From Actinosynnema sp. ALI-1.44 (GTDB lineage Bacteria; Actinomycetota; Actinomycetes; Mycobacteriales; Pseudonocardiaceae): 64,000 nucleotides of DNA. The notes below the pieces were generated by a model that was not told the DNA's origin, did no database searches, and was given only the letters and a program-made list of their open reading frames with translations. Position numbers and translations under genes: made by a program. The DNA lies in the NCBI RefSeq assembly GCF_001984155.1, contig NZ_MTQO01000052.1, forward strand, positions 682,001 to 746,000. The letters run 5' to 3'. Below, piece by piece: positions 1-64,000 of the stretch. Numbering within the stretch: the first letter of the stretch is position 1; each line of letters starts with the position of its first letter.

Positions 1-1
1 C

Positions 2-2062
2 CACTGGTTCCACTCCGACCTGATCTACCGGTCGTTCCTGACGTTGCTGCTGCTGACCGGCTGCCAGGGCCGCAACGGCGGCGGCTGGGCGCACTACGTC
101 GGCCAGGAGAAGGTCCGCCCGTTCACCGGCTGGTCCACTTTGGCCGGTGCACTGGACTGGGCTCGTCCGCCGCGGCAGATGATCGGCACGGCCTACTGGT
201 ACACGCACACCGACCAGTGGCGTTACGACCGGCTGACCGCGGACACGCTGTCGTGGCCCGGAGCGCCGGGCAAGCTCACCGGCCGGACGGTGTCGGACTG
301 CCTGTCGCAGTCCGCGCGGCTGGGCTGGATGCCGTCGTACCCGACGTTCGACCGCAACCCGCTCGACCTGACCGACGAGGCCGAACAAGCCGGGCTCGAC
401 CCGGCGGAGCACCTGCTGGCCCAGCTGAAGGCAGGCGAGCTCGGGTTCGCCTGTGAGGACCCGGACGCGCCGGAGAACTGGCCGCGGGTGCTCACGGTAT
501 GGCGCGCCAACCTGCTGGGCTCGTCGGCCAAGGGCAACGAGTACTTCCTCAGGCACCTGCTGGGCACCACGTCGTCCATGCGCGCGACCGAGGTCCCGGC
601 GGACGAACGGCCGAAGTCCGTGCGGTGGCGCGACGAGGCGCCCGAGGGCAAGCTGGACATGTTGCTGGCTCTGGATTTCCGGATGACCAGCACGACGTTG
701 TTCGCGGACGTCACGCTGCCCGCGGCGACCTGGTACGAGAAGCACGACCTGTCCAGCACCGACATGCACCCGTTCGTGCACTCGTTCAACGCGGCGGTCG
801 ACCCGCCGTGGCAGGCGCGGACGGACTTCGACGCGTTCCACGCCATCGCCGAGCGGCTGAGCGAACTCGCCGAGGACCACCTGGGAACCAGGCGGGATCT
901 GGTGGTCACGGCGTTGCAGCACGACACACCGGGCGAAGTCGCCCAGCCCGGTGGTGTGGTGCGGGACTGGCGCGACGAGGACGACGACCCCGTGCCGGGC
1001 AGGACGTTCCCGATCCTCACGGTCGTGGAACGGGACTACACCGCGATCGCCGCGAAACTCGCCGCGCTCGGCCCATTGCTGGACAAGCTCGGCACCACCG
1101 CCAAGGGGATCAACGTCGAGGTCGCGCCGGAACTGGCCTGGCTCGGTGCGGCCAACGGCCTGGCCACCGGCGGCGCCGCGATCGGCCGTCCGCTGCTGGA
1201 CACCGACCGCAAGGCCGCGGACGCCGTGCTGGCCCTGTCCGGGACCACCAACGGACGGGTCTCGGAGGAGGGCTTCCGCGTGCTGGAGGAGCGCGTCGGC
1301 CGTCCACTTCGGCATCTGGTCAGCCATCACCAGGCCCACCGGGTCACGTTCGAGGACACGCGGTCGCGTCCCGCGCCGGTGGTGACCAGTCCGGAGTGGT
1401 CGGGCGACGAGTCCGGCGGCCGTCGGTACGCGCCGTTCACCATCAACGTCGAGCAGCTCAAACCGTGGCACACGCTCACCGGGCGGCAGCACTTCTTCCT
1501 CGACCACGACTGGGTCGCGGAGATCGGCGAGCACCTGCCGGTCTACCGGCCGCCGCTGGACCTGCACCGGCTGTTCGGGGAGCCGAGGCTCGGCCCGAAC
1601 GGCCCGGAGGTGACGGTGCGGTACCTCACGCCGCACTCGAAGTGGTCGATCCACTCGGAATACCAGGACAACCTGCTGATGCTGACGTTGTCGCGCGGCG
1701 GCCCGACGTTCTGGATCAGCCCGGCCGACGCCGAGGCGATCGGCGTGTCGGACAACGACTGGGTCGAAGCGGTCAACCGCAACGGCGTCGTCGTCGCCAG
1801 AGCCGTTGTCTCACACCGGATGCCCACCGGCACGGTCTTCATGTACCACGCGCAGGAACGCACGGTGAACGTCCCCAAGACCGAGACCACCGGCAAACGC
1901 GGCGGTATCCACAACTCGCTGACCAGGCTCCAGATCAAGCCGACGCACCTGATCGGCGGCTACGGCCAGCTCAGCTTCGCGCTCAACTACTACGGCCCCA
2001 CCGGCAACCAGCGTGACGAGGTCACCGTGCTGCGTCGCCGCAGCCAGGAGGTGACCTACTGA
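2..2062 (+). CDS. narG: Respiratory nitrate reductase alpha subunit, C-terminal part
   Basis: Catalytic molybdopterin subunit of membrane-bound nitrate reductase, which reduces nitrate to nitrite with quinol electrons on the cytoplasmic side. The frame is open from base 2, so the gene enters from outside; about 686 residues of an expected ~1,230 are present. Visible family features include HWFHSDLIYRSFLTLLLLTG, GCQGRNGGGWAHYVGQEK, the ADVTLPAATWYEKHD segment and a C-terminal molydopterin-dinucleotide-binding region ending in a stretch on the NRNGVVVARAVVSHRMPTG pattern. It is followed by narH, narJ and narI in the standard order, with a stop/start overlap (TGATG) into narH. The TTG at 44 is internal, not the start. 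The N-terminal Fe-S and Moco ligands lie outside the window, so activity cannot be judged here. Confidence 0.95.
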   Translation, partial: HWFHSDLIYRSFLTLLLLTGCQGRNGGGWAHYVGQEKVRPFTGWSTLAGALDWARPPRQMIGTAYWYTHTDQWRYDRLTADTLSWPGAPGKLTGRTVSDCLSQSARLGWMPSYPTFDRNPLDLTDEAEQAGLDPAEHLLAQLKAGELGFACEDPDAPENWPRVLTVWRANLLGSSAKGNEYFLRHLLGTTSSMRATEVPADERPKSVRWRDEAPEGKLDMLLALDFRMTSTTLFADVTLPAATWYEKHDLSSTDMHPFVHSFNAAVDPPWQARTDFDAFHAIAERLSELAEDHLGTRRDLVVTALQHDTPGEVAQPGGVVRDWRDEDDDPVPGRTFPILTVVERDYTAIAAKLAALGPLLDKLGTTAKGINVEVAPELAWLGAANGLATGGAAIGRPLLDTDRKAADAVLALSGTTNGRVSEEGFRVLEERVGRPLRHLVSHHQAHRVTFEDTRSRPAPVVTSPEWSGDESGGRRYAPFTINVEQLKPWHTLTGRQHFFLDHDWVAEIGEHLPVYRPPLDLHRLFGEPRLGPNGPEVTVRYLTPHSKWSIHSEYQDNLLMLTLSRGGPTFWISPADAEAIGVSDNDWVEAVNRNGVVVARAVVSHRMPTGTVFMYHAQERTVNVPKTETTGKRGGIHNSLTRLQIKPTHLIGGYGQLSFALNYYGPTGNQRDEVTVLRRRSQEVTY

Positions 2063-3642
2063 TGAGACCAATGGCACAGCTGGCCATGGTGATGAACCTG
2101 GACAAGTGCATCGGCTGCCACACCTGTTCGGTCACGTGCAAGCAGACGTGGACCAACCGCGGCGGTGTGGAGTACGTCTGGTTCAACAACGTGGAAACCA
2201 AGCCAGGACAGGGATATCCACGCCGCTACGAGGACCAGGAGCAATGGCACGGCGGTTGGAAGCTCGGCCGCAACGGACGGCTGCAACTCGCCGCGGGCAG
2301 CCGGATCAAACGCATGCTTTCCTTGTTCGCCAACCCGAATCTGCCCGCCATCGAGGACTACTACGAGCCGTGGACCTACGACTACCGCAACCTCACCGAC
2401 GCGCCGCTGGGTGACGACACACCCACCGCACGACCGGTGTCCGCGGTGACGGGCGCGCCCACTTCCGTGCGCTGGGGCCCGAACTGGGAGGACAGTCTCG
2501 GTGGCGCGCCGGAACACGCTGCCACCGACCCCGTCGCGGAGGGCATGCGCGCCCGGTTGGGCAAGAGCATCCAACTGGAGTACGAGCAGGCGTTCATGTT
2601 CTACCTGCCGCGCATCTGCGAGCACTGCCTCAACCCGAGCTGCGTCGCTTCCTGCCCGTCCGGCGCGATGTACAAGCGGGCCGAGGACGGGATCGTGCTG
2701 GTCGACCAGGACCGGTGCCGCGGCTGGCGGATGTGCGTCAGCGGCTGCCCGTACAAGAAGGTCTACTTCAACCACAAGACCGGCAAGGCCGAGAAGTGCA
2801 CCTTCTGCTACCCCAGGCTGGAGATCGGCCAGCCGACGATCTGCGCGGAGACGTGCGTCGGCAGGCTGCGCTACATCGGCGTCATGCTCTACGACGCGGA
2901 CGCCGTCGGCCGGGCGGCGAGCGTCAAGGACGACAAGAAGCTCTACCCGGCGCAGATGGAGGTGTTCCTCGACCCGCACGACCCCGAGGTGGTCACGGCC
3001 GCGCGACGCGCCGGGATCCCGCACGACTGGATCACCGCCGCGCAGCGCTCCCCGGTGTACTCGCTGATCGCCGAGCACCGCGTGGCGCTGCCGCTGCACC
3101 CGGAATACCGGACCATGCCGATGGTCTGGTACATCCCGCCGCTGTCGCCGGTGGTGGAAGCCGTGTCCAGCACCGGGTTCGACGGCGAGCGGGCCGGGAA
3201 CCTGTTCGGCGCCATCGACGCGCTGCGGATCCCGGTCGACTACCTCGCCGGGCTGTTCACCGCGGGCGACCCGGACCCGGTGCGGGACGTGCTGCGGCGG
3301 CTCGCGGCGATGCGGTCGCACATGCGGTCGATCAACCTCGGTGAACCGCCGGACCGGTACGTGCCCAAGAGCGTTGGGATGACCGCCGAGCAGATCGAGT
3401 CCATGTACCGGCTGCTGGCCGTGGCCAAGTACGCCGACAGGTACGTCATCCCGACCGCGGGGATCAGCCGTGCGCACGAACTGGAGTCCATCGGCACGAC
3501 GTGCAGCCTGGACACCGACGGCGGTCCCGGCATGGGCGGCGCCAGCACCAACGGGCACGGCAACGGGCAGACAGACCTGTTCACGTGGCGGGACGGGGAA
3601 CGCCCGGAGGGCATGTTCCCCAGTTTGGGGCGGAAGCGATGA
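2062..3642 (+). CDS. narH: Respiratory nitrate reductase beta (iron-sulfur) subunit
   Basis: Electron-transfer subunit (526 aa) linking the NarI hemes to NarG through four Fe-S clusters. The first cysteine group is CIGCHTCSVTC (C16, C19, C22, C26). Later groups are CEHCLNPSCVASCP, CRGWRMCVSGCP, CTFCYP and CAETC. In the third group a Trp replaces the second cysteine (CRGW), the known NarH feature that makes a [3Fe-4S] cluster. Length matches the family (about 510-560 aa). The ATG shares one base with the narG stop, and the 3' end overlaps the narJ start, so the operon is translationally coupled. The C-terminus has a Gly/Asn-rich tail of about 25 residues that is probably not structured. Confidence 0.97.
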   Translation: MRPMAQLAMVMNLDKCIGCHTCSVTCKQTWTNRGGVEYVWFNNVETKPGQGYPRRYEDQEQWHGGWKLGRNGRLQLAAGSRIKRMLSLFANPNLPAIEDYYEPWTYDYRNLTDAPLGDDTPTARPVSAVTGAPTSVRWGPNWEDSLGGAPEHAATDPVAEGMRARLGKSIQLEYEQAFMFYLPRICEHCLNPSCVASCPSGAMYKRAEDGIVLVDQDRCRGWRMCVSGCPYKKVYFNHKTGKAEKCTFCYPRLEIGQPTICAETCVGRLRYIGVMLYDADAVGRAASVKDDKKLYPAQMEVFLDPHDPEVVTAARRAGIPHDWITAAQRSPVYSLIAEHRVALPLHPEYRTMPMVWYIPPLSPVVEAVSSTGFDGERAGNLFGAIDALRIPVDYLAGLFTAGDPDPVRDVLRRLAAMRSHMRSINLGEPPDRYVPKSVGMTAEQIESMYRLLAVAKYADRYVIPTAGISRAHELESIGTTCSLDTDGGPGMGGASTNGHGNGQTDLFTWRDGERPEGMFPSLGRKR

Positions 3643-4250
3643 GCCGCGCGGTCAACGTGCTGCAGCAGGTCGCGTCGCACTGCCTGCACTACCCCGATGA
3701 GCAGCTGTACCAACGGATCCCGCTACTGCGCCGGTGCGTGGCCGAGATCGGGGCCAAGCACGCGGGCGGGATCGCGTCGGTGCTCGACCACTTCGAGCGG
3801 ACGTCCCCGGTCGACGCGGCCCGGCACTACGTCGACGTGTTCGACACCAAACCGGGCCGCTGCCTGTACATGACCTGGTACACCGACGGGGACACGCGCC
3901 GACGCGGCGGTTCGCTCGCCGCCATGAAGAGCACCTACCGGCAGCACGGTTTCCGGCTCGCCGACGGTGAACTGCCGGACTACCTGCCCATCCTGCTCGA
4001 GTTCGCCGCGCTCACCGGCGAGCCGGGCCGCCAGGCGCTCGCCCGGTTCCGGCAAGGCCTGGATCTGTTGCACACCAAGCTGTCCAAGATCGACACGCCG
4101 TACACGGCGGTGGTCGGCGCGGTGATCGCCACCGTCCCCCACGCCGTGGACGTCCTGCCTGCCGATCCGATGCCGCGCGCGGAACAGGTCGGGCTCGAAC
4201 CGGTGCTGCTGGGCTACCCGACCACGCGGCCGCTGGAGGCGACCCGATGA
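3639..4250 (+). CDS. narJ: Nitrate reductase assembly chaperone
   Basis: NarJ is a cytoplasmic system-specific chaperone (TorD/DmsD fold) that binds apo-NarG and is needed for molybdenum cofactor insertion; it is not part of the final enzyme. The 203-residue protein begins MSRAVNVLQQVASHCLHYP and contains the family pattern YVDVFDTKPGRCLYMTWY and DGELPDYLPILLEF. I chose the ATG at 3639 because it overlaps the narH stop (ATGA). The frame stays open much further upstream, but that part lies inside narH. The 3' end overlaps narI by four bases. Confidence 0.94.
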   Translation: MSRAVNVLQQVASHCLHYPDEQLYQRIPLLRRCVAEIGAKHAGGIASVLDHFERTSPVDAARHYVDVFDTKPGRCLYMTWYTDGDTRRRGGSLAAMKSTYRQHGFRLADGELPDYLPILLEFAALTGEPGRQALARFRQGLDLLHTKLSKIDTPYTAVVGAVIATVPHAVDVLPADPMPRAEQVGLEPVLLGYPTTRPLEATR

Positions 4251-4978
4251 CCAGTCCGATCGACCTGTTGCTGTGGACTGTGCTGCCGTACCTGACGATC
4301 GTGGTGTTCGTCGGCGGCACGGTGTGGCGCTTCAAGTACGACCAGTTCGGCTGGACCACGCGCAGTTCCCAGCTGCACGAGTCGAGGCTGCTGAGGATCG
4401 GCGGGCCGCTGTTCCACCTCGGCCTGTTCATGGTGATCGGCGGGCACGTCGCCGGTCTGCTCATCCCGAAGTCGCTGACCGAATGGCTCGGTATCCACAA
4501 CGAGCTGTACCACCTCGTGTCCTTGGTCGCGGGCACCATCGCGGGCCTGGCCACCGTGGTCGGCCTGGCCGTCCTGGTGTACCGGAGGTGGAGCGTCCCG
4601 GCAGTCCGCAAGGCGACGTCGAACAACGACAAGCTGACCTACACCGTGCTCGGGGCGACGATCCTGCTCGGCATGTTCGTCACCGTGGTCGTCAACGGCG
4701 TACAGGGCGGATACGACTACCGGGTGAGCATCGCGCCGTGGTTCCGCGGAATCCTGATGCTGCAACCGGATTCGTCGCTGATCGCCGACGCGCCGCTGAT
4801 GTACCGGGCGCACGCGCTGTTCGGCATGGCATTGTTCCTGCTCTGGCCGTTCAGCAGGCTGGTGCACGCCTTCAGCGCGCCCGTCCGGTACCTGATCCGG
4901 CCGTACGTGGTCTACCGCAGCCGCGGCGAGACACTGGCCACCCGCTCGGCGGCGCGTCGCGGCTGGGACCAGCCTTGA
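4247..4978 (+). CDS. narI: Nitrate reductase gamma (cytochrome b) subunit
   Basis: Membrane diheme cytochrome b that oxidises quinol and anchors NarGH. The 243-residue protein has five predicted membrane segments. Four histidines, H57 and H67 (FHLGL, GGHVAG) and H189 and H207 (RAHALFG, RLVHAF), have the spacing of the known NarI heme ligands (56, 66, 187, 205 in E. coli), so both hemes should bind. The start ATG overlaps the narJ stop (ATGA). The stop codon overlaps a TTG start for the HPP-family gene, tying that gene to the operon. Confidence 0.96.
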   Translation: MTSPIDLLLWTVLPYLTIVVFVGGTVWRFKYDQFGWTTRSSQLHESRLLRIGGPLFHLGLFMVIGGHVAGLLIPKSLTEWLGIHNELYHLVSLVAGTIAGLATVVGLAVLVYRRWSVPAVRKATSNNDKLTYTVLGATILLGMFVTVVVNGVQGGYDYRVSIAPWFRGILMLQPDSSLIADAPLMYRAHALFGMALFLLWPFSRLVHAFSAPVRYLIRPYVVYRSRGETLATRSAARRGWDQP

Positions 4979-5535
4979 CACTCTCAGCCACGCCGGACAC
5001 GGAGGGAAATCGGAAGCCCGGGGGGATCCGGGCACGCCACGGCAAGGCCCTGTACGCCACGGTCGGCGCCCTCGTCACGATGGCGCTGATCGGGGCGGAG
5101 GCGGTCGTCACGGACCAGCCGTTGCTGTTCCCGTCGCTCGGTCCCACCGCGTTCCTGCTGTTCACCCGTCCCACGCACGCGACCGCGAGCCCCCGCAACA
5201 CGCTGCTCGGCCACCTGATCGGTGTGCTGGCCGGGGTGATCGGGCTGGTGGCGTTCGGCCAATGGCACGGCGGGCCGTCGATCACGCACATGACGTTCGC
5301 CAGTGCCGGGGCGGCGGCGTTGGCACTGGCGCTGACGTGCGGGGCGATGACGTTGCTCGGCCTGCCGCACCCACCCGCGGGCGCGACGACCCTGATCATC
5401 TCCCTCGGCGTGCTGCACACGCCGTTGCAGCTCGTGCTGATCATGTGCAGCGTGGTCGTGCTCACCGTGCTGGGTGGCGTGATCAACAGGCTGACGGGTA
5501 CGCGATATCCGCTCTGGCGTGCCAGGGAGGGCTGA
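4975..5535 (+). CDS. HPP-family integral membrane protein, possible nitrite transporter
   Basis: A 186-residue hydrophobic protein with four or five membrane segments. It has the family hallmarks SLGPTAFLLF and the name-giving HPP in LPHPPAGATTL. HPP proteins from a plant chloroplast and a cyanobacterium have been reported to transport nitrite. Placement directly after narGHJI, with the TTG start overlapping the narI stop (TTGA), makes nitrite or nitrate movement a reasonable inference. The start is the least certain part: ATG at 5080 would give a shorter protein lacking the first membrane segment, so I prefer 4975. It ends one base before the convergent gene on the other strand. Confidence 0.8.
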   Translation: MTLSATPDTEGNRKPGGIRARHGKALYATVGALVTMALIGAEAVVTDQPLLFPSLGPTAFLLFTRPTHATASPRNTLLGHLIGVLAGVIGLVAFGQWHGGPSITHMTFASAGAAALALALTCGAMTLLGLPHPPAGATTLIISLGVLHTPLQLVLIMCSVVVLTVLGGVINRLTGTRYPLWRAREG

Positions 5536-5536
5536 G

Positions 5537-6427
5537 CTACCGCAACCCGTTGAGCACGGTGGCGAAGTCGGCCGAGTAGTGGGTGACGACGTCCTCGCCG
5601 ATGACACCGTTCGCGTCACCGTCGAAGTGGGCGACCGGTTCGAGGTAGCCCGCGCCGGAAGGCAGCCAGTACACGTACGGGGTCAGCGGCGCCGGTCCGG
5701 AGGCGTCGGCGTGGAAGCCTGCCGCGAGCCGGGCGATCTCACCCATCGCGTACCGGGCGGCAGCACCGTCGCGCAGGACGTGGAAGATCAGCGTGCCGTG
5801 GTTGGGCATCGCGACGAGCACGCCGTCCGGGTACTCGCGTTCACCCGTGACCGCCTCGACCACCCAGGGCATGACAAGCACAGTCGAACCCACGTACTCC
5901 CCGCCGGTGAGGATGTAGACGTCGTCGCTGACCGCGTACGTCTCGGGCAACTGGCCGCACAGGTTGTCCAGTCCCGCCTGGATCAGCTGGTCGTAGCCGT
6001 ACTGCCGGACCCTGTCGTCGTTGAGGATGGCGACCCGGTCGGGGTGGTCGAGCGCGAGCACCATCAGCAGGCCTGGCGCGATCTCAGGGGCGTAGGTCCA
6101 CCACTCGACCGGGCTGCCCTCGACCGGCCGCAGCCGCGCGTAGATCCGGTCGATCACGTGCTCGACCGGGCCGTCCAGGTCGCTGTCGCCGTTGACCAGC
6201 ACGTCGACCACCCGGTTGAGGCGGTCGTCGACCAGGTCGGCCCACTGCGCCATCGGTACGCCTTCGACCGCGTCGAACACCGGCCCGAGCCCGATCTCCA
6301 GCTCGTGCGGTTCGACGACCTGCACTCTGTCCTCGTGCACGACGACCCGCATACCGATGAACGCCGGGCTGCGCCGGACAAGGTTCATCAACCGATCGTG
6401 CTGGGCCGTCGTCAGGGTGCTCACCAC
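5537..6427 (-). CDS. Conserved-looking hypothetical protein
   Basis: A soluble acidic protein of about 296 residues with no signal peptide or membrane segment that I can see. I do not recognise it securely. The stretch PNHGTLIFHVLRDG near the C-terminus and the overall layout faintly recall DUF1444 (YtpQ-like) proteins, but this is a weak impression. GTG at 6427 or 6424 could be the start. It converges on the HPP gene with almost no gap and diverges from the arginase-family gene across a 78-base spacer that must hold both promoters. Codon use and GC are like the neighbours. Confidence 0.7.
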   Translation of the reverse strand: MVSTLTTAQHDRLMNLVRRSPAFIGMRVVVHEDRVQVVEPHELEIGLGPVFDAVEGVPMAQWADLVDDRLNRVVDVLVNGDSDLDGPVEHVIDRIYARLRPVEGSPVEWWTYAPEIAPGLLMVLALDHPDRVAILNDDRVRQYGYDQLIQAGLDNLCGQLPETYAVSDDVYILTGGEYVGSTVLVMPWVVEAVTGEREYPDGVLVAMPNHGTLIFHVLRDGAAARYAMGEIARLAAGFHADASGPAPLTPYVYWLPSGAGYLEPVAHFDGDANGVIGEDVVTHYSADFATVLNGLR

Positions 6428-6505
6428 GGCAAGCTACAAGATCCACGAGCGCCCCGTGGGAAAACCGGTGATGTCCCGTGGTTTTCCCGGCGTAAGGTCC
6501 GCGCC

Positions 6506-7303
6506 ATGACGACTGTTCTCTGTGTGCCCCAGTGGCAGGGCTCCGCCTCGACCGACGCGCCGAGGCTGGTGGCGGGTGCGAAACGCGCCGCGGCGCTGAT
6601 CGCCGCCGAGTCACTGGTGACGGTGCCGGTGCCGGACACGAGCGGCGACAAGCAGGACGGCGTCCGGGCGCTGGCCACCATCAGGCAGAACCTGGAACTG
6701 ACCCGGGAGGCCCTGGCCGGTGTCGACGGCATGGTGATCACTGTCGGTGGTGACTGCGGTGTGGACCTCGTCCCGATCGCCCGCGCGGGTGCCCGGTACG
6801 GCGAAGCGTTGACCGTGTTGTGGTTCGACGCGCACCCGGACTGCTTCACCGGCGACACCCTGCCGTCCGGCGCGTTCCACGGCATGGTCGTCCGCACCTT
6901 GCTCGGTGACGGTCCCGCGGCCCTCACGCAGAAGCACCTGCTCACGTCACGCCAGATCGTCCTCGCCGGGCTGCGTGCGGGCGAACCGAGCGAGTACGAG
7001 TACATCGAGCGGACCGGCATCCGGAAGGTCGGCGTCGACGACCTGGACAGCGTCCTCGACGGGCTCCGTGGCCCGGTGTACGTGCACATCGACCTGGACG
7101 TGCTCGAACCGGCGCGGTTCGGTTCGGTCTGCTACCCCGAGCCGGACGGGGTGTTGCCCGAGCGATTGATCGACGTGGTTTCCCGTCTCGACAACGTGGT
7201 CGGCGCGGGTATCACCGAACACGCCCCCGCTGACGGTGAACCGCGTGCCGCCGAGGCCGAGGTGATCCGCCAGTTGGGTGCCGTGCTCACCCGCTCGAAG
7301 TAG
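6506..7303 (+). CDS. Arginase/agmatinase-family hydrolase
   Basis: A 265-residue ureohydrolase-fold protein. Metal-site motifs are present in order: GGDCGVD, WFDAHPD, GAFHGM, HIDLDVLEP and a late GAGITEHAP. The usual first ligand His (GGDHS) is Cys here, a change also seen in some family members, so the enzyme may use a different metal arrangement or substrate (arginine, agmatine, formiminoglutamate or another guanidine or amide). I therefore do not give a gene name. ATG at 6506 was chosen because it follows an AAGG-type ribosome site; the open frame upstream overlaps the divergent gene. The regulator at 7313 starts nine bases after the stop, so the two are probably co-transcribed. Confidence 0.85.
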   Translation: MTTVLCVPQWQGSASTDAPRLVAGAKRAAALIAAESLVTVPVPDTSGDKQDGVRALATIRQNLELTREALAGVDGMVITVGGDCGVDLVPIARAGARYGEALTVLWFDAHPDCFTGDTLPSGAFHGMVVRTLLGDGPAALTQKHLLTSRQIVLAGLRAGEPSEYEYIERTGIRKVGVDDLDSVLDGLRGPVYVHIDLDVLEPARFGSVCYPEPDGVLPERLIDVVSRLDNVVGAGITEHAPADGEPRAAEAEVIRQLGAVLTRSK

Positions 7304-7312
7304 GCCAGGCAC

Positions 7313-8278
7313 GTGGGTCGCCGCCGGGTCGCCGTGCCGGTGTTCGCGGGCGGTCCCGTGTTCGACCTCGCCGTGCTGTGTGAGGTGTTCGGCAGGGATC
7401 GGCGCTACCTGACCCCGGACTGGTACGAGGTGGTGCTGTGCCAGGTCACGCCGGGCCAGCACACCTCGGTTCCCGGTCTGCTGGTGGAGACCGGCGAGGG
7501 CCTCGACGCGCTCGCGACAGCGGACCTCGTCGTGGTTCCGCCTCCTGGACCGTCCTTCCGGCCGCCCGGTGCGCTGGTGGCCGCGCTTCGCGCCGCGCAC
7601 CGGCGCGGAGTGCGGATCGCGGCCTTGTGTTCGGGTGTTCTCGTCCTCGCCGCCGCTGACCTGCTCGACGGCCGCGAGGTCACCACTCACCGGGATCACG
7701 TCGACGAACTGCGACGCCGCTACCCGCGAGTCCACGTCAACGGGCAGGCGCTGTTCGTCGACGACGGCGACATCCTCAGCGCGGCGGGAACCGTCGCCAC
7801 GATCGACCTGTGCCTGCACATCATCCGCCAGGACTTCGGGGCGGCGGCCGCCGCGGAAGTCGGCCGCCGCATGGTGGTCGCGCCCCATCGCAATGGCGTC
7901 CAGTCCCACACGCGACACAGCGGGTCCGGCGGTCTGGCACCGGTGCTGGACTGGGCCCGGCAGCGGCTGCACGAACCGCTGACCATCCCGCAGCTCGCCG
8001 GGCGGGCCGCGATGAGCACCCGGTCGTTCGGCCGGCGGTTCGTCAGGGAAATCGGCGTCACGCCGCTGCGGTGGCTCACGCTGCAACGGCTGGCGGACGC
8101 ACGGGCACTGCTGGAAACCACGGCCCTGTCGGTCGACTCCATCGCCACGCGAACCGGGTTCACCACAGGCAAGGCACTGCGCCGGCATTTCCAACGGCAT
8201 CTCGGGGTCACGCCGTCCGACTACCGCCGCGCGTTCCAGGCCACCGACGCCGGGTGGCGAAAAACGGGTGGCGCGTGA
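7313..8278 (+). CDS. GlxA-type transcriptional regulator (DJ-1/PfpI domain plus AraC HTH)
   Basis: A 321-residue two-domain regulator. Residues about 5-170 form a class I glutamine amidotransferase-like (DJ-1/PfpI) domain, with the nucleophile-elbow cysteine in ALCSGVLVLAAADLLDGR. Residues about 210-310 form an AraC-type double helix-turn-helix (PLTIPQLAGRAAMSTRSFGRRF and the second-helix pattern IATRTGFTTGKALRRHFQRHLGVTP). Family members often control amine or amino-acid catabolism. Its place between an arginase-family hydrolase and a PLP decarboxylase suggests it regulates one or both; this is inference. The start codon is GTG, nine bases after the preceding stop. Confidence 0.9.
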   Translation: MGRRRVAVPVFAGGPVFDLAVLCEVFGRDRRYLTPDWYEVVLCQVTPGQHTSVPGLLVETGEGLDALATADLVVVPPPGPSFRPPGALVAALRAAHRRGVRIAALCSGVLVLAAADLLDGREVTTHRDHVDELRRRYPRVHVNGQALFVDDGDILSAAGTVATIDLCLHIIRQDFGAAAAAEVGRRMVVAPHRNGVQSHTRHSGSGGLAPVLDWARQRLHEPLTIPQLAGRAAMSTRSFGRRFVREIGVTPLRWLTLQRLADARALLETTALSVDSIATRTGFTTGKALRRHFQRHLGVTPSDYRRAFQATDAGWRKTGGA

Positions 8279-8314
8279 CGTTCTCGGGCCTGTCCGCTCG
8301 CCGCGTGCGCGTCG

Positions 8315-9751
8315 ATGATTCGCGGCGTGAACTTGTCCAAGCCCGGCCCGTTGCACGTGGACAGCGGGCACGCCGCCGCACTGCTCGACCAAGCGTCCGT
8401 ATTGGCCGTACAGCACTACCGGGAAGTCGCCGACGGCCCGGTCACGCCACCGTCCGACATCGCCGCGGTCCGTGAACGGCTTGCCGCATACGACTTCGAG
8501 ACCCCGCACGCGCCCGGTGATCTGCTCGCCGACGTGATGGACCTGCTGCGCGCGGGAATGGTGCACACGAGCCATCCACGCTACTTCGGCTTGTTCAACC
8601 CCGCGCCCACCTGGTGGGGCGTGACCGGGGAGCTGCTGTCGGCGGCGGCCAATCCGCAGCTGGCGGCGTACCTGCACGCGTGGGCGCCCGTGGAGGTCGA
8701 ACGGCACGTGCTTCGGTTCCTCGCCGACAGGCTTGGATTGCCGGCGGGAAGCACGGGCTCGTTCACGGTCGGCGGTTCGGAAGCGAACCAGACAGCGGTC
8801 ATCGTCGCGTTGACCAAACGCTGGCCCGAATACGCCGACCACGGCGTCACCGCGGTCCCGGGCCGTCCGCTGCTGTACGCCTCCGCCGAGAGCCACCTCG
8901 CGTGGGTCAAGATCGCGCACATGGCGGGGCTGGGTCGCCAGGCGGTACGGCTCGTACCGGTCGACGCCGCGCACCGCATGGACGTGGACCAGCTGCGCGC
9001 CATGATCGACACGGACACGGCGGCGGGTCACGAACCGTTCCTGCTCGTCGCCACAGCGGGCACGACCGGCGCAGGCGCGCTGGATCCTCTGCCCGATCTG
9101 GTCGCGCTCGCCCGGCGACGAGGGCTGTACCTGCACGTGGACGCCGCCTGGGGCGGTGCGGTCGCGTTGTCGGACCGGCTGCGGCCGTTGCTGTCCGGAG
9201 TGGAATCCGCGGACAGTGTCACAGTGGACGCCCACAAGTGGATGTCCGCGCCCATGGGCGCCGGGATGTTCTTGACCCCGCACGCCGAGGCGCTCAGCGC
9301 GAGCTTCGACGTGCGCACGGCGTACATGCCCGACGCGGTGGACGGCACGCCCGACCCGTACTCGTCCAGTGTGCAGTGGTCCCGCCGGTTCATCGGGCTG
9401 AAGGTCTTCCTGTCACTGGCCGGGTCGGGCCGCCCGGCGTTCGCGCGCCAACTGGAACGCGACGTCGAACTGGGCGAACTGCTCGCCTCCAGGCTGGCCG
9501 GACGTGGGTGGCTGCGGATCAACGACACACCTCTGCCGGTCGTCTGCGTGGCGAACCCGGACGTCGACAGCCCCACGTGGCACGCCGCCGTCGCGGCCGA
9601 GGTCGTCCGGCGTGGCCACGCGTGGGTCAGCGCGCTCCGGCTCGACGGGCGCCCGGCCATCCGGCTCTGCGTGACCAGCTACCGCACGACCGAAGCTGAC
9701 ATCGACCTGGTCGCAGCCGAGTTGGACAAGTGCCGTGCCATGCACACCTGA
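8315..9751 (+). CDS. PLP-dependent group II amino-acid decarboxylase
   Basis: A 478-residue fold-type I PLP enzyme of the aromatic-amino-acid/glutamate/diaminobutyrate decarboxylase family. The PLP lysine is in DAHKWMSAPMG. Other family signatures are HPRYFGLFNP, GSFTVGGSEANQTA, the substrate-side HVDAAWGG and ATAGTTGAGALDP. The substrate cannot be read from the sequence; tryptophan, tyrosine, DOPA and 2,4-diaminobutyrate are all possible. ATG at 8315 is used; GTG at 8327 is an alternative start twelve bases in. It converges on the dhb operon with a 34-base gap. It is not iron-boxed, so a role in the siderophore pathway is not supported directly. Confidence 0.9.
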   Translation: MIRGVNLSKPGPLHVDSGHAAALLDQASVLAVQHYREVADGPVTPPSDIAAVRERLAAYDFETPHAPGDLLADVMDLLRAGMVHTSHPRYFGLFNPAPTWWGVTGELLSAAANPQLAAYLHAWAPVEVERHVLRFLADRLGLPAGSTGSFTVGGSEANQTAVIVALTKRWPEYADHGVTAVPGRPLLYASAESHLAWVKIAHMAGLGRQAVRLVPVDAAHRMDVDQLRAMIDTDTAAGHEPFLLVATAGTTGAGALDPLPDLVALARRRGLYLHVDAAWGGAVALSDRLRPLLSGVESADSVTVDAHKWMSAPMGAGMFLTPHAEALSASFDVRTAYMPDAVDGTPDPYSSSVQWSRRFIGLKVFLSLAGSGRPAFARQLERDVELGELLASRLAGRGWLRINDTPLPVVCVANPDVDSPTWHAAVAAEVVRRGHAWVSALRLDGRPAIRLCVTSYRTTEADIDLVAAELDKCRAMHT

Positions 9752-9785
9752 CACCCGGGGTACGGTCGCAGCGTCGAGGCGATGT

Positions 9786-10028
9786 CTACGAGCCGGCCGT
9801 CCGGCTGTGCTGAGCCGACAGCAGCGTACGCCAGTTGGCCAGCGTCGGCTCCTCGGCCAGTTCGATGAAGCTGACCTCGACCCCCGACTCGCGCCACGCA
9901 TCCACAAGGGACATGATCCGGATCGAGTCGAGCCCGTGGTCGAGCAGGTTGTCGTCGTCCGCGAGCTGGTCGGCCGGAATCCCCAGCAGGTCGGCCAGCT
10001 GTGCCCGCAGCGTCCGCTCGTCGATCAT
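9786..10028 (-). CDS. Free-standing aryl carrier protein
   Basis: An 80-residue carrier protein with the phosphopantetheine site [10 protein letters not shown]; the Ser of GLDS is modified. The motif is that of the C-terminal ArCP domain of EntB/DhbB rather than of an ordinary peptidyl carrier (GGDS/GGHS). DhbE would load 2,3-dihydroxybenzoate onto it, and the first C domain of the 3259-aa NRPS would take it. The ATG at 10028 overlaps the stop of the isochorismatase gene (ATGA), which decides the start; an ATG six codons upstream is also open. In EntB and DhbB the isochorismatase and ArCP are one protein; here they are separate. It is the last gene of the operon starting at dhbA. Confidence 0.92.
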
Positions 10029-10690
10029 GCCTGTTTCCCTTCCCATGTGGACAGCAGATCACCCGTCGTGGTGACGACACCGCAGCGATTGGCCACGTAG
10101 CGGATGGCCATGTCGTGGTCGGCGCGGGAGAAGTCCGCGACCGCGTCGGCCACGAAGAACGACTGGATGTCACGCATGAACGCGTCGGCCGCCGTCATCA
10201 TGCAGCCGATGTGCGCATAGATGCCCGTGATCACCAGCTGGTCCCGGTCGTTGCCCGCCAGGACCTCGCTCAGCGTCGTGCGGTGGAAGGCGTTGTATCG
10301 CCACTTCGTCATGTGGATGTCCCCATCGGACGGTCCGATGTCCGCGAAGATGGCCGCGTCCTGCGGGTCCGCGCCGATGCCCTTGCCCCACATGTCCAGT
10401 TGCAGGCCGCGCTCGTCGGTCGACTGGCCGCCCGGCTGCGCCGAGTAGACCACCGGGATCCCCAGCACGCGGGCGCGTTCGGCCAGCCGCCTGACGTTGG
10501 CGACCAGCTCGGTCACCGGGGACGCGCCGGGGGTGAACGCGCGCAGGAAGTAGTTCTGCATGTCGTGCACGAGCAGCACGGCCCTGTCCGCGTCCAGTGT
10601 CCACTCGACACGGTTGACCGGCAGGTCGGCCGGGACGGGCATGGGGTACGGCTCGATCGCGGGCAGGCCGCGTGTCTTCGTGGTGATCAC
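10025..10690 (-). CDS. dhbB: Isochorismatase (isochorismate lyase domain only)
   Basis: Hydrolyses the vinyl ether of isochorismate to 2,3-dihydro-2,3-dihydroxybenzoate and pyruvate, the second step of DHB synthesis. The 221-residue protein has the isochorismatase start [13 protein letters not shown] with the catalytic Asp, followed by [18 protein letters not shown]-like [12 protein letters not shown] and [14 protein letters not shown]. It matches only the N-terminal domain of EntB/DhbB (about 285-310 aa); the carrier domain is the next gene. The GTG start overlaps the dhbE stop (GTGA). The gene symbol refers to the equivalent domain. Confidence 0.95.
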
Positions 10691-12285
10691 CGCGCTTCGA
10701 GTCCTTCCTTGATCGCCTGCGCCAGTGCACGCCTGGAGGTCTTGCCCACTCCGGTGTACGGGAACTCGTCGACCAGCTCGATCCTGTCAGGGATCTTGAA
10801 CGCCGCCAATCCCCTCTCGCGCAGGAACTTCCGCAGTTGCGCCGCGCTGGGCTCGGGCGAGCGCGGGATCACGAACGCGCACGTGCGCTCGCCGAGTTGG
10901 GGGTCCTCGATCCCGACCAGCACCGCGTCGTGCACGCCTTCGTGCGCCAGCAGGTGGTTCTCGACCTCTTCGGCCGCGACCTTCTCACCGCCGCGGTTGA
11001 TCTGGTCCTTCACCCGCCCCGACACGATGATATGCCCGGACGGCAGCCGCCGCACCAGGTCGCCGGTCCGGTAGAAACCGTCCGAAGTGAACGCGGTCGC
11101 GTTGTGCTCGTCCGCGCGGTAGTAGCCGCGGATGGTGTACGGCCCGCGCGTCAGCAGCTGGCCGACCTCGCCGGGCGCGACCTCCACGTCGTCGGCGTCG
11201 ACAACCCGGATCTCGTCGTGCGGCGAAATCGGTGTGCCCTGGGTCGTGGTGACGAGCTCGAACGAGTCGTCGTCACGGGTGTAGTTGACCAGTCCCTCGG
11301 CCATTCCGAACACCTGCTGCAGGTCGCAGCCCAGTTCCGGCCCGACCCGCCTGGCGGCCTCGTCGGCCAGCCGCGCGCCGCCGACCTGGAGTATCTCCAT
11401 ACTCGACAGGTCGAACCGCTGGCGGGCCGGTGAATCCATCCACAGCAACGCGATCGGCGGCACCACACCGGTGATCGTCACGCGTTCCTTCTCGATCAAC
11501 GGGAACGCGACGTCCGGACTCGGCGCCGGGGTCAGCACGATCCGTGCGCCCGCGTGCAGCGCGCCGAGCACGCCCGGTGAGCTCAACGTGAAGTTGTGCG
11601 AGACGGGCAGCGTCGCCATGTAGACGGACTCGGCCGTCAGGCCGCAGATCTCAGCGCTTTCCCGCACGCTGTACAGGTAGTCGTCGTGGGTGCGGGGAAT
11701 CAGCTTCGGCACACCCGTGCTGCCGCCGGAGAGGTTGAGGAACGCGACCTCGTCGGCGCGCACTTCCGGCAGCGGGCCCGATGTGTCGGCCGGGACGCTG
11801 TCCAGCGCACGGAACTCACCGGGGTCGCCCGCGACCAGGACGTGCTTGAGGTCGGGGATCCGGGCCGCGAGCGTCCGGTAGTCGAACCCGCCGAACCTGT
11901 CGGCGATCACGTAGGCGACGGCGTCGGTGAACCGGCAGAAGTACTCGATCTCGCTGTGCCGGTGCGCGGGCAACGCGAACACGGGCAGCGCGCCGATCCG
12001 GAACAACCCGAACACCACTTCGAAGAACTCGGCGACGTTCGGCAGCTGCACCACGACCCGGTCGCCCTTGCCGATGCCCAGCGCCAGCAGGCCGTGCGCC
12101 ATGCGGGTCGCGCGCTCGTCCAGCTCGCGATACGTCCAGCGGTCGTCCCCACCGACCACGGCGGTCCGTGAGCCGTGCTCGGCGGCCCGTTCGGCGAGGA
12201 AGTCGCCCAGCGTCTGGCCCTGCCAGTACCCGAGTTCCCGGTAGCGTTCGGCGAATTCCGGCGGCCAGGCAACGAAGTCGGTCAT
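10687..12285 (-). CDS. dhbE: 2,3-dihydroxybenzoate-AMP ligase
   Basis: Stand-alone adenylation enzyme (532 aa) that activates 2,3-dihydroxybenzoate with ATP and loads the aryl carrier protein. The P-loop is [14 protein letters not shown]; the A5 region is [15 protein letters not shown]; the hinge/lysine region is [14 protein letters not shown] and the catalytic C-terminal Lys is in [10 protein letters not shown]. The pocket segment [10 protein letters not shown] has Ser where salicylate-specific enzymes (YbtE, MbtA) have Cys, which points to DHB. The presence of a dhbA homologue agrees with this. The ATG start overlaps the dhbC stop (ATGA). Confidence 0.96.
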
Positions 12286-13409
12286 GTGAGGTCACCTAAG
12301 CCGATCGCGTTGAGGAAGGTGCGGAACTTGGCGGTGGTCTCGGCGAGTTCCTTGTCCGGGTCGGACCCCGCGACGATCCCGGCGCCCGCGTACAGCCGCA
12401 GCGAGGTGCCGTCGACCACGCCGCAGCGCAGCGCGATCGCCCATTCCCCGTCGCCGGAGGCGTCGGTCCAGCCGACCAGTCCGGTGTAGAAGCCGCGGTC
12501 GAACGGTTCGAGCTCGCCGATCAGCGCACGCGCGGGCTCGGTCGGGGTGCCGCAGACAGCGGGTGTCGGGTGCAGCGCGATCGCGAGGTCCAAAGCGGAC
12601 ACACCGGGCAACGGCTCCGCGGTGATCAAAGTGGACAGGTGCCACATGGTTCTTGTCGGCAGCAACTCCGGCGTCGGCGGCACGGCGACGCGCGCGCACA
12701 GCGGGGCCAGGCCCTCAGCCACTGCCTTGACGACGACCTCGTGCTCGTGCCGGTCTTTTTCCGAGACCAGCAGCCCGGTCGCGTTGCGGCCGTCCTGCAC
12801 CGGATCGGCGTGCCGCGGCGCCGAACCCGCCAGCGGGTTGGCCGTCACGAGTCCGTTGCGGCGCGACACCAGCAGCTCAGGGCTCGCACCGACGAGTGAT
12901 CCCGCGCCCACGTCCGTGGCGAACGTGTAGCCGTAGGGGTCACGGGCGATGAGGCGTTCCAGCAGCTTGCCCGTCAGCACCGGCCGGTCGGAGCGCAGGT
13001 CGAGCACGCGGGCCAGCACGACCTTGCTCAACTGCTTCGAGCGGATGCGTTCCAACGCCTCTCGGACACCGGCGACGTACCCGTCCCGGCTGTCGTCGGC
13101 GCCGGAGAAGTCCGGCCGGTCCAGCGTGCCGAGCGTGGGCGTGGCCATGTGCCACGGCTGGCCGTGCCGCACCGACGGGTACAGGCCGAGCCGGGCCGGT
13201 GCCGTGCGGGCGAACGGAACCGCGCCTGCCAGGACGCCGCCTGAGGCGAGTTGTGCCTGTTTGGCGGCGGCGATGGTCGTGTGGACCGCGCTCGGCTCGT
13301 CGGCGAGCACCACACCAGCGGGCGACGACAGGAAGAACGCCCCCGGCTGGTAGTCGCTGAGCAGCTCGGCGGGAGCCGCCGCGGTGACGTCGGCGTGCAT
13401 GGTGGGCAC
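12282..13409 (-). CDS. dhbC: Isochorismate synthase
   Basis: Converts chorismate to isochorismate, the entry to DHB. The 375-residue protein has the chorismate-binding C-terminal region: [30 protein letters not shown], the helix with [35 protein letters not shown] and the final [19 protein letters not shown]. These include the acidic metal-binding residues. Start: GTG at 13409 has a GGGAG site nine bases upstream; ATG at 13400 is the alternative. The gene lies 45 bases after dhbA with no promoter-like features between, so it belongs to the same iron-box operon. Confidence 0.95.
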
Positions 13410-13454
13410 TGGAGAGCGCTCCCTTGTATTTTCGAATAGAGCAGGGTCAAAACG

Positions 13455-14252
13455 TCAGGCACGGAGGGTGGCCCCGCCGTCCACGTACAGGTCGTGCATG
13501 GTGATGTGCCTGGCCCGCTCGGAGACCAGGAAGAGCACGGCTTCGGCGATGTCGTCGGGCTCGGCCAGCCTGCCGAGCGGGATGCCGACCCGGAAGTCGG
13601 GCAGGGACCCGGCCACGACGCCCGCGACCGCCTCGTCGGCGCTGCGGTCCTCGGGCCACAACGCGCGCTGCATGTCGGTGTCGGTCGAGCCGGGCGAGAC
13701 GATGTTGCAGCGGATCCCGTACTCGGCCAGTTCGAGGCCGAGACACCGGGTGAACATGGTCGCGGCGGCCTTCGACGCGGCGTAGGCGGCCATCCGCTTG
13801 CGTGGCACACCGGCGGCGTTGGAGCCGACTGTGACGATGCTGCCCGAGCGGCGCGGCACCATCCGCTGGGCGACCTCACGGGCGGTCACGAAAACGGCGT
13901 TCGAGTTGACGGCGAACGTCTCGTCCCAGTCGGCGTCGGCCATGTCGAGCACCAGGCCCGGTCTCAGCACACCGGCGACGTTGACCAGGATGCCGATCGG
14001 ACCGAGCTCGGTCTCGACGGACTCGACGACCGCAGCGACAGCGGCTCGGTCGGACACGTCCGCGGGGTAGGCGCGGACGGTATGGCCTTCGGCCCGAAGC
14101 TTGCCGACGGTCTCGATCAGTGGTTGCTCGAGCCGGTCGACGGCAGCGACGGCCACCCCGCTTTCGAGGAGCTTGCGCGTCACGGCGGCACCTATGCCCC
14201 GGGCCGCGCCGGTGACCAGAGCAACCACGTGATCGGTAGCGGACTGTGTCAC
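13455..14252 (-). CDS. dhbA: 2,3-dihydro-2,3-dihydroxybenzoate dehydrogenase
   Basis: NAD-dependent short-chain dehydrogenase (265 aa) that makes 2,3-dihydroxybenzoate, the last step before activation. Rossmann motif [12 protein letters not shown] at the N-terminus, the SDR NVAG motif in [11 protein letters not shown], and catalytic Ser, Tyr and Lys in VTVGSNAAG and [10 protein letters not shown]. The start is GTG at 14252 because a strong GAGAGGAG ribosome site sits just upstream (about 14259-14266). An ATG further out at 14303 would put 17 extra residues on the usual N-terminus and would start close to the iron box. First gene of the operon dhbA-C-E-B-ArCP. Confidence 0.94.
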
Positions 14253-14311
14253 CAGGTTCTCCTCTCCCAGGCGAGCGGCCCAACTGGACGCGTTCCCGGT
14301 CAAGAATCACC

Positions 14312-14330
14312 TTAGGTGAGTCTTACCTAA
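14312..14330 (-). promoter_or_regulatory. Iron box (DtxR/IdeR/DmdR operator) upstream of dhbA
   Basis: The 19-bp sequence TTAGGTGAGTCTTACCTAA is a near-palindrome and matches the IdeR/DmdR consensus TTAGGTTAGGCTAACCTAA at most positions, including both outer TTAGGT/ACCTAA arms. It lies 60 bases upstream of the dhbA GTG and just after the end of the ABC transporter operon. Iron-loaded repressor would shut off DHB synthesis. Also the likely end of the upstream transcript. Confidence 0.88.
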
Positions 14331-14346
14331 GTACTCAATGCCTACC

Positions 14347-16101
14347 TCAGTTGCGAACACCACGTATACCCGTCCAGCTCCACCACAGATCGGCATAACG
14401 CCCACCGGCCGCGAGCAGTTCGTCATGCGAACCGGACTCCACGACCACGCCCTTGTCGAGCACCAGGACCCGATCGGCCCGTTCGGCCTGGGTGAGCCGG
14501 TGCGCGACCACCAGCGTCGTACGCCCAGAAGTCGCCGCGTCCGCCGCGTCCTCCAGCACACGCGCGCCCGCACTGCCCGCCTCGGCCGTGGCCTCGTCGA
14601 GCACCGCGACCATCGGATCAGCCAGCACGAGCCTGGCCAAGGCCAACTGCTGTGCCTGCGCGGCGGTCAGTTCGTGTGCGCCCTCACCGACCTGGGTCGC
14701 GGGGCCGTCGGGCAACGCGTTCACCCAACCGGTCGCGCCCACGACATCGAGCGCGGCAAGGACCTCGTCATCGGAGGCGTCGTCACGGGCGAGCCGGACG
14801 TCGTCGAGCAGCGTCCCGTCGAAGACGTGCACTTCCTGGCTGAGCAGGGCGATGTGCCGCCGGACGCGGGCCTCGCCGATGTCGGCGAGGTCGAAGCCGC
14901 CGAGCTTCACCACACCGCTCACCGGTTCCAGCACACCCGCCGCGATCCCCGCGAGCGTCGTCTTCCCGGCGCCGCTGGCGCCCACCAGCGCGACCCGTTC
15001 GCCCGGTTCCAGCCGCAACGACACGTCGTGCAGCACAGCCGGCCCGTCGTAGTGGTGGGTGATCCCGTGCACCTCCAGGCTCGCGGCGGCCGGTTCACGC
15101 GGGTTGTCCGGGTCCGCGGGCGGATCGAGGGACGCGACACCGGCGAGACGTGCCATGCTCGCGCCCGCGGACTGGATCTCGTCGAACTCCATGATCAGGA
15201 ACCCGACGGGGTTGAACAGCCGGTGGAAGTACAACGCCGCCGCGGTCACCGCGCCGACGGTCGCCATGTCCCCGCGTACCAACAGGAACCCGACAACGAG
15301 CACAGCCGTGAGACCGACGAACTCCGCGCGGTTGTTGCGCGAGGCGAACCTCGTGAACAGGCGGAACACGTCCATCGACAGGTTCATCGCCGACGCCGAC
15401 CGGTCGGTGAGGCGGTCGATGTGCGCGTCCTCCAGCCGGTGTGCCCGAACGGTCGCCTTGCCGCGCAACGAACTCGCCAGCGCCTGGGTGCGTTCGCCGA
15501 TCGCGATGCGTTCCTTGGCGTAGTACGGGCCGGAACGCGGCAGGTACCACCGCAGGGCGATCACGTACATGGGCGCGGCGACCAATCCGGCGAGACCGAG
15601 TCGCCAGTCCAGCGCGAACAGCCCGGCGCCGGTCAGCGCGATCGTGAAGACGGCCTGCACCAGATCCGGCACGGTCTGCGTGATCGCCCTGGTCACCGCG
15701 GACACGTCGTCACCGGCCCTGGCCAGCAGATCACCGATGCCGACCTTCTCCAACGCGCTCGAGGGCAGGTGCAACGCGCGGTCGAGCACCCGCTCCCGGA
15801 TGCGCGCGAGGACAGTCTCACCAACGCGCGCAACCAGTGTCGTGCCGATACCGACCAGCACCCCCGCGACCAGCGCGGCGCCGACGAGCACAGCGACGAT
15901 GCCGACGATCCGCCCGGCCCCGGCGCCCGCGGTCACGTCGTCGACGAGCACACCGATCATCCACGGCGCGATGAGTCCCGCGCCGCTGGCCGCCAGCATC
16001 ACCAGCAGCGCGACCGTCGAGAGCTTGCGCTGGCGCAGCAGTTCCGCGCGCAGCAGCGCCCAGGTCTGTTTGGGTGTCGAGACAGGCAGCAGGTCGCTCA
16101 A
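14347..16101 (-). CDS. ABC transporter half (TMD-NBD), catalytic partner of a heterodimer
   Basis: A 584-residue type IV (exporter-fold) half-transporter: about six membrane segments in residues 20-320, then an ATPase domain. Walker A GASGAGKTT, Walker B with catalytic Glu (AVLDEATA) and the H-loop (VVAHRLTQ) are intact. The signature motif is degenerate, ELTAAQAQQ instead of LSGGQ. Its partner, encoded immediately upstream with an ATGA overlap, has the opposite defects, so the two should form one working and one dead ATP site. Either siderophore export or, as for mycobacterial IrtAB and YbtPQ, uptake with this fold is possible. Last gene of the transport operon. Confidence 0.9.
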   Translation of the reverse strand: MSDLLPVSTPKQTWALLRAELLRQRKLSTVALLVMLAASGAGLIAPWMIGVLVDDVTAGAGAGRIVGIVAVLVGAALVAGVLVGIGTTLVARVGETVLARIRERVLDRALHLPSSALEKVGIGDLLARAGDDVSAVTRAITQTVPDLVQAVFTIALTGAGLFALDWRLGLAGLVAAPMYVIALRWYLPRSGPYYAKERIAIGERTQALASSLRGKATVRAHRLEDAHIDRLTDRSASAMNLSMDVFRLFTRFASRNNRAEFVGLTAVLVVGFLLVRGDMATVGAVTAAALYFHRLFNPVGFLIMEFDEIQSAGASMARLAGVASLDPPADPDNPREPAAASLEVHGITHHYDGPAVLHDVSLRLEPGERVALVGASGAGKTTLAGIAAGVLEPVSGVVKLGGFDLADIGEARVRRHIALLSQEVHVFDGTLLDDVRLARDDASDDEVLAALDVVGATGWVNALPDGPATQVGEGAHELTAAQAQQLALARLVLADPMVAVLDEATAEAGSAGARVLEDAADAATSGRTTLVVAHRLTQAERADRVLVLDKGVVVESGSHDELLAAGGRYADLWWSWTGIRGVRN

Positions 16102-17771
16102 CGCAGCACCGCCTTGCGGTAGGTCTCGTCGGTGTCGACGAGTTCCGCGTGCGTGCCCACAGAGGACACCTGGCCCGCGTCGAGCACGATCACCCGGTCC
16201 GCCTTCCCCAGCAGGGCAGGGCTGCTCGTCACGACGAGCGTGCTCTGCCCGGTCCGCTTCGCGGTGAGTCGTTCCGCGATCAGTTCCTCGGTCACCGCGT
16301 CCACCGCGGTCGTCGGGTCGTGCAGCACGAGCACGGGTGGCGCCGCGAGCAACGCCCGCGCCAGCCCGATCCGTTGCCGCTGCCCGCCGGACAGCGAACT
16401 GCCCCGGTCGGTGACGGTGTGGTCGAGACCGGCCGGGTGGACGTCGACGACGTCCTCCGCCGCGGCCGCCGCGACAGCGGCCGACACCTCGTCGTCGCTC
16501 GTCCGCGCACCGCCGGAGATGTTCTCCCGCAACGAGCCCTCGAACAACGCGATGTCGTGCTGCTCGACCAGTACCACGCGCCGCCGTTCATCGATGTCCA
16601 GGTCCGCCGACGGGATCCCGTTGACCAGCACCGCGCCTTCGTGCTCCGGCACCTGGCCCGCCAGCACGGCAAGCAAGGCGTCGGCGTCACGTTGGTCGTA
16701 CGCGACGAGGCCGACCATTTCGTGTGGCGCCACCGCCATGTCCACCGACCGCAACGTCCGGTACGACACCCCTTGCAGCGTCAGCGAAACCTCGGCGGAG
16801 TCGACGGACCGCGTGCCGTGCTCCACGAGCGGCTCCGCGTCCAGCACCGTGGTCAGCCTGGCCGCCGAAGCACGGGAAGTCGCCAGCAGCTGACCGCAGA
16901 AACCCAGTGTCCGCAACGGCTCGGCGATGAACTGGGCCAGACCCATCACAGTCACCAGCTCACCGACAGTCAGACGGCCCGACAACGCGAACCACCCCGC
17001 GAACCCCGCCACCGCCGCCAGGAACAGGCCGCTCGCCGCAGCCGTGACCCCTTGGTAGAGCCCGGTTGTCGTCGCCGCACGCAGGCTCGCCCGCAACGCG
17101 CCCTCGCTGGATGCGCGGTAGCGCGACGCGGCGGTGTGCTGCGCGCCGATCCCCCGCAAGGTGCGCAACCCGCTCACCAGGTCCGTGGCCAACGCCGTCG
17201 TTCGTGCCGCGGCTTCCTGCTGCGCGGCACTGTGCCGAGTCAGCAACGGCGCGACGCGTGTCGTGACAAGCACCAGCAACGGCACACCGACCAACACGCC
17301 AAGGCCAAGCGGCACGTCGATCGTGAGCAGCGCGACGGACGACACGGCGAGCGCGGTGAGCGCGGCGATGCCCATGGCCACCCCCCGGATGACCAGCGCC
17401 GCGCGTTCGGCGTCCGAGGACGCGATCGACAACAGCTCACCCGAACGCATCCCCGTGCGCTCGCCGCGTGGGTCCAGCACCCGTTTGGCCACTTGCACGC
17501 GCAGGTGGTGCATCTCGCGCTCGAACGCGAGCACGGCTTGGCGCGAGCCAAGCCTGTACGCGAACGCGAGCACGGTGAACAACACGGCAAGCCCGGCCAC
17601 CGACCAGGCCAACGCGCCCCAGTCCCCGGTGGCCACGGCCCGGTCGATCACCAGACCGATGGCCACCGGGACGGCGGCTTCCGCTGCCTGGTGTGTCGCC
17701 AGCAAGAGCACACCGACCAGCAGACGGCCCCAATGCCGCCGTACAGCCCCTGCGAGCAGCCCCCTCCGCAT
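16098..17771 (-). CDS. ABC transporter half (TMD-NBD), degenerate partner
   Basis: A 557-residue half-transporter with N-terminal membrane domain (MRRGLLAGAVRRHWGRLL onward) and C-terminal ATPase domain. The Walker A loop is lost (AYDQRDADAL in its place), the catalytic Glu after Walker B is Pro (VLVLHDPTTAVD) and the H-loop His is Ser (VVTSSPALL). The signature LSGGQRQR is perfect. It therefore supplies the signature to the partner's working site but cannot bind and hydrolyse ATP itself. The ATG at 17771 lies five bases after the binding-protein stop. The 3' end overlaps the partner's start by four bases. Confidence 0.9.
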   Translation of the reverse strand: MRRGLLAGAVRRHWGRLLVGVLLLATHQAAEAAVPVAIGLVIDRAVATGDWGALAWSVAGLAVLFTVLAFAYRLGSRQAVLAFEREMHHLRVQVAKRVLDPRGERTGMRSGELLSIASSDAERAALVIRGVAMGIAALTALAVSSVALLTIDVPLGLGVLVGVPLLVLVTTRVAPLLTRHSAAQQEAAARTTALATDLVSGLRTLRGIGAQHTAASRYRASSEGALRASLRAATTTGLYQGVTAAASGLFLAAVAGFAGWFALSGRLTVGELVTVMGLAQFIAEPLRTLGFCGQLLATSRASAARLTTVLDAEPLVEHGTRSVDSAEVSLTLQGVSYRTLRSVDMAVAPHEMVGLVAYDQRDADALLAVLAGQVPEHEGAVLVNGIPSADLDIDERRRVVLVEQHDIALFEGSLRENISGGARTSDDEVSAAVAAAAAEDVVDVHPAGLDHTVTDRGSSLSGGQRQRIGLARALLAAPPVLVLHDPTTAVDAVTEELIAERLTAKRTGQSTLVVTSSPALLGKADRVIVLDAGQVSSVGTHAELVDTDETYRKAVLR

Positions 17772-17776
17772 AGGGC

Positions 17777-18781
17777 TCAGCCAGCCAGCTTCGTGAGCAC
17801 CTTGTCGAACACCGTCACGAGTTCGAGCCCGGTGCCGAGCGACGCCGCACCACTCAGGACGGGGAACACCCGGCCTGCCTTGACCGCGGGCAGTTGCTTC
17901 CACAGTGCGTTGCCGGTCAGCGGCGCGTTCTCCGGCGCCTCGGCCGTACCGTCGATGGTCGACGGCACCAGCAGGACGTCGCTCTGCGCGAGCACCCCGA
18001 TCTGCTCCATCGAGAACTCCTTCGTCGGGTCGGGCTGCGACTTCGACGGCTCGGCCAGCCGGGCACCGCAGTCGACGAGGACCTTGGTGTCGGTCCACTT
18101 CTCGCCGAGCGTCCAGAACGTGGTGTCCGTGGCGGACTGCGCGTACGTGAAGGTGTACCTGCCGAGCACGGCGGCGTGCTTGGTCTTGATCTCCTGCGTG
18201 CGCCTGGTGTACTCGGCCAGCAGCTTGTCGGCCTCGTCCTTGCGGCCGAGGATGTCGCCGACCCGGGTGGTCACCTCGGTCAGGCTGAGCTTCTGGAAGC
18301 TGACGACCACGGTCGGCGCGATCCCGGTCAGCTGCTTGTACAGCGCCTCGTCGGTGTCGATCGTGCGCAGGATCAGGTCGGGGTCGGTGCCCGCGATCTT
18401 CTCCGGGTCCGGCTTGGTGAAGTCGCCGACGACCGGGACCTTGCCCAGCTTGGGCGCGTACAGCGGACCGGACTTGTCGTACCCGCCGCCGCTGGCGCCG
18501 ACCGGGATCAGTCCGAGGTCCGCGACGACGAACGCGCCGAAGAAGTCCGCGCACGCCACCTTCTGCGCCTTGCCCGGCACCTTGACCGAGCCCTTGTCGG
18601 TCTGCACCTCACGCTCAGCGGGCGGCGCGGCGGACGTCGGGGCGTTGCTGCCGCTGCCGCTGTCGCCGCTGTTGCCACACGCGCCTAAGACGGTGAGGGC
18701 CGCGATTCCGCCGCCTGCGGCGAGGAAACCGCGCCTGCTCACTGGTGTTCGTCTCACTGGGGCCTCTTTCCGGGATTTCAT
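17777..18781 (-). CDS. Ferric-siderophore binding lipoprotein (FecB/FepB type)
   Basis: Extracellular substrate-binding protein (334 aa) for the FecCD-type importer. The N-terminus has a twin-arginine-like SRRGFLAAGG, a hydrophobic stretch and the lipobox LGAC, with Cys35 as the lipidated residue. A Ser/Gly/Asn-rich linker follows, then a type III binding fold (VACADFFGAFVVADLGL, DPEKIAGTDPDLIL). The ATG at 18781 overlaps the ATPase stop (ATGA), which I prefer. A GTG at 18757 with a nearby AAAGAGG site would give 326 aa and an equally good signal peptide, so the exact start is open. Confidence 0.92.
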   Translation of the reverse strand: MKSRKEAPVRRTPVSRRGFLAAGGGIAALTVLGACGNSGDSGSGSNAPTSAAPPAEREVQTDKGSVKVPGKAQKVACADFFGAFVVADLGLIPVGASGGGYDKSGPLYAPKLGKVPVVGDFTKPDPEKIAGTDPDLILRTIDTDEALYKQLTGIAPTVVVSFQKLSLTEVTTRVGDILGRKDEADKLLAEYTRRTQEIKTKHAAVLGRYTFTYAQSATDTTFWTLGEKWTDTKVLVDCGARLAEPSKSQPDPTKEFSMEQIGVLAQSDVLLVPSTIDGTAEAPENAPLTGNALWKQLPAVKAGRVFPVLSGAASLGTGLELVTVFDKVLTKLAG

Positions 18782-19620
18782 TTCGGCGGTGCAGGCAGTA
18801 CGGGACTGGTGGAACCGTTCCGCTCGGCCGGGGCGGTGCTGTGGTGGCGGCCGATCGGGACAACCAGGGGTGTGCCGGACACCGGGTCGGGCACGACGCG
18901 GTTGGTCAGCTGGAACACCTCGGAGACCAGCTCCTGGGTGATCACTTCCGCGGGGTCGCCGTGCGAGACCACTTCGCCGTCCTTCATGGCGATCAGGTGG
19001 TCGCCGTAGCGGCAGGCCAGGTTCAGGTCGTGCAGGACCACCGCGATCGTCGTGCCCTGCGCGTGGTTGAGGTCCGTGAGCAGGTCGAGGACTTCGACCT
19101 GGTGGGTGACGTCCAGGTACGTGGTCGGTTCGTCGAGCAGCAGGACGCCGGTGTTCTGGGCGAGTGCCATGGCGATCCAGACGCGCTGGCGCTGGCCGCC
19201 GGACAGCTCGTCCACCGGCCGCTCCGCGAGCTCCAGCGTGCCGGTCGCGCGCATCGCCCCGGCGACGATCTCGTCGTCCTTCGGGCTCCAGCGCTGGAAC
19301 CAGCCGTGGTGCGGGTGCCTGCCGCGGCCGACGAGGTCGGTCACGGTGATGCCTTCCGGCGCGATCGGGTGCTGCGGCAGGATGCCCAGCTTCACGGCCA
19401 CTTGCCGCGTCGGCATGCGGTGGATGTCCTGGCCGTCCAGCAGGACTGCGCCCGCGCTGGGGGACAACAGGCGCGCCATGCCGCGCAGCAGCGTCGACTT
19501 GCCGCACGCGTTCGGGCCGACGATCATCGTGATCCTGCCGTCGGGGATCACCGCGGACAGGTCGTCGACGACCCGACGGCCGTCGTAGCCGAGTGTGATC
19601 CCGGTCGCCTCGAGTTTCAT
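18778..19620 (-). CDS. Ferric-siderophore ABC importer ATPase (FepC/FecE type)
   Basis: A 280-residue ATPase that powers uptake through the two permeases encoded just upstream. Walker A GPNACGKST at residues 35-43, signature LSGGQRQRVWIAMALAQ, Walker B LLLDEPTTYLD and the H-loop VVLHDLN are all intact. YLDVTHQ after Walker B is typical of iron-siderophore ATPases. The ATG overlaps the permease stop (ATGA) and the 3' end overlaps the binding-protein gene. The last 25 residues are a Pro/Ser-rich tail beyond the usual family end. Confidence 0.95.
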   Translation of the reverse strand: MKLEATGITLGYDGRRVVDDLSAVIPDGRITMIVGPNACGKSTLLRGMARLLSPSAGAVLLDGQDIHRMPTRQVAVKLGILPQHPIAPEGITVTDLVGRGRHPHHGWFQRWSPKDDEIVAGAMRATGTLELAERPVDELSGGQRQRVWIAMALAQNTGVLLLDEPTTYLDVTHQVEVLDLLTDLNHAQGTTIAVVLHDLNLACRYGDHLIAMKDGEVVSHGDPAEVITQELVSEVFQLTNRVVPDPVSGTPLVVPIGRHHSTAPAERNGSTSPVLPAPPK

Positions 19621-20651
19621 CCGGCCCGCCCTGATCTCGTTGCCATCAGCCACAACAGATACGGCGCGCCGAGCACACCGGTCACCACACCGACGGGCAG
19701 CACGGTGCCGCCCAGCAGGTGCTGCGCTATGAGGTCCGAACCGAGCAGCACGACCGCGCCGACGAGCGCGGACGGCACGAGCGCGGAACTGTGCCCGTGG
19801 ACCAGCCTGCGTGCGATCGGCCCGGACACGAACGCGACGAACGCGACCGGCCCGGCGGCGGCCGTGGCCGCCGCGGCGAGCGCCACACCGCACAGCATCA
19901 GGCTCAGCCGTCGTTGCTCCACCGACACACCCAGGCCTTTGGCGACGTCGTCGCCGAACTGCAACGCCTTGAGCGACTTCGACAGGACCAGCACCAGCGG
20001 CGCCACCACGGCCAGGATGACCGCGATCGGTGTGACGTCGATCCACGTACGCGCGGTCAGGCTGCCGGTGAGCCAGATCAGTGCTTGTTGCGCGTCTTTC
20101 ACGTCGGCGCGCGTGATCATGTACGACACGACGCTCGACAGCACGGCCGCGACGCCGATCCCGATCAGGACGAGGCGGTAGCCGGACACGCCACGCCGCC
20201 ACGCGAGGACGTAGATCAGGATCGCGGTGGCCAGTGCGCCGGCGAACGCGCCACCGGACACCGCGACGCCCGTCAGACCGAACCCGAGGATGCACACCAC
20301 CGCCGCGGCGCTCGCGCCCATGGTGATGCCGATGACGTCCGGGCTGGCCAGCGGATTGCGCACCATGCTCTGGAACATGCCGCCGGACAGGCCGAACGCC
20401 AGGCCCGCGAGCACCCCAGTCAACGCGCGCGGCAGGCGTACCTCGTTGACGATGTAGGCCGCGCGGCGTGGCGCGTCACCGAACAGCGCACCGAGCACGT
20501 TCCCCGGCGACACGAAGACGCTGCCCAGCGCCAGCGCGGCGATGAACAAGGCCGCGAGGACCAGGACGAGGATGATGGTCACCAGGCGTACGCGGTTGAG
20601 GCCGCGCGTCCGCACGGCCGCGACTGTCCTGGCATCCTGGATAGCGGTCAC
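19617..20651 (-). CDS. Ferric-siderophore ABC permease (FecCD family, second)
   Basis: Integral membrane permease of 344 aa with about ten segments. Family motifs: VRLPRALTGVLAGLAFGLSGGMFQ, RNPLASPDVIGITMGASAAAV and GPVAFVAFVSGPIARRL. It pairs with the permease encoded upstream as a heterodimer, as FepD/FepG do. GTG at 20651 was selected because it overlaps the preceding stop (GTGA) and gives a normal N-terminus (MTAIQDARTV); the open frame extends upstream inside the other permease gene. Confidence 0.95.
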   Translation of the reverse strand: MTAIQDARTVAAVRTRGLNRVRLVTIILVLVLAALFIAALALGSVFVSPGNVLGALFGDAPRRAAYIVNEVRLPRALTGVLAGLAFGLSGGMFQSMVRNPLASPDVIGITMGASAAAVVCILGFGLTGVAVSGGAFAGALATAILIYVLAWRRGVSGYRLVLIGIGVAAVLSSVVSYMITRADVKDAQQALIWLTGSLTARTWIDVTPIAVILAVVAPLVLVLSKSLKALQFGDDVAKGLGVSVEQRRLSLMLCGVALAAAATAAAGPVAFVAFVSGPIARRLVHGHSSALVPSALVGAVVLLGSDLIAQHLLGGTVLPVGVVTGVLGAPYLLWLMATRSGRAG

Positions 20652-21673
20652 AGCTCGGCCAGCTTCCGCCTGCGGACCAGTGCGATGAAGATCGGGGCGC
20701 CGATCACCGCGGTCACCACGCCGACCTGGACCTCCCCCGGGCTGGTGATGATCCGGCCGACGATGTCCGACCCCAGCAGCAGCGACGGCGCGAGCACCAT
20801 CGAGAACGGCAGGATCCAGCGGTAGTCCGGTCCGGTGATCATCCGGGCGGCGTGCGGCACGGCCAGCCCGATGAACGCGATCGGCCCCGCCAGGGCCGTC
20901 GCCGTCCCGCACAGCAGGACAACCCCGAGCGCGGCGAACGCCTGCCCGGCTTTGACGTTGACGCCCAGCGACTGGGCGACGTCGTCACCGAGCGACAACG
21001 CGTTGAGCAGCCGACCGCAGATGAGCGCGAGCACCGCGCCGACAGCGAGGAACGGCAGCGCCCGCGCGACGACGCCCAGGTCGCGCCCGGCCAGGGAGCC
21101 GACCTGCCAGAACCGGAACCGGTCGAACGCCTCGGTGTCCGTCAGCAGGATCGCCGTGGTCAACGACGCCAGCGCGGCACTCGTCGCCGCGCCGGACAGG
21201 GCCAGCTTGACGGGCGTCGCGCCGTCTCGTCCCATGGCGCCGATGCGGTAGACCAGGATCGCGGCGGCCGCGGCGCCGACGAACCCGAACCACACGTAGC
21301 CGGTGACGCTCACGACACCGAAGACGCTGATGCCGCACACCACGAACAGCGCCGCGCCCGCGTTCACACCGAGGATCCCAGGGTCAGCCAGCGGGTTGCG
21401 CGCCAGTCCCTGCATCACCGCGCCGGAGAGGCCGAGAGCGGCACCCGCGAGCAAGCCGATGACTGTGCGGGGCAGCCGCATGTCACGCACGATGATGTGC
21501 TGGTTGTTCGTCGGGTCGAAGTTGAAGAGCGCGTCGTACGCCGCGCGGGCGGGTACGGAAACCGATCCGACGGTGAAGCTCAGGACTGTCAGCACGACCA
21601 GCACCGCTACGGCTGCGAGCAGCCCGAAGGCAAGTACCGGTCGGTTGACCGCCACCTGTGGGTTCTCGGGCAT
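20648..21673 (-). CDS. Ferric-siderophore ABC permease (FecCD family, first)
   Basis: A 341-residue membrane permease with about ten segments and the family motifs MRLPRTVIGLLAGAALGLSGAVMQG, RNPLADPGILGVNAGAAL and GPIAFIGLAVPHAARM. First gene of the - strand transport operon (permease, permease, ATPase, binding protein, two ABC halves). It starts 55 bases from an iron box and is divergent from the siderophore-interacting protein. All downstream junctions overlap or are within five bases. Confidence 0.95.
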   Translation of the reverse strand: MPENPQVAVNRPVLAFGLLAAVAVLVVLTVLSFTVGSVSVPARAAYDALFNFDPTNNQHIIVRDMRLPRTVIGLLAGAALGLSGAVMQGLARNPLADPGILGVNAGAALFVVCGISVFGVVSVTGYVWFGFVGAAAAAILVYRIGAMGRDGATPVKLALSGAATSAALASLTTAILLTDTEAFDRFRFWQVGSLAGRDLGVVARALPFLAVGAVLALICGRLLNALSLGDDVAQSLGVNVKAGQAFAALGVVLLCGTATALAGPIAFIGLAVPHAARMITGPDYRWILPFSMVLAPSLLLGSDIVGRIITSPGEVQVGVVTAVIGAPIFIALVRRRKLAEL

Positions 21674-21698
21674 TCGCTCGTTCCTCGGGGTGCTGCAG

Positions 21699-21717
21699 CC
21701 AGCAGAGGCTAACCTAA
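21699..21717. promoter_or_regulatory. Possible second, half-conserved iron box
   Basis: The right part GGCTAACCTAA (21707-21717) is a perfect consensus half-site; the left half does not match. It sits between the permease start and the full iron box at 21728, and may hold a second repressor dimer or be a relic. Confidence 0.5.
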
Positions 21718-21727
21718 TAGATCCAAG

Positions 21728-21746
21728 TTAGGTTAGGCTAACCGCT
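21728..21746. promoter_or_regulatory. Iron box in the divergent transport/SIP promoter
   Basis: TTAGGTTAGGCTAACCGCT matches the IdeR/DmdR consensus at 16 of 19 positions; only the last three bases differ. It lies between the divergent permease and siderophore-interacting protein genes, so one repressor site can control both directions. Confidence 0.9.
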
Positions 21747-21776
21747 AGAACGGCCGATGGGAGGGGACCTCAGGCG

Positions 21777-22559
21777 ATGACCGGATCACTGGATGGCGCG
21801 ACGGCGACCGGAGTGCGGAAACCACGGCAGCAGCCTATGTTCGTCACCGTCACGGCGGTCCGCCGCCTGTCGGAACGAATGGCGCGGATCACACTGACCG
21901 GCGACGAGATCGCCGAGTTCGACTACGCGGGCCCGGACCACCTCGCCAGGGTGTTCTTCCCGGTGTGCGAGGATTTTCGGCTGCCGGTGACCGAGCAGTG
22001 GTGGCCGGAACTGCAGGCCATGCCCGTGGAGCGGCGACCGGTCATGCGCAACTACACCGTCCGCCGGATGGACCACGCCCGCGGTGAGATGGACATCGAC
22101 TTCGTCCTGCACGGCGACAGCGGCCCGGCGTCGGCATGGGCGTGCGCGGCCAAGCCGGGCGACCGGATCGGCGTGCTCAGCGACGGCGCCGAGTACAGGC
22201 CCGGCGACGCGGACTGGCAGCTGCTGATCGGCGACGAGACCGCCATCCCCGCGATCACGGGGATGCTCGAGACCCTACGGACACCGGCGCACACCTTCTT
22301 CGAGGTGGCCGACGAACTGGACGTGATCGACGTCGCGTCCCCCGCGACCTGGCTGTACCGCTCGGGCACACGCGGCGCCAAGGTGCTGGAAGCGTTGCGC
22401 GGCATGGCGTTCCCCGAAGGCAAGCCCTACGTCTGGGTGGCCGGTGAGTCGACGCTGGCGACCTCGGTCCGGCGGTACTTGGTGAACGAGCGGTCGATCG
22501 ACAAGAAGCAGATCTACTTCTGCGGGTACTGGCGCGCGGATCGCCCCGCGTACGACTGA
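21777..22559 (+). CDS. Siderophore-interacting protein (FAD-dependent ferric reductase, ViuB/FscN type)
   Basis: A 260-residue flavoprotein that likely reduces the ferric siderophore in the cytoplasm so iron is released. The FAD-binding motif RNYTVR is present. Other family features are the N-terminal FVTVTAVRRLSERMARITLTG barrel strand, the phosphate-binding MDIDFVLHGDSGPASAWA, LLIGDETAIPAI and the C-terminal VWVAGESTLATSVRRYL and YFCGYWRADRPAYD. It is divergent from the uptake operon across a 100-base iron-boxed promoter. ATG at 21777 follows GGGAGG about 12 bases upstream. Confidence 0.94.
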   Translation: MTGSLDGATATGVRKPRQQPMFVTVTAVRRLSERMARITLTGDEIAEFDYAGPDHLARVFFPVCEDFRLPVTEQWWPELQAMPVERRPVMRNYTVRRMDHARGEMDIDFVLHGDSGPASAWACAAKPGDRIGVLSDGAEYRPGDADWQLLIGDETAIPAITGMLETLRTPAHTFFEVADELDVIDVASPATWLYRSGTRGAKVLEALRGMAFPEGKPYVWVAGESTLATSVRRYLVNERSIDKKQIYFCGYWRADRPAYD

Positions 22560-22587
22560 GTTTCCCTGCTCCCCCGGAGAGCGACAA

Positions 22588-24390
22588 ATGAACACAGCTC
22601 GGTGGGTTCCGCTTGCCCTGATCGCGACAACGGTCCTCGCCGGAGTCGGCTACGCGTGGGATCTGGCAGGTCAGGGGTACTCGTACGCGTATTACAGCGC
22701 GGCGGCCAAGACCATGGGCAGCGGCTTCCAGCAGTTCCTTTTCGGCACGTACGACCCGGTGGGTGTGCTGACGATCGACAAGCCCCCGCTGGGCGTCTGG
22801 CCCCAGGTGGTGTCGGTCTGGATCTTCGGCCTGCACGGGTGGGCGGTGCTCCTGCCGCAGGTGATCGCCGGTGTGGCGGCCGTGCCACTGCTGGCTTTCA
22901 CCGTGCGGCGGTTCAGCGGGTCGTTGAAAACCGGGTTGCTGGCCGCGGTGATCCTCGCCGTGACCCCGGTGACCATGGTGATCACGCGGGACAACGCACC
23001 CGACCCGTGGCTGGTGTTGTGCCTTGTCGCCGCGGCCTACGCGTTGTCGCGTGCGTTGACCGGTCAGGCTGAGACCCGATGGCTTGTGCTGGCCGCCGCG
23101 CTGCTCGGGTGTGGGTTCCTGGTCAAGATGGGCCAGGCACTGCTCGTCGCGCCCGCGTTCCTGGCCGCCTACCTGGTGGCCAGTTCGCTGGCCTGGGGCA
23201 AGCGGTTGCTCAACGGCGCCATCGCCGTGGTGACTGTGGTGGTCGCTTCGCTCTGGTGGGTGCTCCTGGTCGACCTGTGGCCGGGCAGGAAGCCGTTCAT
23301 CGGTGGGTCTCTCGACAGCTCGGCGTGGGACCTGACCGTGGGGTACAACGGTTTCGGCCGGATCTCGGGGCAAAGCGCGGCGGCGGGCAACGAAGCGAAC
23401 CCGTTCTACAGCACACCGGGGATTCTGCGCCTGTTCAGCGATTCGCTCGCCGGACAGGCGGCGTGGCTGCTGCCGTTGGCGCTGCTCGGCCTGGTGATCT
23501 TCTTCGTCCGGCCGAAGGCACCCCGGTTGGTTGTCGCGGGGTGGGTGCTGTTCGGCGGTTGGCTCGTGCTGGCCGGGCTTGTCCTCAGCTTCATGACCGG
23601 CGTGTGGTTGCCTTACTACACAAGCATGTTGGTACCTGCCATTGCCGCGGTGTCGGCGTTCACGCTCGCGATGCTGTGGCGTTACCACCTGGCGGGCAAC
23701 CGATGGCTGCTGCCGTTGGTCATCGCGGTCAGTGCCGCGTGGGTGTTCCTGGTGATCCAGCGGGATCCGGGGTGGCACGGGTGGTTGCGCATCCCAGTTG
23801 TCGCATTGGCGGTCTTGGGCATTGTCGCGTTGGTGGCCGGACGCTTCGGCTCAGGCCTTGCGTTGGGCTTGGCGGCCTTGCTGATCACGCCGCTCACGTG
23901 GTCCGCACTGGCCGTGTCGGGCTACTGGGTCGGCTGGGCGACGAACCCCACCGCCGGTCCGGTGTCCGCCCAAACGGTGTTCCTGCCACCAGAGGAACGC
24001 GCGGAGTACGCGGAGTACTTCGCGGGCCGCAAGTCCGCGGAGATCAAGGCTAAAACCGGGTCCCTCTCGGAGGAACAGTCCGCCGTGCTCAAGCTGGCCC
24101 AGGCGTCCACAACGGACATCCAGCTCGCCGCGGAGGGCGGGGCGTTGCAGGTGGCGCCGTACATCATCCACACAGACCTGCGCGTGGTGGCCATGGGCGG
24201 CTTCACCACCGACGACCCGGCGCCCTCGGTCGACCAGCTCGCCGGGTGGGTGAAGGACAAGCGGGTCAAGTATGTGCTGACCGACAGCGAGAAACGCGCC
24301 CGCTCGGACTGGGTCGAGGCCCACTGCCGTCTGGTCCCGCCCGCCGACTACTTCCCCGAGGCCGAGCAGAAACTCTACGACTGCGCATGA
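22588..24390 (+). CDS. GT39/ArnT-like membrane glycosyltransferase
   Basis: A 600-residue integral membrane protein with about 11-13 hydrophobic segments and a C-terminal soluble domain of about 120 residues. The early acidic motif LTIDKPPLGVWPQ and DNAPDPWLV are typical of the GT39 (protein-mannosyl/ArnT-like, polyprenyl-phosphate-sugar using) family. The acceptor is unknown. It starts 28 bases after the siderophore-interacting protein, so it is probably read from the same iron-boxed promoter. Whether it sugar-modifies the siderophore, a binding protein or the envelope cannot be told. A strong hairpin follows the stop. Confidence 0.85.
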   Translation: MNTARWVPLALIATTVLAGVGYAWDLAGQGYSYAYYSAAAKTMGSGFQQFLFGTYDPVGVLTIDKPPLGVWPQVVSVWIFGLHGWAVLLPQVIAGVAAVPLLAFTVRRFSGSLKTGLLAAVILAVTPVTMVITRDNAPDPWLVLCLVAAAYALSRALTGQAETRWLVLAAALLGCGFLVKMGQALLVAPAFLAAYLVASSLAWGKRLLNGAIAVVTVVVASLWWVLLVDLWPGRKPFIGGSLDSSAWDLTVGYNGFGRISGQSAAAGNEANPFYSTPGILRLFSDSLAGQAAWLLPLALLGLVIFFVRPKAPRLVVAGWVLFGGWLVLAGLVLSFMTGVWLPYYTSMLVPAIAAVSAFTLAMLWRYHLAGNRWLLPLVIAVSAAWVFLVIQRDPGWHGWLRIPVVALAVLGIVALVAGRFGSGLALGLAALLITPLTWSALAVSGYWVGWATNPTAGPVSAQTVFLPPEERAEYAEYFAGRKSAEIKAKTGSLSEEQSAVLKLAQASTTDIQLAAEGGALQVAPYIIHTDLRVVAMGGFTTDDPAPSVDQLAGWVKDKRVKYVLTDSEKRARSDWVEAHCRLVPPADYFPEAEQKLYDCA

Positions 24391-24400
24391 CGACATCCCG

Positions 24401-24428
24401 CCGGGGCGGTCCGATCGGACCGCCCCGG
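24401..24428 (+). terminator. Perfect 28-bp palindrome, likely terminator
   Basis: Ten bases after the GT39-like gene stop lies a perfect 28-bp inverted repeat (14-bp arms, starting CCGGGGCGG and centred on CGATCG). There is no U tract, as is usual in actinomycetes. It most likely ends the SIP-GT39 transcript. Confidence 0.75.
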
Positions 24429-24539
24429 GGCGATTCGACTACTCCGGCTCAATGGCATGAATCAGGGTGATGGATTCCGCCGGGCTCATCGCACGCCTGG
24501 CGAGGTCACCGAGCAGTCGTTTGATCCTGCCGGTCTGCC

Positions 24540-24830
24540 TTGGATCTGGACTTCCCGCAAGCCGACCATCGAATCGGCGAACACATTGTCCGGCTCGTCA
24601 GTGTCGTCGAACGACAGCAGGCACACCGAACTGTTCAACCCCAGAGCTTGTGGCATGCCTTTGACACCGGCAACCAGGATGCTGCGGCCCGTTGCTTCCG
24701 CTTCGGTCTGTGGTGCGCTGAGCAAGCGAGTTCACGGGACCTGCGCGCCGCGACACTCGCCGACATGGCACGCCAATCGATTTACCTGCGCCGACTAGAT
24801 GAAGCCTTGTCGCTGACCGAGCGCCAAGCA
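24540..24830 (+). pseudogene. Remnant of a regulator or TPR-type protein
   Basis: The + strand frame from 24540 reads sequence that looks like the C-terminal helical-repeat part of the actinobacterial HTH/TPR regulators: a block reading AFDTGNQDAAARCFRFGLW and then LRAATLADMARQSIYLRRLD and EALSLTER. Beyond about 24830 the frame becomes non-protein-like, and a plausible continuation (SGKISAIPPLALLAAKRLA) appears in another frame. No DNA-binding domain is present. I read it as a frame-shifted, truncated relic. It overlaps nothing real until the HNH gene at 24908. The rest of 24391-24907 holds only the palindrome and no gene. Confidence 0.4.
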
Positions 24831-24907
24831 ACCGGCCCCGGCGACCGCCGGGGATCATCTGGGAGCATGTGGACTCCGGGAAGATCTCGGCGATCCCACC
24901 ACTTGCT

Positions 24908-26158
24908 TTACTTGCAGCCAAGCGCTTGGCGCGGCTCGGTAGGTGTGACACCGAGTAAGTGGTTGCGCCGGGGCGATCGTGTGGGATCGACGTAGTCCGG
25001 TGGGGTGAACCAGGCGATTCCGTCGACGAGCTGAACCGACCACTCACTGCGGTGGATGAGTCGGTGATGCTGTCCGCAGAGGAGAACCAGGTTGCCGAGG
25101 GCGGTCGGCCCACCTCGTAGCCAGGACTTGATGTGGTGCGAATGGCAGACGCTGGCGGGCCTGTCACAAGAGGGGAAGGTGCAGCCGCGATCGCGGAGCA
25201 CAAGTCCACGCCGAATGTGAGCAGGAACAACGTAAGCAGGGACGGCAACATCCAGAGGTTGGGACGCACCGCCCATGACCACGGGCAGAACATGGGCGTC
25301 GCACGCGATTCGGCGGGCCTCGCCCGCCGTCAGCCTGGTTCCGGGCAGCACCTGGTTGTCGGCTGACCGCATCAGTTCGTCCATGGACACGGTGAAGGCG
25401 ACTTCGGTCTTGTAACCGTTGTGCGCAGGCGAATCCGGGCAGTTCGCCGCCTTCTGCAACACGTCGGCGAACGCATCTCCACCTCGTTCCGCACAGCCAC
25501 GCGTCTCACTGGACTCGCGCTTCTCGAATGGCGCCAGCAGGGCTTCGAACAACGCAGCGGTCTCCGCGTCGAGCCGTCCCTTGAACTCCATTCTGCCGTC
25601 GCGGAACACGTGCCGCCGCAACTCCCGCTCGGGCCGCTGAGACTCCTCGTCGTGGGGTGGCGTCCCGTCCGGGTCGATGATGTCACGGACCCAGCGTTCG
25701 CCATAGCGCGCCAAGGCGTTCGGGTCGTCTTCTTCGGCGCGCTCGACCATCAACTTCTCAGCCAGCGTGATCTTCTCCGGCTCCAGGTGCTCAAGACTCG
25801 CGACGAACTTCCGGATCACCTCGACCTGTCCGACGCCAACCTCCCCTGCGGCCAGCCGATCAGCCGTCAACGGCAGAACTGCTTCGATGACGGACCCGGT
25901 CGGGGTCTTCACGTCGTGCAGCGCGGCTGCGTGCGCCAGCCGTTGGTTGGCTTCGGCACGAGTAATGTTCAACGTGTGCAGGAGAAGAGCGGCGGTGCTG
26001 CTGTACCCCAACTCGTACGCGGCACCCCGGGAATCGAGTTCCGACAACAGCCGCAGGTGTTCGGAGTAGGCCAGGCGCAACCGCTCCTCGGACGCGGTCA
26101 GCTGGGCGACGAGTCCCCGATTGCCGACCTGCCAGAGAGGTGCTGGAAGTTGAGCCAT
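24908..26158 (-). CDS. DUF222/HNH endonuclease-domain protein (13E12-repeat type)
   Basis: A 416-residue protein with an N-terminal DUF222 helical region (about 5-300; LDSRGAAYELGYSSTAALL, RMEFKGRLDAETAALFEALL) and a C-terminal HNH nuclease motif, RDRGCTFPSCDRP, CHSHHIKSWLRGGPT and NLVLLCGQHHRLIHR. Members are multi-copy in actinobacteria, including the mycobacterial 13E12 repeats, and are often linked to mobile or repeated DNA. ATG at 26158 gives the usual N-terminus; an open extension upstream has no family match. It interrupts the siderophore locus between transport and NRPS parts, has no iron box and ends in TAA, unlike its GC-rich neighbours. Confidence 0.85.
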   Translation of the reverse strand: MAQLPAPLWQVGNRGLVAQLTASEERLRLAYSEHLRLLSELDSRGAAYELGYSSTAALLLHTLNITRAEANQRLAHAAALHDVKTPTGSVIEAVLPLTADRLAAGEVGVGQVEVIRKFVASLEHLEPEKITLAEKLMVERAEEDDPNALARYGERWVRDIIDPDGTPPHDEESQRPERELRRHVFRDGRMEFKGRLDAETAALFEALLAPFEKRESSETRGCAERGGDAFADVLQKAANCPDSPAHNGYKTEVAFTVSMDELMRSADNQVLPGTRLTAGEARRIACDAHVLPVVMGGASQPLDVAVPAYVVPAHIRRGLVLRDRGCTFPSCDRPASVCHSHHIKSWLRGGPTALGNLVLLCGQHHRLIHRSEWSVQLVDGIAWFTPPDYVDPTRSPRRNHLLGVTPTEPRQALGCK

Positions 26159-26327
26159 GCCTCCAAGATACTTCGACGGAACATGAAAGTCCTTGGGAGT
26201 TTTAGCGTTCACCGGATCGTGTTCGGCAAGTGCCGACAGAAACCCTTGGTAGTCAAGGGCACGACGACGTTCAGAAGTCGTCGCGCCCCGGCAACCCGGG
26301 TACGGAACCTGGCGGGTGAACTGCCTT

Positions 26328-28391
26328 CTACCGGTGGCCGCCGTGCGTGTGCGTGGCCGGGCCGTCCTGCTTGGGTACGGCTTTCGCCGTGGCAGGTTCC
26401 GGGTGGGCCATCGGGTGACCACCCCGCATCTCGATCTTCATCACCTCGGCAGGCATCACCACGAACGGGCGCATCATGCCCATGTCCTCGTGGTCACGCA
26501 TGTGGCAGTGGTGCAGGAAACGGCCGCTGTGCTCGAAGTGCGCCGCCACTGTCACCAGTTCGCCGTTGTTGACCTGGACGACGTCCTTCCAGCCGCCCTC
26601 GACTCCGGTCAACTGCTGCGCCGCGACGTACTCCACCGGGGCCACTGTTCCGCCGCCGACGGTCCGGCCCTTGTCGTCGTGGATGAAGCCGAACTTGTCG
26701 GCCACGTTGTAGGTGTGCCGTGACTGGACCTTGAAGTGGGTCGCGTGGATGTGCTGCGGGTGCGGCCAGCCCGCCACGTCCAGGTTGAGCCACGACCACT
26801 TCTCCCACGCGCCCGTCTCCACCATGAACTTCACCGGGTCGGCGAAGGTCCGTGCCACGCGCTGGTAGGTGCGGACCTTGCCGTCCTCGCCCTTGACCTG
26901 CACGATCCCGTCGATCGGGAACTGGCCCGGCGGCGGCGCCGGGATCTCGGTCATCTCCCACTGCTCGATCTGCCCCGTGCCCAGCGGCGGGAACACGATC
27001 ATCCGGTGCGGTGCGGAGTCCAGCTTCGGCGGCCGCGGGAACGACGTGTCCAGTTTGGACGGCACGCGGTAGTGCCCGCCGGTGCGCCCGCCGACGCGGA
27101 ACTCCATCACCTCCGGCCAGGGGCCCGGGTCGTAGTCGGTGTTCACGAGCCGGACGCGCCTGCCGCGCAACGCACCGAAGTCGACAAGCAGGTCCGCGCG
27201 TTCGGCCGCCGCGAGGTACAGGGGGCCGTCCTGTGCCACCGGCGCCGGGAGCAGGCCGCCGTCGGTGCCGACGAGCTTGATGACACCGGCCGGGACGGGC
27301 TTTCCGTCCTCGAACTGCAGTTGCAGGTTGTACGGGCGGACGTTCGCGACGTTGGCCAGGCGCAGCCGGTACCAGGTCGGCTCGACGTCGGCGTACGGCC
27401 AGATCACGCCGTTGACCGACGTGAACGGGCCGGAGAACGACGTCGCCTGGATCTCCGGGTCCATTGTGTACAGCACGGTCTTGTACAGCTGGTCACCGGT
27501 CAGCTTGCCCTGGGCGTCCAGGTCGAAGTTGCGGTCGCACAACACGAGCGGGATCTCGTAACGGCCGGACGGCAACGCGTCGTCGTAGCGGTCGCGGATG
27601 ACGTACAGGCCGCTCAGGCCCGCGATCGTGGTCCAGCGGGAGATCGGCATGGCGTGGTCGTGGTACCAGAGCGTGGTCGCGCGCTGGTTGTTGGCGTACT
27701 CCGCGACCTGGACGTCACCGGGCGAGATGCCGGCTTCCGGCCAGCCGTCGTTGCCCTGGCCGGTTTCCGCGCCGTGCAGGTGCACCACCACCCACGGCGG
27801 CAGGTTCGACACGTCCGGCAGCAGCGGCGCGTCGTCGCGGCCGGGACGGTCCCACAGGGGCGGGTCCGCCTGCCGGATCATCGGCGCGACCGCGAGCAGC
27901 GGCAGTTTGCCGGTGAGCTCGTTGGCCCAGCGGACCCGGAGCCTGCGGCCACGGCGGGCCTCGATGACCGGGCCGTGCACGCCGCCCTCATAGCCCCAGA
28001 TCGTGGTCGGCGGCAACTGGGAGTGCAGCTTGGCCTTCGCGGTCCGCATCCGCACGGTGATCTCGCCGACGTCGCCCGGTGAAGGTCGTAACGTCCGCGG
28101 GATCGGCAGCGGGTCGCGGAACGGCTCGACGGGGTGCGGGTGCTTGGCTTGCTGGTACGCCACGCGCTTGACGCGTCCCGGGATCGGCGGCGACTGCGGG
28201 GACACGACGATCTTCCGAGCCTCGGCAGCGACCTCCCCGGCACCTTCGGGGGTGTCACCGGCGACGAGCTTGGCCAACGCGGGCAGCGGTCCGCTCGGCA
28301 GGACGGTCGGGATCACCACGCCTGCCGCCGCCGTCCCGGCGAGCAGCCGCCGCCGGGACCATGTGCGCTTGTTCTCGCCCGGTGTCGTCAT
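26328..28391 (-). CDS. Tat-exported multicopper oxidase (CotA/phenoxazinone-synthase-like)
   Basis: A 687-residue laccase-type oxidase. The N-terminus has a twin-arginine signal ([17 protein letters not shown]). All four copper-ligand motifs are intact: [29 protein letters not shown] and [15 protein letters not shown], the last with the axial Met for type 1 copper. Length and layout resemble CotA and Streptomyces phenoxazinone synthase, enzymes that oxidise phenols and o-aminophenols. The ATG overlaps the stop of the last NRPS gene (ATGA), so it belongs to the iron-controlled panD-NRPS operon. Possible jobs: oxidation or coupling of the catecholate product, destruction of free DHB, or ferroxidase activity. 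E. coli CueO is known to oxidise catechol siderophores. Confidence 0.93.
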
Positions 28392-31300
28392 CGATTCTCC
28401 TGTTCCAGCAAGGCGCCGACGGTCCGGCGTTGGAATATGTCCTTGGGCGCCAGAGTGATCCCCGCTCGCGCGGCCAGGCTGATCACGCGCATCGACGCGA
28501 GGCTGTCGCCGCCGAGCACGAAGAAGTCGTCGTCCACGCCCACCCTGGCCACCCCGAGCGCCTCCGCGAAGACCTCGCACAAGCGTTGCTGCTCGGTCGT
28601 TTCCGGCTCCCGGTAGGCCACACCGGAGCTGAACTCCGGGCGCGGCAACCGAGCTCGGTCGACCTTGCTGTGACTGGTCAGCGGCAGCTCGTCGAGTGCG
28701 ACGAACGCCGACGGCACCATGAACTCGGGCAGTCTGGCGGCGAGCGCGGCCCGCAGGCCCGTCACGTCACCGACCACGTATGCGGCGAGTTTGCCGTCCA
28801 CGGCGACCACCACCGACTGGGAAACGTACTCGGCCAGCGCGGCCTCGATCTCACCCAGTTCGACGCGGTAGCCCCGGATCTTGACCTGCCCGTCGGCCCG
28901 GCCGAGGTAGTCGATCGAGCCGGTCGGCGTCCACCGGACGAGGTCCCCTGTCCGGTACATCCGCTGCCCCGGGGTGAACGGGTCCGCGACGAACCTGTCC
29001 GCGGTCAGCCCCGGCTGCCCGAGGTAGCCACGGGCGACCCCGGCTCCGGCGATGTACAGCTCACCCGTGACGCCAGGGGGCAGCAGCGCCAGGTTCGCGT
29101 CGAGCACGTAGACGCGGGCGTTGTCGACCGGCTTGCCGATCAGCGGCCGTTCGCTGTCACCGACGAACGCGGCGAGCGTGTCGACCGTGCACTCCGTGGG
29201 GCCGTAGAGGTTCACGCCCGGCAGCGCCAGGTCACGCCACTGGGCCTCGGCCACGGCGTCGCCGCCGAACCCGATCAGCGACAACCCGTCGAACGCGCCG
29301 AGGTCGCCGAGCGGCGCCAGCATCACCGGTGGCACTTCGATGAAGTCGATGCCGTCACCCGTGATGATCTTCGCGAGCGCCACGGGGTCGGAGCGGCGGT
29401 CCTCCGGCACGATGTGCACCGCGTGCCCGTCGAACATCCACAGCTGCGGCTGCCATGCGGCGTCGAACCCGAACGGCCACGCGTGCGCGACACGCAGCGC
29501 GTCACGCCCGGTGCGCTCCTTGACCTGGTCGTACAACGCCCGGCGGTGGCTGTGGAACAGGTTGGCGATCGACCGGTGGGAAACCAGGACGCCCTTCGGT
29601 TTCCCGGTCGATCCCGATGTGTAGATCAGGTACGCCGGGTTGTCCGGGTGTACCTCGGGCAGTGCGACGTCCGCGCCGGGCGAGTCCGGTCGGACGGTCC
29701 CGAAGTCGCGGTCGCTGACGACGGCGACCGGAGCGGCGTCGGTGAGCATCTCGCGGATTCGTTCCGCCGGGTAGTCCGGGTCGATCGGCAAGTACACCGC
29801 GCCCGCGCGCAGGACCGCGATCATCGCCGTCATCGCGGCAACCGACCGGTCCAGGCTCACCGCTACGACCTTCTCCGGCCCCGCTCCACAGGCGACGAGA
29901 GCCGCGGCGAGCCGTTCGGAATCGGCGGCGACCTCGGCGAACGTCCTGACCTCGGTCCCGCAGACCAGGGCAGGGCGGTCCGGGTTGCGGCGGACCTGGT
30001 CGGCGAACAGCTCCGGCAGCAACGGTCCGGCGGGCTGCCCGGTGTCGTTCCAGTCGACCAGCACCAGTTCCTGCTCGGCGCGGGACGCGGCAGGCAGGGT
30101 CGCGATCAGCCGCCGAGGGCTGTCCACCATGGCTTCGATCACCTCGAGCAGCCGGGTGCGCAGCCCGTCCGCCTGTGCGAAGGTGAACAGGTCCGGCCGG
30201 TACTCCAGCACGATCCGCAAGCCCGCGTTGGGGAACACCGTGACGGTCAGCGGGTAGTGCGTCAGCGACAGGCCACCGGCCACCTCGACGTCCAGGCCGC
30301 CCGCGCGTTCGGCGGCTTCGAGCGCGTCCTCGTCGACCGGGAAGCTCTCGAACACCAGCAGGGTGTCGAACAGTTCGCGGTGCCCGGCCAGCCGGTGGAT
30401 CTCGGCGAGCCCGGTGTGCTGGTGCTCGATCAGCCTTGCCTGCGCCAGTTGCAGTTCCGACAGCGCGTCCTGGACCGTGACGTCGGGCGGCAGCGGCACC
30501 CTCACCGGAATCGTGTTGATCATCAGGCCGAGGACGGACTCCACACCGGGCAGGTCGGCGCTGCGGCCCGACACCGTCGCCCCGAAGACCACGTCGTCGC
30601 GGCCAGTCGCCTTGCCGAGGACAACGGCCCAGGCGAACTGCAGGACAGTGTTCAGTGTGACGCCGCACCTGCGTGCCAACGCGGTCAGCCGGGTGGCGAG
30701 GTCGTCGGCCAGGTCCAACGGCAACAACTCGGCGCCGCCGGACGACGGCGAGCCAGCCGGGGCCAGCAGCGTCGGGCCGTTGACGCCGTCCATCGCGGTG
30801 CGCCACGCGTCTTCGGCGGCGTCGTTGTCCTTACCCGCCAGCCATTCGAGGTAGCCGACGTAACCGTCCGGGACGGTCGGCTCGATGCCCGCGTAGGTCG
30901 CGAACAACTCGCGTCCCAGCAACGGGACGGACCAGCCGTCGAGGATCGTGTGGTGGTTGGTGATCACCAAATGGTGCCGCGTGTCCGTCAGCCGCAGCAG
31001 CAGGAACCGGACCAGCGGCGGCCTGGCCACGTCGAACCGCTTGTCCCGCTCGGCTCCGGCTTCCCGGTCAGCTTCTTCCACTGTGGACACTTCACGGAAC
31101 GTCCATTCCACGGGCACATCGGACGCGATCACCTGGACGACCTGGCCGTCACGCTGCTCGAACCCGGCCCGCAGCGCGGGATGCCGGTCCACCACCCGCT
31201 GCGCGGCGGCCCGCAGCCGATCCGCGTCGACGGCACCGTCCACATCGAGCACGAGCTGCATGGTGTAGATGTCCGGACCGGTTTCGTCGTAGCCGGACAG

Positions 31301-34300
31301 GAACACCATGCCTTGTTGCAGCGGAGTCGCCGGGAGCACGTCGTCGCCGTACCGCAGGCGCCACGCGTCGAGCGAACCGGTGCTGGTCCGGCTCTCCTTG
31401 ACACGCTTGCCTGCCACGGCCAAAGCCGCGACGGTCTTGTACTCGAAGATGTCCTTGGGGTCCAGCGCGAACCCGGCCGCCCGCGCCTTGCTGACCACCT
31501 GGATGGACACGATGCTGTCGCCGCCGAGTTCGGCGAACCCGTCGTGCACGCCGACCTGGTCGAGCCCCAGCACGTCGGCGAAGATCCCGGCGAGGGTCCG
31601 TTCGTCCGCGCTGCGCGGCCGGTCGCCGCCGCTGAGCAGGCTCAGGTCCGGTTCGGGCAGCCGGTTGCGGTCGATCTTGCCGCTCGGGGTCGTCGGCAGG
31701 GCGTCCAGCCGCACGAACACCGACGGCACCTGGTGCTCGGCCAGGTGCTCGGCGGCGGTAGCACGGACCGCCTCGACGTCCGCGTCACCGACGAGGTAGG
31801 CGACGATCCGGGCTGGCCCGTCCGCGCGCCGGTGGATTCCGACCGCGGCCGCCCGCACACCGTCGGCCCGGGCGAGGACGGATTCGATCTCGGCCGGTTC
31901 GACGCGGAAACCCCGGATCTTCACCTGGTAGTCGGTGCGGCCCAGGTAGTCGATCGAACCGTCCGTGCGTCGCCGGACCAGGTCGCCGGTGCGGTACATC
32001 CGCTCGCCCGCCGCGAACGGGTCCGCCACGAACCGGGCCGCGGTCAGCCGTTTGTCGCCGAGGTAACCGCGCGCGAGCCCCAGCCCGCCGATGTACAACT
32101 CCCCCAACCCACCCGGTGGGACTTCCCGCAGCCAGCCGTCGAGCACCCGTGCTTCGGTGTTCGCGATCGGCACGCCCAACGCGAGCGACTGGCGCGCGTC
32201 CCGGCAGTACAGGCTGTCGCCGCTGACTTCCGACGACCCGTAGAGGTTGACGACCCGGCCGGACGGGATCGACGAGACGTGCGCCGCGGTCAACGCCTCG
32301 CCGCTGGAGATCCACGTAAGCACCGACCCGAGCTTCTCGGGCGCGCTGTCCCCCATGGCCTGCAACAGGCTTGGCACGCCCGTGACCCAGGTGGGCTTGT
32401 GCTCCGCGATCAGACCGGCCAACGCCAACGGGTTGCGCCGGTCCTCATCGGACGCCAACACAACGGGCACCCCGGCGGTCAACGCGCCGAGCAGCTCGGT
32501 CGTGCCGTCGATGAAGCTGATGGAACTCTTGGCCAGCACCAGGTCCCGTGGCCCCAGCGGTTCACGCCGTCGCAGCCACTCCAACCGGTTGGCCAGCCCA
32601 AGCCGGGTACCGATCACCCCTTTGGGACGTCCAGTCGACCCCGACGTGTAAACAACGTAAGCCGGATGCCCAGGTAGAGCTCGTGGATGTTCACCAGGGT
32701 CAGAACCCGGATCAACACTCACGGGCAGTTCTGGGGCGAGGTTTTGGAGTTCGGTGGGGAGGGGGCCGGTGGTGAGGAGTAGGGCCGGTTTCGCGTCGGT
32801 GATCATGTAACGCAGCCGCTCGACCGGGTAGCGCAGGTCCAACGGCAGGTAGCAGGCGCCTGCCTTGAGCACGGCCAGCAGTGCGATGACCAGGTCCGCG
32901 CAGTAGCCGGTGGCCAGTCCCACAACGGATTCCGGACCGATGCCACGCTCGGCGAGTGCGGCGGCCATGGTTGAGGAGCGGTCGTCGAGTTCGCCGCGGG
33001 TCAGCCAGACACCGTCGGCGAGCAGCGCCCGTGTGTCCGGCTCCGAACGCAGTGTGCGCTCGACGAGGCCGGTGACCTCGGGGAATTCGACGGTTTCCGG
33101 CTCATGCGGGACGATCGTCCGTGCCCGGGTGATCCGGCCGACCGGGGTGTCGGGCTCGTTCACTACGGTCGCGAGCACTGTCTTCATGCGGGCCAGCAGC
33201 TGGTCGGCGGTGGCGGCGTCGATGGTGCGGAACTTCAGGTCCAGCCTGATCCGGCCGCCGCCCGGACTGACCATCAGCATCACCGGGTAGTGCGTGCCGT
33301 CCTGTCCGGACATCCGCTCCACCCGCAGGCCCGTGCCGCTCTCGGACCGCTCCAGTGCTTGCTCGTCGATCGGGTACGTCTCGATGACCAGCAGTGTGTC
33401 GAACAGTTCGCCCTCACCGACGGTCCTGGTGACCGTGGGCAGGTCGATGTACTGGTGGTCCAGCATCGCGGTCTGCTCGTCCTGCAGCCTGGTCAGGAAG
33501 TCCATGAACGGCTCGTCGGGCCGCAGCCGCGTGCGGACCGGGATGGTGTTGATGAACAGACCGATGATCTCGCCGACCCGGGGCACCTCGGGTGGCCGCC
33601 CGGCGACGACCTGCCCGGTCACGACGTCGGACGTCCCGGCGAACTCGCCGAGAACGGTCAGCCACGCCCCCGCGAGCAAGGTGTTGAACGTCAGGCCGCG
33701 CTCACGAGCCACCGAGACCACGTGGTCGTCGATCACGACGGACCGCCGATCGGCCGGGCCGGGCGTGTGCGCGCCGGAGAACGGCGTACAGGACTTCACG
33801 TCCGACAAGGCCTGCCGCCACGCCTCGACGCTCTGCGCCTTGTCCCTGCCGTCGAGCCACGCCAGGTAGTCGCGGTACTGCGCGGCTGGCGGCAGCCCGA
33901 CACCGCGGTACAGCTCCAGCAGTTCACGGACCAGCAACGCGTTGGACCAGCCATCCAGCATGATGTGGTGGCTGGTGATCACCAGCCGGTGCTCCCCGGG
34001 CCCCAGGCGCAGCAGGTGGAACCGGAACAGCGGCGGCTCGTCCAGCTTGAACCGGGTGGCCAGCTGGGCCGCGGCGACCCGGTCGGCCTCGCCGCGCGGG
34101 TCGGGCAGGCCGGTCAGGTCCAGCTCGGTCCACGGCGGGTCGACCGATTCCGGGACGAGCGCGACCGGGTGGTCGAGGTCCTCGAACCAGAAGCAGGACC
34201 GCAGGTTCGGGTGCCGGTCGAGCAGCGACCGCACAGCGTCCCGCAGCCGCGCGGGATCCAGGTCTCCGCTCAGGTCGACCGAGAGCTGCACGGTGTACGG

Positions 34301-34384
34301 GTCGTCGCCCTCGCTGGAGTAGCTGCTGAGGAACAGCAGCCCTTCCTGAAGCGGTGACAGGGGCAGGATGTCCGCGATGCTCAC
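28388..34384 (-). CDS. NRPS, modules 8-9: C-A(beta-Ala)-T-C-A-T, no thioesterase
   Basis: A 1998-residue synthetase, last in the line. C (HHIMLDGWS near 141), A (SGSTGRPKG near 583), T ([10 protein letters not shown] near 956), C (HHTILDGWS near 1146), A (SGSTGKPKG near 1592), T (LGGDSLASM near 1957), then stop. The first A pocket reads IDTTISLGDK by eye, close to the beta-alanine code VDxVISxGDK. The second reads DAQEGGLVDK, which I cannot assign (polar or basic guess). The first C begins [12 protein letters not shown], the D-donor subtype, fitting the E domain that ends the preceding protein. There is no TE, reductase or terminal C domain. GTG at 34384 overlaps the preceding stop (GTGA), which fixes the start. 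Confidence 0.93.
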
Positions 34385-37300
34385 TTCTTCGCCCATTTCG
34401 CCTGGATCTTGTCGAGCTGGGACTGGTTCAACCGCGCCAGCGGCACGTCCGCCGGGGTGTAGCCACCCGCGCCTTGGAGGTCCGCGGCCGCGACGACAGC
34501 CCGCAGCGCCCGTTCCCACAGGGCCGCGAACTCGGCCACCGAGGCTTCGGTAAGCACGCCGGACGCGTACGCCCATTCGACGCGTACCTGCTGGCCGTCA
34601 GCGGACGCGGTGGCGTCGATGACCAGCGCGTGCTCGGCCGTCCGGTGTTCGTCGACCGTGCCGCCGAGCCCGCCTTCGGTCTGCCAGCCGTCGGTCGCGG
34701 TGCCCGCGCTCATCCGGCCGAGGTAGTTGAAGGCGATCGACGGCGTCGCGACGTCCTCGAGCGACCGCAGCAGGCCGAAGCCGATTCCGTCGTCGGGGAC
34801 CTGCCGCAGGTGCTGCTTCACGGCTTTCAGCACGTCTTCCGCGCGCGCCGGGTCCCGTTCGGCCGTGGCCACGTCGATCCCGGCGCTCGCCAGGCGCACC
34901 GGGTAGATCGTGGTGAACCACCCGATGGTCCGCGACAGGTCCGCGCCGGGCACGAGGTCCTGCTGGCGGCCGTGTCCTTCCAGGTCGAGCAGCAGGTCGT
35001 CGTGGCCGGTCCAGCTTCGGGCGGCGATGGCGAGCCCGGTCAGCAGGACGTCGTTCACGGTCGCCCGCAGCTTGCCGGGCACTGTCGTCACCAGTTCGCC
35101 GACGTCCATCACCCGGCTGATCCGCGACAGGGTCGCGATCGTGTCGCCGGAGTTCAACGGGCGGCTGCCGACCGGCGCGGGCCCGTCGCCGAGCACCGAA
35201 CGCCAGTACGGCTCCTGATCCTGTTTGGACACTTGGGCCAGGCCCGCCGCCCACGTGCGGAACGAGGTACGGACCGGGCGGAGCTCGGCACCCGCGTACG
35301 CGGATTCCAGATCGGGCAACAGGATTCGCCACGACACGCCGTCCATCACCAGGTGGTGGACCAACAGCAGCAGCTCGGACGGCGCGTGCGCGCCGTGGTC
35401 GAACCACACCGCCTGGACCATCGCGCCGCGCCACGGGTCGAGCCGGTCCCGCGCGGCCAGGAACTCCGCACGGGGTGGCTGCTCGCCCGGCGCGACCCGG
35501 ATCACCCGCAGGCAGTCCGGGATCTCCTCCGGTACGACGATCCCCAGCCCCGGTTCGAGCCGTGCGCGGAGCATGTCGTGTGTCCGCAGCACCGACCGCA
35601 GCGCCAGGTCGAGCCGGACCGGGTCGATCCCGGCAGGCAGCTTGAGCAGCATCGACTGCCCGAACTTCTCCACGGCCACGTGCCGGGTCAGGAACCGCCG
35701 CATGATCGGCGTCGGCTCGACCGAGCCGGTGCCCGGGTCGTGCACGTCCGGCCCGTGCCCGGCGAGGTCCGTCGCGACCACCGCCAGATCGCGGACTGTC
35801 TTGCGTTCGAACACGTTGCGGGGTGTCAGCGCGAGACCTTCCTCGCGTGCCCTGGCCACCAGCTGGATCGACAGGATGCTGTCGCCGCCGAGTTCGAAGA
35901 ACGCGTCGCCGACGCCGATGTCGTCCCGGCCGAGCAGGTCGCGGAACAGCCGCAGCAGGATCTCCTCGCGCCGTCCCTCCGCGGGCAGCGCCGACTCGGC
36001 CGGGCGGGCGAAGTCCGGTGTCGGCAACGCGTCCCGGTTGAGCTTCCCGGCCACGCTCAGCGGCAACGACTCCAGTTGCATCCACTGGGCCGGGACCAGG
36101 TACTCCGGCAGGACCTGCGCGACGGCCTCGGCGACGGCGGCCGTGTCGAGCCGGGTGTCGGAGACGAGGTAACCCACGAGCGCGTGCCTGCCGTCCGTGG
36201 ACTCCCGCACGGCGACCGCGGCCGCCTTCACCGCGGGCAGGTCGATCAGCGCGGCCTCGATCTCGGCCGGTTCGATCCGGTAGCCGCGGACCTTCATCTG
36301 CTCGTCGACCCGGCCCAGGTAGTCGATCAAACCCTGAGGCGTCCAGCGGGCGAGGTCGCCGGTGCGGTACATCCGCTCGCCCGGGGTGAACGGGTTGGCG
36401 ACGAACCGCGTGCTCGTCAGCCCCGGCTGGCCGAGGTAGCCACGGGCCAGGCCCGCACCGCCGAGGTACAGCTCACCGGTGACACCCGGTGGGACCGGCT
36501 TGAGGTCCGGGCCGAGGATGTAGGCCTTCTTGTTCACGTCCGGCACGCCGATCGGCAGCACCGGCGCGGCCCAGTCCGGCTCGGCGCGCCAGAGCGTCGA
36601 GTTCACTGTGGACTCGGTCGGGCCGTACGCGTTGAGGAAGATCCGGCCGCCCGCCCACGCGTGCACGAGGTCACGCCGCAGAGCCTCGGTGCCGACGATC
36701 AGCGTCAGGTCCTTGGGCAGTACCGAGGTGTCCGGCAGCGACGACACCACCGACGGCGGGATCACCAGGTGTGTCAGGTCGTTGGCGGTGGCGAACCGCC
36801 CGAGTTCCGCACCGGCCCGCGCGTGCTCCGGCAGGAAGAACATCGCCGCGCCGCACAGGATCGAGATGCTCATCTCGGCCATGGACACGTCGAAGGAGAA
36901 CGACGCGAACTGGCCGACGCGCCTGCCCGGCCCGCTCTCCGATCCACCCGCCATGGTCCGGACCAGGCTCGGCAGGCCGCTGTGCGGGATCGCCACGCCC
37001 TTGGGCCGTCCCGTCGAACCGGACGTGTAGATGACATAGGCCAGGGCGTCCGGCCGGATCGTCACTCGTGGGCGGTCGCTGGGCCCGTCCTGCCAGGCCG
37101 TGGCCACCGGCAGCAGCGGCACGGCTTCCGTGCCCGGCAGGGATTCCTTGGCGATCACCAGCGCAGGTCGGGCGTCGTCGAGGACATGCCGCACGCGGGC
37201 GGCCGGGTGTCCGGGGTCGACCGGCAGGTACGCGGCACCGGCCTTGGCGACCGCGAACATCGCGACGAGGAACTCCGCCGAGCGCGGCAACGCGATCGCC

Positions 37301-40300
37301 ACCAACGACTCCGGCGGCAGTTCTCGTTCGATGATCCGCTGTGCCAGCCGGTTGGCGAGCGCGTCCAGTTCGGCGAAGGTGAACCGGCGGTCGCCGTCGA
37401 CCAGTGCCAGCTCGTCCGGCCGCGCGTCGACCTGCGCTTCGAACAGCCCGGCCAACATCAGGTCCGGCACCGGCTCGGCGGTGGAGTTCCACCGCGACAG
37501 CACGAGTTCGCGTTCGTGGTCGGTCAGCACGTCCACAGCGGACAACCGGGCGACCGGGTCGGCGCACAGGGCGGCCAGGACGTGTCCCAGGCGCTCGACG
37601 AGTGCCGAGCCGGTCGACGGGTCGAACAGGTCCAGCGCGTAGGTCAACGCCAGCGACAGGTCGTCGTGGCCGACGGTTTCCCGCACGGTGAACGTCAGGT
37701 CGAACTTGGCGACGACGAGACCGGGCTCGTAGGCGGACGTCGTGGTGCCCGGCAGGCCGAGGTCGTCCTCGTCGAGCATCCGGTGGGTCACCACGACCTG
37801 GAACAGCGGGTGCCGGGACATCGAGCGCTCCGGCGACAGGTGGTCGACGAGCCGCTCGAACGGCAGGTCCGCGTGCCCGAACGCGCCGAGGTCGGTCGCC
37901 CTGACCCGGGCGAGCAGTTCGGCGAAGGTCGGGTTGCCCGCCGTGGACGTCCGCAGCACCAACGTGTTGACGAAGAACCCGGTGAGGTCGTCCAGCGCGG
38001 GGTCGGTCCGGCCCGCGATCGGCGTGCCGAGCGGGATGTCCTCCCCGGCGCCGAGCTTGGACAGCAGCACGGCGACCGCCGCCTGCACCACCATGTACAC
38101 CGTGACGCCGTGCTCGGCCGCCACCCGGCGAACAGTCGCGGCGACGTCGTCCGGCAGCCGCAGTTCGACCTCTTCACCCTCGTACGAGGCAGTCGGCGGG
38201 CGCGGGCGGTCCGCGGGCAGGTTCAGCTCGTCCGGCAGACCGGCGAGAGTGTCCTGCCAGTAGTCGAGCTGCGCCTGGGACAGCGGTGAGTCAAGCAGTT
38301 GACGTTGCCACAGCGCGTAATCCGCGTACTGGACGGGCAACGCGGGCCATGATGGGGCCAAACCGTCGAGCCGGGCGCCGTACGCGGTCGCCAGGTCGGT
38401 GAACAACGGCCGCGCCGACCACTCGTCGGTCGCGATGTGGTGCACCAGCACAAGCACCACGTACTCGCTGTCGCTGAGCTTGTAGACCGTCACCCTGATC
38501 GGGAGTTCCTCGGCGAGCCGGAACGGGTGGCGTGACGCCTCGGCCAGCAGCCTGGGGAGCAGGGCCTCGTTCGTGGCCACCACGTCGAACGGCACCTGCC
38601 CGGTGCTCACCACCTGAGTGGGAATGGCGGTGTCGGGGTAGACCGTGCGCAGGATCTCGTGCCGTTCCACCACGTCGGTGACCGCGGCACGCAGTGCTTC
38701 CAGGTCCAGTGGGCCGTTGAGCCGGGCGGTGAACGGCACGTTGTACGTCGGCGACGGGCCGTCCATCCGGTGGATGAACCACAGCCGCTGCTGCGCGGGC
38801 GACAGCGGCATCGGGTCCGGCCTGGCGGCCGGGACGAGCGCGGGCCGACCGCCTTCGCGGCCGAGCAGGGCCGCGAGGCCGCGCACGGACGGCGCGTCGA
38901 ACACGTCGGAAATGGTCAACTCGGCGCCGAACACCGTCCGGATCCGGGACACCAGCCGCACAGCGAGCAGCGAATGCCCGCCGAGGGCGAAGAAGTCGTC
39001 CTCCGCACCGACCGAGCGCAAGCCCAGCAGCTCCGCCAGCATCCCGGCGAGCAGCTCCTCGGCCGGGTCACGCAGCGCGCCGTCGCCTGTGTTCGCCCGC
39101 GGCTCCGGCAGCGCCTTGCGGTCGACCTTGCCGTTGGGCAGCAACGGGATTTCGTCCAGCGGGACGATCGCCGACGGCACCAGCTGCTCGGGCAGCCGCT
39201 CGGCGAGCGCGGTCAGCAGACCGGCGGTTTCGCCGACGACGTAGCCGATGAGCCGGTCGTCGCGCACGACCGCCACAGCGGCTCGCACGCCGTCCTGCGC
39301 CAGCAACGCCGTTTCGACCTCGCCGAGCTCGATGCGCATGCCGCGGAGCTTCACCTGGTCGTCGTTGCGGCCCAGGTACTCGATGGCGCCGTCGGCCCGG
39401 TAACGGACGAGGTCGCCGGTCCGGTAGAGCCGTGCACCCGCCGCGCCGAACGGGTCCGCCACGAACCGGCTCGCCGTCAGGCCCGGCCTGGCCAGGTAGC
39501 CCCTGGCCAGCTGGACACCACCGAGGTACAGCTCACCGGTCACCCCGGCCGGGACCGGCCTGAGCGCCTGGTCGAGCACGTGCACCTGGGTGTTCCACAC
39601 CGGGCGGCCGATCGGCACCGGCCCGTCCGCGACCACGTGCCAGTGGGTGACGTCCACCGCTGCTTCGGTTGGCCCGTAGAGGTTGTGCAGTTCGGCCGGT
39701 AGCTGTGCACGGCAGCGAGCGGCGACGTCCGCGGGCAACGCCTCGCCGCTGGTGAACAGCAAACGCAGTGGCGCGGCGACACCGGCGTCGAGGAACACTC
39801 GCAGCATCGACGGCACGAAGTGCGCGACGGTCACACCGTTGCGGGTGATCGCGTCGGAGATCGAAGCCGGATCGCGGTGCGCGCCCGGGTCGACGAGCAC
39901 GAGCGCCGCGCCGGTGAAGGCAGGCAGGAAGAACTCCCACACCGACACGTCGAACCCGGCCGGGGTCTTCTGCAGGATCCGGTCGGCGCCGGTGATGGCG
40001 TACTCGGCGGCCATCCATTCGAGCCGGTTGACGATCGCCCGGTGCGTCAGGACCGCGCCCTTGGGCCGCCCGGTCGACCCGGACGTGTAGATCACGTAGG
40101 CGGCGTTGTCCGGGTGGATCTCCTGATCCGTCCAGTCGCCGACCGCGCCGCGGATCTCCTGGGCGGTCAGCGTCAGCACGGAACCTGAGTCGGACCGGAT
40201 GAGCTCGCGGCGCTCGGCGGGGTAGTCCGGGTCGACCGGAACGTATGCCGCACCGGCTCGCAGTACGCCCCACAACGCCACGACCAGCTCGATCGAACGC

Positions 40301-43300
40301 GGAATGGCCACCGCGACCACGCTTTCCGGCCCCACCCCGCACTTCGCGAGGTACGCGGCGACAGCGCCGCTGCGCTCGACAAGCTCGTCGTAGGTCATCT
40401 GCCGGTCGCCGTGGACCAGCGCGACCGCGTCCGACCGGTTCGTGTGCAGGCGGTCGACCAAGGTGCCGGGTGCGACGGCGCGCCCGGCACCGGCGGACGG
40501 CCGCTCCGCCGGAAGGCGCACGTCCACTGAGGACAATCGGACACCTGCCACCGCCTGTTCGATGACCAGCAGCAGCCGCGAGACCATCACGTCCACTGTG
40601 GACCTGTCGAACAGGTCCGAGGCGTAGTTCACCGACACGGTCAACCCGTCGACGCCGGGGAGCTCCTCGAACGCGAACCCGAGGTCGAACTTGGCCGCGT
40701 CCGGTGCCACCGCTGTCGACTCGGCCGTCAGCCCCACGAGTTCCGGTGCGCGCAACTGCCGGTACTGGTGGTTGACCATCACCTGGAACAGCGGGTGCCT
40801 CGCCCGTGACCGCCGGGGCGCCAGTTCCTCCACGAGCTGCTCGAACGGCACGTCCTGGTGCGCGTACGCGGCCAGGTCGGTGTCCCGGACACGGCCAAGG
40901 AGCTCGTCGAACGACGGGTCGCCGGTCAGGTCCGTCCGCAGCACCACGGTGTTGACGAAGAACCCGACCATGTCCTCCAACGCCGGATCGGGCCTGCCGC
41001 CGACCGGCGCGCCCAACGGGATGTCGTAGCCCGCACCGAGTTTCGACAACAACACGGCCACAGCGGTGCGCAACACCATGAACGGTGTCGTACCGGTCCG
41101 TCCGGCCAGCCCACGCACGGCAGCGTGCAGGGGCGCGGGAATGTCCCGTTCGACGAAACCGCCGCGGTAGGAGGCTTTGGCCGGACGCGGTCGGTCGGTC
41201 GGGATGCCCAGTTCCTCCGGCAGTCCGGCCAACTGGTCGCGCCAGTACTCGAGCTGTTCCTGGCTGTCGAGCGAACGCTGCCACAGCGTGTAATCCGCGT
41301 ACTGCACGGGCAACGGCTCGAACTGGGGCACTTCGGACGCCCGCCGAGCCGCGTACGCCCTCGACAGGTCACCGAACAGCGGCCCGGCCGACAACGCGTC
41401 GGCCACGATGTGGTGCAGCACGACGACGAGAACGTGGTCCCGGCGGGAGTCGCTGATCAGCTCGACCCGGATCGGCAGGTCGCGTGCCAGGTCGAACGTG
41501 CGGGCGAGGCATTCGCGGACCGATTCCGGCCCGGCGTGCCGTGCCCGGAACGGGATCTCGTCCAACGGCAGAACGCGCTGGTACGGCTCGCCGTCCTGCT
41601 CGACGAACACGGTCCGCAGGCTCTCATGTCGCTGCATGACGTCGCCGACCGCAGCGCGCAGGGCCTGAATGTTGACGTCGCCGTGCAACCGCGCGGTGAA
41701 CGGGATCGTGTACGCCGCCGACGGCCCTTCCAGTTTGTCCAGGAACCACAGTCGCCTTTGGGCGAACGACAACGGAATCAAAGCCGGTCGCTCCGCGGGC
41801 ACGAGCAGTGGTCGGGTGGTCTGCTCGTCGAGGTGCCCGGCCAGCGCGCGGACTGTGGGCGCCTCGAACACCGTGCGCAGTGACACCTCACGCCGGAACA
41901 CCGCACGGATACGCGACACGAGCCGCGTGGCCAGCAGCGAATGCCCGCCGTTGTCGAAGAAGTTGTCGTCGAGCCCGATCGAGCCGAGCCCGAGCACCCC
42001 GGCGAAGATCTGCGCGAGGACCTCTTCCCGGGTACCGGCCATTGCCCCGGCGGGCGCCTCGGCGGTGGCCTGGATGTCCCGCAACGCCCCGCGATCGGTC
42101 TTGCCGTTGGGGAGCAACGGGATCTCCGGTACCGCCACGAACGAGGTCGGCACGAGGCCGGACGGCAGCACCGAACGCGCGGCGGTCCGGGCCGCCGCGA
42201 TGTCGTCGGCGACCACGTAGGCCACGAGTTCATGGCCCCGGGCGACAACCGCCGCGGCGGTCACACCGTCCACACTGGTCAGCACCGCTTCGATCTCGGC
42301 CGGTTCGATCCGCACACCGCGGACCTTCACCTGGTCGTCGGCCCGGCCGAGCAGAGTGAGCACGCCGTCGCGGTCGCGTCGCGCGAGATCTCCCGTGCGG
42401 TACAGCCTGGTGCCGTTCGGCCCGGCGACGAACCGGGTCGCGGTCAGCGAGGCTGACTTGTAGCCCCGCGCGATCCCGGCGCCGCCTAGGTACAGCTCGC
42501 CCACCACACCCGTCGGCGCTGGTGAGAGCGTGTTGTCCAGGACGTACGCCGTGGTGCCGTCGACAGTCCGTGCGAAGCCGGTCCCCTCGGACATCAGGCT
42601 GTCGCCACCGGCTTCCGAGCAACCGTAGAGATCCACGAGCCGCGCGGCGGGCAGTGCCGCGCGGAACCGGTCGGCCAACGCGGCGGGCAGCGCCTCACCG
42701 CTGGAGATCCAGACGCGGACGCACTCCAGCTTGCCCGGGTCGGCGTCGAGCAACGCCTGCAGCAGGCTCGGCACGAGCGTCAACCGGCTGCCGTGGTGTC
42801 GTACGACCAGATCAGCCAACGCGTGCACATCCTGGCGTTGCGCCGAATCGGCGAGCACGACCCGCGCGCCACCGAGCAGCGCGCCGAGCAGTTCCGTGCT
42901 GCCGTCGACGAAGCTGATCGAGCTCTTGGCGACGATCACGTCCTGCACGCTCACCGGGAGCACGCGCTGTCCCCACGCCAGCCGCGCGGCCAACGCGCCG
43001 TGCGTGCCGGTGACCGCTTTGGGGTGGCCCGACGAGCCGGACGTGAACAACACGTACGCCGGGTGCTTCGGGCTGAGCGGGGAGGTCCGTTCCTCATCGG
43101 TGACGCGCCCGCCCGGCAGGTCCGCGAGCTGCTCGAGGGTGGTCTGGTCGTCCAGCGCCAGCGTCGGACCGGTCCAGAGGCCGAACTCGCCGCTGGTCAG
43201 GACCAGGTGCGGTGGGGCGTCGTCGAGCATCAGGCGCAGCCGTGCCTCGGGGTACTCGACGTCCAGCGGCAGGTAGGCGGCACCCGTCTCCAGGATCGCG

Positions 43301-46300
43301 AGCAGTCCGATCACGAGGTCAGCGGACGGGCGGCACGCCAGGCCGACCACGGCCTCCGGGCCGATGCCGCGCGTGATCAGCAGCCGCGCCAACTGCCCGA
43401 CGCGTTTGGTCAGCTGCCCGTAGGACAGCGCGCCGTCGATGGCGATCCGGCCCGCGTTCCGCACAGCCGACAGCCGGAACATCTCCGGGACAAGGGGGCC
43501 GTCGACGTGCGCCTGCGGTTCCGGGACGCGTTCGGCCCGCAGCAGAACGGAATGCGCGCTGATCGGCTCGTCCGGCCGGGTGACCATGGCGCCGATCAGG
43601 GCGGTCAGCCGCTCGGCGAGGTCGGCGACGGTCTCGGCGTCGAACAGGTCCGTCGCGTACTCGATCCCGGCGCCGAGCGTGCCCGCGGTGCTGAAGAAGC
43701 TGAACGTCAGGTCGAACTTGGCCTTGTCCAAGCCGAACGGCAGCGCCTGGCTGACCAGGCCGCCGACCCCGAGGTCCAGGTCGAGGTCGTGCTGGTGGGT
43801 GACCATCACCTGGAACAGCGGGTTGCGCGACAGCGACCGCGTCGGGCTGAGCACCTCGACCAGTCGCTCGAACGGGACGTCGGCGTGCTCGAACGCGGCC
43901 AGGTCCACTTCACGGACCCGGCGCAGCAGTTCGGCGAACGTCGGGTCGCCGTCGGTCCGCACGCGCAGGACAAGCGTGTTGACGAAGAACCCGACCAGGT
44001 CCTCAAGGGCCGCGTCACCGCGGCCCGCGATCGGCGACCCGAGCGGGATGTCCTGTCCGGCTCCCATCTTGGACAGCAGTACGGCGACGGCCGCCTGCAC
44101 GACCATGAACACGGTGACGTCGTTGTCCCTGGCCAGGTTCACCAGCGCCTGGTGGACGTCGTCGGACAGCTCGTAGAAGTGGTAGCCGCCGTGGTCACTG
44201 GCGATGTCGGGCCGTGGCCGGTCGAACGGCAGGACGAGTTCCTCCGGCGCACCGGCGAGTTGCCGCCGCCAGTAGTCGACCTGCGCGGAGACGTCCAGCT
44301 GTTGGCGTTGCCAGATGGCGTAGTCCGCGTACCGCACGGGCAGTGGAGTCCACTGTGGAGAACGGCCGTGGCGGCGCTGTTCGTAGGCGTGCCGCAGGTC
44401 GGAGAACAGCGGGCCGACTGACCATTCGTCACCGGCGATGTGGTGCATCAGCACGAGCAGAACGTGGTCGCCGTCGGCGACCTTGAACACCGTCGCCCGG
44501 ATCGGGATCTCGCTCGTAAGGTCGAACCCGTGCTCGGCGGCGGCGCGCAGCGCGTCCGGCAGTTCGTCATCGGTCGTCTCGGCGAACTCGAACGGGACCT
44601 CACCAGCAGGCAGGACGACCTGTGCCTCCTCGGTGAACACCGTGCGCAGGCTCTCGTGCCGTTCGACCACATCGGACAGTGCGCGCCGCAGCGCGGGCAC
44701 GTTCAGCTCGCCGCTGAGCCGCAGCACGGACGGGATGTTGTACGCGGAACTCGGGCCGTCGAGCCGGTGCAGGAACCACAACCTGCGCTGGGCGTAGGAC
44801 AACGGCAACGGGCCGGAGCGGTCCGTGCGGACCAGCGCGGGCCGCTCGGTCTTGGCCAACCGGCGCAGCAGGCCGCGTGGGGTGGACGCCTCGAACACGT
44901 CCCTGATCGCGGCGGTTGCGCCGAAGACCGCGCCGATCCGCGACAGCAGCCTGGTCACCAGCAGCGAGTGGCCGCCGAGGGTGAAGAAGCTGTCGTCCGC
45001 GCCGACCTCCGGCACTTCCAGGACGGCCGCGAACACGCCGCACATCAGGCTCAGGCGCGGGTCGGCCTCCACCCTGGCCCCGGCCACCGTGCTCGACGCG
45101 GGCTTGGGCAGTGCGGCGCGGTCGATCTTGCCGTTGGGCGTCAACGGGAACGACTGCAGCTCGACGAACACCGACGGCACCATGTGCTCCGGCAGCGAGC
45201 GGCTCAGCTGGTCGTGCAGGCCCGCGGTCACGCCCACGACGTACGCGACGAGCCGGGTACCCAGGGACTCGTGCTCGTCCGCGACCACCAGCGCACCGTG
45301 CACACCCGGCTGGGCGAGCAGCGCCGACTCGACCTCGCCGGGCTCGACGCGGAACCCGCGGATCTTCACCTGGTGGTCCGCGCGCCCGGCGAACTCCAGC
45401 TGACCGTCGGTGCGCCAGCGCACCAGGTCACCGGTTCGGTACAGGCGTGCGCCCGGCTGGAACGGGCTGGCCACGAACCGGGTCGCGGTCAGCCCGGGGT
45501 TGCCGGAGTAGCCGCGGGCCAGGCCGGTGCCGCCGACGTACAGCTCGCCGACCGCGCCGACCGGGACGACCCGCAGCAGGCCGTCGAGGACGTACACGCT
45601 CGTGTTGTGCACCGGTGTGCCGATCGGCAGGGCCGAACCCGTTGTGCCCTCGCGGTCGGCTTGCCACAGCGTGGCGTCCACTGTGGTCTCGGTGGGGCCG
45701 TAGGAGTTGAACAGCCGGTGTCCGGCGTCCACCCAGCGCCGCGCCAGCTCCGGCGGGCACGCCTCGCCCGCCACGATCACCACGGCGTCCGACGGGACAG
45801 CAGCGGTGTCCACATCGGCCAGTGCCGAGGGCGGCAAGGTCAGGTGTGTGACGCCGTACTCGGCGATGAGGTCCTGCAACGCGCTGCCGAGGCGGCGCTC
45901 GGGCGGTGCGATGACGACCGTCGCCCCGGTGGCGAGCGCCATCAGCAGTTCCCAGATGGACGTGTCGAAGCTCTGTGAGGCGAACTGCAACACGCGATCG
46001 CCCGGCCGTGGCCGGAAGTGCTCGGCGACCGTGTGCGCGAGGCTGGGCAGTCCCCGGTGGGTGACGACAACGCCCTTGGGACGGCCGGTCGAACCCGAGG
46101 TGTAGATGACGTACGCGGCGCTGTCCGGGCTGATGTGGACGGACGGTTCCGCGTCGGAGCCGTCCGGCACGTCCGAGAGCAGCACGACCGGAGCCGTGCC
46201 GGGCAGGACGTCGAGGTGCTCGGCCTCGGTCAGGACGAGCGCCGGGCGGGCGTCCGACAGCAGGAGCGTGACCCGCTCGGCCGGGTACGCCACGTCGACC

Positions 46301-47882
46301 GGCACGTACACCGCGCCTGCCTTGAGGGTCGCGAGCATCGCCACGACCTGCTCGATTCCGCGCGGCAGCACGACAGCAATCGCTTGCTCGGCCTCCACTC
46401 CGCGGCTGAGCAGGTAGTTCGCCAGGCGGTTGGCGCGGCTGACGAGTTCGTCGTAGGTCAGCTGGGTGCCCTCGAACATCACCGCTGGGTCGGCCGACGG
46501 CCGCACGAGCTCGCCGAACGTGGTGCCACGGACCTCCGTCGCGGTCTGGTTGCGGGTCTCGACCAGGTCGGTGTGCTCCTCGGCCGACACGACCGGAATC
46601 CGGCCGACCGGCCGGTCGGGGTCGGCGGCCATGGCCGTGAACAGCGCGACGACCCGGTCCGCCACGCGCCGCGCCAGCTCGGCGGGGACGATCTCGGTGC
46701 GGTGGCGGATGTCCAGGCGCAGGCGTTCGCCGGGGGTGGCCACCACGCCGAGCGGGTAGTGGCTGCCGTCGTTGCCGTCCACAGCGGACACCCGTAACCC
46801 GGCGCGTTCGCCGAGCCGGTCGAGTTCCTCGGTGTCGATCGGGTAGTTCTCCAGCACGGTGAACGTGTCGAACAGCTCACCGTCGACCCGGCCCGACTGG
46901 ATGTCGGCGAGACCGAGGTACTGGTGCGCGAGCAGCTGGGACTGACCCGCCTGGATCCGGCCGAGCAGCGACGCGACCGACTCCCCTGGCCGGACGGTGA
47001 CGCGCACCGGGGTGGTGTTGATCAGCAGGCCGATGATCTCCTCGGCCCTCGGCAGGCCGGTGGACCGGCCGGAGCCGGTGAGCCCGAACGTGACGTCCGC
47101 GCGGCCGGTCAGTTCGGTCAGGACCAACGCCCACACCGCCTGCAGGACGGTGTTCACGGTGACCTCGCAGCGCCGCGCAAGCGCTTGCACAGCCGTGGTC
47201 GTTGCCTCGTCGAGCCAGGTGGTGACCTCGCCCGGTTCGCTGCGGGCGTGCAGGTCGTGCCCGGCCGCGACCAGGGTCGGCTCGGTGACGCCGTCCAGGT
47301 AGCGGTTCCAGGCCGCGAGCGACCTCGCCTTGTCCTGTTTGGACACCCAGACGAGGTGGTCGCGGAACCGGGCGGGCGCGGGCATGCCGACGTCCGACCC
47401 CGCCGCCGCGTACAGCTCGAACAGCTCACGCACGAGCAGCGGCGCGGACCAGCCGTCGAGCAGGATGTGGTGGTGGGTGAACACCAGGGTGAACTCGTCG
47501 TCCGAACGCTTGACCAGCAGGAACCGCACCAGCGGCGGACGGCCCATGTCGAACGGCTTCGCCCGCTCGGCAGCCACCGCGGCCGCGACCTCGGCCGGGT
47601 CGCTCACCTCGATCTCGGCCCACGGCAGGTCGACCTCGGCCGGGATCAGCGCGACCGGCTCACCGGAGCGGCGCAGCCGGAACCCGGCGCGCAGGTTCGG
47701 ATACCGGCGCAGCAGCGCCTCGGCGGCGGCCTTGAGCGTCTTCGGGTCGACCGGGCCTTCCAGGTCCAGCGTCTTCTGCACGGTGTAGACATCACCGGCC
47801 GCGCCGCCGTAGGAGGCCCAGAACATCAAGCCCTGTTGCAGCGGCGACAGCGGCAGAACGTCCGACAGGCCGGGCGTGGCGC

Positions 47883-47886
<4 letters not shown>
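34381..47886 (-). CDS. NRPS, modules 4-7: C-A-T-C-A(beta-Ala)-T-C-A(Ser)-T-C-A-T-E
   Basis: A 4501-residue four-module synthetase. C domains have HHxxxD near residues 140, 1151, 2160 and 3151; A-domain P-loops near 599, 1618, 2604 and 3624; carrier serines near 973 (LGGHSLLV), 1980 (NGGHSLLA), 2969 (LGGHSLLA) and 4003 (LGGDSILS); an E domain from about 4030, with [10 protein letters not shown] near 4180 and EGHGRQQD. By-eye pocket codes: module 4 DTWTIASVDK (unassigned, aromatic-like), module 5 VDTTISLGDK (beta-alanine), module 6 DVWHFSLVDK (serine), module 7 DVAVIGAVNK (unassigned, becomes D). The middle C domains read HHIAGDE, HHIVADA and HHIATDE rather than DG. The C-terminal tail and next N-terminus look like a docking (COM) pair. 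ATG overlaps the preceding stop. Confidence 0.95.
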
Positions 47887-57654
<9,768 letters not shown>

Positions 57655-57662
<8 letters not shown>

Positions 57663-58074
57663 TGACGGCGCGGCCGGTGACGAGTGCCGGTTCCCCCGGG
57701 ACGGGGGCGGCCGGGTCCTTGCCCAGTTCGATGATCTGGTTCGACGCGTTGACGTGCACCACCTTCGGCAGGTGCGCGTCGAGCACGTCCTCGGCGACAG
57801 CCACGTACGTGATGATGATGACGAGATCCCCCGGGTGGACCAGGTGCGCCGCGGCACCGTTCACGCCGATGACGCCAGTGCCCGGTTCGCCGGTGATGGC
57901 GTAGGTCTCGAGCCGGTTGCCGTTGGTGATGTCGACGACCTGCACCCGCTCTCCCTCACGGATGTCGGCCGCCTTCATCAGCTCCTCGTCGATCGTCAGC
58001 GACCCGACGTAATGCAGGTCCGCCTGGGTGACGGTCGCCCGATGGATCTTGCCGTTGAGCACCGTGCGCAGCAC
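57655..58074 (-). CDS. panD: Aspartate 1-decarboxylase (PanD), beta-alanine supply
   Basis: Pyruvoyl enzyme that makes beta-alanine from L-aspartate. The 139-residue proenzyme starts [16 protein letters not shown] after the initiator. GTG at 58074 is chosen because it puts the self-cleavage site YVG-SLTI at exactly Gly24-Ser25, as in known PanD, and follows a GGAGGAGAGG ribosome site; GTG at 58089 would add five residues. Also present are the conserved Tyr-rich [20 protein letters not shown] and [11 protein letters not shown]. Normally PanD serves pantothenate synthesis. Here it has tandem iron boxes and is translationally coupled to an NRPS gene, so it most likely feeds the beta-alanine modules 5 and 8. 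Confidence 0.96.
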
Positions 58075-58091
58075 AGACCTCTCCTCCACAC

Positions 58092-58110
58092 TTAGGTAAG
58101 CCTAAATGAC
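58092..58110 (-). promoter_or_regulatory. Iron box, panD-proximal
   Basis: TTAGGTAAGCCTAAATGAC: the left arm and core match the IdeR/DmdR consensus, and TTAGG...CCTAA (58092-58105) forms a short perfect palindrome. It ends 18 bases from the panD GTG, so bound repressor would block the promoter or early transcription. Confidence 0.75.
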
Positions 58111-58111
58111 C

Positions 58112-58130
58112 TTAGGTAAGGCTAACCAGC
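58112..58130 (-). promoter_or_regulatory. Iron box, panD-distal
   Basis: TTAGGTAAGGCTAACCAGC matches the consensus at 15 of 19 positions. With the site at 58092 it forms a 20-bp-spaced tandem, the spacing of two helical turns, so two repressor dimers could bind the same face. It controls the panD-NRPS-oxidase operon. Confidence 0.85.
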
Positions 58131-58236
58131 GCCGACACTCAGGGACAAGTCGCCAGCCGGGACGTGCCGGGAGAGAATCCGTGGCCTACCGCACCCTGGC
58201 CAGTTCGCCACCAGGTGTATTAGGGTGCGCCACCCG

Positions 58237-59106
58237 TCAGCCCGCGTCCCCGGCCTCGTCGACCAGCCCGCGGATCGCGGCGGCGACCACCTCGGGCTCC
58301 GTGACCGGCACGTAGTGCCCGGACTTCTCGGCGAAGACGTGCCGCCCGCGCGGGCTTCCGGCGACCCGGGCGGCGTGCGAGGCGTTGGCCGCGGCGCGCA
58401 GGCGTGCGTTCATCCCACCTCCGGCGAGTTTTCCGGAAATCACCGTTATCGGTATGTCGCCCAGGTCCGGGGTGTTCTCCCGGAAAGCGGCGAGCTCGTC
58501 GAGAAACGTACGGGCCTGCTGGGCGTGGGTCCGCACGATTCCGGTCGTGAACCCCTCACGCCGGATGTCGCGGGCCGCGTCCGCGGGCAACGCCTTGGCC
58601 ATGCCGCGGTAGACGACACCGAGCATCCCGGCGCGCGCCAACGCCAGGTTGAGCTTGATGGCGACCCGCTCGAGCTTGCGGAAACCCGGGCTGAACAACA
58701 CATCGGCCGCCTCGTCGGTCGGGTCGACCAGGACGAGCCCGGCGATCCGCGCCGGCCGGTCCGCGGCCGCGAGGCGGACGATCGGTCCGCCCGCGCTGTG
58801 GCCTACGAGCACGAACGGACCGGGTCCGAAGTGGTCGAGCAGACACCCGAGATCGTCGGCCATCCGCCGCATCGTGCGCGACCGCGGGTCGGGCGCGCTG
58901 CGGCCCAGACCCGACCTGTCGTAGACGATCGCCCGCGCCCACTCGCCGACGAGCGGCTGGACCAACGCCCACGACGAGCGCGACGCGGCGGCCCCGGCCT
59001 CGAAGACGACGGTCGGGCCGGTTCCCGGTCCCGGCAGCACCTGGGCGTACAGCTCACGTCCGTCCCCGGTGGGTACGGCGACCGGTTCACCTTGGATGTG
59101 CGCCAT
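58237..59106 (-). CDS. Alpha/beta hydrolase
   Basis: A 289-residue alpha/beta-hydrolase-fold protein with nucleophile elbow GHSAGG, acid-region DPTDEA and late catalytic His in EKSGHYVPVTEP. No signal peptide. ATG at 59106 has a GGGGGAAG ribosome site; the frame is open further upstream but without protein-like sequence. It lies 107 bases upstream of the panD iron boxes on the same strand, and is itself without an iron box. Role unknown; possible general esterase. Because the NRPS line has no thioesterase, this is the only nearby serine-hydrolase candidate for release or for ester cleavage of the ferric product, but there is no direct evidence. Confidence 0.85.
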   Translation of the reverse strand: MAHIQGEPVAVPTGDGRELYAQVLPGPGTGPTVVFEAGAAASRSSWALVQPLVGEWARAIVYDRSGLGRSAPDPRSRTMRRMADDLGCLLDHFGPGPFVLVGHSAGGPIVRLAAADRPARIAGLVLVDPTDEAADVLFSPGFRKLERVAIKLNLALARAGMLGVVYRGMAKALPADAARDIRREGFTTGIVRTHAQQARTFLDELAAFRENTPDLGDIPITVISGKLAGGGMNARLRAAANASHAARVAGSPRGRHVFAEKSGHYVPVTEPEVVAAAIRGLVDEAGDAG

Positions 59107-59733
59107 GCTTCCCCCTGTGCCGATTAGGCGGATCTGATGGCGACAGTTGTACCCCGGCATCAGCCCACAGGCACCGGGGCCTTTTCCGCACCATTCCCGG
59201 AACAACGGGGACAAGAAAGTCACTAGACCGAACGGGTGACACCATCTACCCCCGGGATTTGCGCTCGACCGGCGAGTGACGGACCCTCCCACGGTCCGGG
59301 GTATCGCAATGCGGAAGCGCCTCATACCAGGGTTCGTAACCCGGGAAACCGGTACCCCGTGGCACACCGACAATCGGGGGAATCAGAGCGGGATCGGCGC
59401 CGAACGGCTTGACGGGGAACCCGCCCTGGGGAAGACTCCGGCGCGTTCCGTTACTGGTGTAGCGTGCGACAATGTCGCCGTTCACCCACTGGGGAAACAC
59501 TGTCGCCGGGCAGGCAGGACAGTGCTTCGGGTGAAGGCGGTACTGGGATAGAGCGATGTCGTTCGGCGTACTTGGGGGTACCCGGTGACTTCAACGCAGG
59601 GGCTCTTGAGGAGGACCGTCACGAGCGCAAGGTTGCCGCGGTTGTCGCACGAGGACTGACTACCCACCACGCGATCGGACCACCACTGTCATTCGAACTC
59701 CTGGGGGAGCTCGAGAGAACATGAGCGTGTAAG
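59107..59733. other. Long intergenic stretch without a secure gene
   Basis: About 620 bases between the hydrolase start and the IS701-like gene. No tRNA, clear repeat or iron box was seen. On the + strand a protein-like stretch around 59570-59724 (AGALEEDRHERKVAAVVARG, then TTHHAIGPPLSFELLGELER) is in the same frame as the transposase-like gene and separated from it by a single TGA at 59722. This may be a decayed upstream gene or former N-terminal part. It should also hold the hydrolase promoter. Confidence 0.5.
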
Positions 59734-60837
59734 ATGACCAAGACAAAAGAGATCACGGAGACCCCGATCGGGCAGCTGCCCGTTTCGACGTCCCTCGAGT
59801 TATGCCTACGGACGGTGCATTCCCGACTGTCACCGTGTTTCGCCAGAGCCGAGCCGCGGATGCGCGCGCTGAACTACATGTTCGGGCTGGCGAACATCGT
59901 CAAGAAGCCGTCTGTCGGGCGGCGCAACATAGCCACCTACGAATCGGAATACCGCGCCGACGGCGCACAACGCCTGCTCACCACCGCGCGATGGGACGAC
60001 GGGGAAGTCCGCCGCAAACTGCGTGAGATGGCCAGGGCGGCCGCGGCGGCGGGCGGCGACTTCTACGTCACCGAGGCGACCTTCGCCAAGAAGGGCAACC
60101 GCGCCGTGGCGGTGGACCTGCAGTTCTCCACGGAGAACGGCCGGGCGCAGAACTGCCAGAACGCGGTCGCCCTGCTGTACGTCGGTCCGGACAGGAAGGT
60201 CTTCCTGCTGGACATCGACCTGTACCTGCCGCCGACGTGGTCGGAGAGCGAGCGCCTGCGCAAGCAGGGCAACATCCCGCCGGAGGTCAGGCACCGGTCC
60301 AAGTCGGCCATCGCGTCGGACATGATCCAGCGCGCGATCGCCGACCAGTTCCGGCCGAGGCGGATCTACCTGTCGCTCAACTGCCCGAACAAGCTGCGGT
60401 TGCTGATGCTGTTGCAGCAACAGCAGATCCCGCACCTGACGTGGCTGTCGTCGGCCGAACTCGGCCAGCTCGACGAGTCGGTCGAGCCGCGCCACCCGGG
60501 GGGTACGAGAACGGATCTCGTGCCACGGCAGATGCCCCGGCAACGACCGTCACCGATGACGGTCGCACTGACGCCGAGTCCGTCGTTGGCCACTGCCGGG
60601 AAACGCGGCAGCACCAGCTACTTCCGGGCGTGCATGCACCATCCCCTGTCCCCCAACGGAATGGGGCACGCCATGGCGGAGATGCACCACCTCGACCGGC
60701 GTTGGCGCGCGATCCGCACCCGATCCCAACTGGACCGCTACGAAGTACGCGGCTGGGTCGGCTGGCACAGGCACATGACGCTGGCGATGGCGGTCCAGTT
60801 CGCGAGCGAACTGACCGAGGAACCCGTGCCGGTCTAG
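59734..60837 (+). CDS. IS701-family transposase relative lacking catalytic aspartates
   Basis: A 367-residue intact frame. Its order of blocks follows IS701-type DDE transposases: FARAEPRMRALNYMFGLANI, GAQRLLTTARWDDGEVRRKL, KKGNRAVAVDLQFS, GRAQNCQNAVALLYV, LDIDLYLPPTWSESERLR and near the end YEVRGWVGWHRHMTLAMAVQ. The first catalytic Asp (DETG in active enzymes) is replaced by TEAT, and the second (GDEVYG region) is NCPNK. So it should not transpose. No terminal inverted repeats or target duplication were noticed beside it. Either a recently dead element that kept its frame or a domesticated DNA-binding protein. ATG at 59734 has a weak ribosome site. Confidence 0.75.
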   Translation: MTKTKEITETPIGQLPVSTSLELCLRTVHSRLSPCFARAEPRMRALNYMFGLANIVKKPSVGRRNIATYESEYRADGAQRLLTTARWDDGEVRRKLREMARAAAAAGGDFYVTEATFAKKGNRAVAVDLQFSTENGRAQNCQNAVALLYVGPDRKVFLLDIDLYLPPTWSESERLRKQGNIPPEVRHRSKSAIASDMIQRAIADQFRPRRIYLSLNCPNKLRLLMLLQQQQIPHLTWLSSAELGQLDESVEPRHPGGTRTDLVPRQMPRQRPSPMTVALTPSPSLATAGKRGSTSYFRACMHHPLSPNGMGHAMAEMHHLDRRWRAIRTRSQLDRYEVRGWVGWHRHMTLAMAVQFASELTEEPVPV

Positions 60838-60893
60838 AAGAACACCGCGCTCCGGGTGGATGACGCGGTCCTGGTGCGAATTCCCAACGGGGA

Positions 60894-61820
60894 TCAGACG
60901 GTCAGGACGACCTTGCCCTGGAGGTGGCCGTCGTCCAGCAGCCGGTGCGCGTCGGCGACGCGCTCGAACGGGAACGTCTCCTGCACGTGGATCCGGAGTT
61001 TGCCCTGGTCGACGAGTTCGACGAGTCGTCGCAGGGCGACCGGGTCGGGGTCGACCGCGATGCCGCTGAAGCGCGATCCGGCTGCCTCGGCCTTGGCGGC
61101 GAGCGCCGCGTCCTCCTCGGCGACCGCCGTCACCAGGTGGCCCCCTGGGCGGAGCACGTCGAGCGAGCGTTCGACGGTGTCGCCGCCGAGGGTGTCGAGC
61201 ACGACGTCAATGTCGCTGACCACCTCGGTGAAGTTGACCGCGGTGTAGTCGATCACCTCGTCGGCGCCGAGCGCCTCGACGAACTCCCGTTTGCGTCCGC
61301 TGGCGGTCGTGATCACGTGCGCGCCGAGTGCTTTCGCGATCTGGATCGCGACGTGGCCAACCCCGCCACCGCCGCCGTGGACCAGGACGCGGTCGCCGTC
61401 GGTCACGCCGCCGAGGTCCACGAGACCCTGCCAGGCTGTCAGTCCCACAACCGGCAACGCCGAAGCCTCGACGTGGGAGAGCGACGCGGGCTTGCGCGCC
61501 AGGTGCAACGCCGGCGCCGCCACGAACTCGGCGTACGCGTTGGCCGCCCGGGGGAACAGCGGCATTCCGAACACCTCGTCACCGGGCCGCAACCGCCACG
61601 TCTGCGCCTGTTCGACCACGCCGCTGATGTCCCAGCCGAGGACGAACGGCGGCTGGCCGAGCAGCGGGAACTCACCCGCGCGCAGGCGTGCCTCCAGGGG
61701 GTTCAGCCCGATCGCCTTGACACGGACGAGGACTTCGGTCGGCAGCGGCCGGGGTTCGGGTGCGTCCACAATGGTGAGTGCTTCGGGGCCGCCGACCGTC
61801 TGCTGGGTGATGACTCGCAT
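60894..61820 (-). CDS. Zinc-independent NADP(H) oxidoreductase (quinone-reductase-like MDR)
   Basis: A 308-residue medium-chain dehydrogenase/reductase. Nucleotide-binding motif GGGGGVGHVAIQIAKALGA followed by TTASGRKREFVEALGADEVIDY. It lacks the catalytic and structural zinc cysteines, as quinone oxidoreductases do. Substrate unknown. Divergent from an HxlR regulator across 50 bases, the usual arrangement in which HxlR controls a redox gene. Confidence 0.9.
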   Translation of the reverse strand: MRVITQQTVGGPEALTIVDAPEPRPLPTEVLVRVKAIGLNPLEARLRAGEFPLLGQPPFVLGWDISGVVEQAQTWRLRPGDEVFGMPLFPRAANAYAEFVAAPALHLARKPASLSHVEASALPVVGLTAWQGLVDLGGVTDGDRVLVHGGGGGVGHVAIQIAKALGAHVITTASGRKREFVEALGADEVIDYTAVNFTEVVSDIDVVLDTLGGDTVERSLDVLRPGGHLVTAVAEEDAALAAKAEAAGSRFSGIAVDPDPVALRRLVELVDQGKLRIHVQETFPFERVADAHRLLDDGHLQGKVVLTV

Positions 61821-61870
61821 GGGTCCCAGACTAGGTTTCCGACAGGAACCCGCAGGTACCCTTCGACGTC

Positions 61871-62233
61871 ATGAGCGAGTACGGTCCCGGCGGTCTGTTC
61901 CTCGCGGACTGCCCGGCGCGGATGGTGGTCGACCTGATCGCCGACAAGTGGACAGTGGTCGTGCTGGCCGGACTCAGCGAAGGCCCGGTGCGCCACGGCG
62001 CGCTGATCGAGATGATCGGCGGCGGCATCTCCCGCAAGGTGCTCACGCAGACGCTCCGGCGCCTCGAAGCACACGGCCTCGTCCGCCGAAACGCCTACGC
62101 CGAGGCGCCACCCCGAGTCGAGTACGAACTCACCCCGCTCGGGGCGACCCTGATCGATCCGATCCACACGCTGACCGAGTGGGCGAGGACGCACGGCGAA
62201 GAAGTCCTCGACGCGCTCGACTCAGCTTCGTGA
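61871..62233 (+). CDS. HxlR-family transcriptional regulator
   Basis: A 120-residue winged-helix regulator with the family core CPARMVVDLIADKWTVVVL, ISRKVLTQTLRRLEAHGLV and YELTPLGATL. Cys14 is the conserved N-terminal cysteine that senses aldehydes or oxidants in some members (HxlR, HypR, QorR). Divergent from the oxidoreductase and probably its regulator, as QorR is for a quinone oxidoreductase. Confidence 0.92.
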   Translation: MSEYGPGGLFLADCPARMVVDLIADKWTVVVLAGLSEGPVRHGALIEMIGGGISRKVLTQTLRRLEAHGLVRRNAYAEAPPRVEYELTPLGATLIDPIHTLTEWARTHGEEVLDALDSAS

Positions 62234-62254
62234 TCAGACTGTGCCGCCACCACG

Positions 62255-62274
62255 ACCGGTTGAAGAGAACCGGT
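62255..62274 (+). terminator. Possible hairpin after the HxlR gene
   Basis: Seven-base arms ACCGGTT / AACCGGT with a six-base loop, 21 bases after the stop. No U tract. Weak terminator candidate. Confidence 0.35.
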
Positions 62275-62325
62275 ACGGCATTGAGGCGTGGTTGAACGCC
62301 AAGGTGGCCGTGGTACCCGTCAGGT

Positions 62326-62958
62326 ATGGCTGACCACAAGAAGCTGGCGGCGAAGCTGCTGGACGTCGCGGGTGAGACCTACGCCGAGCAGGCAGGTATC
62401 CGACTGGCCGACAAACCGTCCCCGTTGTACCGGTTGCTTGTGCTCAGTGTGCTGCTGTCCACGCGCATCAAGGCCGACATCGCCGTCGCGGCCGCCGCCG
62501 AACTGGGCAAGGCGGGGATGAGGACACCGGAGAAGATGCGGGCAGCGACCTGGCAGCAACGAGTCGATGCTCTGGGACGAGCACACTATGTCCGCTACGA
62601 CGAGAGCACGGCCACCGCGCTCGGTGATGGCGCGCAGTTGCTGCTTGATGAGTACAAAGGGGACATGCGGGGTCTCCGGAAGGCCGCCGACGGCGACGCG
62701 GGCGCGTTGCACGGGCTGTTGCGGAAGTTTCCCAGGCTCGGACCCGTCGGGGCGGACATTTTCTGCCGTGAGGCACAAGGCGTGTGGCCCGAGCTGCGGC
62801 CGTACTTCGACCGCAAGACGCTCGACGGGGCCAAGCGCATCGGTCTGCCCGGCGACGCCTCGGCGCTGGCGAAGCTGGTCAAGGGCGACGACGTGGGCCG
62901 ACTCGCCGCGGCGCTCGTCCGTGTCAGCCTCGACAAGGAGGTGGCTCGCCGACTGTGA
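62326..62958 (+). CDS. HhH-GPD (endonuclease III-like) family protein
   Basis: A 210-residue helical protein resembling DNA glycosylases of the endonuclease III superfamily: LSVLLSTRIKADIAVAAAAEL in the N-terminal part and a helix-hairpin-helix FPRLGPVGADIFCREAQGVWPEL. In the hairpin, the place of the lyase lysine of EndoIII (GxGxKTA) is taken by Val/Gly, and the C-terminal iron-sulfur cysteines are absent. It may therefore be a monofunctional glycosylase using the Asp of PYFDRKTLDG, or a non-catalytic relative. Start ATG follows an AGGT-type site. Confidence 0.75.
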   Translation: MADHKKLAAKLLDVAGETYAEQAGIRLADKPSPLYRLLVLSVLLSTRIKADIAVAAAAELGKAGMRTPEKMRAATWQQRVDALGRAHYVRYDESTATALGDGAQLLLDEYKGDMRGLRKAADGDAGALHGLLRKFPRLGPVGADIFCREAQGVWPELRPYFDRKTLDGAKRIGLPGDASALAKLVKGDDVGRLAAALVRVSLDKEVARRL

Positions 62959-63075
62959 CCCTGCGCGCCAGCACAAGGGTTCGCGACACCGCGACGGCTC
63001 CCCGTTGATCACACGACAGATCGTGCCGTGCGCCGGTGGCAGCGCAAAGGGCTTTCATGTGGCACGATCGCGCTC

Positions 63076-63495
63076 GTGACCAGCAAGCCCGCCGACGCCC
63101 AGCGACTGGGTGACCTCGCGCGGCTCCGCCGTGTCCGCGACCGGATCGACCGGGACTACGCACAACCGCTGGACGTCGAAGCCCTCGCCCGCGGCGTGCA
63201 CATGTCGGCCGGGCACTTGAGCCGGGAGTTCCGACGCGCGTACGGCGAGTCACCGTACGGGTATCTGATGACCAGACGGATCGAGCGGGCCATGGCGCTG
63301 CTGCGCCGCGGCGACCTGAGCGTCACCGAGGTCTGTTTCGCGGTCGGCTGCTCGTCGCTGGGCACGTTCAGCACCCGCTTCACCGAACTCGTCGGCGTCC
63401 CGCCCAGTGTCTACCGGCGTGAGGCGCTCGCGACCGCTGGGATGCCGTCCTGCGTGGCCAAACAGGTCACCAGGCCGATCCGCAACCGCGCCTAG
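63076..63495 (+). CDS. Small AraC-family transcriptional regulator
   Basis: A 139-residue protein that is essentially only the AraC DNA-binding domain: two helix-turn-helix units (LDVEALARGVHMSAGHLSRE and SVTEVCFAVGCSSLGTFSTR) and a C-terminal GMPSCVAKQVTRPIRNR tail typical of this subgroup. No ligand-binding domain. GTG at 63076 is preferred; GTG at 63028 would add 16 non-conserved residues. The 3' part lies opposite the end of the convergent ABC gene. Confidence 0.88.
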   Translation: MTSKPADAQRLGDLARLRRVRDRIDRDYAQPLDVEALARGVHMSAGHLSREFRRAYGESPYGYLMTRRIERAMALLRRGDLSVTEVCFAVGCSSLGTFSTRFTELVGVPPSVYRREALATAGMPSCVAKQVTRPIRNRA

Positions 63496-64000
63496 CACGT
63501 GAACCTCGTCGGCGACCTCGTGCGCGACAGGACTGTGCGTCACCAGCAGCGTGGCACGGTCCCTCGTGGCGGAACGCAGATCGGCCAGCAGGGCCTGCGC
63601 CGTGTCGGCCTCCAGGCCCTCGGTGGGTTCGTCGAGCAGCAGGATCACCGGGTCGGCCAGCAACGCCCGCGCGAGCAGCAGCCGCTGGCGTTGCCCGCCC
63701 GACATCGACACCCCGCCCGAACCCGCGCGGGTGTCCCACCCGTCCGGCAGTGATTCGATCCAGTCGAGCAGCCGTGCCCGCCGGGCCGCGTCGGCCAGTT
63801 CGTCGCAAGTGGCGTCCGGTTTGGCGAGAGCCAGGTTGTCCCGGATGCTCGCGTCGAACACGTACGCGTCCTGTGTCACACCGGTGATCAAGGCGCGAAC
63901 GTCGTCGCCGGGGAGCGTCCTGAGTTCACGACCGCCGATCGTGACGCTGCCCTCGTAGTCCACGAACCGCATCAGCACCGCGAGCAAGGTCGACTTCCCC
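63250..64000 (-). CDS. CydC-like ABC transporter ATPase domain, 5' part outside window
   Basis: The frame is open to the window edge and enters at GKSTLLAVLMRF, the end of Walker A. Q-loop VTQDAYVFDASIRDNLALAKPDA, signature MSGGQRQRLLLARALLADP, Walker B ILLLDEPTEGLEAD and H-loop LLVTHSP follow. The LDEPTE pattern is typical of CydC, the heme/thiol exporter half needed for cytochrome bd. The permease part is outside. The frame runs on to 63250, about 245 bases into the antisense of the AraC gene; the last ~80 residues do not look like a CydC end, so the true stop or a frameshift may lie near 63490. Confidence 0.75.
   Translation of the reverse strand, partial: GKSTLLAVLMRFVDYEGSVTIGGRELRTLPGDDVRALITGVTQDAYVFDASIRDNLALAKPDATCDELADAARRARLLDWIESLPDGWDTRAGSGGVSMSGGQRQRLLLARALLADPVILLLDEPTEGLEADTAQALLADLRSATRDRATLLVTHSPVAHEVADEVHVLGAVADRPGDLFGHAGRHPSGRERLTPVDTGRDADEFGEAGAERAQRRAADRETDLGDAQVAAAQQRHGPLDPSGHQIPVR

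Follow-up and report, generated by a model that had tools for sequence, protein, structure and literature searches.

The gene at 59734..60837 on the forward strand of the window (64,000 nucleotides, G000:C49:682001-746000, from a genome of 11.7 Mb) encodes a protein of 367 amino acids and raises the question of whether a transposase without its catalytic residues is the debris of a mobile element or a gene that is kept by its host. The catalytic residues of IS701-type transposases are D, D and E. Homology to this family spans the whole length of the window protein. DDE_5 (PF13546, E = 2e-24) is the only Pfam family above cut-off, and the NCBIfam profile transpos_IS701 (NF033540) matches residues 26–355 with 148 bits, just below its cut-off of 150; all ten other dead IS701-like proteins that were scanned lie above it, and a Kineosporia member of the clade described below scores 207 bits. 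The frame is intact from ATG to stop over 367 codons, as the earlier note had said.

With these matches, a dN/dS of 0.13 against an orthologue in a related species (G002), and membership of a clade with 100/100 support, the gene is very probably a domesticated transposase. An IS701-type transposase would have lost all three of its catalytic residues and then been kept by purifying selection as a host gene.

Catalytic columns and predicted fold

An alignment with ordinary IS701 proteins places T113 (60070..60072), S214 (60373..60375) and D321 (60694..60696), all encoded on the forward strand, in the columns of the catalytic D, D and E. The earlier note had reported the loss of two aspartates, one by a change of DETG to TEAT and one at a stretch reading NCPNK. 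The first assignment was correct, with T113 in the Asp column. The second Asp is also lost; however, its exact column is S214, two residues before NCPNK, and a count of two was too low since the Glu column is altered as well. The change from E to D is mild in the window protein, where R322 takes the place of the second residue of the usual EE pair, and the same column holds G, R or A in other clade members. The triad is altered in all 13 clade members that were read, six of which are near-alike Kineosporia proteins: T, S or A in the first column, S or N in the second, and D, G, R or A in the third. The 22 ordinary proteins used for comparison were picked for carrying the triad, and their 22/22 DDE defines the group and tests nothing. 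Catalysis has presumably been lost in the clade.

The 13 members share 35 invariant positions that are kept from ordinary elements, including much of the C-terminal block YEVRGWVGWHRH (residues 336–347, 60739..60774, forward strand) that the earlier note had seen. Six of its residues (Y336, V338, R339, W344, R346 and H347) belong to this set. Another 18 positions are invariant in the clade but unlike ordinary elements, for example A75, A126, C217, K220 and E337. C217 and K220, within C217-P-N-K220 (60382..60393, forward strand), are positioned at the former second-Asp site and are found in 13/13 members, in columns that are mostly Y and variable, respectively, in ordinary elements. In the N-terminal part, ordinary proteins have a KNGW stretch whose K, N and W are at least 90% conserved; these three residues have been lost, and thus DNA specificity may have changed or gone.

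AlphaFold2 produced a model of the window protein with a mean pLDDT of 81.1 and a pTM of 0.82, with low confidence at residues 1–15, 249–270 and 280–291. The best match among solved structures was Tn5 transposase (Foldseek E = 3e-6). VIA-align superimposed residues 19–367 of the model on residues 7–373 of the 1mus chain, N-terminal end included (Z = 19.2, 292 residues, RMSD 4.4, 11% identity), and the Tn5 inhibitor structure 1b7e was matched with a Z of 13.6. The N-terminal end of Tn5 transposase contacts transposon DNA. In the model, the part that aligns with this end (codons 19–103, 59788..60042, forward strand) is helical, with helices at 20–35, 39–52, 76–83 and 89–103. From the model, the whole Tn5-like fold is predicted to be kept, N-terminal end and C-terminal block included.

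Distribution, selection and genomic context

Among named genomes, relatives were obtained by a scan with an alignment (A1), which relies on a pair of short patterns and may overlook some members; a scan with the single window protein gave no relative. Since the A1 score fails to split dead from live proteins (a live one had E = 4e-67), hits were classified by their catalytic columns. Counting the hits that were returned as loci, read and classified, clade members occur in at least seven of 390 host-family genomes: the host's own, G002, G172 (labelled Amycolatopsis), G219 (Amycolatopsis xylanica), G119 (labelled Saccharothrix), G127 (Saccharothrix sp. NRRL B-16314) and G130 (Saccharothrix sp. 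S26). Three Kineosporia species came in addition from the A1 scan of named genomes. In samples drawn evenly from the class (394 genomes) and from the phylum (396 genomes), no carrier besides the host genome was recognised, and the weaker hits that were read there were triad-bearing proteins, truncated ones or members of other dead lineages. The gene thus has few carriers, and their distribution is patchy. Outside the clade, L060 has DDQ with a frame seemingly shifted near its end and L170 is cut short. Two matches at 31% from a search of the Kineosporia order (G925) were discarded as ordinary DDE proteins.

In a tree of 46 proteins, nine clade members lie on one side of a branch with 100/100 support and no live member joins them; for a wider set of 17 dead proteins the support is weaker (83/97). 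The tree suggests that the triad was lost before the last common ancestor of the clade. L048 and L011, which are also dead, each stand alone among live proteins on supported branches, and the triad has therefore been lost more than once. A further dead protein, L008, is of uncertain placement, on a very long branch.

Within the genus, the gene is present in two of eight genomes (the host's own and seven others), the second being G002. The G002 orthologue is 92% identical at the amino acid level, has the same catalytic replacements, including the TEAT and NCPNK changes, and shares its neighboring genes with the window on the left but not on the right. The two genomes are collinear over 47630-59153 of the window at 88% (blastn), a block which contains NRPS genes identified by eye, panD (TIGR00223) and an alpha/beta-hydrolase gene (Abhydrolase_1) on the reverse strand at 47883..59106 and serves as context only. 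The gene with its short flanks (59677-60879) is 90% identical to G002. Between these collinear blocks G002 has extra DNA, and downstream of the gene the two genomes differ.

The comparison with G002 points to purifying selection, with a dN/dS of 0.13 by NG86 and 0.03 by YN00. The 111 substitutions are distributed 22/15/74 over codon positions 1/2/3 and amount to 29 observed amino acid changes, 15 of them in residues 1–15 or 248–292 that are mostly unstructured in the model. When 111 random changes were simulated neutrally (2000 runs), the frame stayed open in 2.1% of the runs and at least 62 residues were altered in every run. For the flanking panD and hydrolase genes, the same comparison gave a dN/dS of 0.08 and 0.16, respectively. 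The proteins of a Saccharothrix pair (L046/L047) have a dN/dS of 0.25, and the TetR neighbor of that pair 0.50.

In G002, a gene for a 937-residue LAL-LuxR regulator (AAA domain and LuxR HTH) lies on the same strand and ends 67 bp before the dead transposase gene. The window has a stretch at 59364..59589 (forward strand) that is 84% identical to the sequence preceding this LuxR gene, and a collinear trace of the C-terminal HTH at 59623..59679 (forward strand; 12 of 19 residues identical, E = 0.002 in 600 bases). Since only this 19-residue trace is left, the LuxR gene appears to have been deleted. The domesticated gene is still whole in the strain where the LuxR gene has been reduced to a trace. 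With this loss, the conserved upstream stretch has come to lie immediately before the transposase-derived gene. Branch lengths in the tree suggest a faster evolution of the window copy after the LuxR loss; polarised changes gave no sign of it (5 versus 4, with 20 unresolved).

The window also contains a catechol-type siderophore cluster at 9786-57857. Profile matches in it include a DHB-AMP ligase, an isochorismate synthase, a DHB dehydrogenase, an isochorismatase and panD, and its large NRPS genes were identified by eye. A small regulator of the HxlR family is encoded at 61871-62233, downstream of the dead transposase gene and two genes away from it, in a segment that is not common with G002.

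In Kineosporia, the gene is present in 6/6 genomes and in none of seven from other genera of the same family. It lies between mfd and a glutathione-transferase-like (GST-like) gene in all six, with both flanks in common. The proteins are 93.3–99.2% identical and have a dN/dS of 0.027–0.083 over 15 pairs; for purC of two Kineosporia the value is 0.15. The fixed position makes the question of function testable through deletion of a single gene. Separately, a strongly conserved intergenic block, CATAAAATGATCCGGAT, was seen within otherwise variable sequence in 6/6 Kineosporia genomes, some 80–115 bases before the gene at 8983 in L078 and in the same place in the five others. It could be a promoter or an operator, and nothing in these comparisons ties it to the dead transposase protein.

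The host genome has one full copy. Its other matches are IS701-like proteins at 31–35% identity, ordinary copies among them, and a relic at G000:C17:31294-31525, a frameshifted paralogue of 225 bp with 76% DNA identity that matches the C-terminal part (69% over 48 residues). A copy without selection thus decays in this genome. Dead-type copies number one per genome wherever examined, and scattered or multiple copies are not the pattern: there is one full copy with its relic here, and a single locus in Kineosporia. The repeat search found no inverted-repeat pair framing the gene. With a second script, a weak pair appeared whose arms, at about 59605-59633 and 60910-60938, agree in 20/29 bases. 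Its score was 11, none of 30 shuffles exceeding 10, and the script did no better on three ordinary elements. The right arm of this pair is inside a neighboring oxidoreductase gene and outside the segment in common with G002.

Candidate roles and rival explanations

The LuxR gene of G002 is one of several regulators found beside the clade gene. In G219, a TetR gene lies 129 bp upstream on the same strand and a MerR gene lies downstream. TetR genes are also upstream in G127 and G119 (804 and 166 bp, respectively), and in G130 an acyltransferase gene is 18 bp upstream with TetR immediately before it. The four TetR proteins are the best in-genome matches to the G119 query (54–84%; the next best across 13 genomes was 39%). 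An orthologous TetR gene is thus found in four of the five Amycolatopsis and Saccharothrix carriers; the fifth, G172, has a sigma-70-type gene 494 bp upstream in its stead. Polyketide-cyclase, KAS III, MMPL or UbiA genes occur near the gene in G002, G219 and G130, with the first three of these types in G219. A regulator was nearby in three of four clade contexts, in two of seven other dead lineages (L048 and L011) and in one of nine ordinary loci. The seven lineages were neighbor-tested at least in part, with L049 and L126 left out and one neighbor each of L117 and L050 outside the test, and genes were called by a simple script. These numbers are too small to settle whether regulator adjacency is a general rule.

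The dead transposase would most likely still bind specific DNA without cutting it, and may act as a transcription factor or co-regulator. Its partner in some genomes could be the adjoining regulator, LAL-LuxR in G002 and TetR in four Amycolatopsis and Saccharothrix genomes. DNA binding is suggested because a Tn5-like fold is retained and some of the neighboring genes encode regulators, and a role of the domesticated protein in DNA-binding regulation is, on the model and these neighbors, somewhat better than an even prospect. Several observations argue against it. Kineosporia has no regulator adjoining the gene among the neighbors tested (mfd, mazG, purC and GST-like), G172 has a sigma factor instead of TetR, and the window strain has lost the LuxR gene yet retains the transposase-derived gene. 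The missing KNGW residues and the small, scattered set of carriers count against it too.

The protein may instead have been reused for a role outside regulation, such as a new enzyme or a scaffold, in which C217 and K220 could form a new site. The invariance of these residues in 13/13 clade members, unlike ordinary proteins, would fit such a role, as would the biosynthetic genes nearby in G002, G219 and G130, including the acyltransferase gene of G130. However, Kineosporia keeps both residues at a locus with mfd, mazG, purC and a GST-like gene, and a fold of the DNA-binding type is whole in the prediction; this role is rather unlikely. A trans-acting inhibitor is a still less probable function. 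Such a protein would guard the host from live IS701 elements by blocking the element ends or by entering and spoiling the complexes that form there, which is how the Tn5 inhibitor acts. Although the predicted fold resembles both Tn5 transposase and its inhibitor, and ordinary IS701-like copies coexist in the host genome, these are only 31–35% identical to the protein, which lies far from live elements in the tree. It also keeps an N-terminal part, unlike the Tn5 inhibitor, and three Kineosporia genomes carry the gene with few other IS701-like matches, each at most 39% identical.

That the gene is an old element still being moved in trans by live relatives is very improbable and largely refuted already. 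The decayed paralogue elsewhere in the host genome, the patchy carriers and the weak end-repeat pair, from a script that was poor on ordinary controls, could be read in its favor, but one dead-type copy per genome where examined, an identical locus in 6/6 Kineosporia and strong purifying selection oppose it. The earlier note had set its suggestion of selection against a young dead insertion, found in this strain only and with near-identical active copies elsewhere. An orthologue exists in G002 and the non-relic matches in the host genome are only 31–35% identical. Nothing beyond the loss of catalytic residues favors such an insertion without function, whereas dN/dS values of 0.13 against G002 and 0.03–0.08 in Kineosporia, with replacements shared across the clade, leave it hardly any probability, and it was rejected. 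Selection on a domesticated transposase is instead borne out by that dN/dS, the clade-wide loss of the triad and the single locus in 6/6 Kineosporia. Domestication is further favored by the relic paralogue and the decay of the LuxR gene, where akin or nearby sequence without protection decayed.

Known systems and other dead IS701-like proteins

The clade proteins resemble the IS701 family (NF033540, PF13546) in their full-length homology, Tn5-like fold and conserved C-terminal block. They differ from it in that all three catalytic columns are altered, one copy is found per genome where examined, the dead clade is separate without live members, and Kineosporia has a single locus. The Tn5 inhibitor is made by an active element as a truncated protein that lacks the N-terminal part. 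As a transposase-derived protein that does not transpose and has the same fold (1b7e, Z = 13.6), it is a near likeness; the clade protein, however, retains that part and has lost the catalytic residues. TldR proteins descend from TnpB. They are described as RNA-guided transcription factors (PMC13418256) and offer the likeness of a nuclease of transposon origin turned bacterial regulator, which is the role proposed for the clade protein. TldR is TnpB-like and RNA-guided, whereas the clade protein is of the DDE/Tn5 type, its nearest solved fold being Tn5 transposase. DDE transposases have also been recruited as host proteins in eukaryotes (for example, PMC4890758), from other transposase families. 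A literature search, mostly among papers outside subscription journals, found no catalytically dead IS701-like host gene. Domesticated transposases as such are already known.

Other IS701-like lineages have lost the triad independently, some of them inside polyketide or peptide clusters. L048 and L011 each adjoin a LAL-LuxR gene near polyketide-synthase genes (Pfam). A tentative and broader proposal, which is less probable than not to hold, is that IS701-type DDE transposases have become, on repeated occasions in actinobacteria, regulators of specialised metabolism that bind DNA and do not cut it. It is raised because LuxR or TetR genes adjoin the clade gene in several genomes, two independently dead proteins adjoin LAL-LuxR genes within 12 kb of polyketide-synthase genes, and another dead lineage sits within a daptide peptide cluster. 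If true, the TldR repressors would have a counterpart of the DDE type. As regulators, these proteins would offer access to siderophore, polyketide and RiPP clusters, and they would show clearly for bacteria that a DDE transposase can be reused once its chemistry is lost. Annotation as 'IS701 family transposase' may hide a host gene family as mobile debris.

Several other dead proteins were seen along the way. A search by term in the main texts of two daptide papers gave no hit for 'transposase'. L148:5536-6849 and L149:5484-6716 (coordinates on the strand of the gene) encode dead IS701-like proteins with D-G-R instead of D-D-E. The L148 locus has daptide RiPP methyltransferase, aminotransferase, dehydrogenase and metalloprotease genes (NCBIfam); L149 resembles it by eye and has a YcaO gene upstream. 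L075 (G115) and L154 (G026) are independently inactivated IS701-like proteins that each adjoin a LAL-LuxR gene, with a ketosynthase gene within about 9 kb in L075 and a PKS module and an NRPS-type gene within the same distance in L154. The host genome itself has a second dead IS701-like gene, L155:5608-6825 (G000:C39), its C39 match being the dead lineage L008. The orthologues in G001 and G002 (L156 and L166) are 90–95% identical with a dN/dS of 0.12–0.15, and the host copy is flanked by a type I PKS gene (upstream, at about 2.4 kb) and by metK (downstream, at about 1.5 kb).
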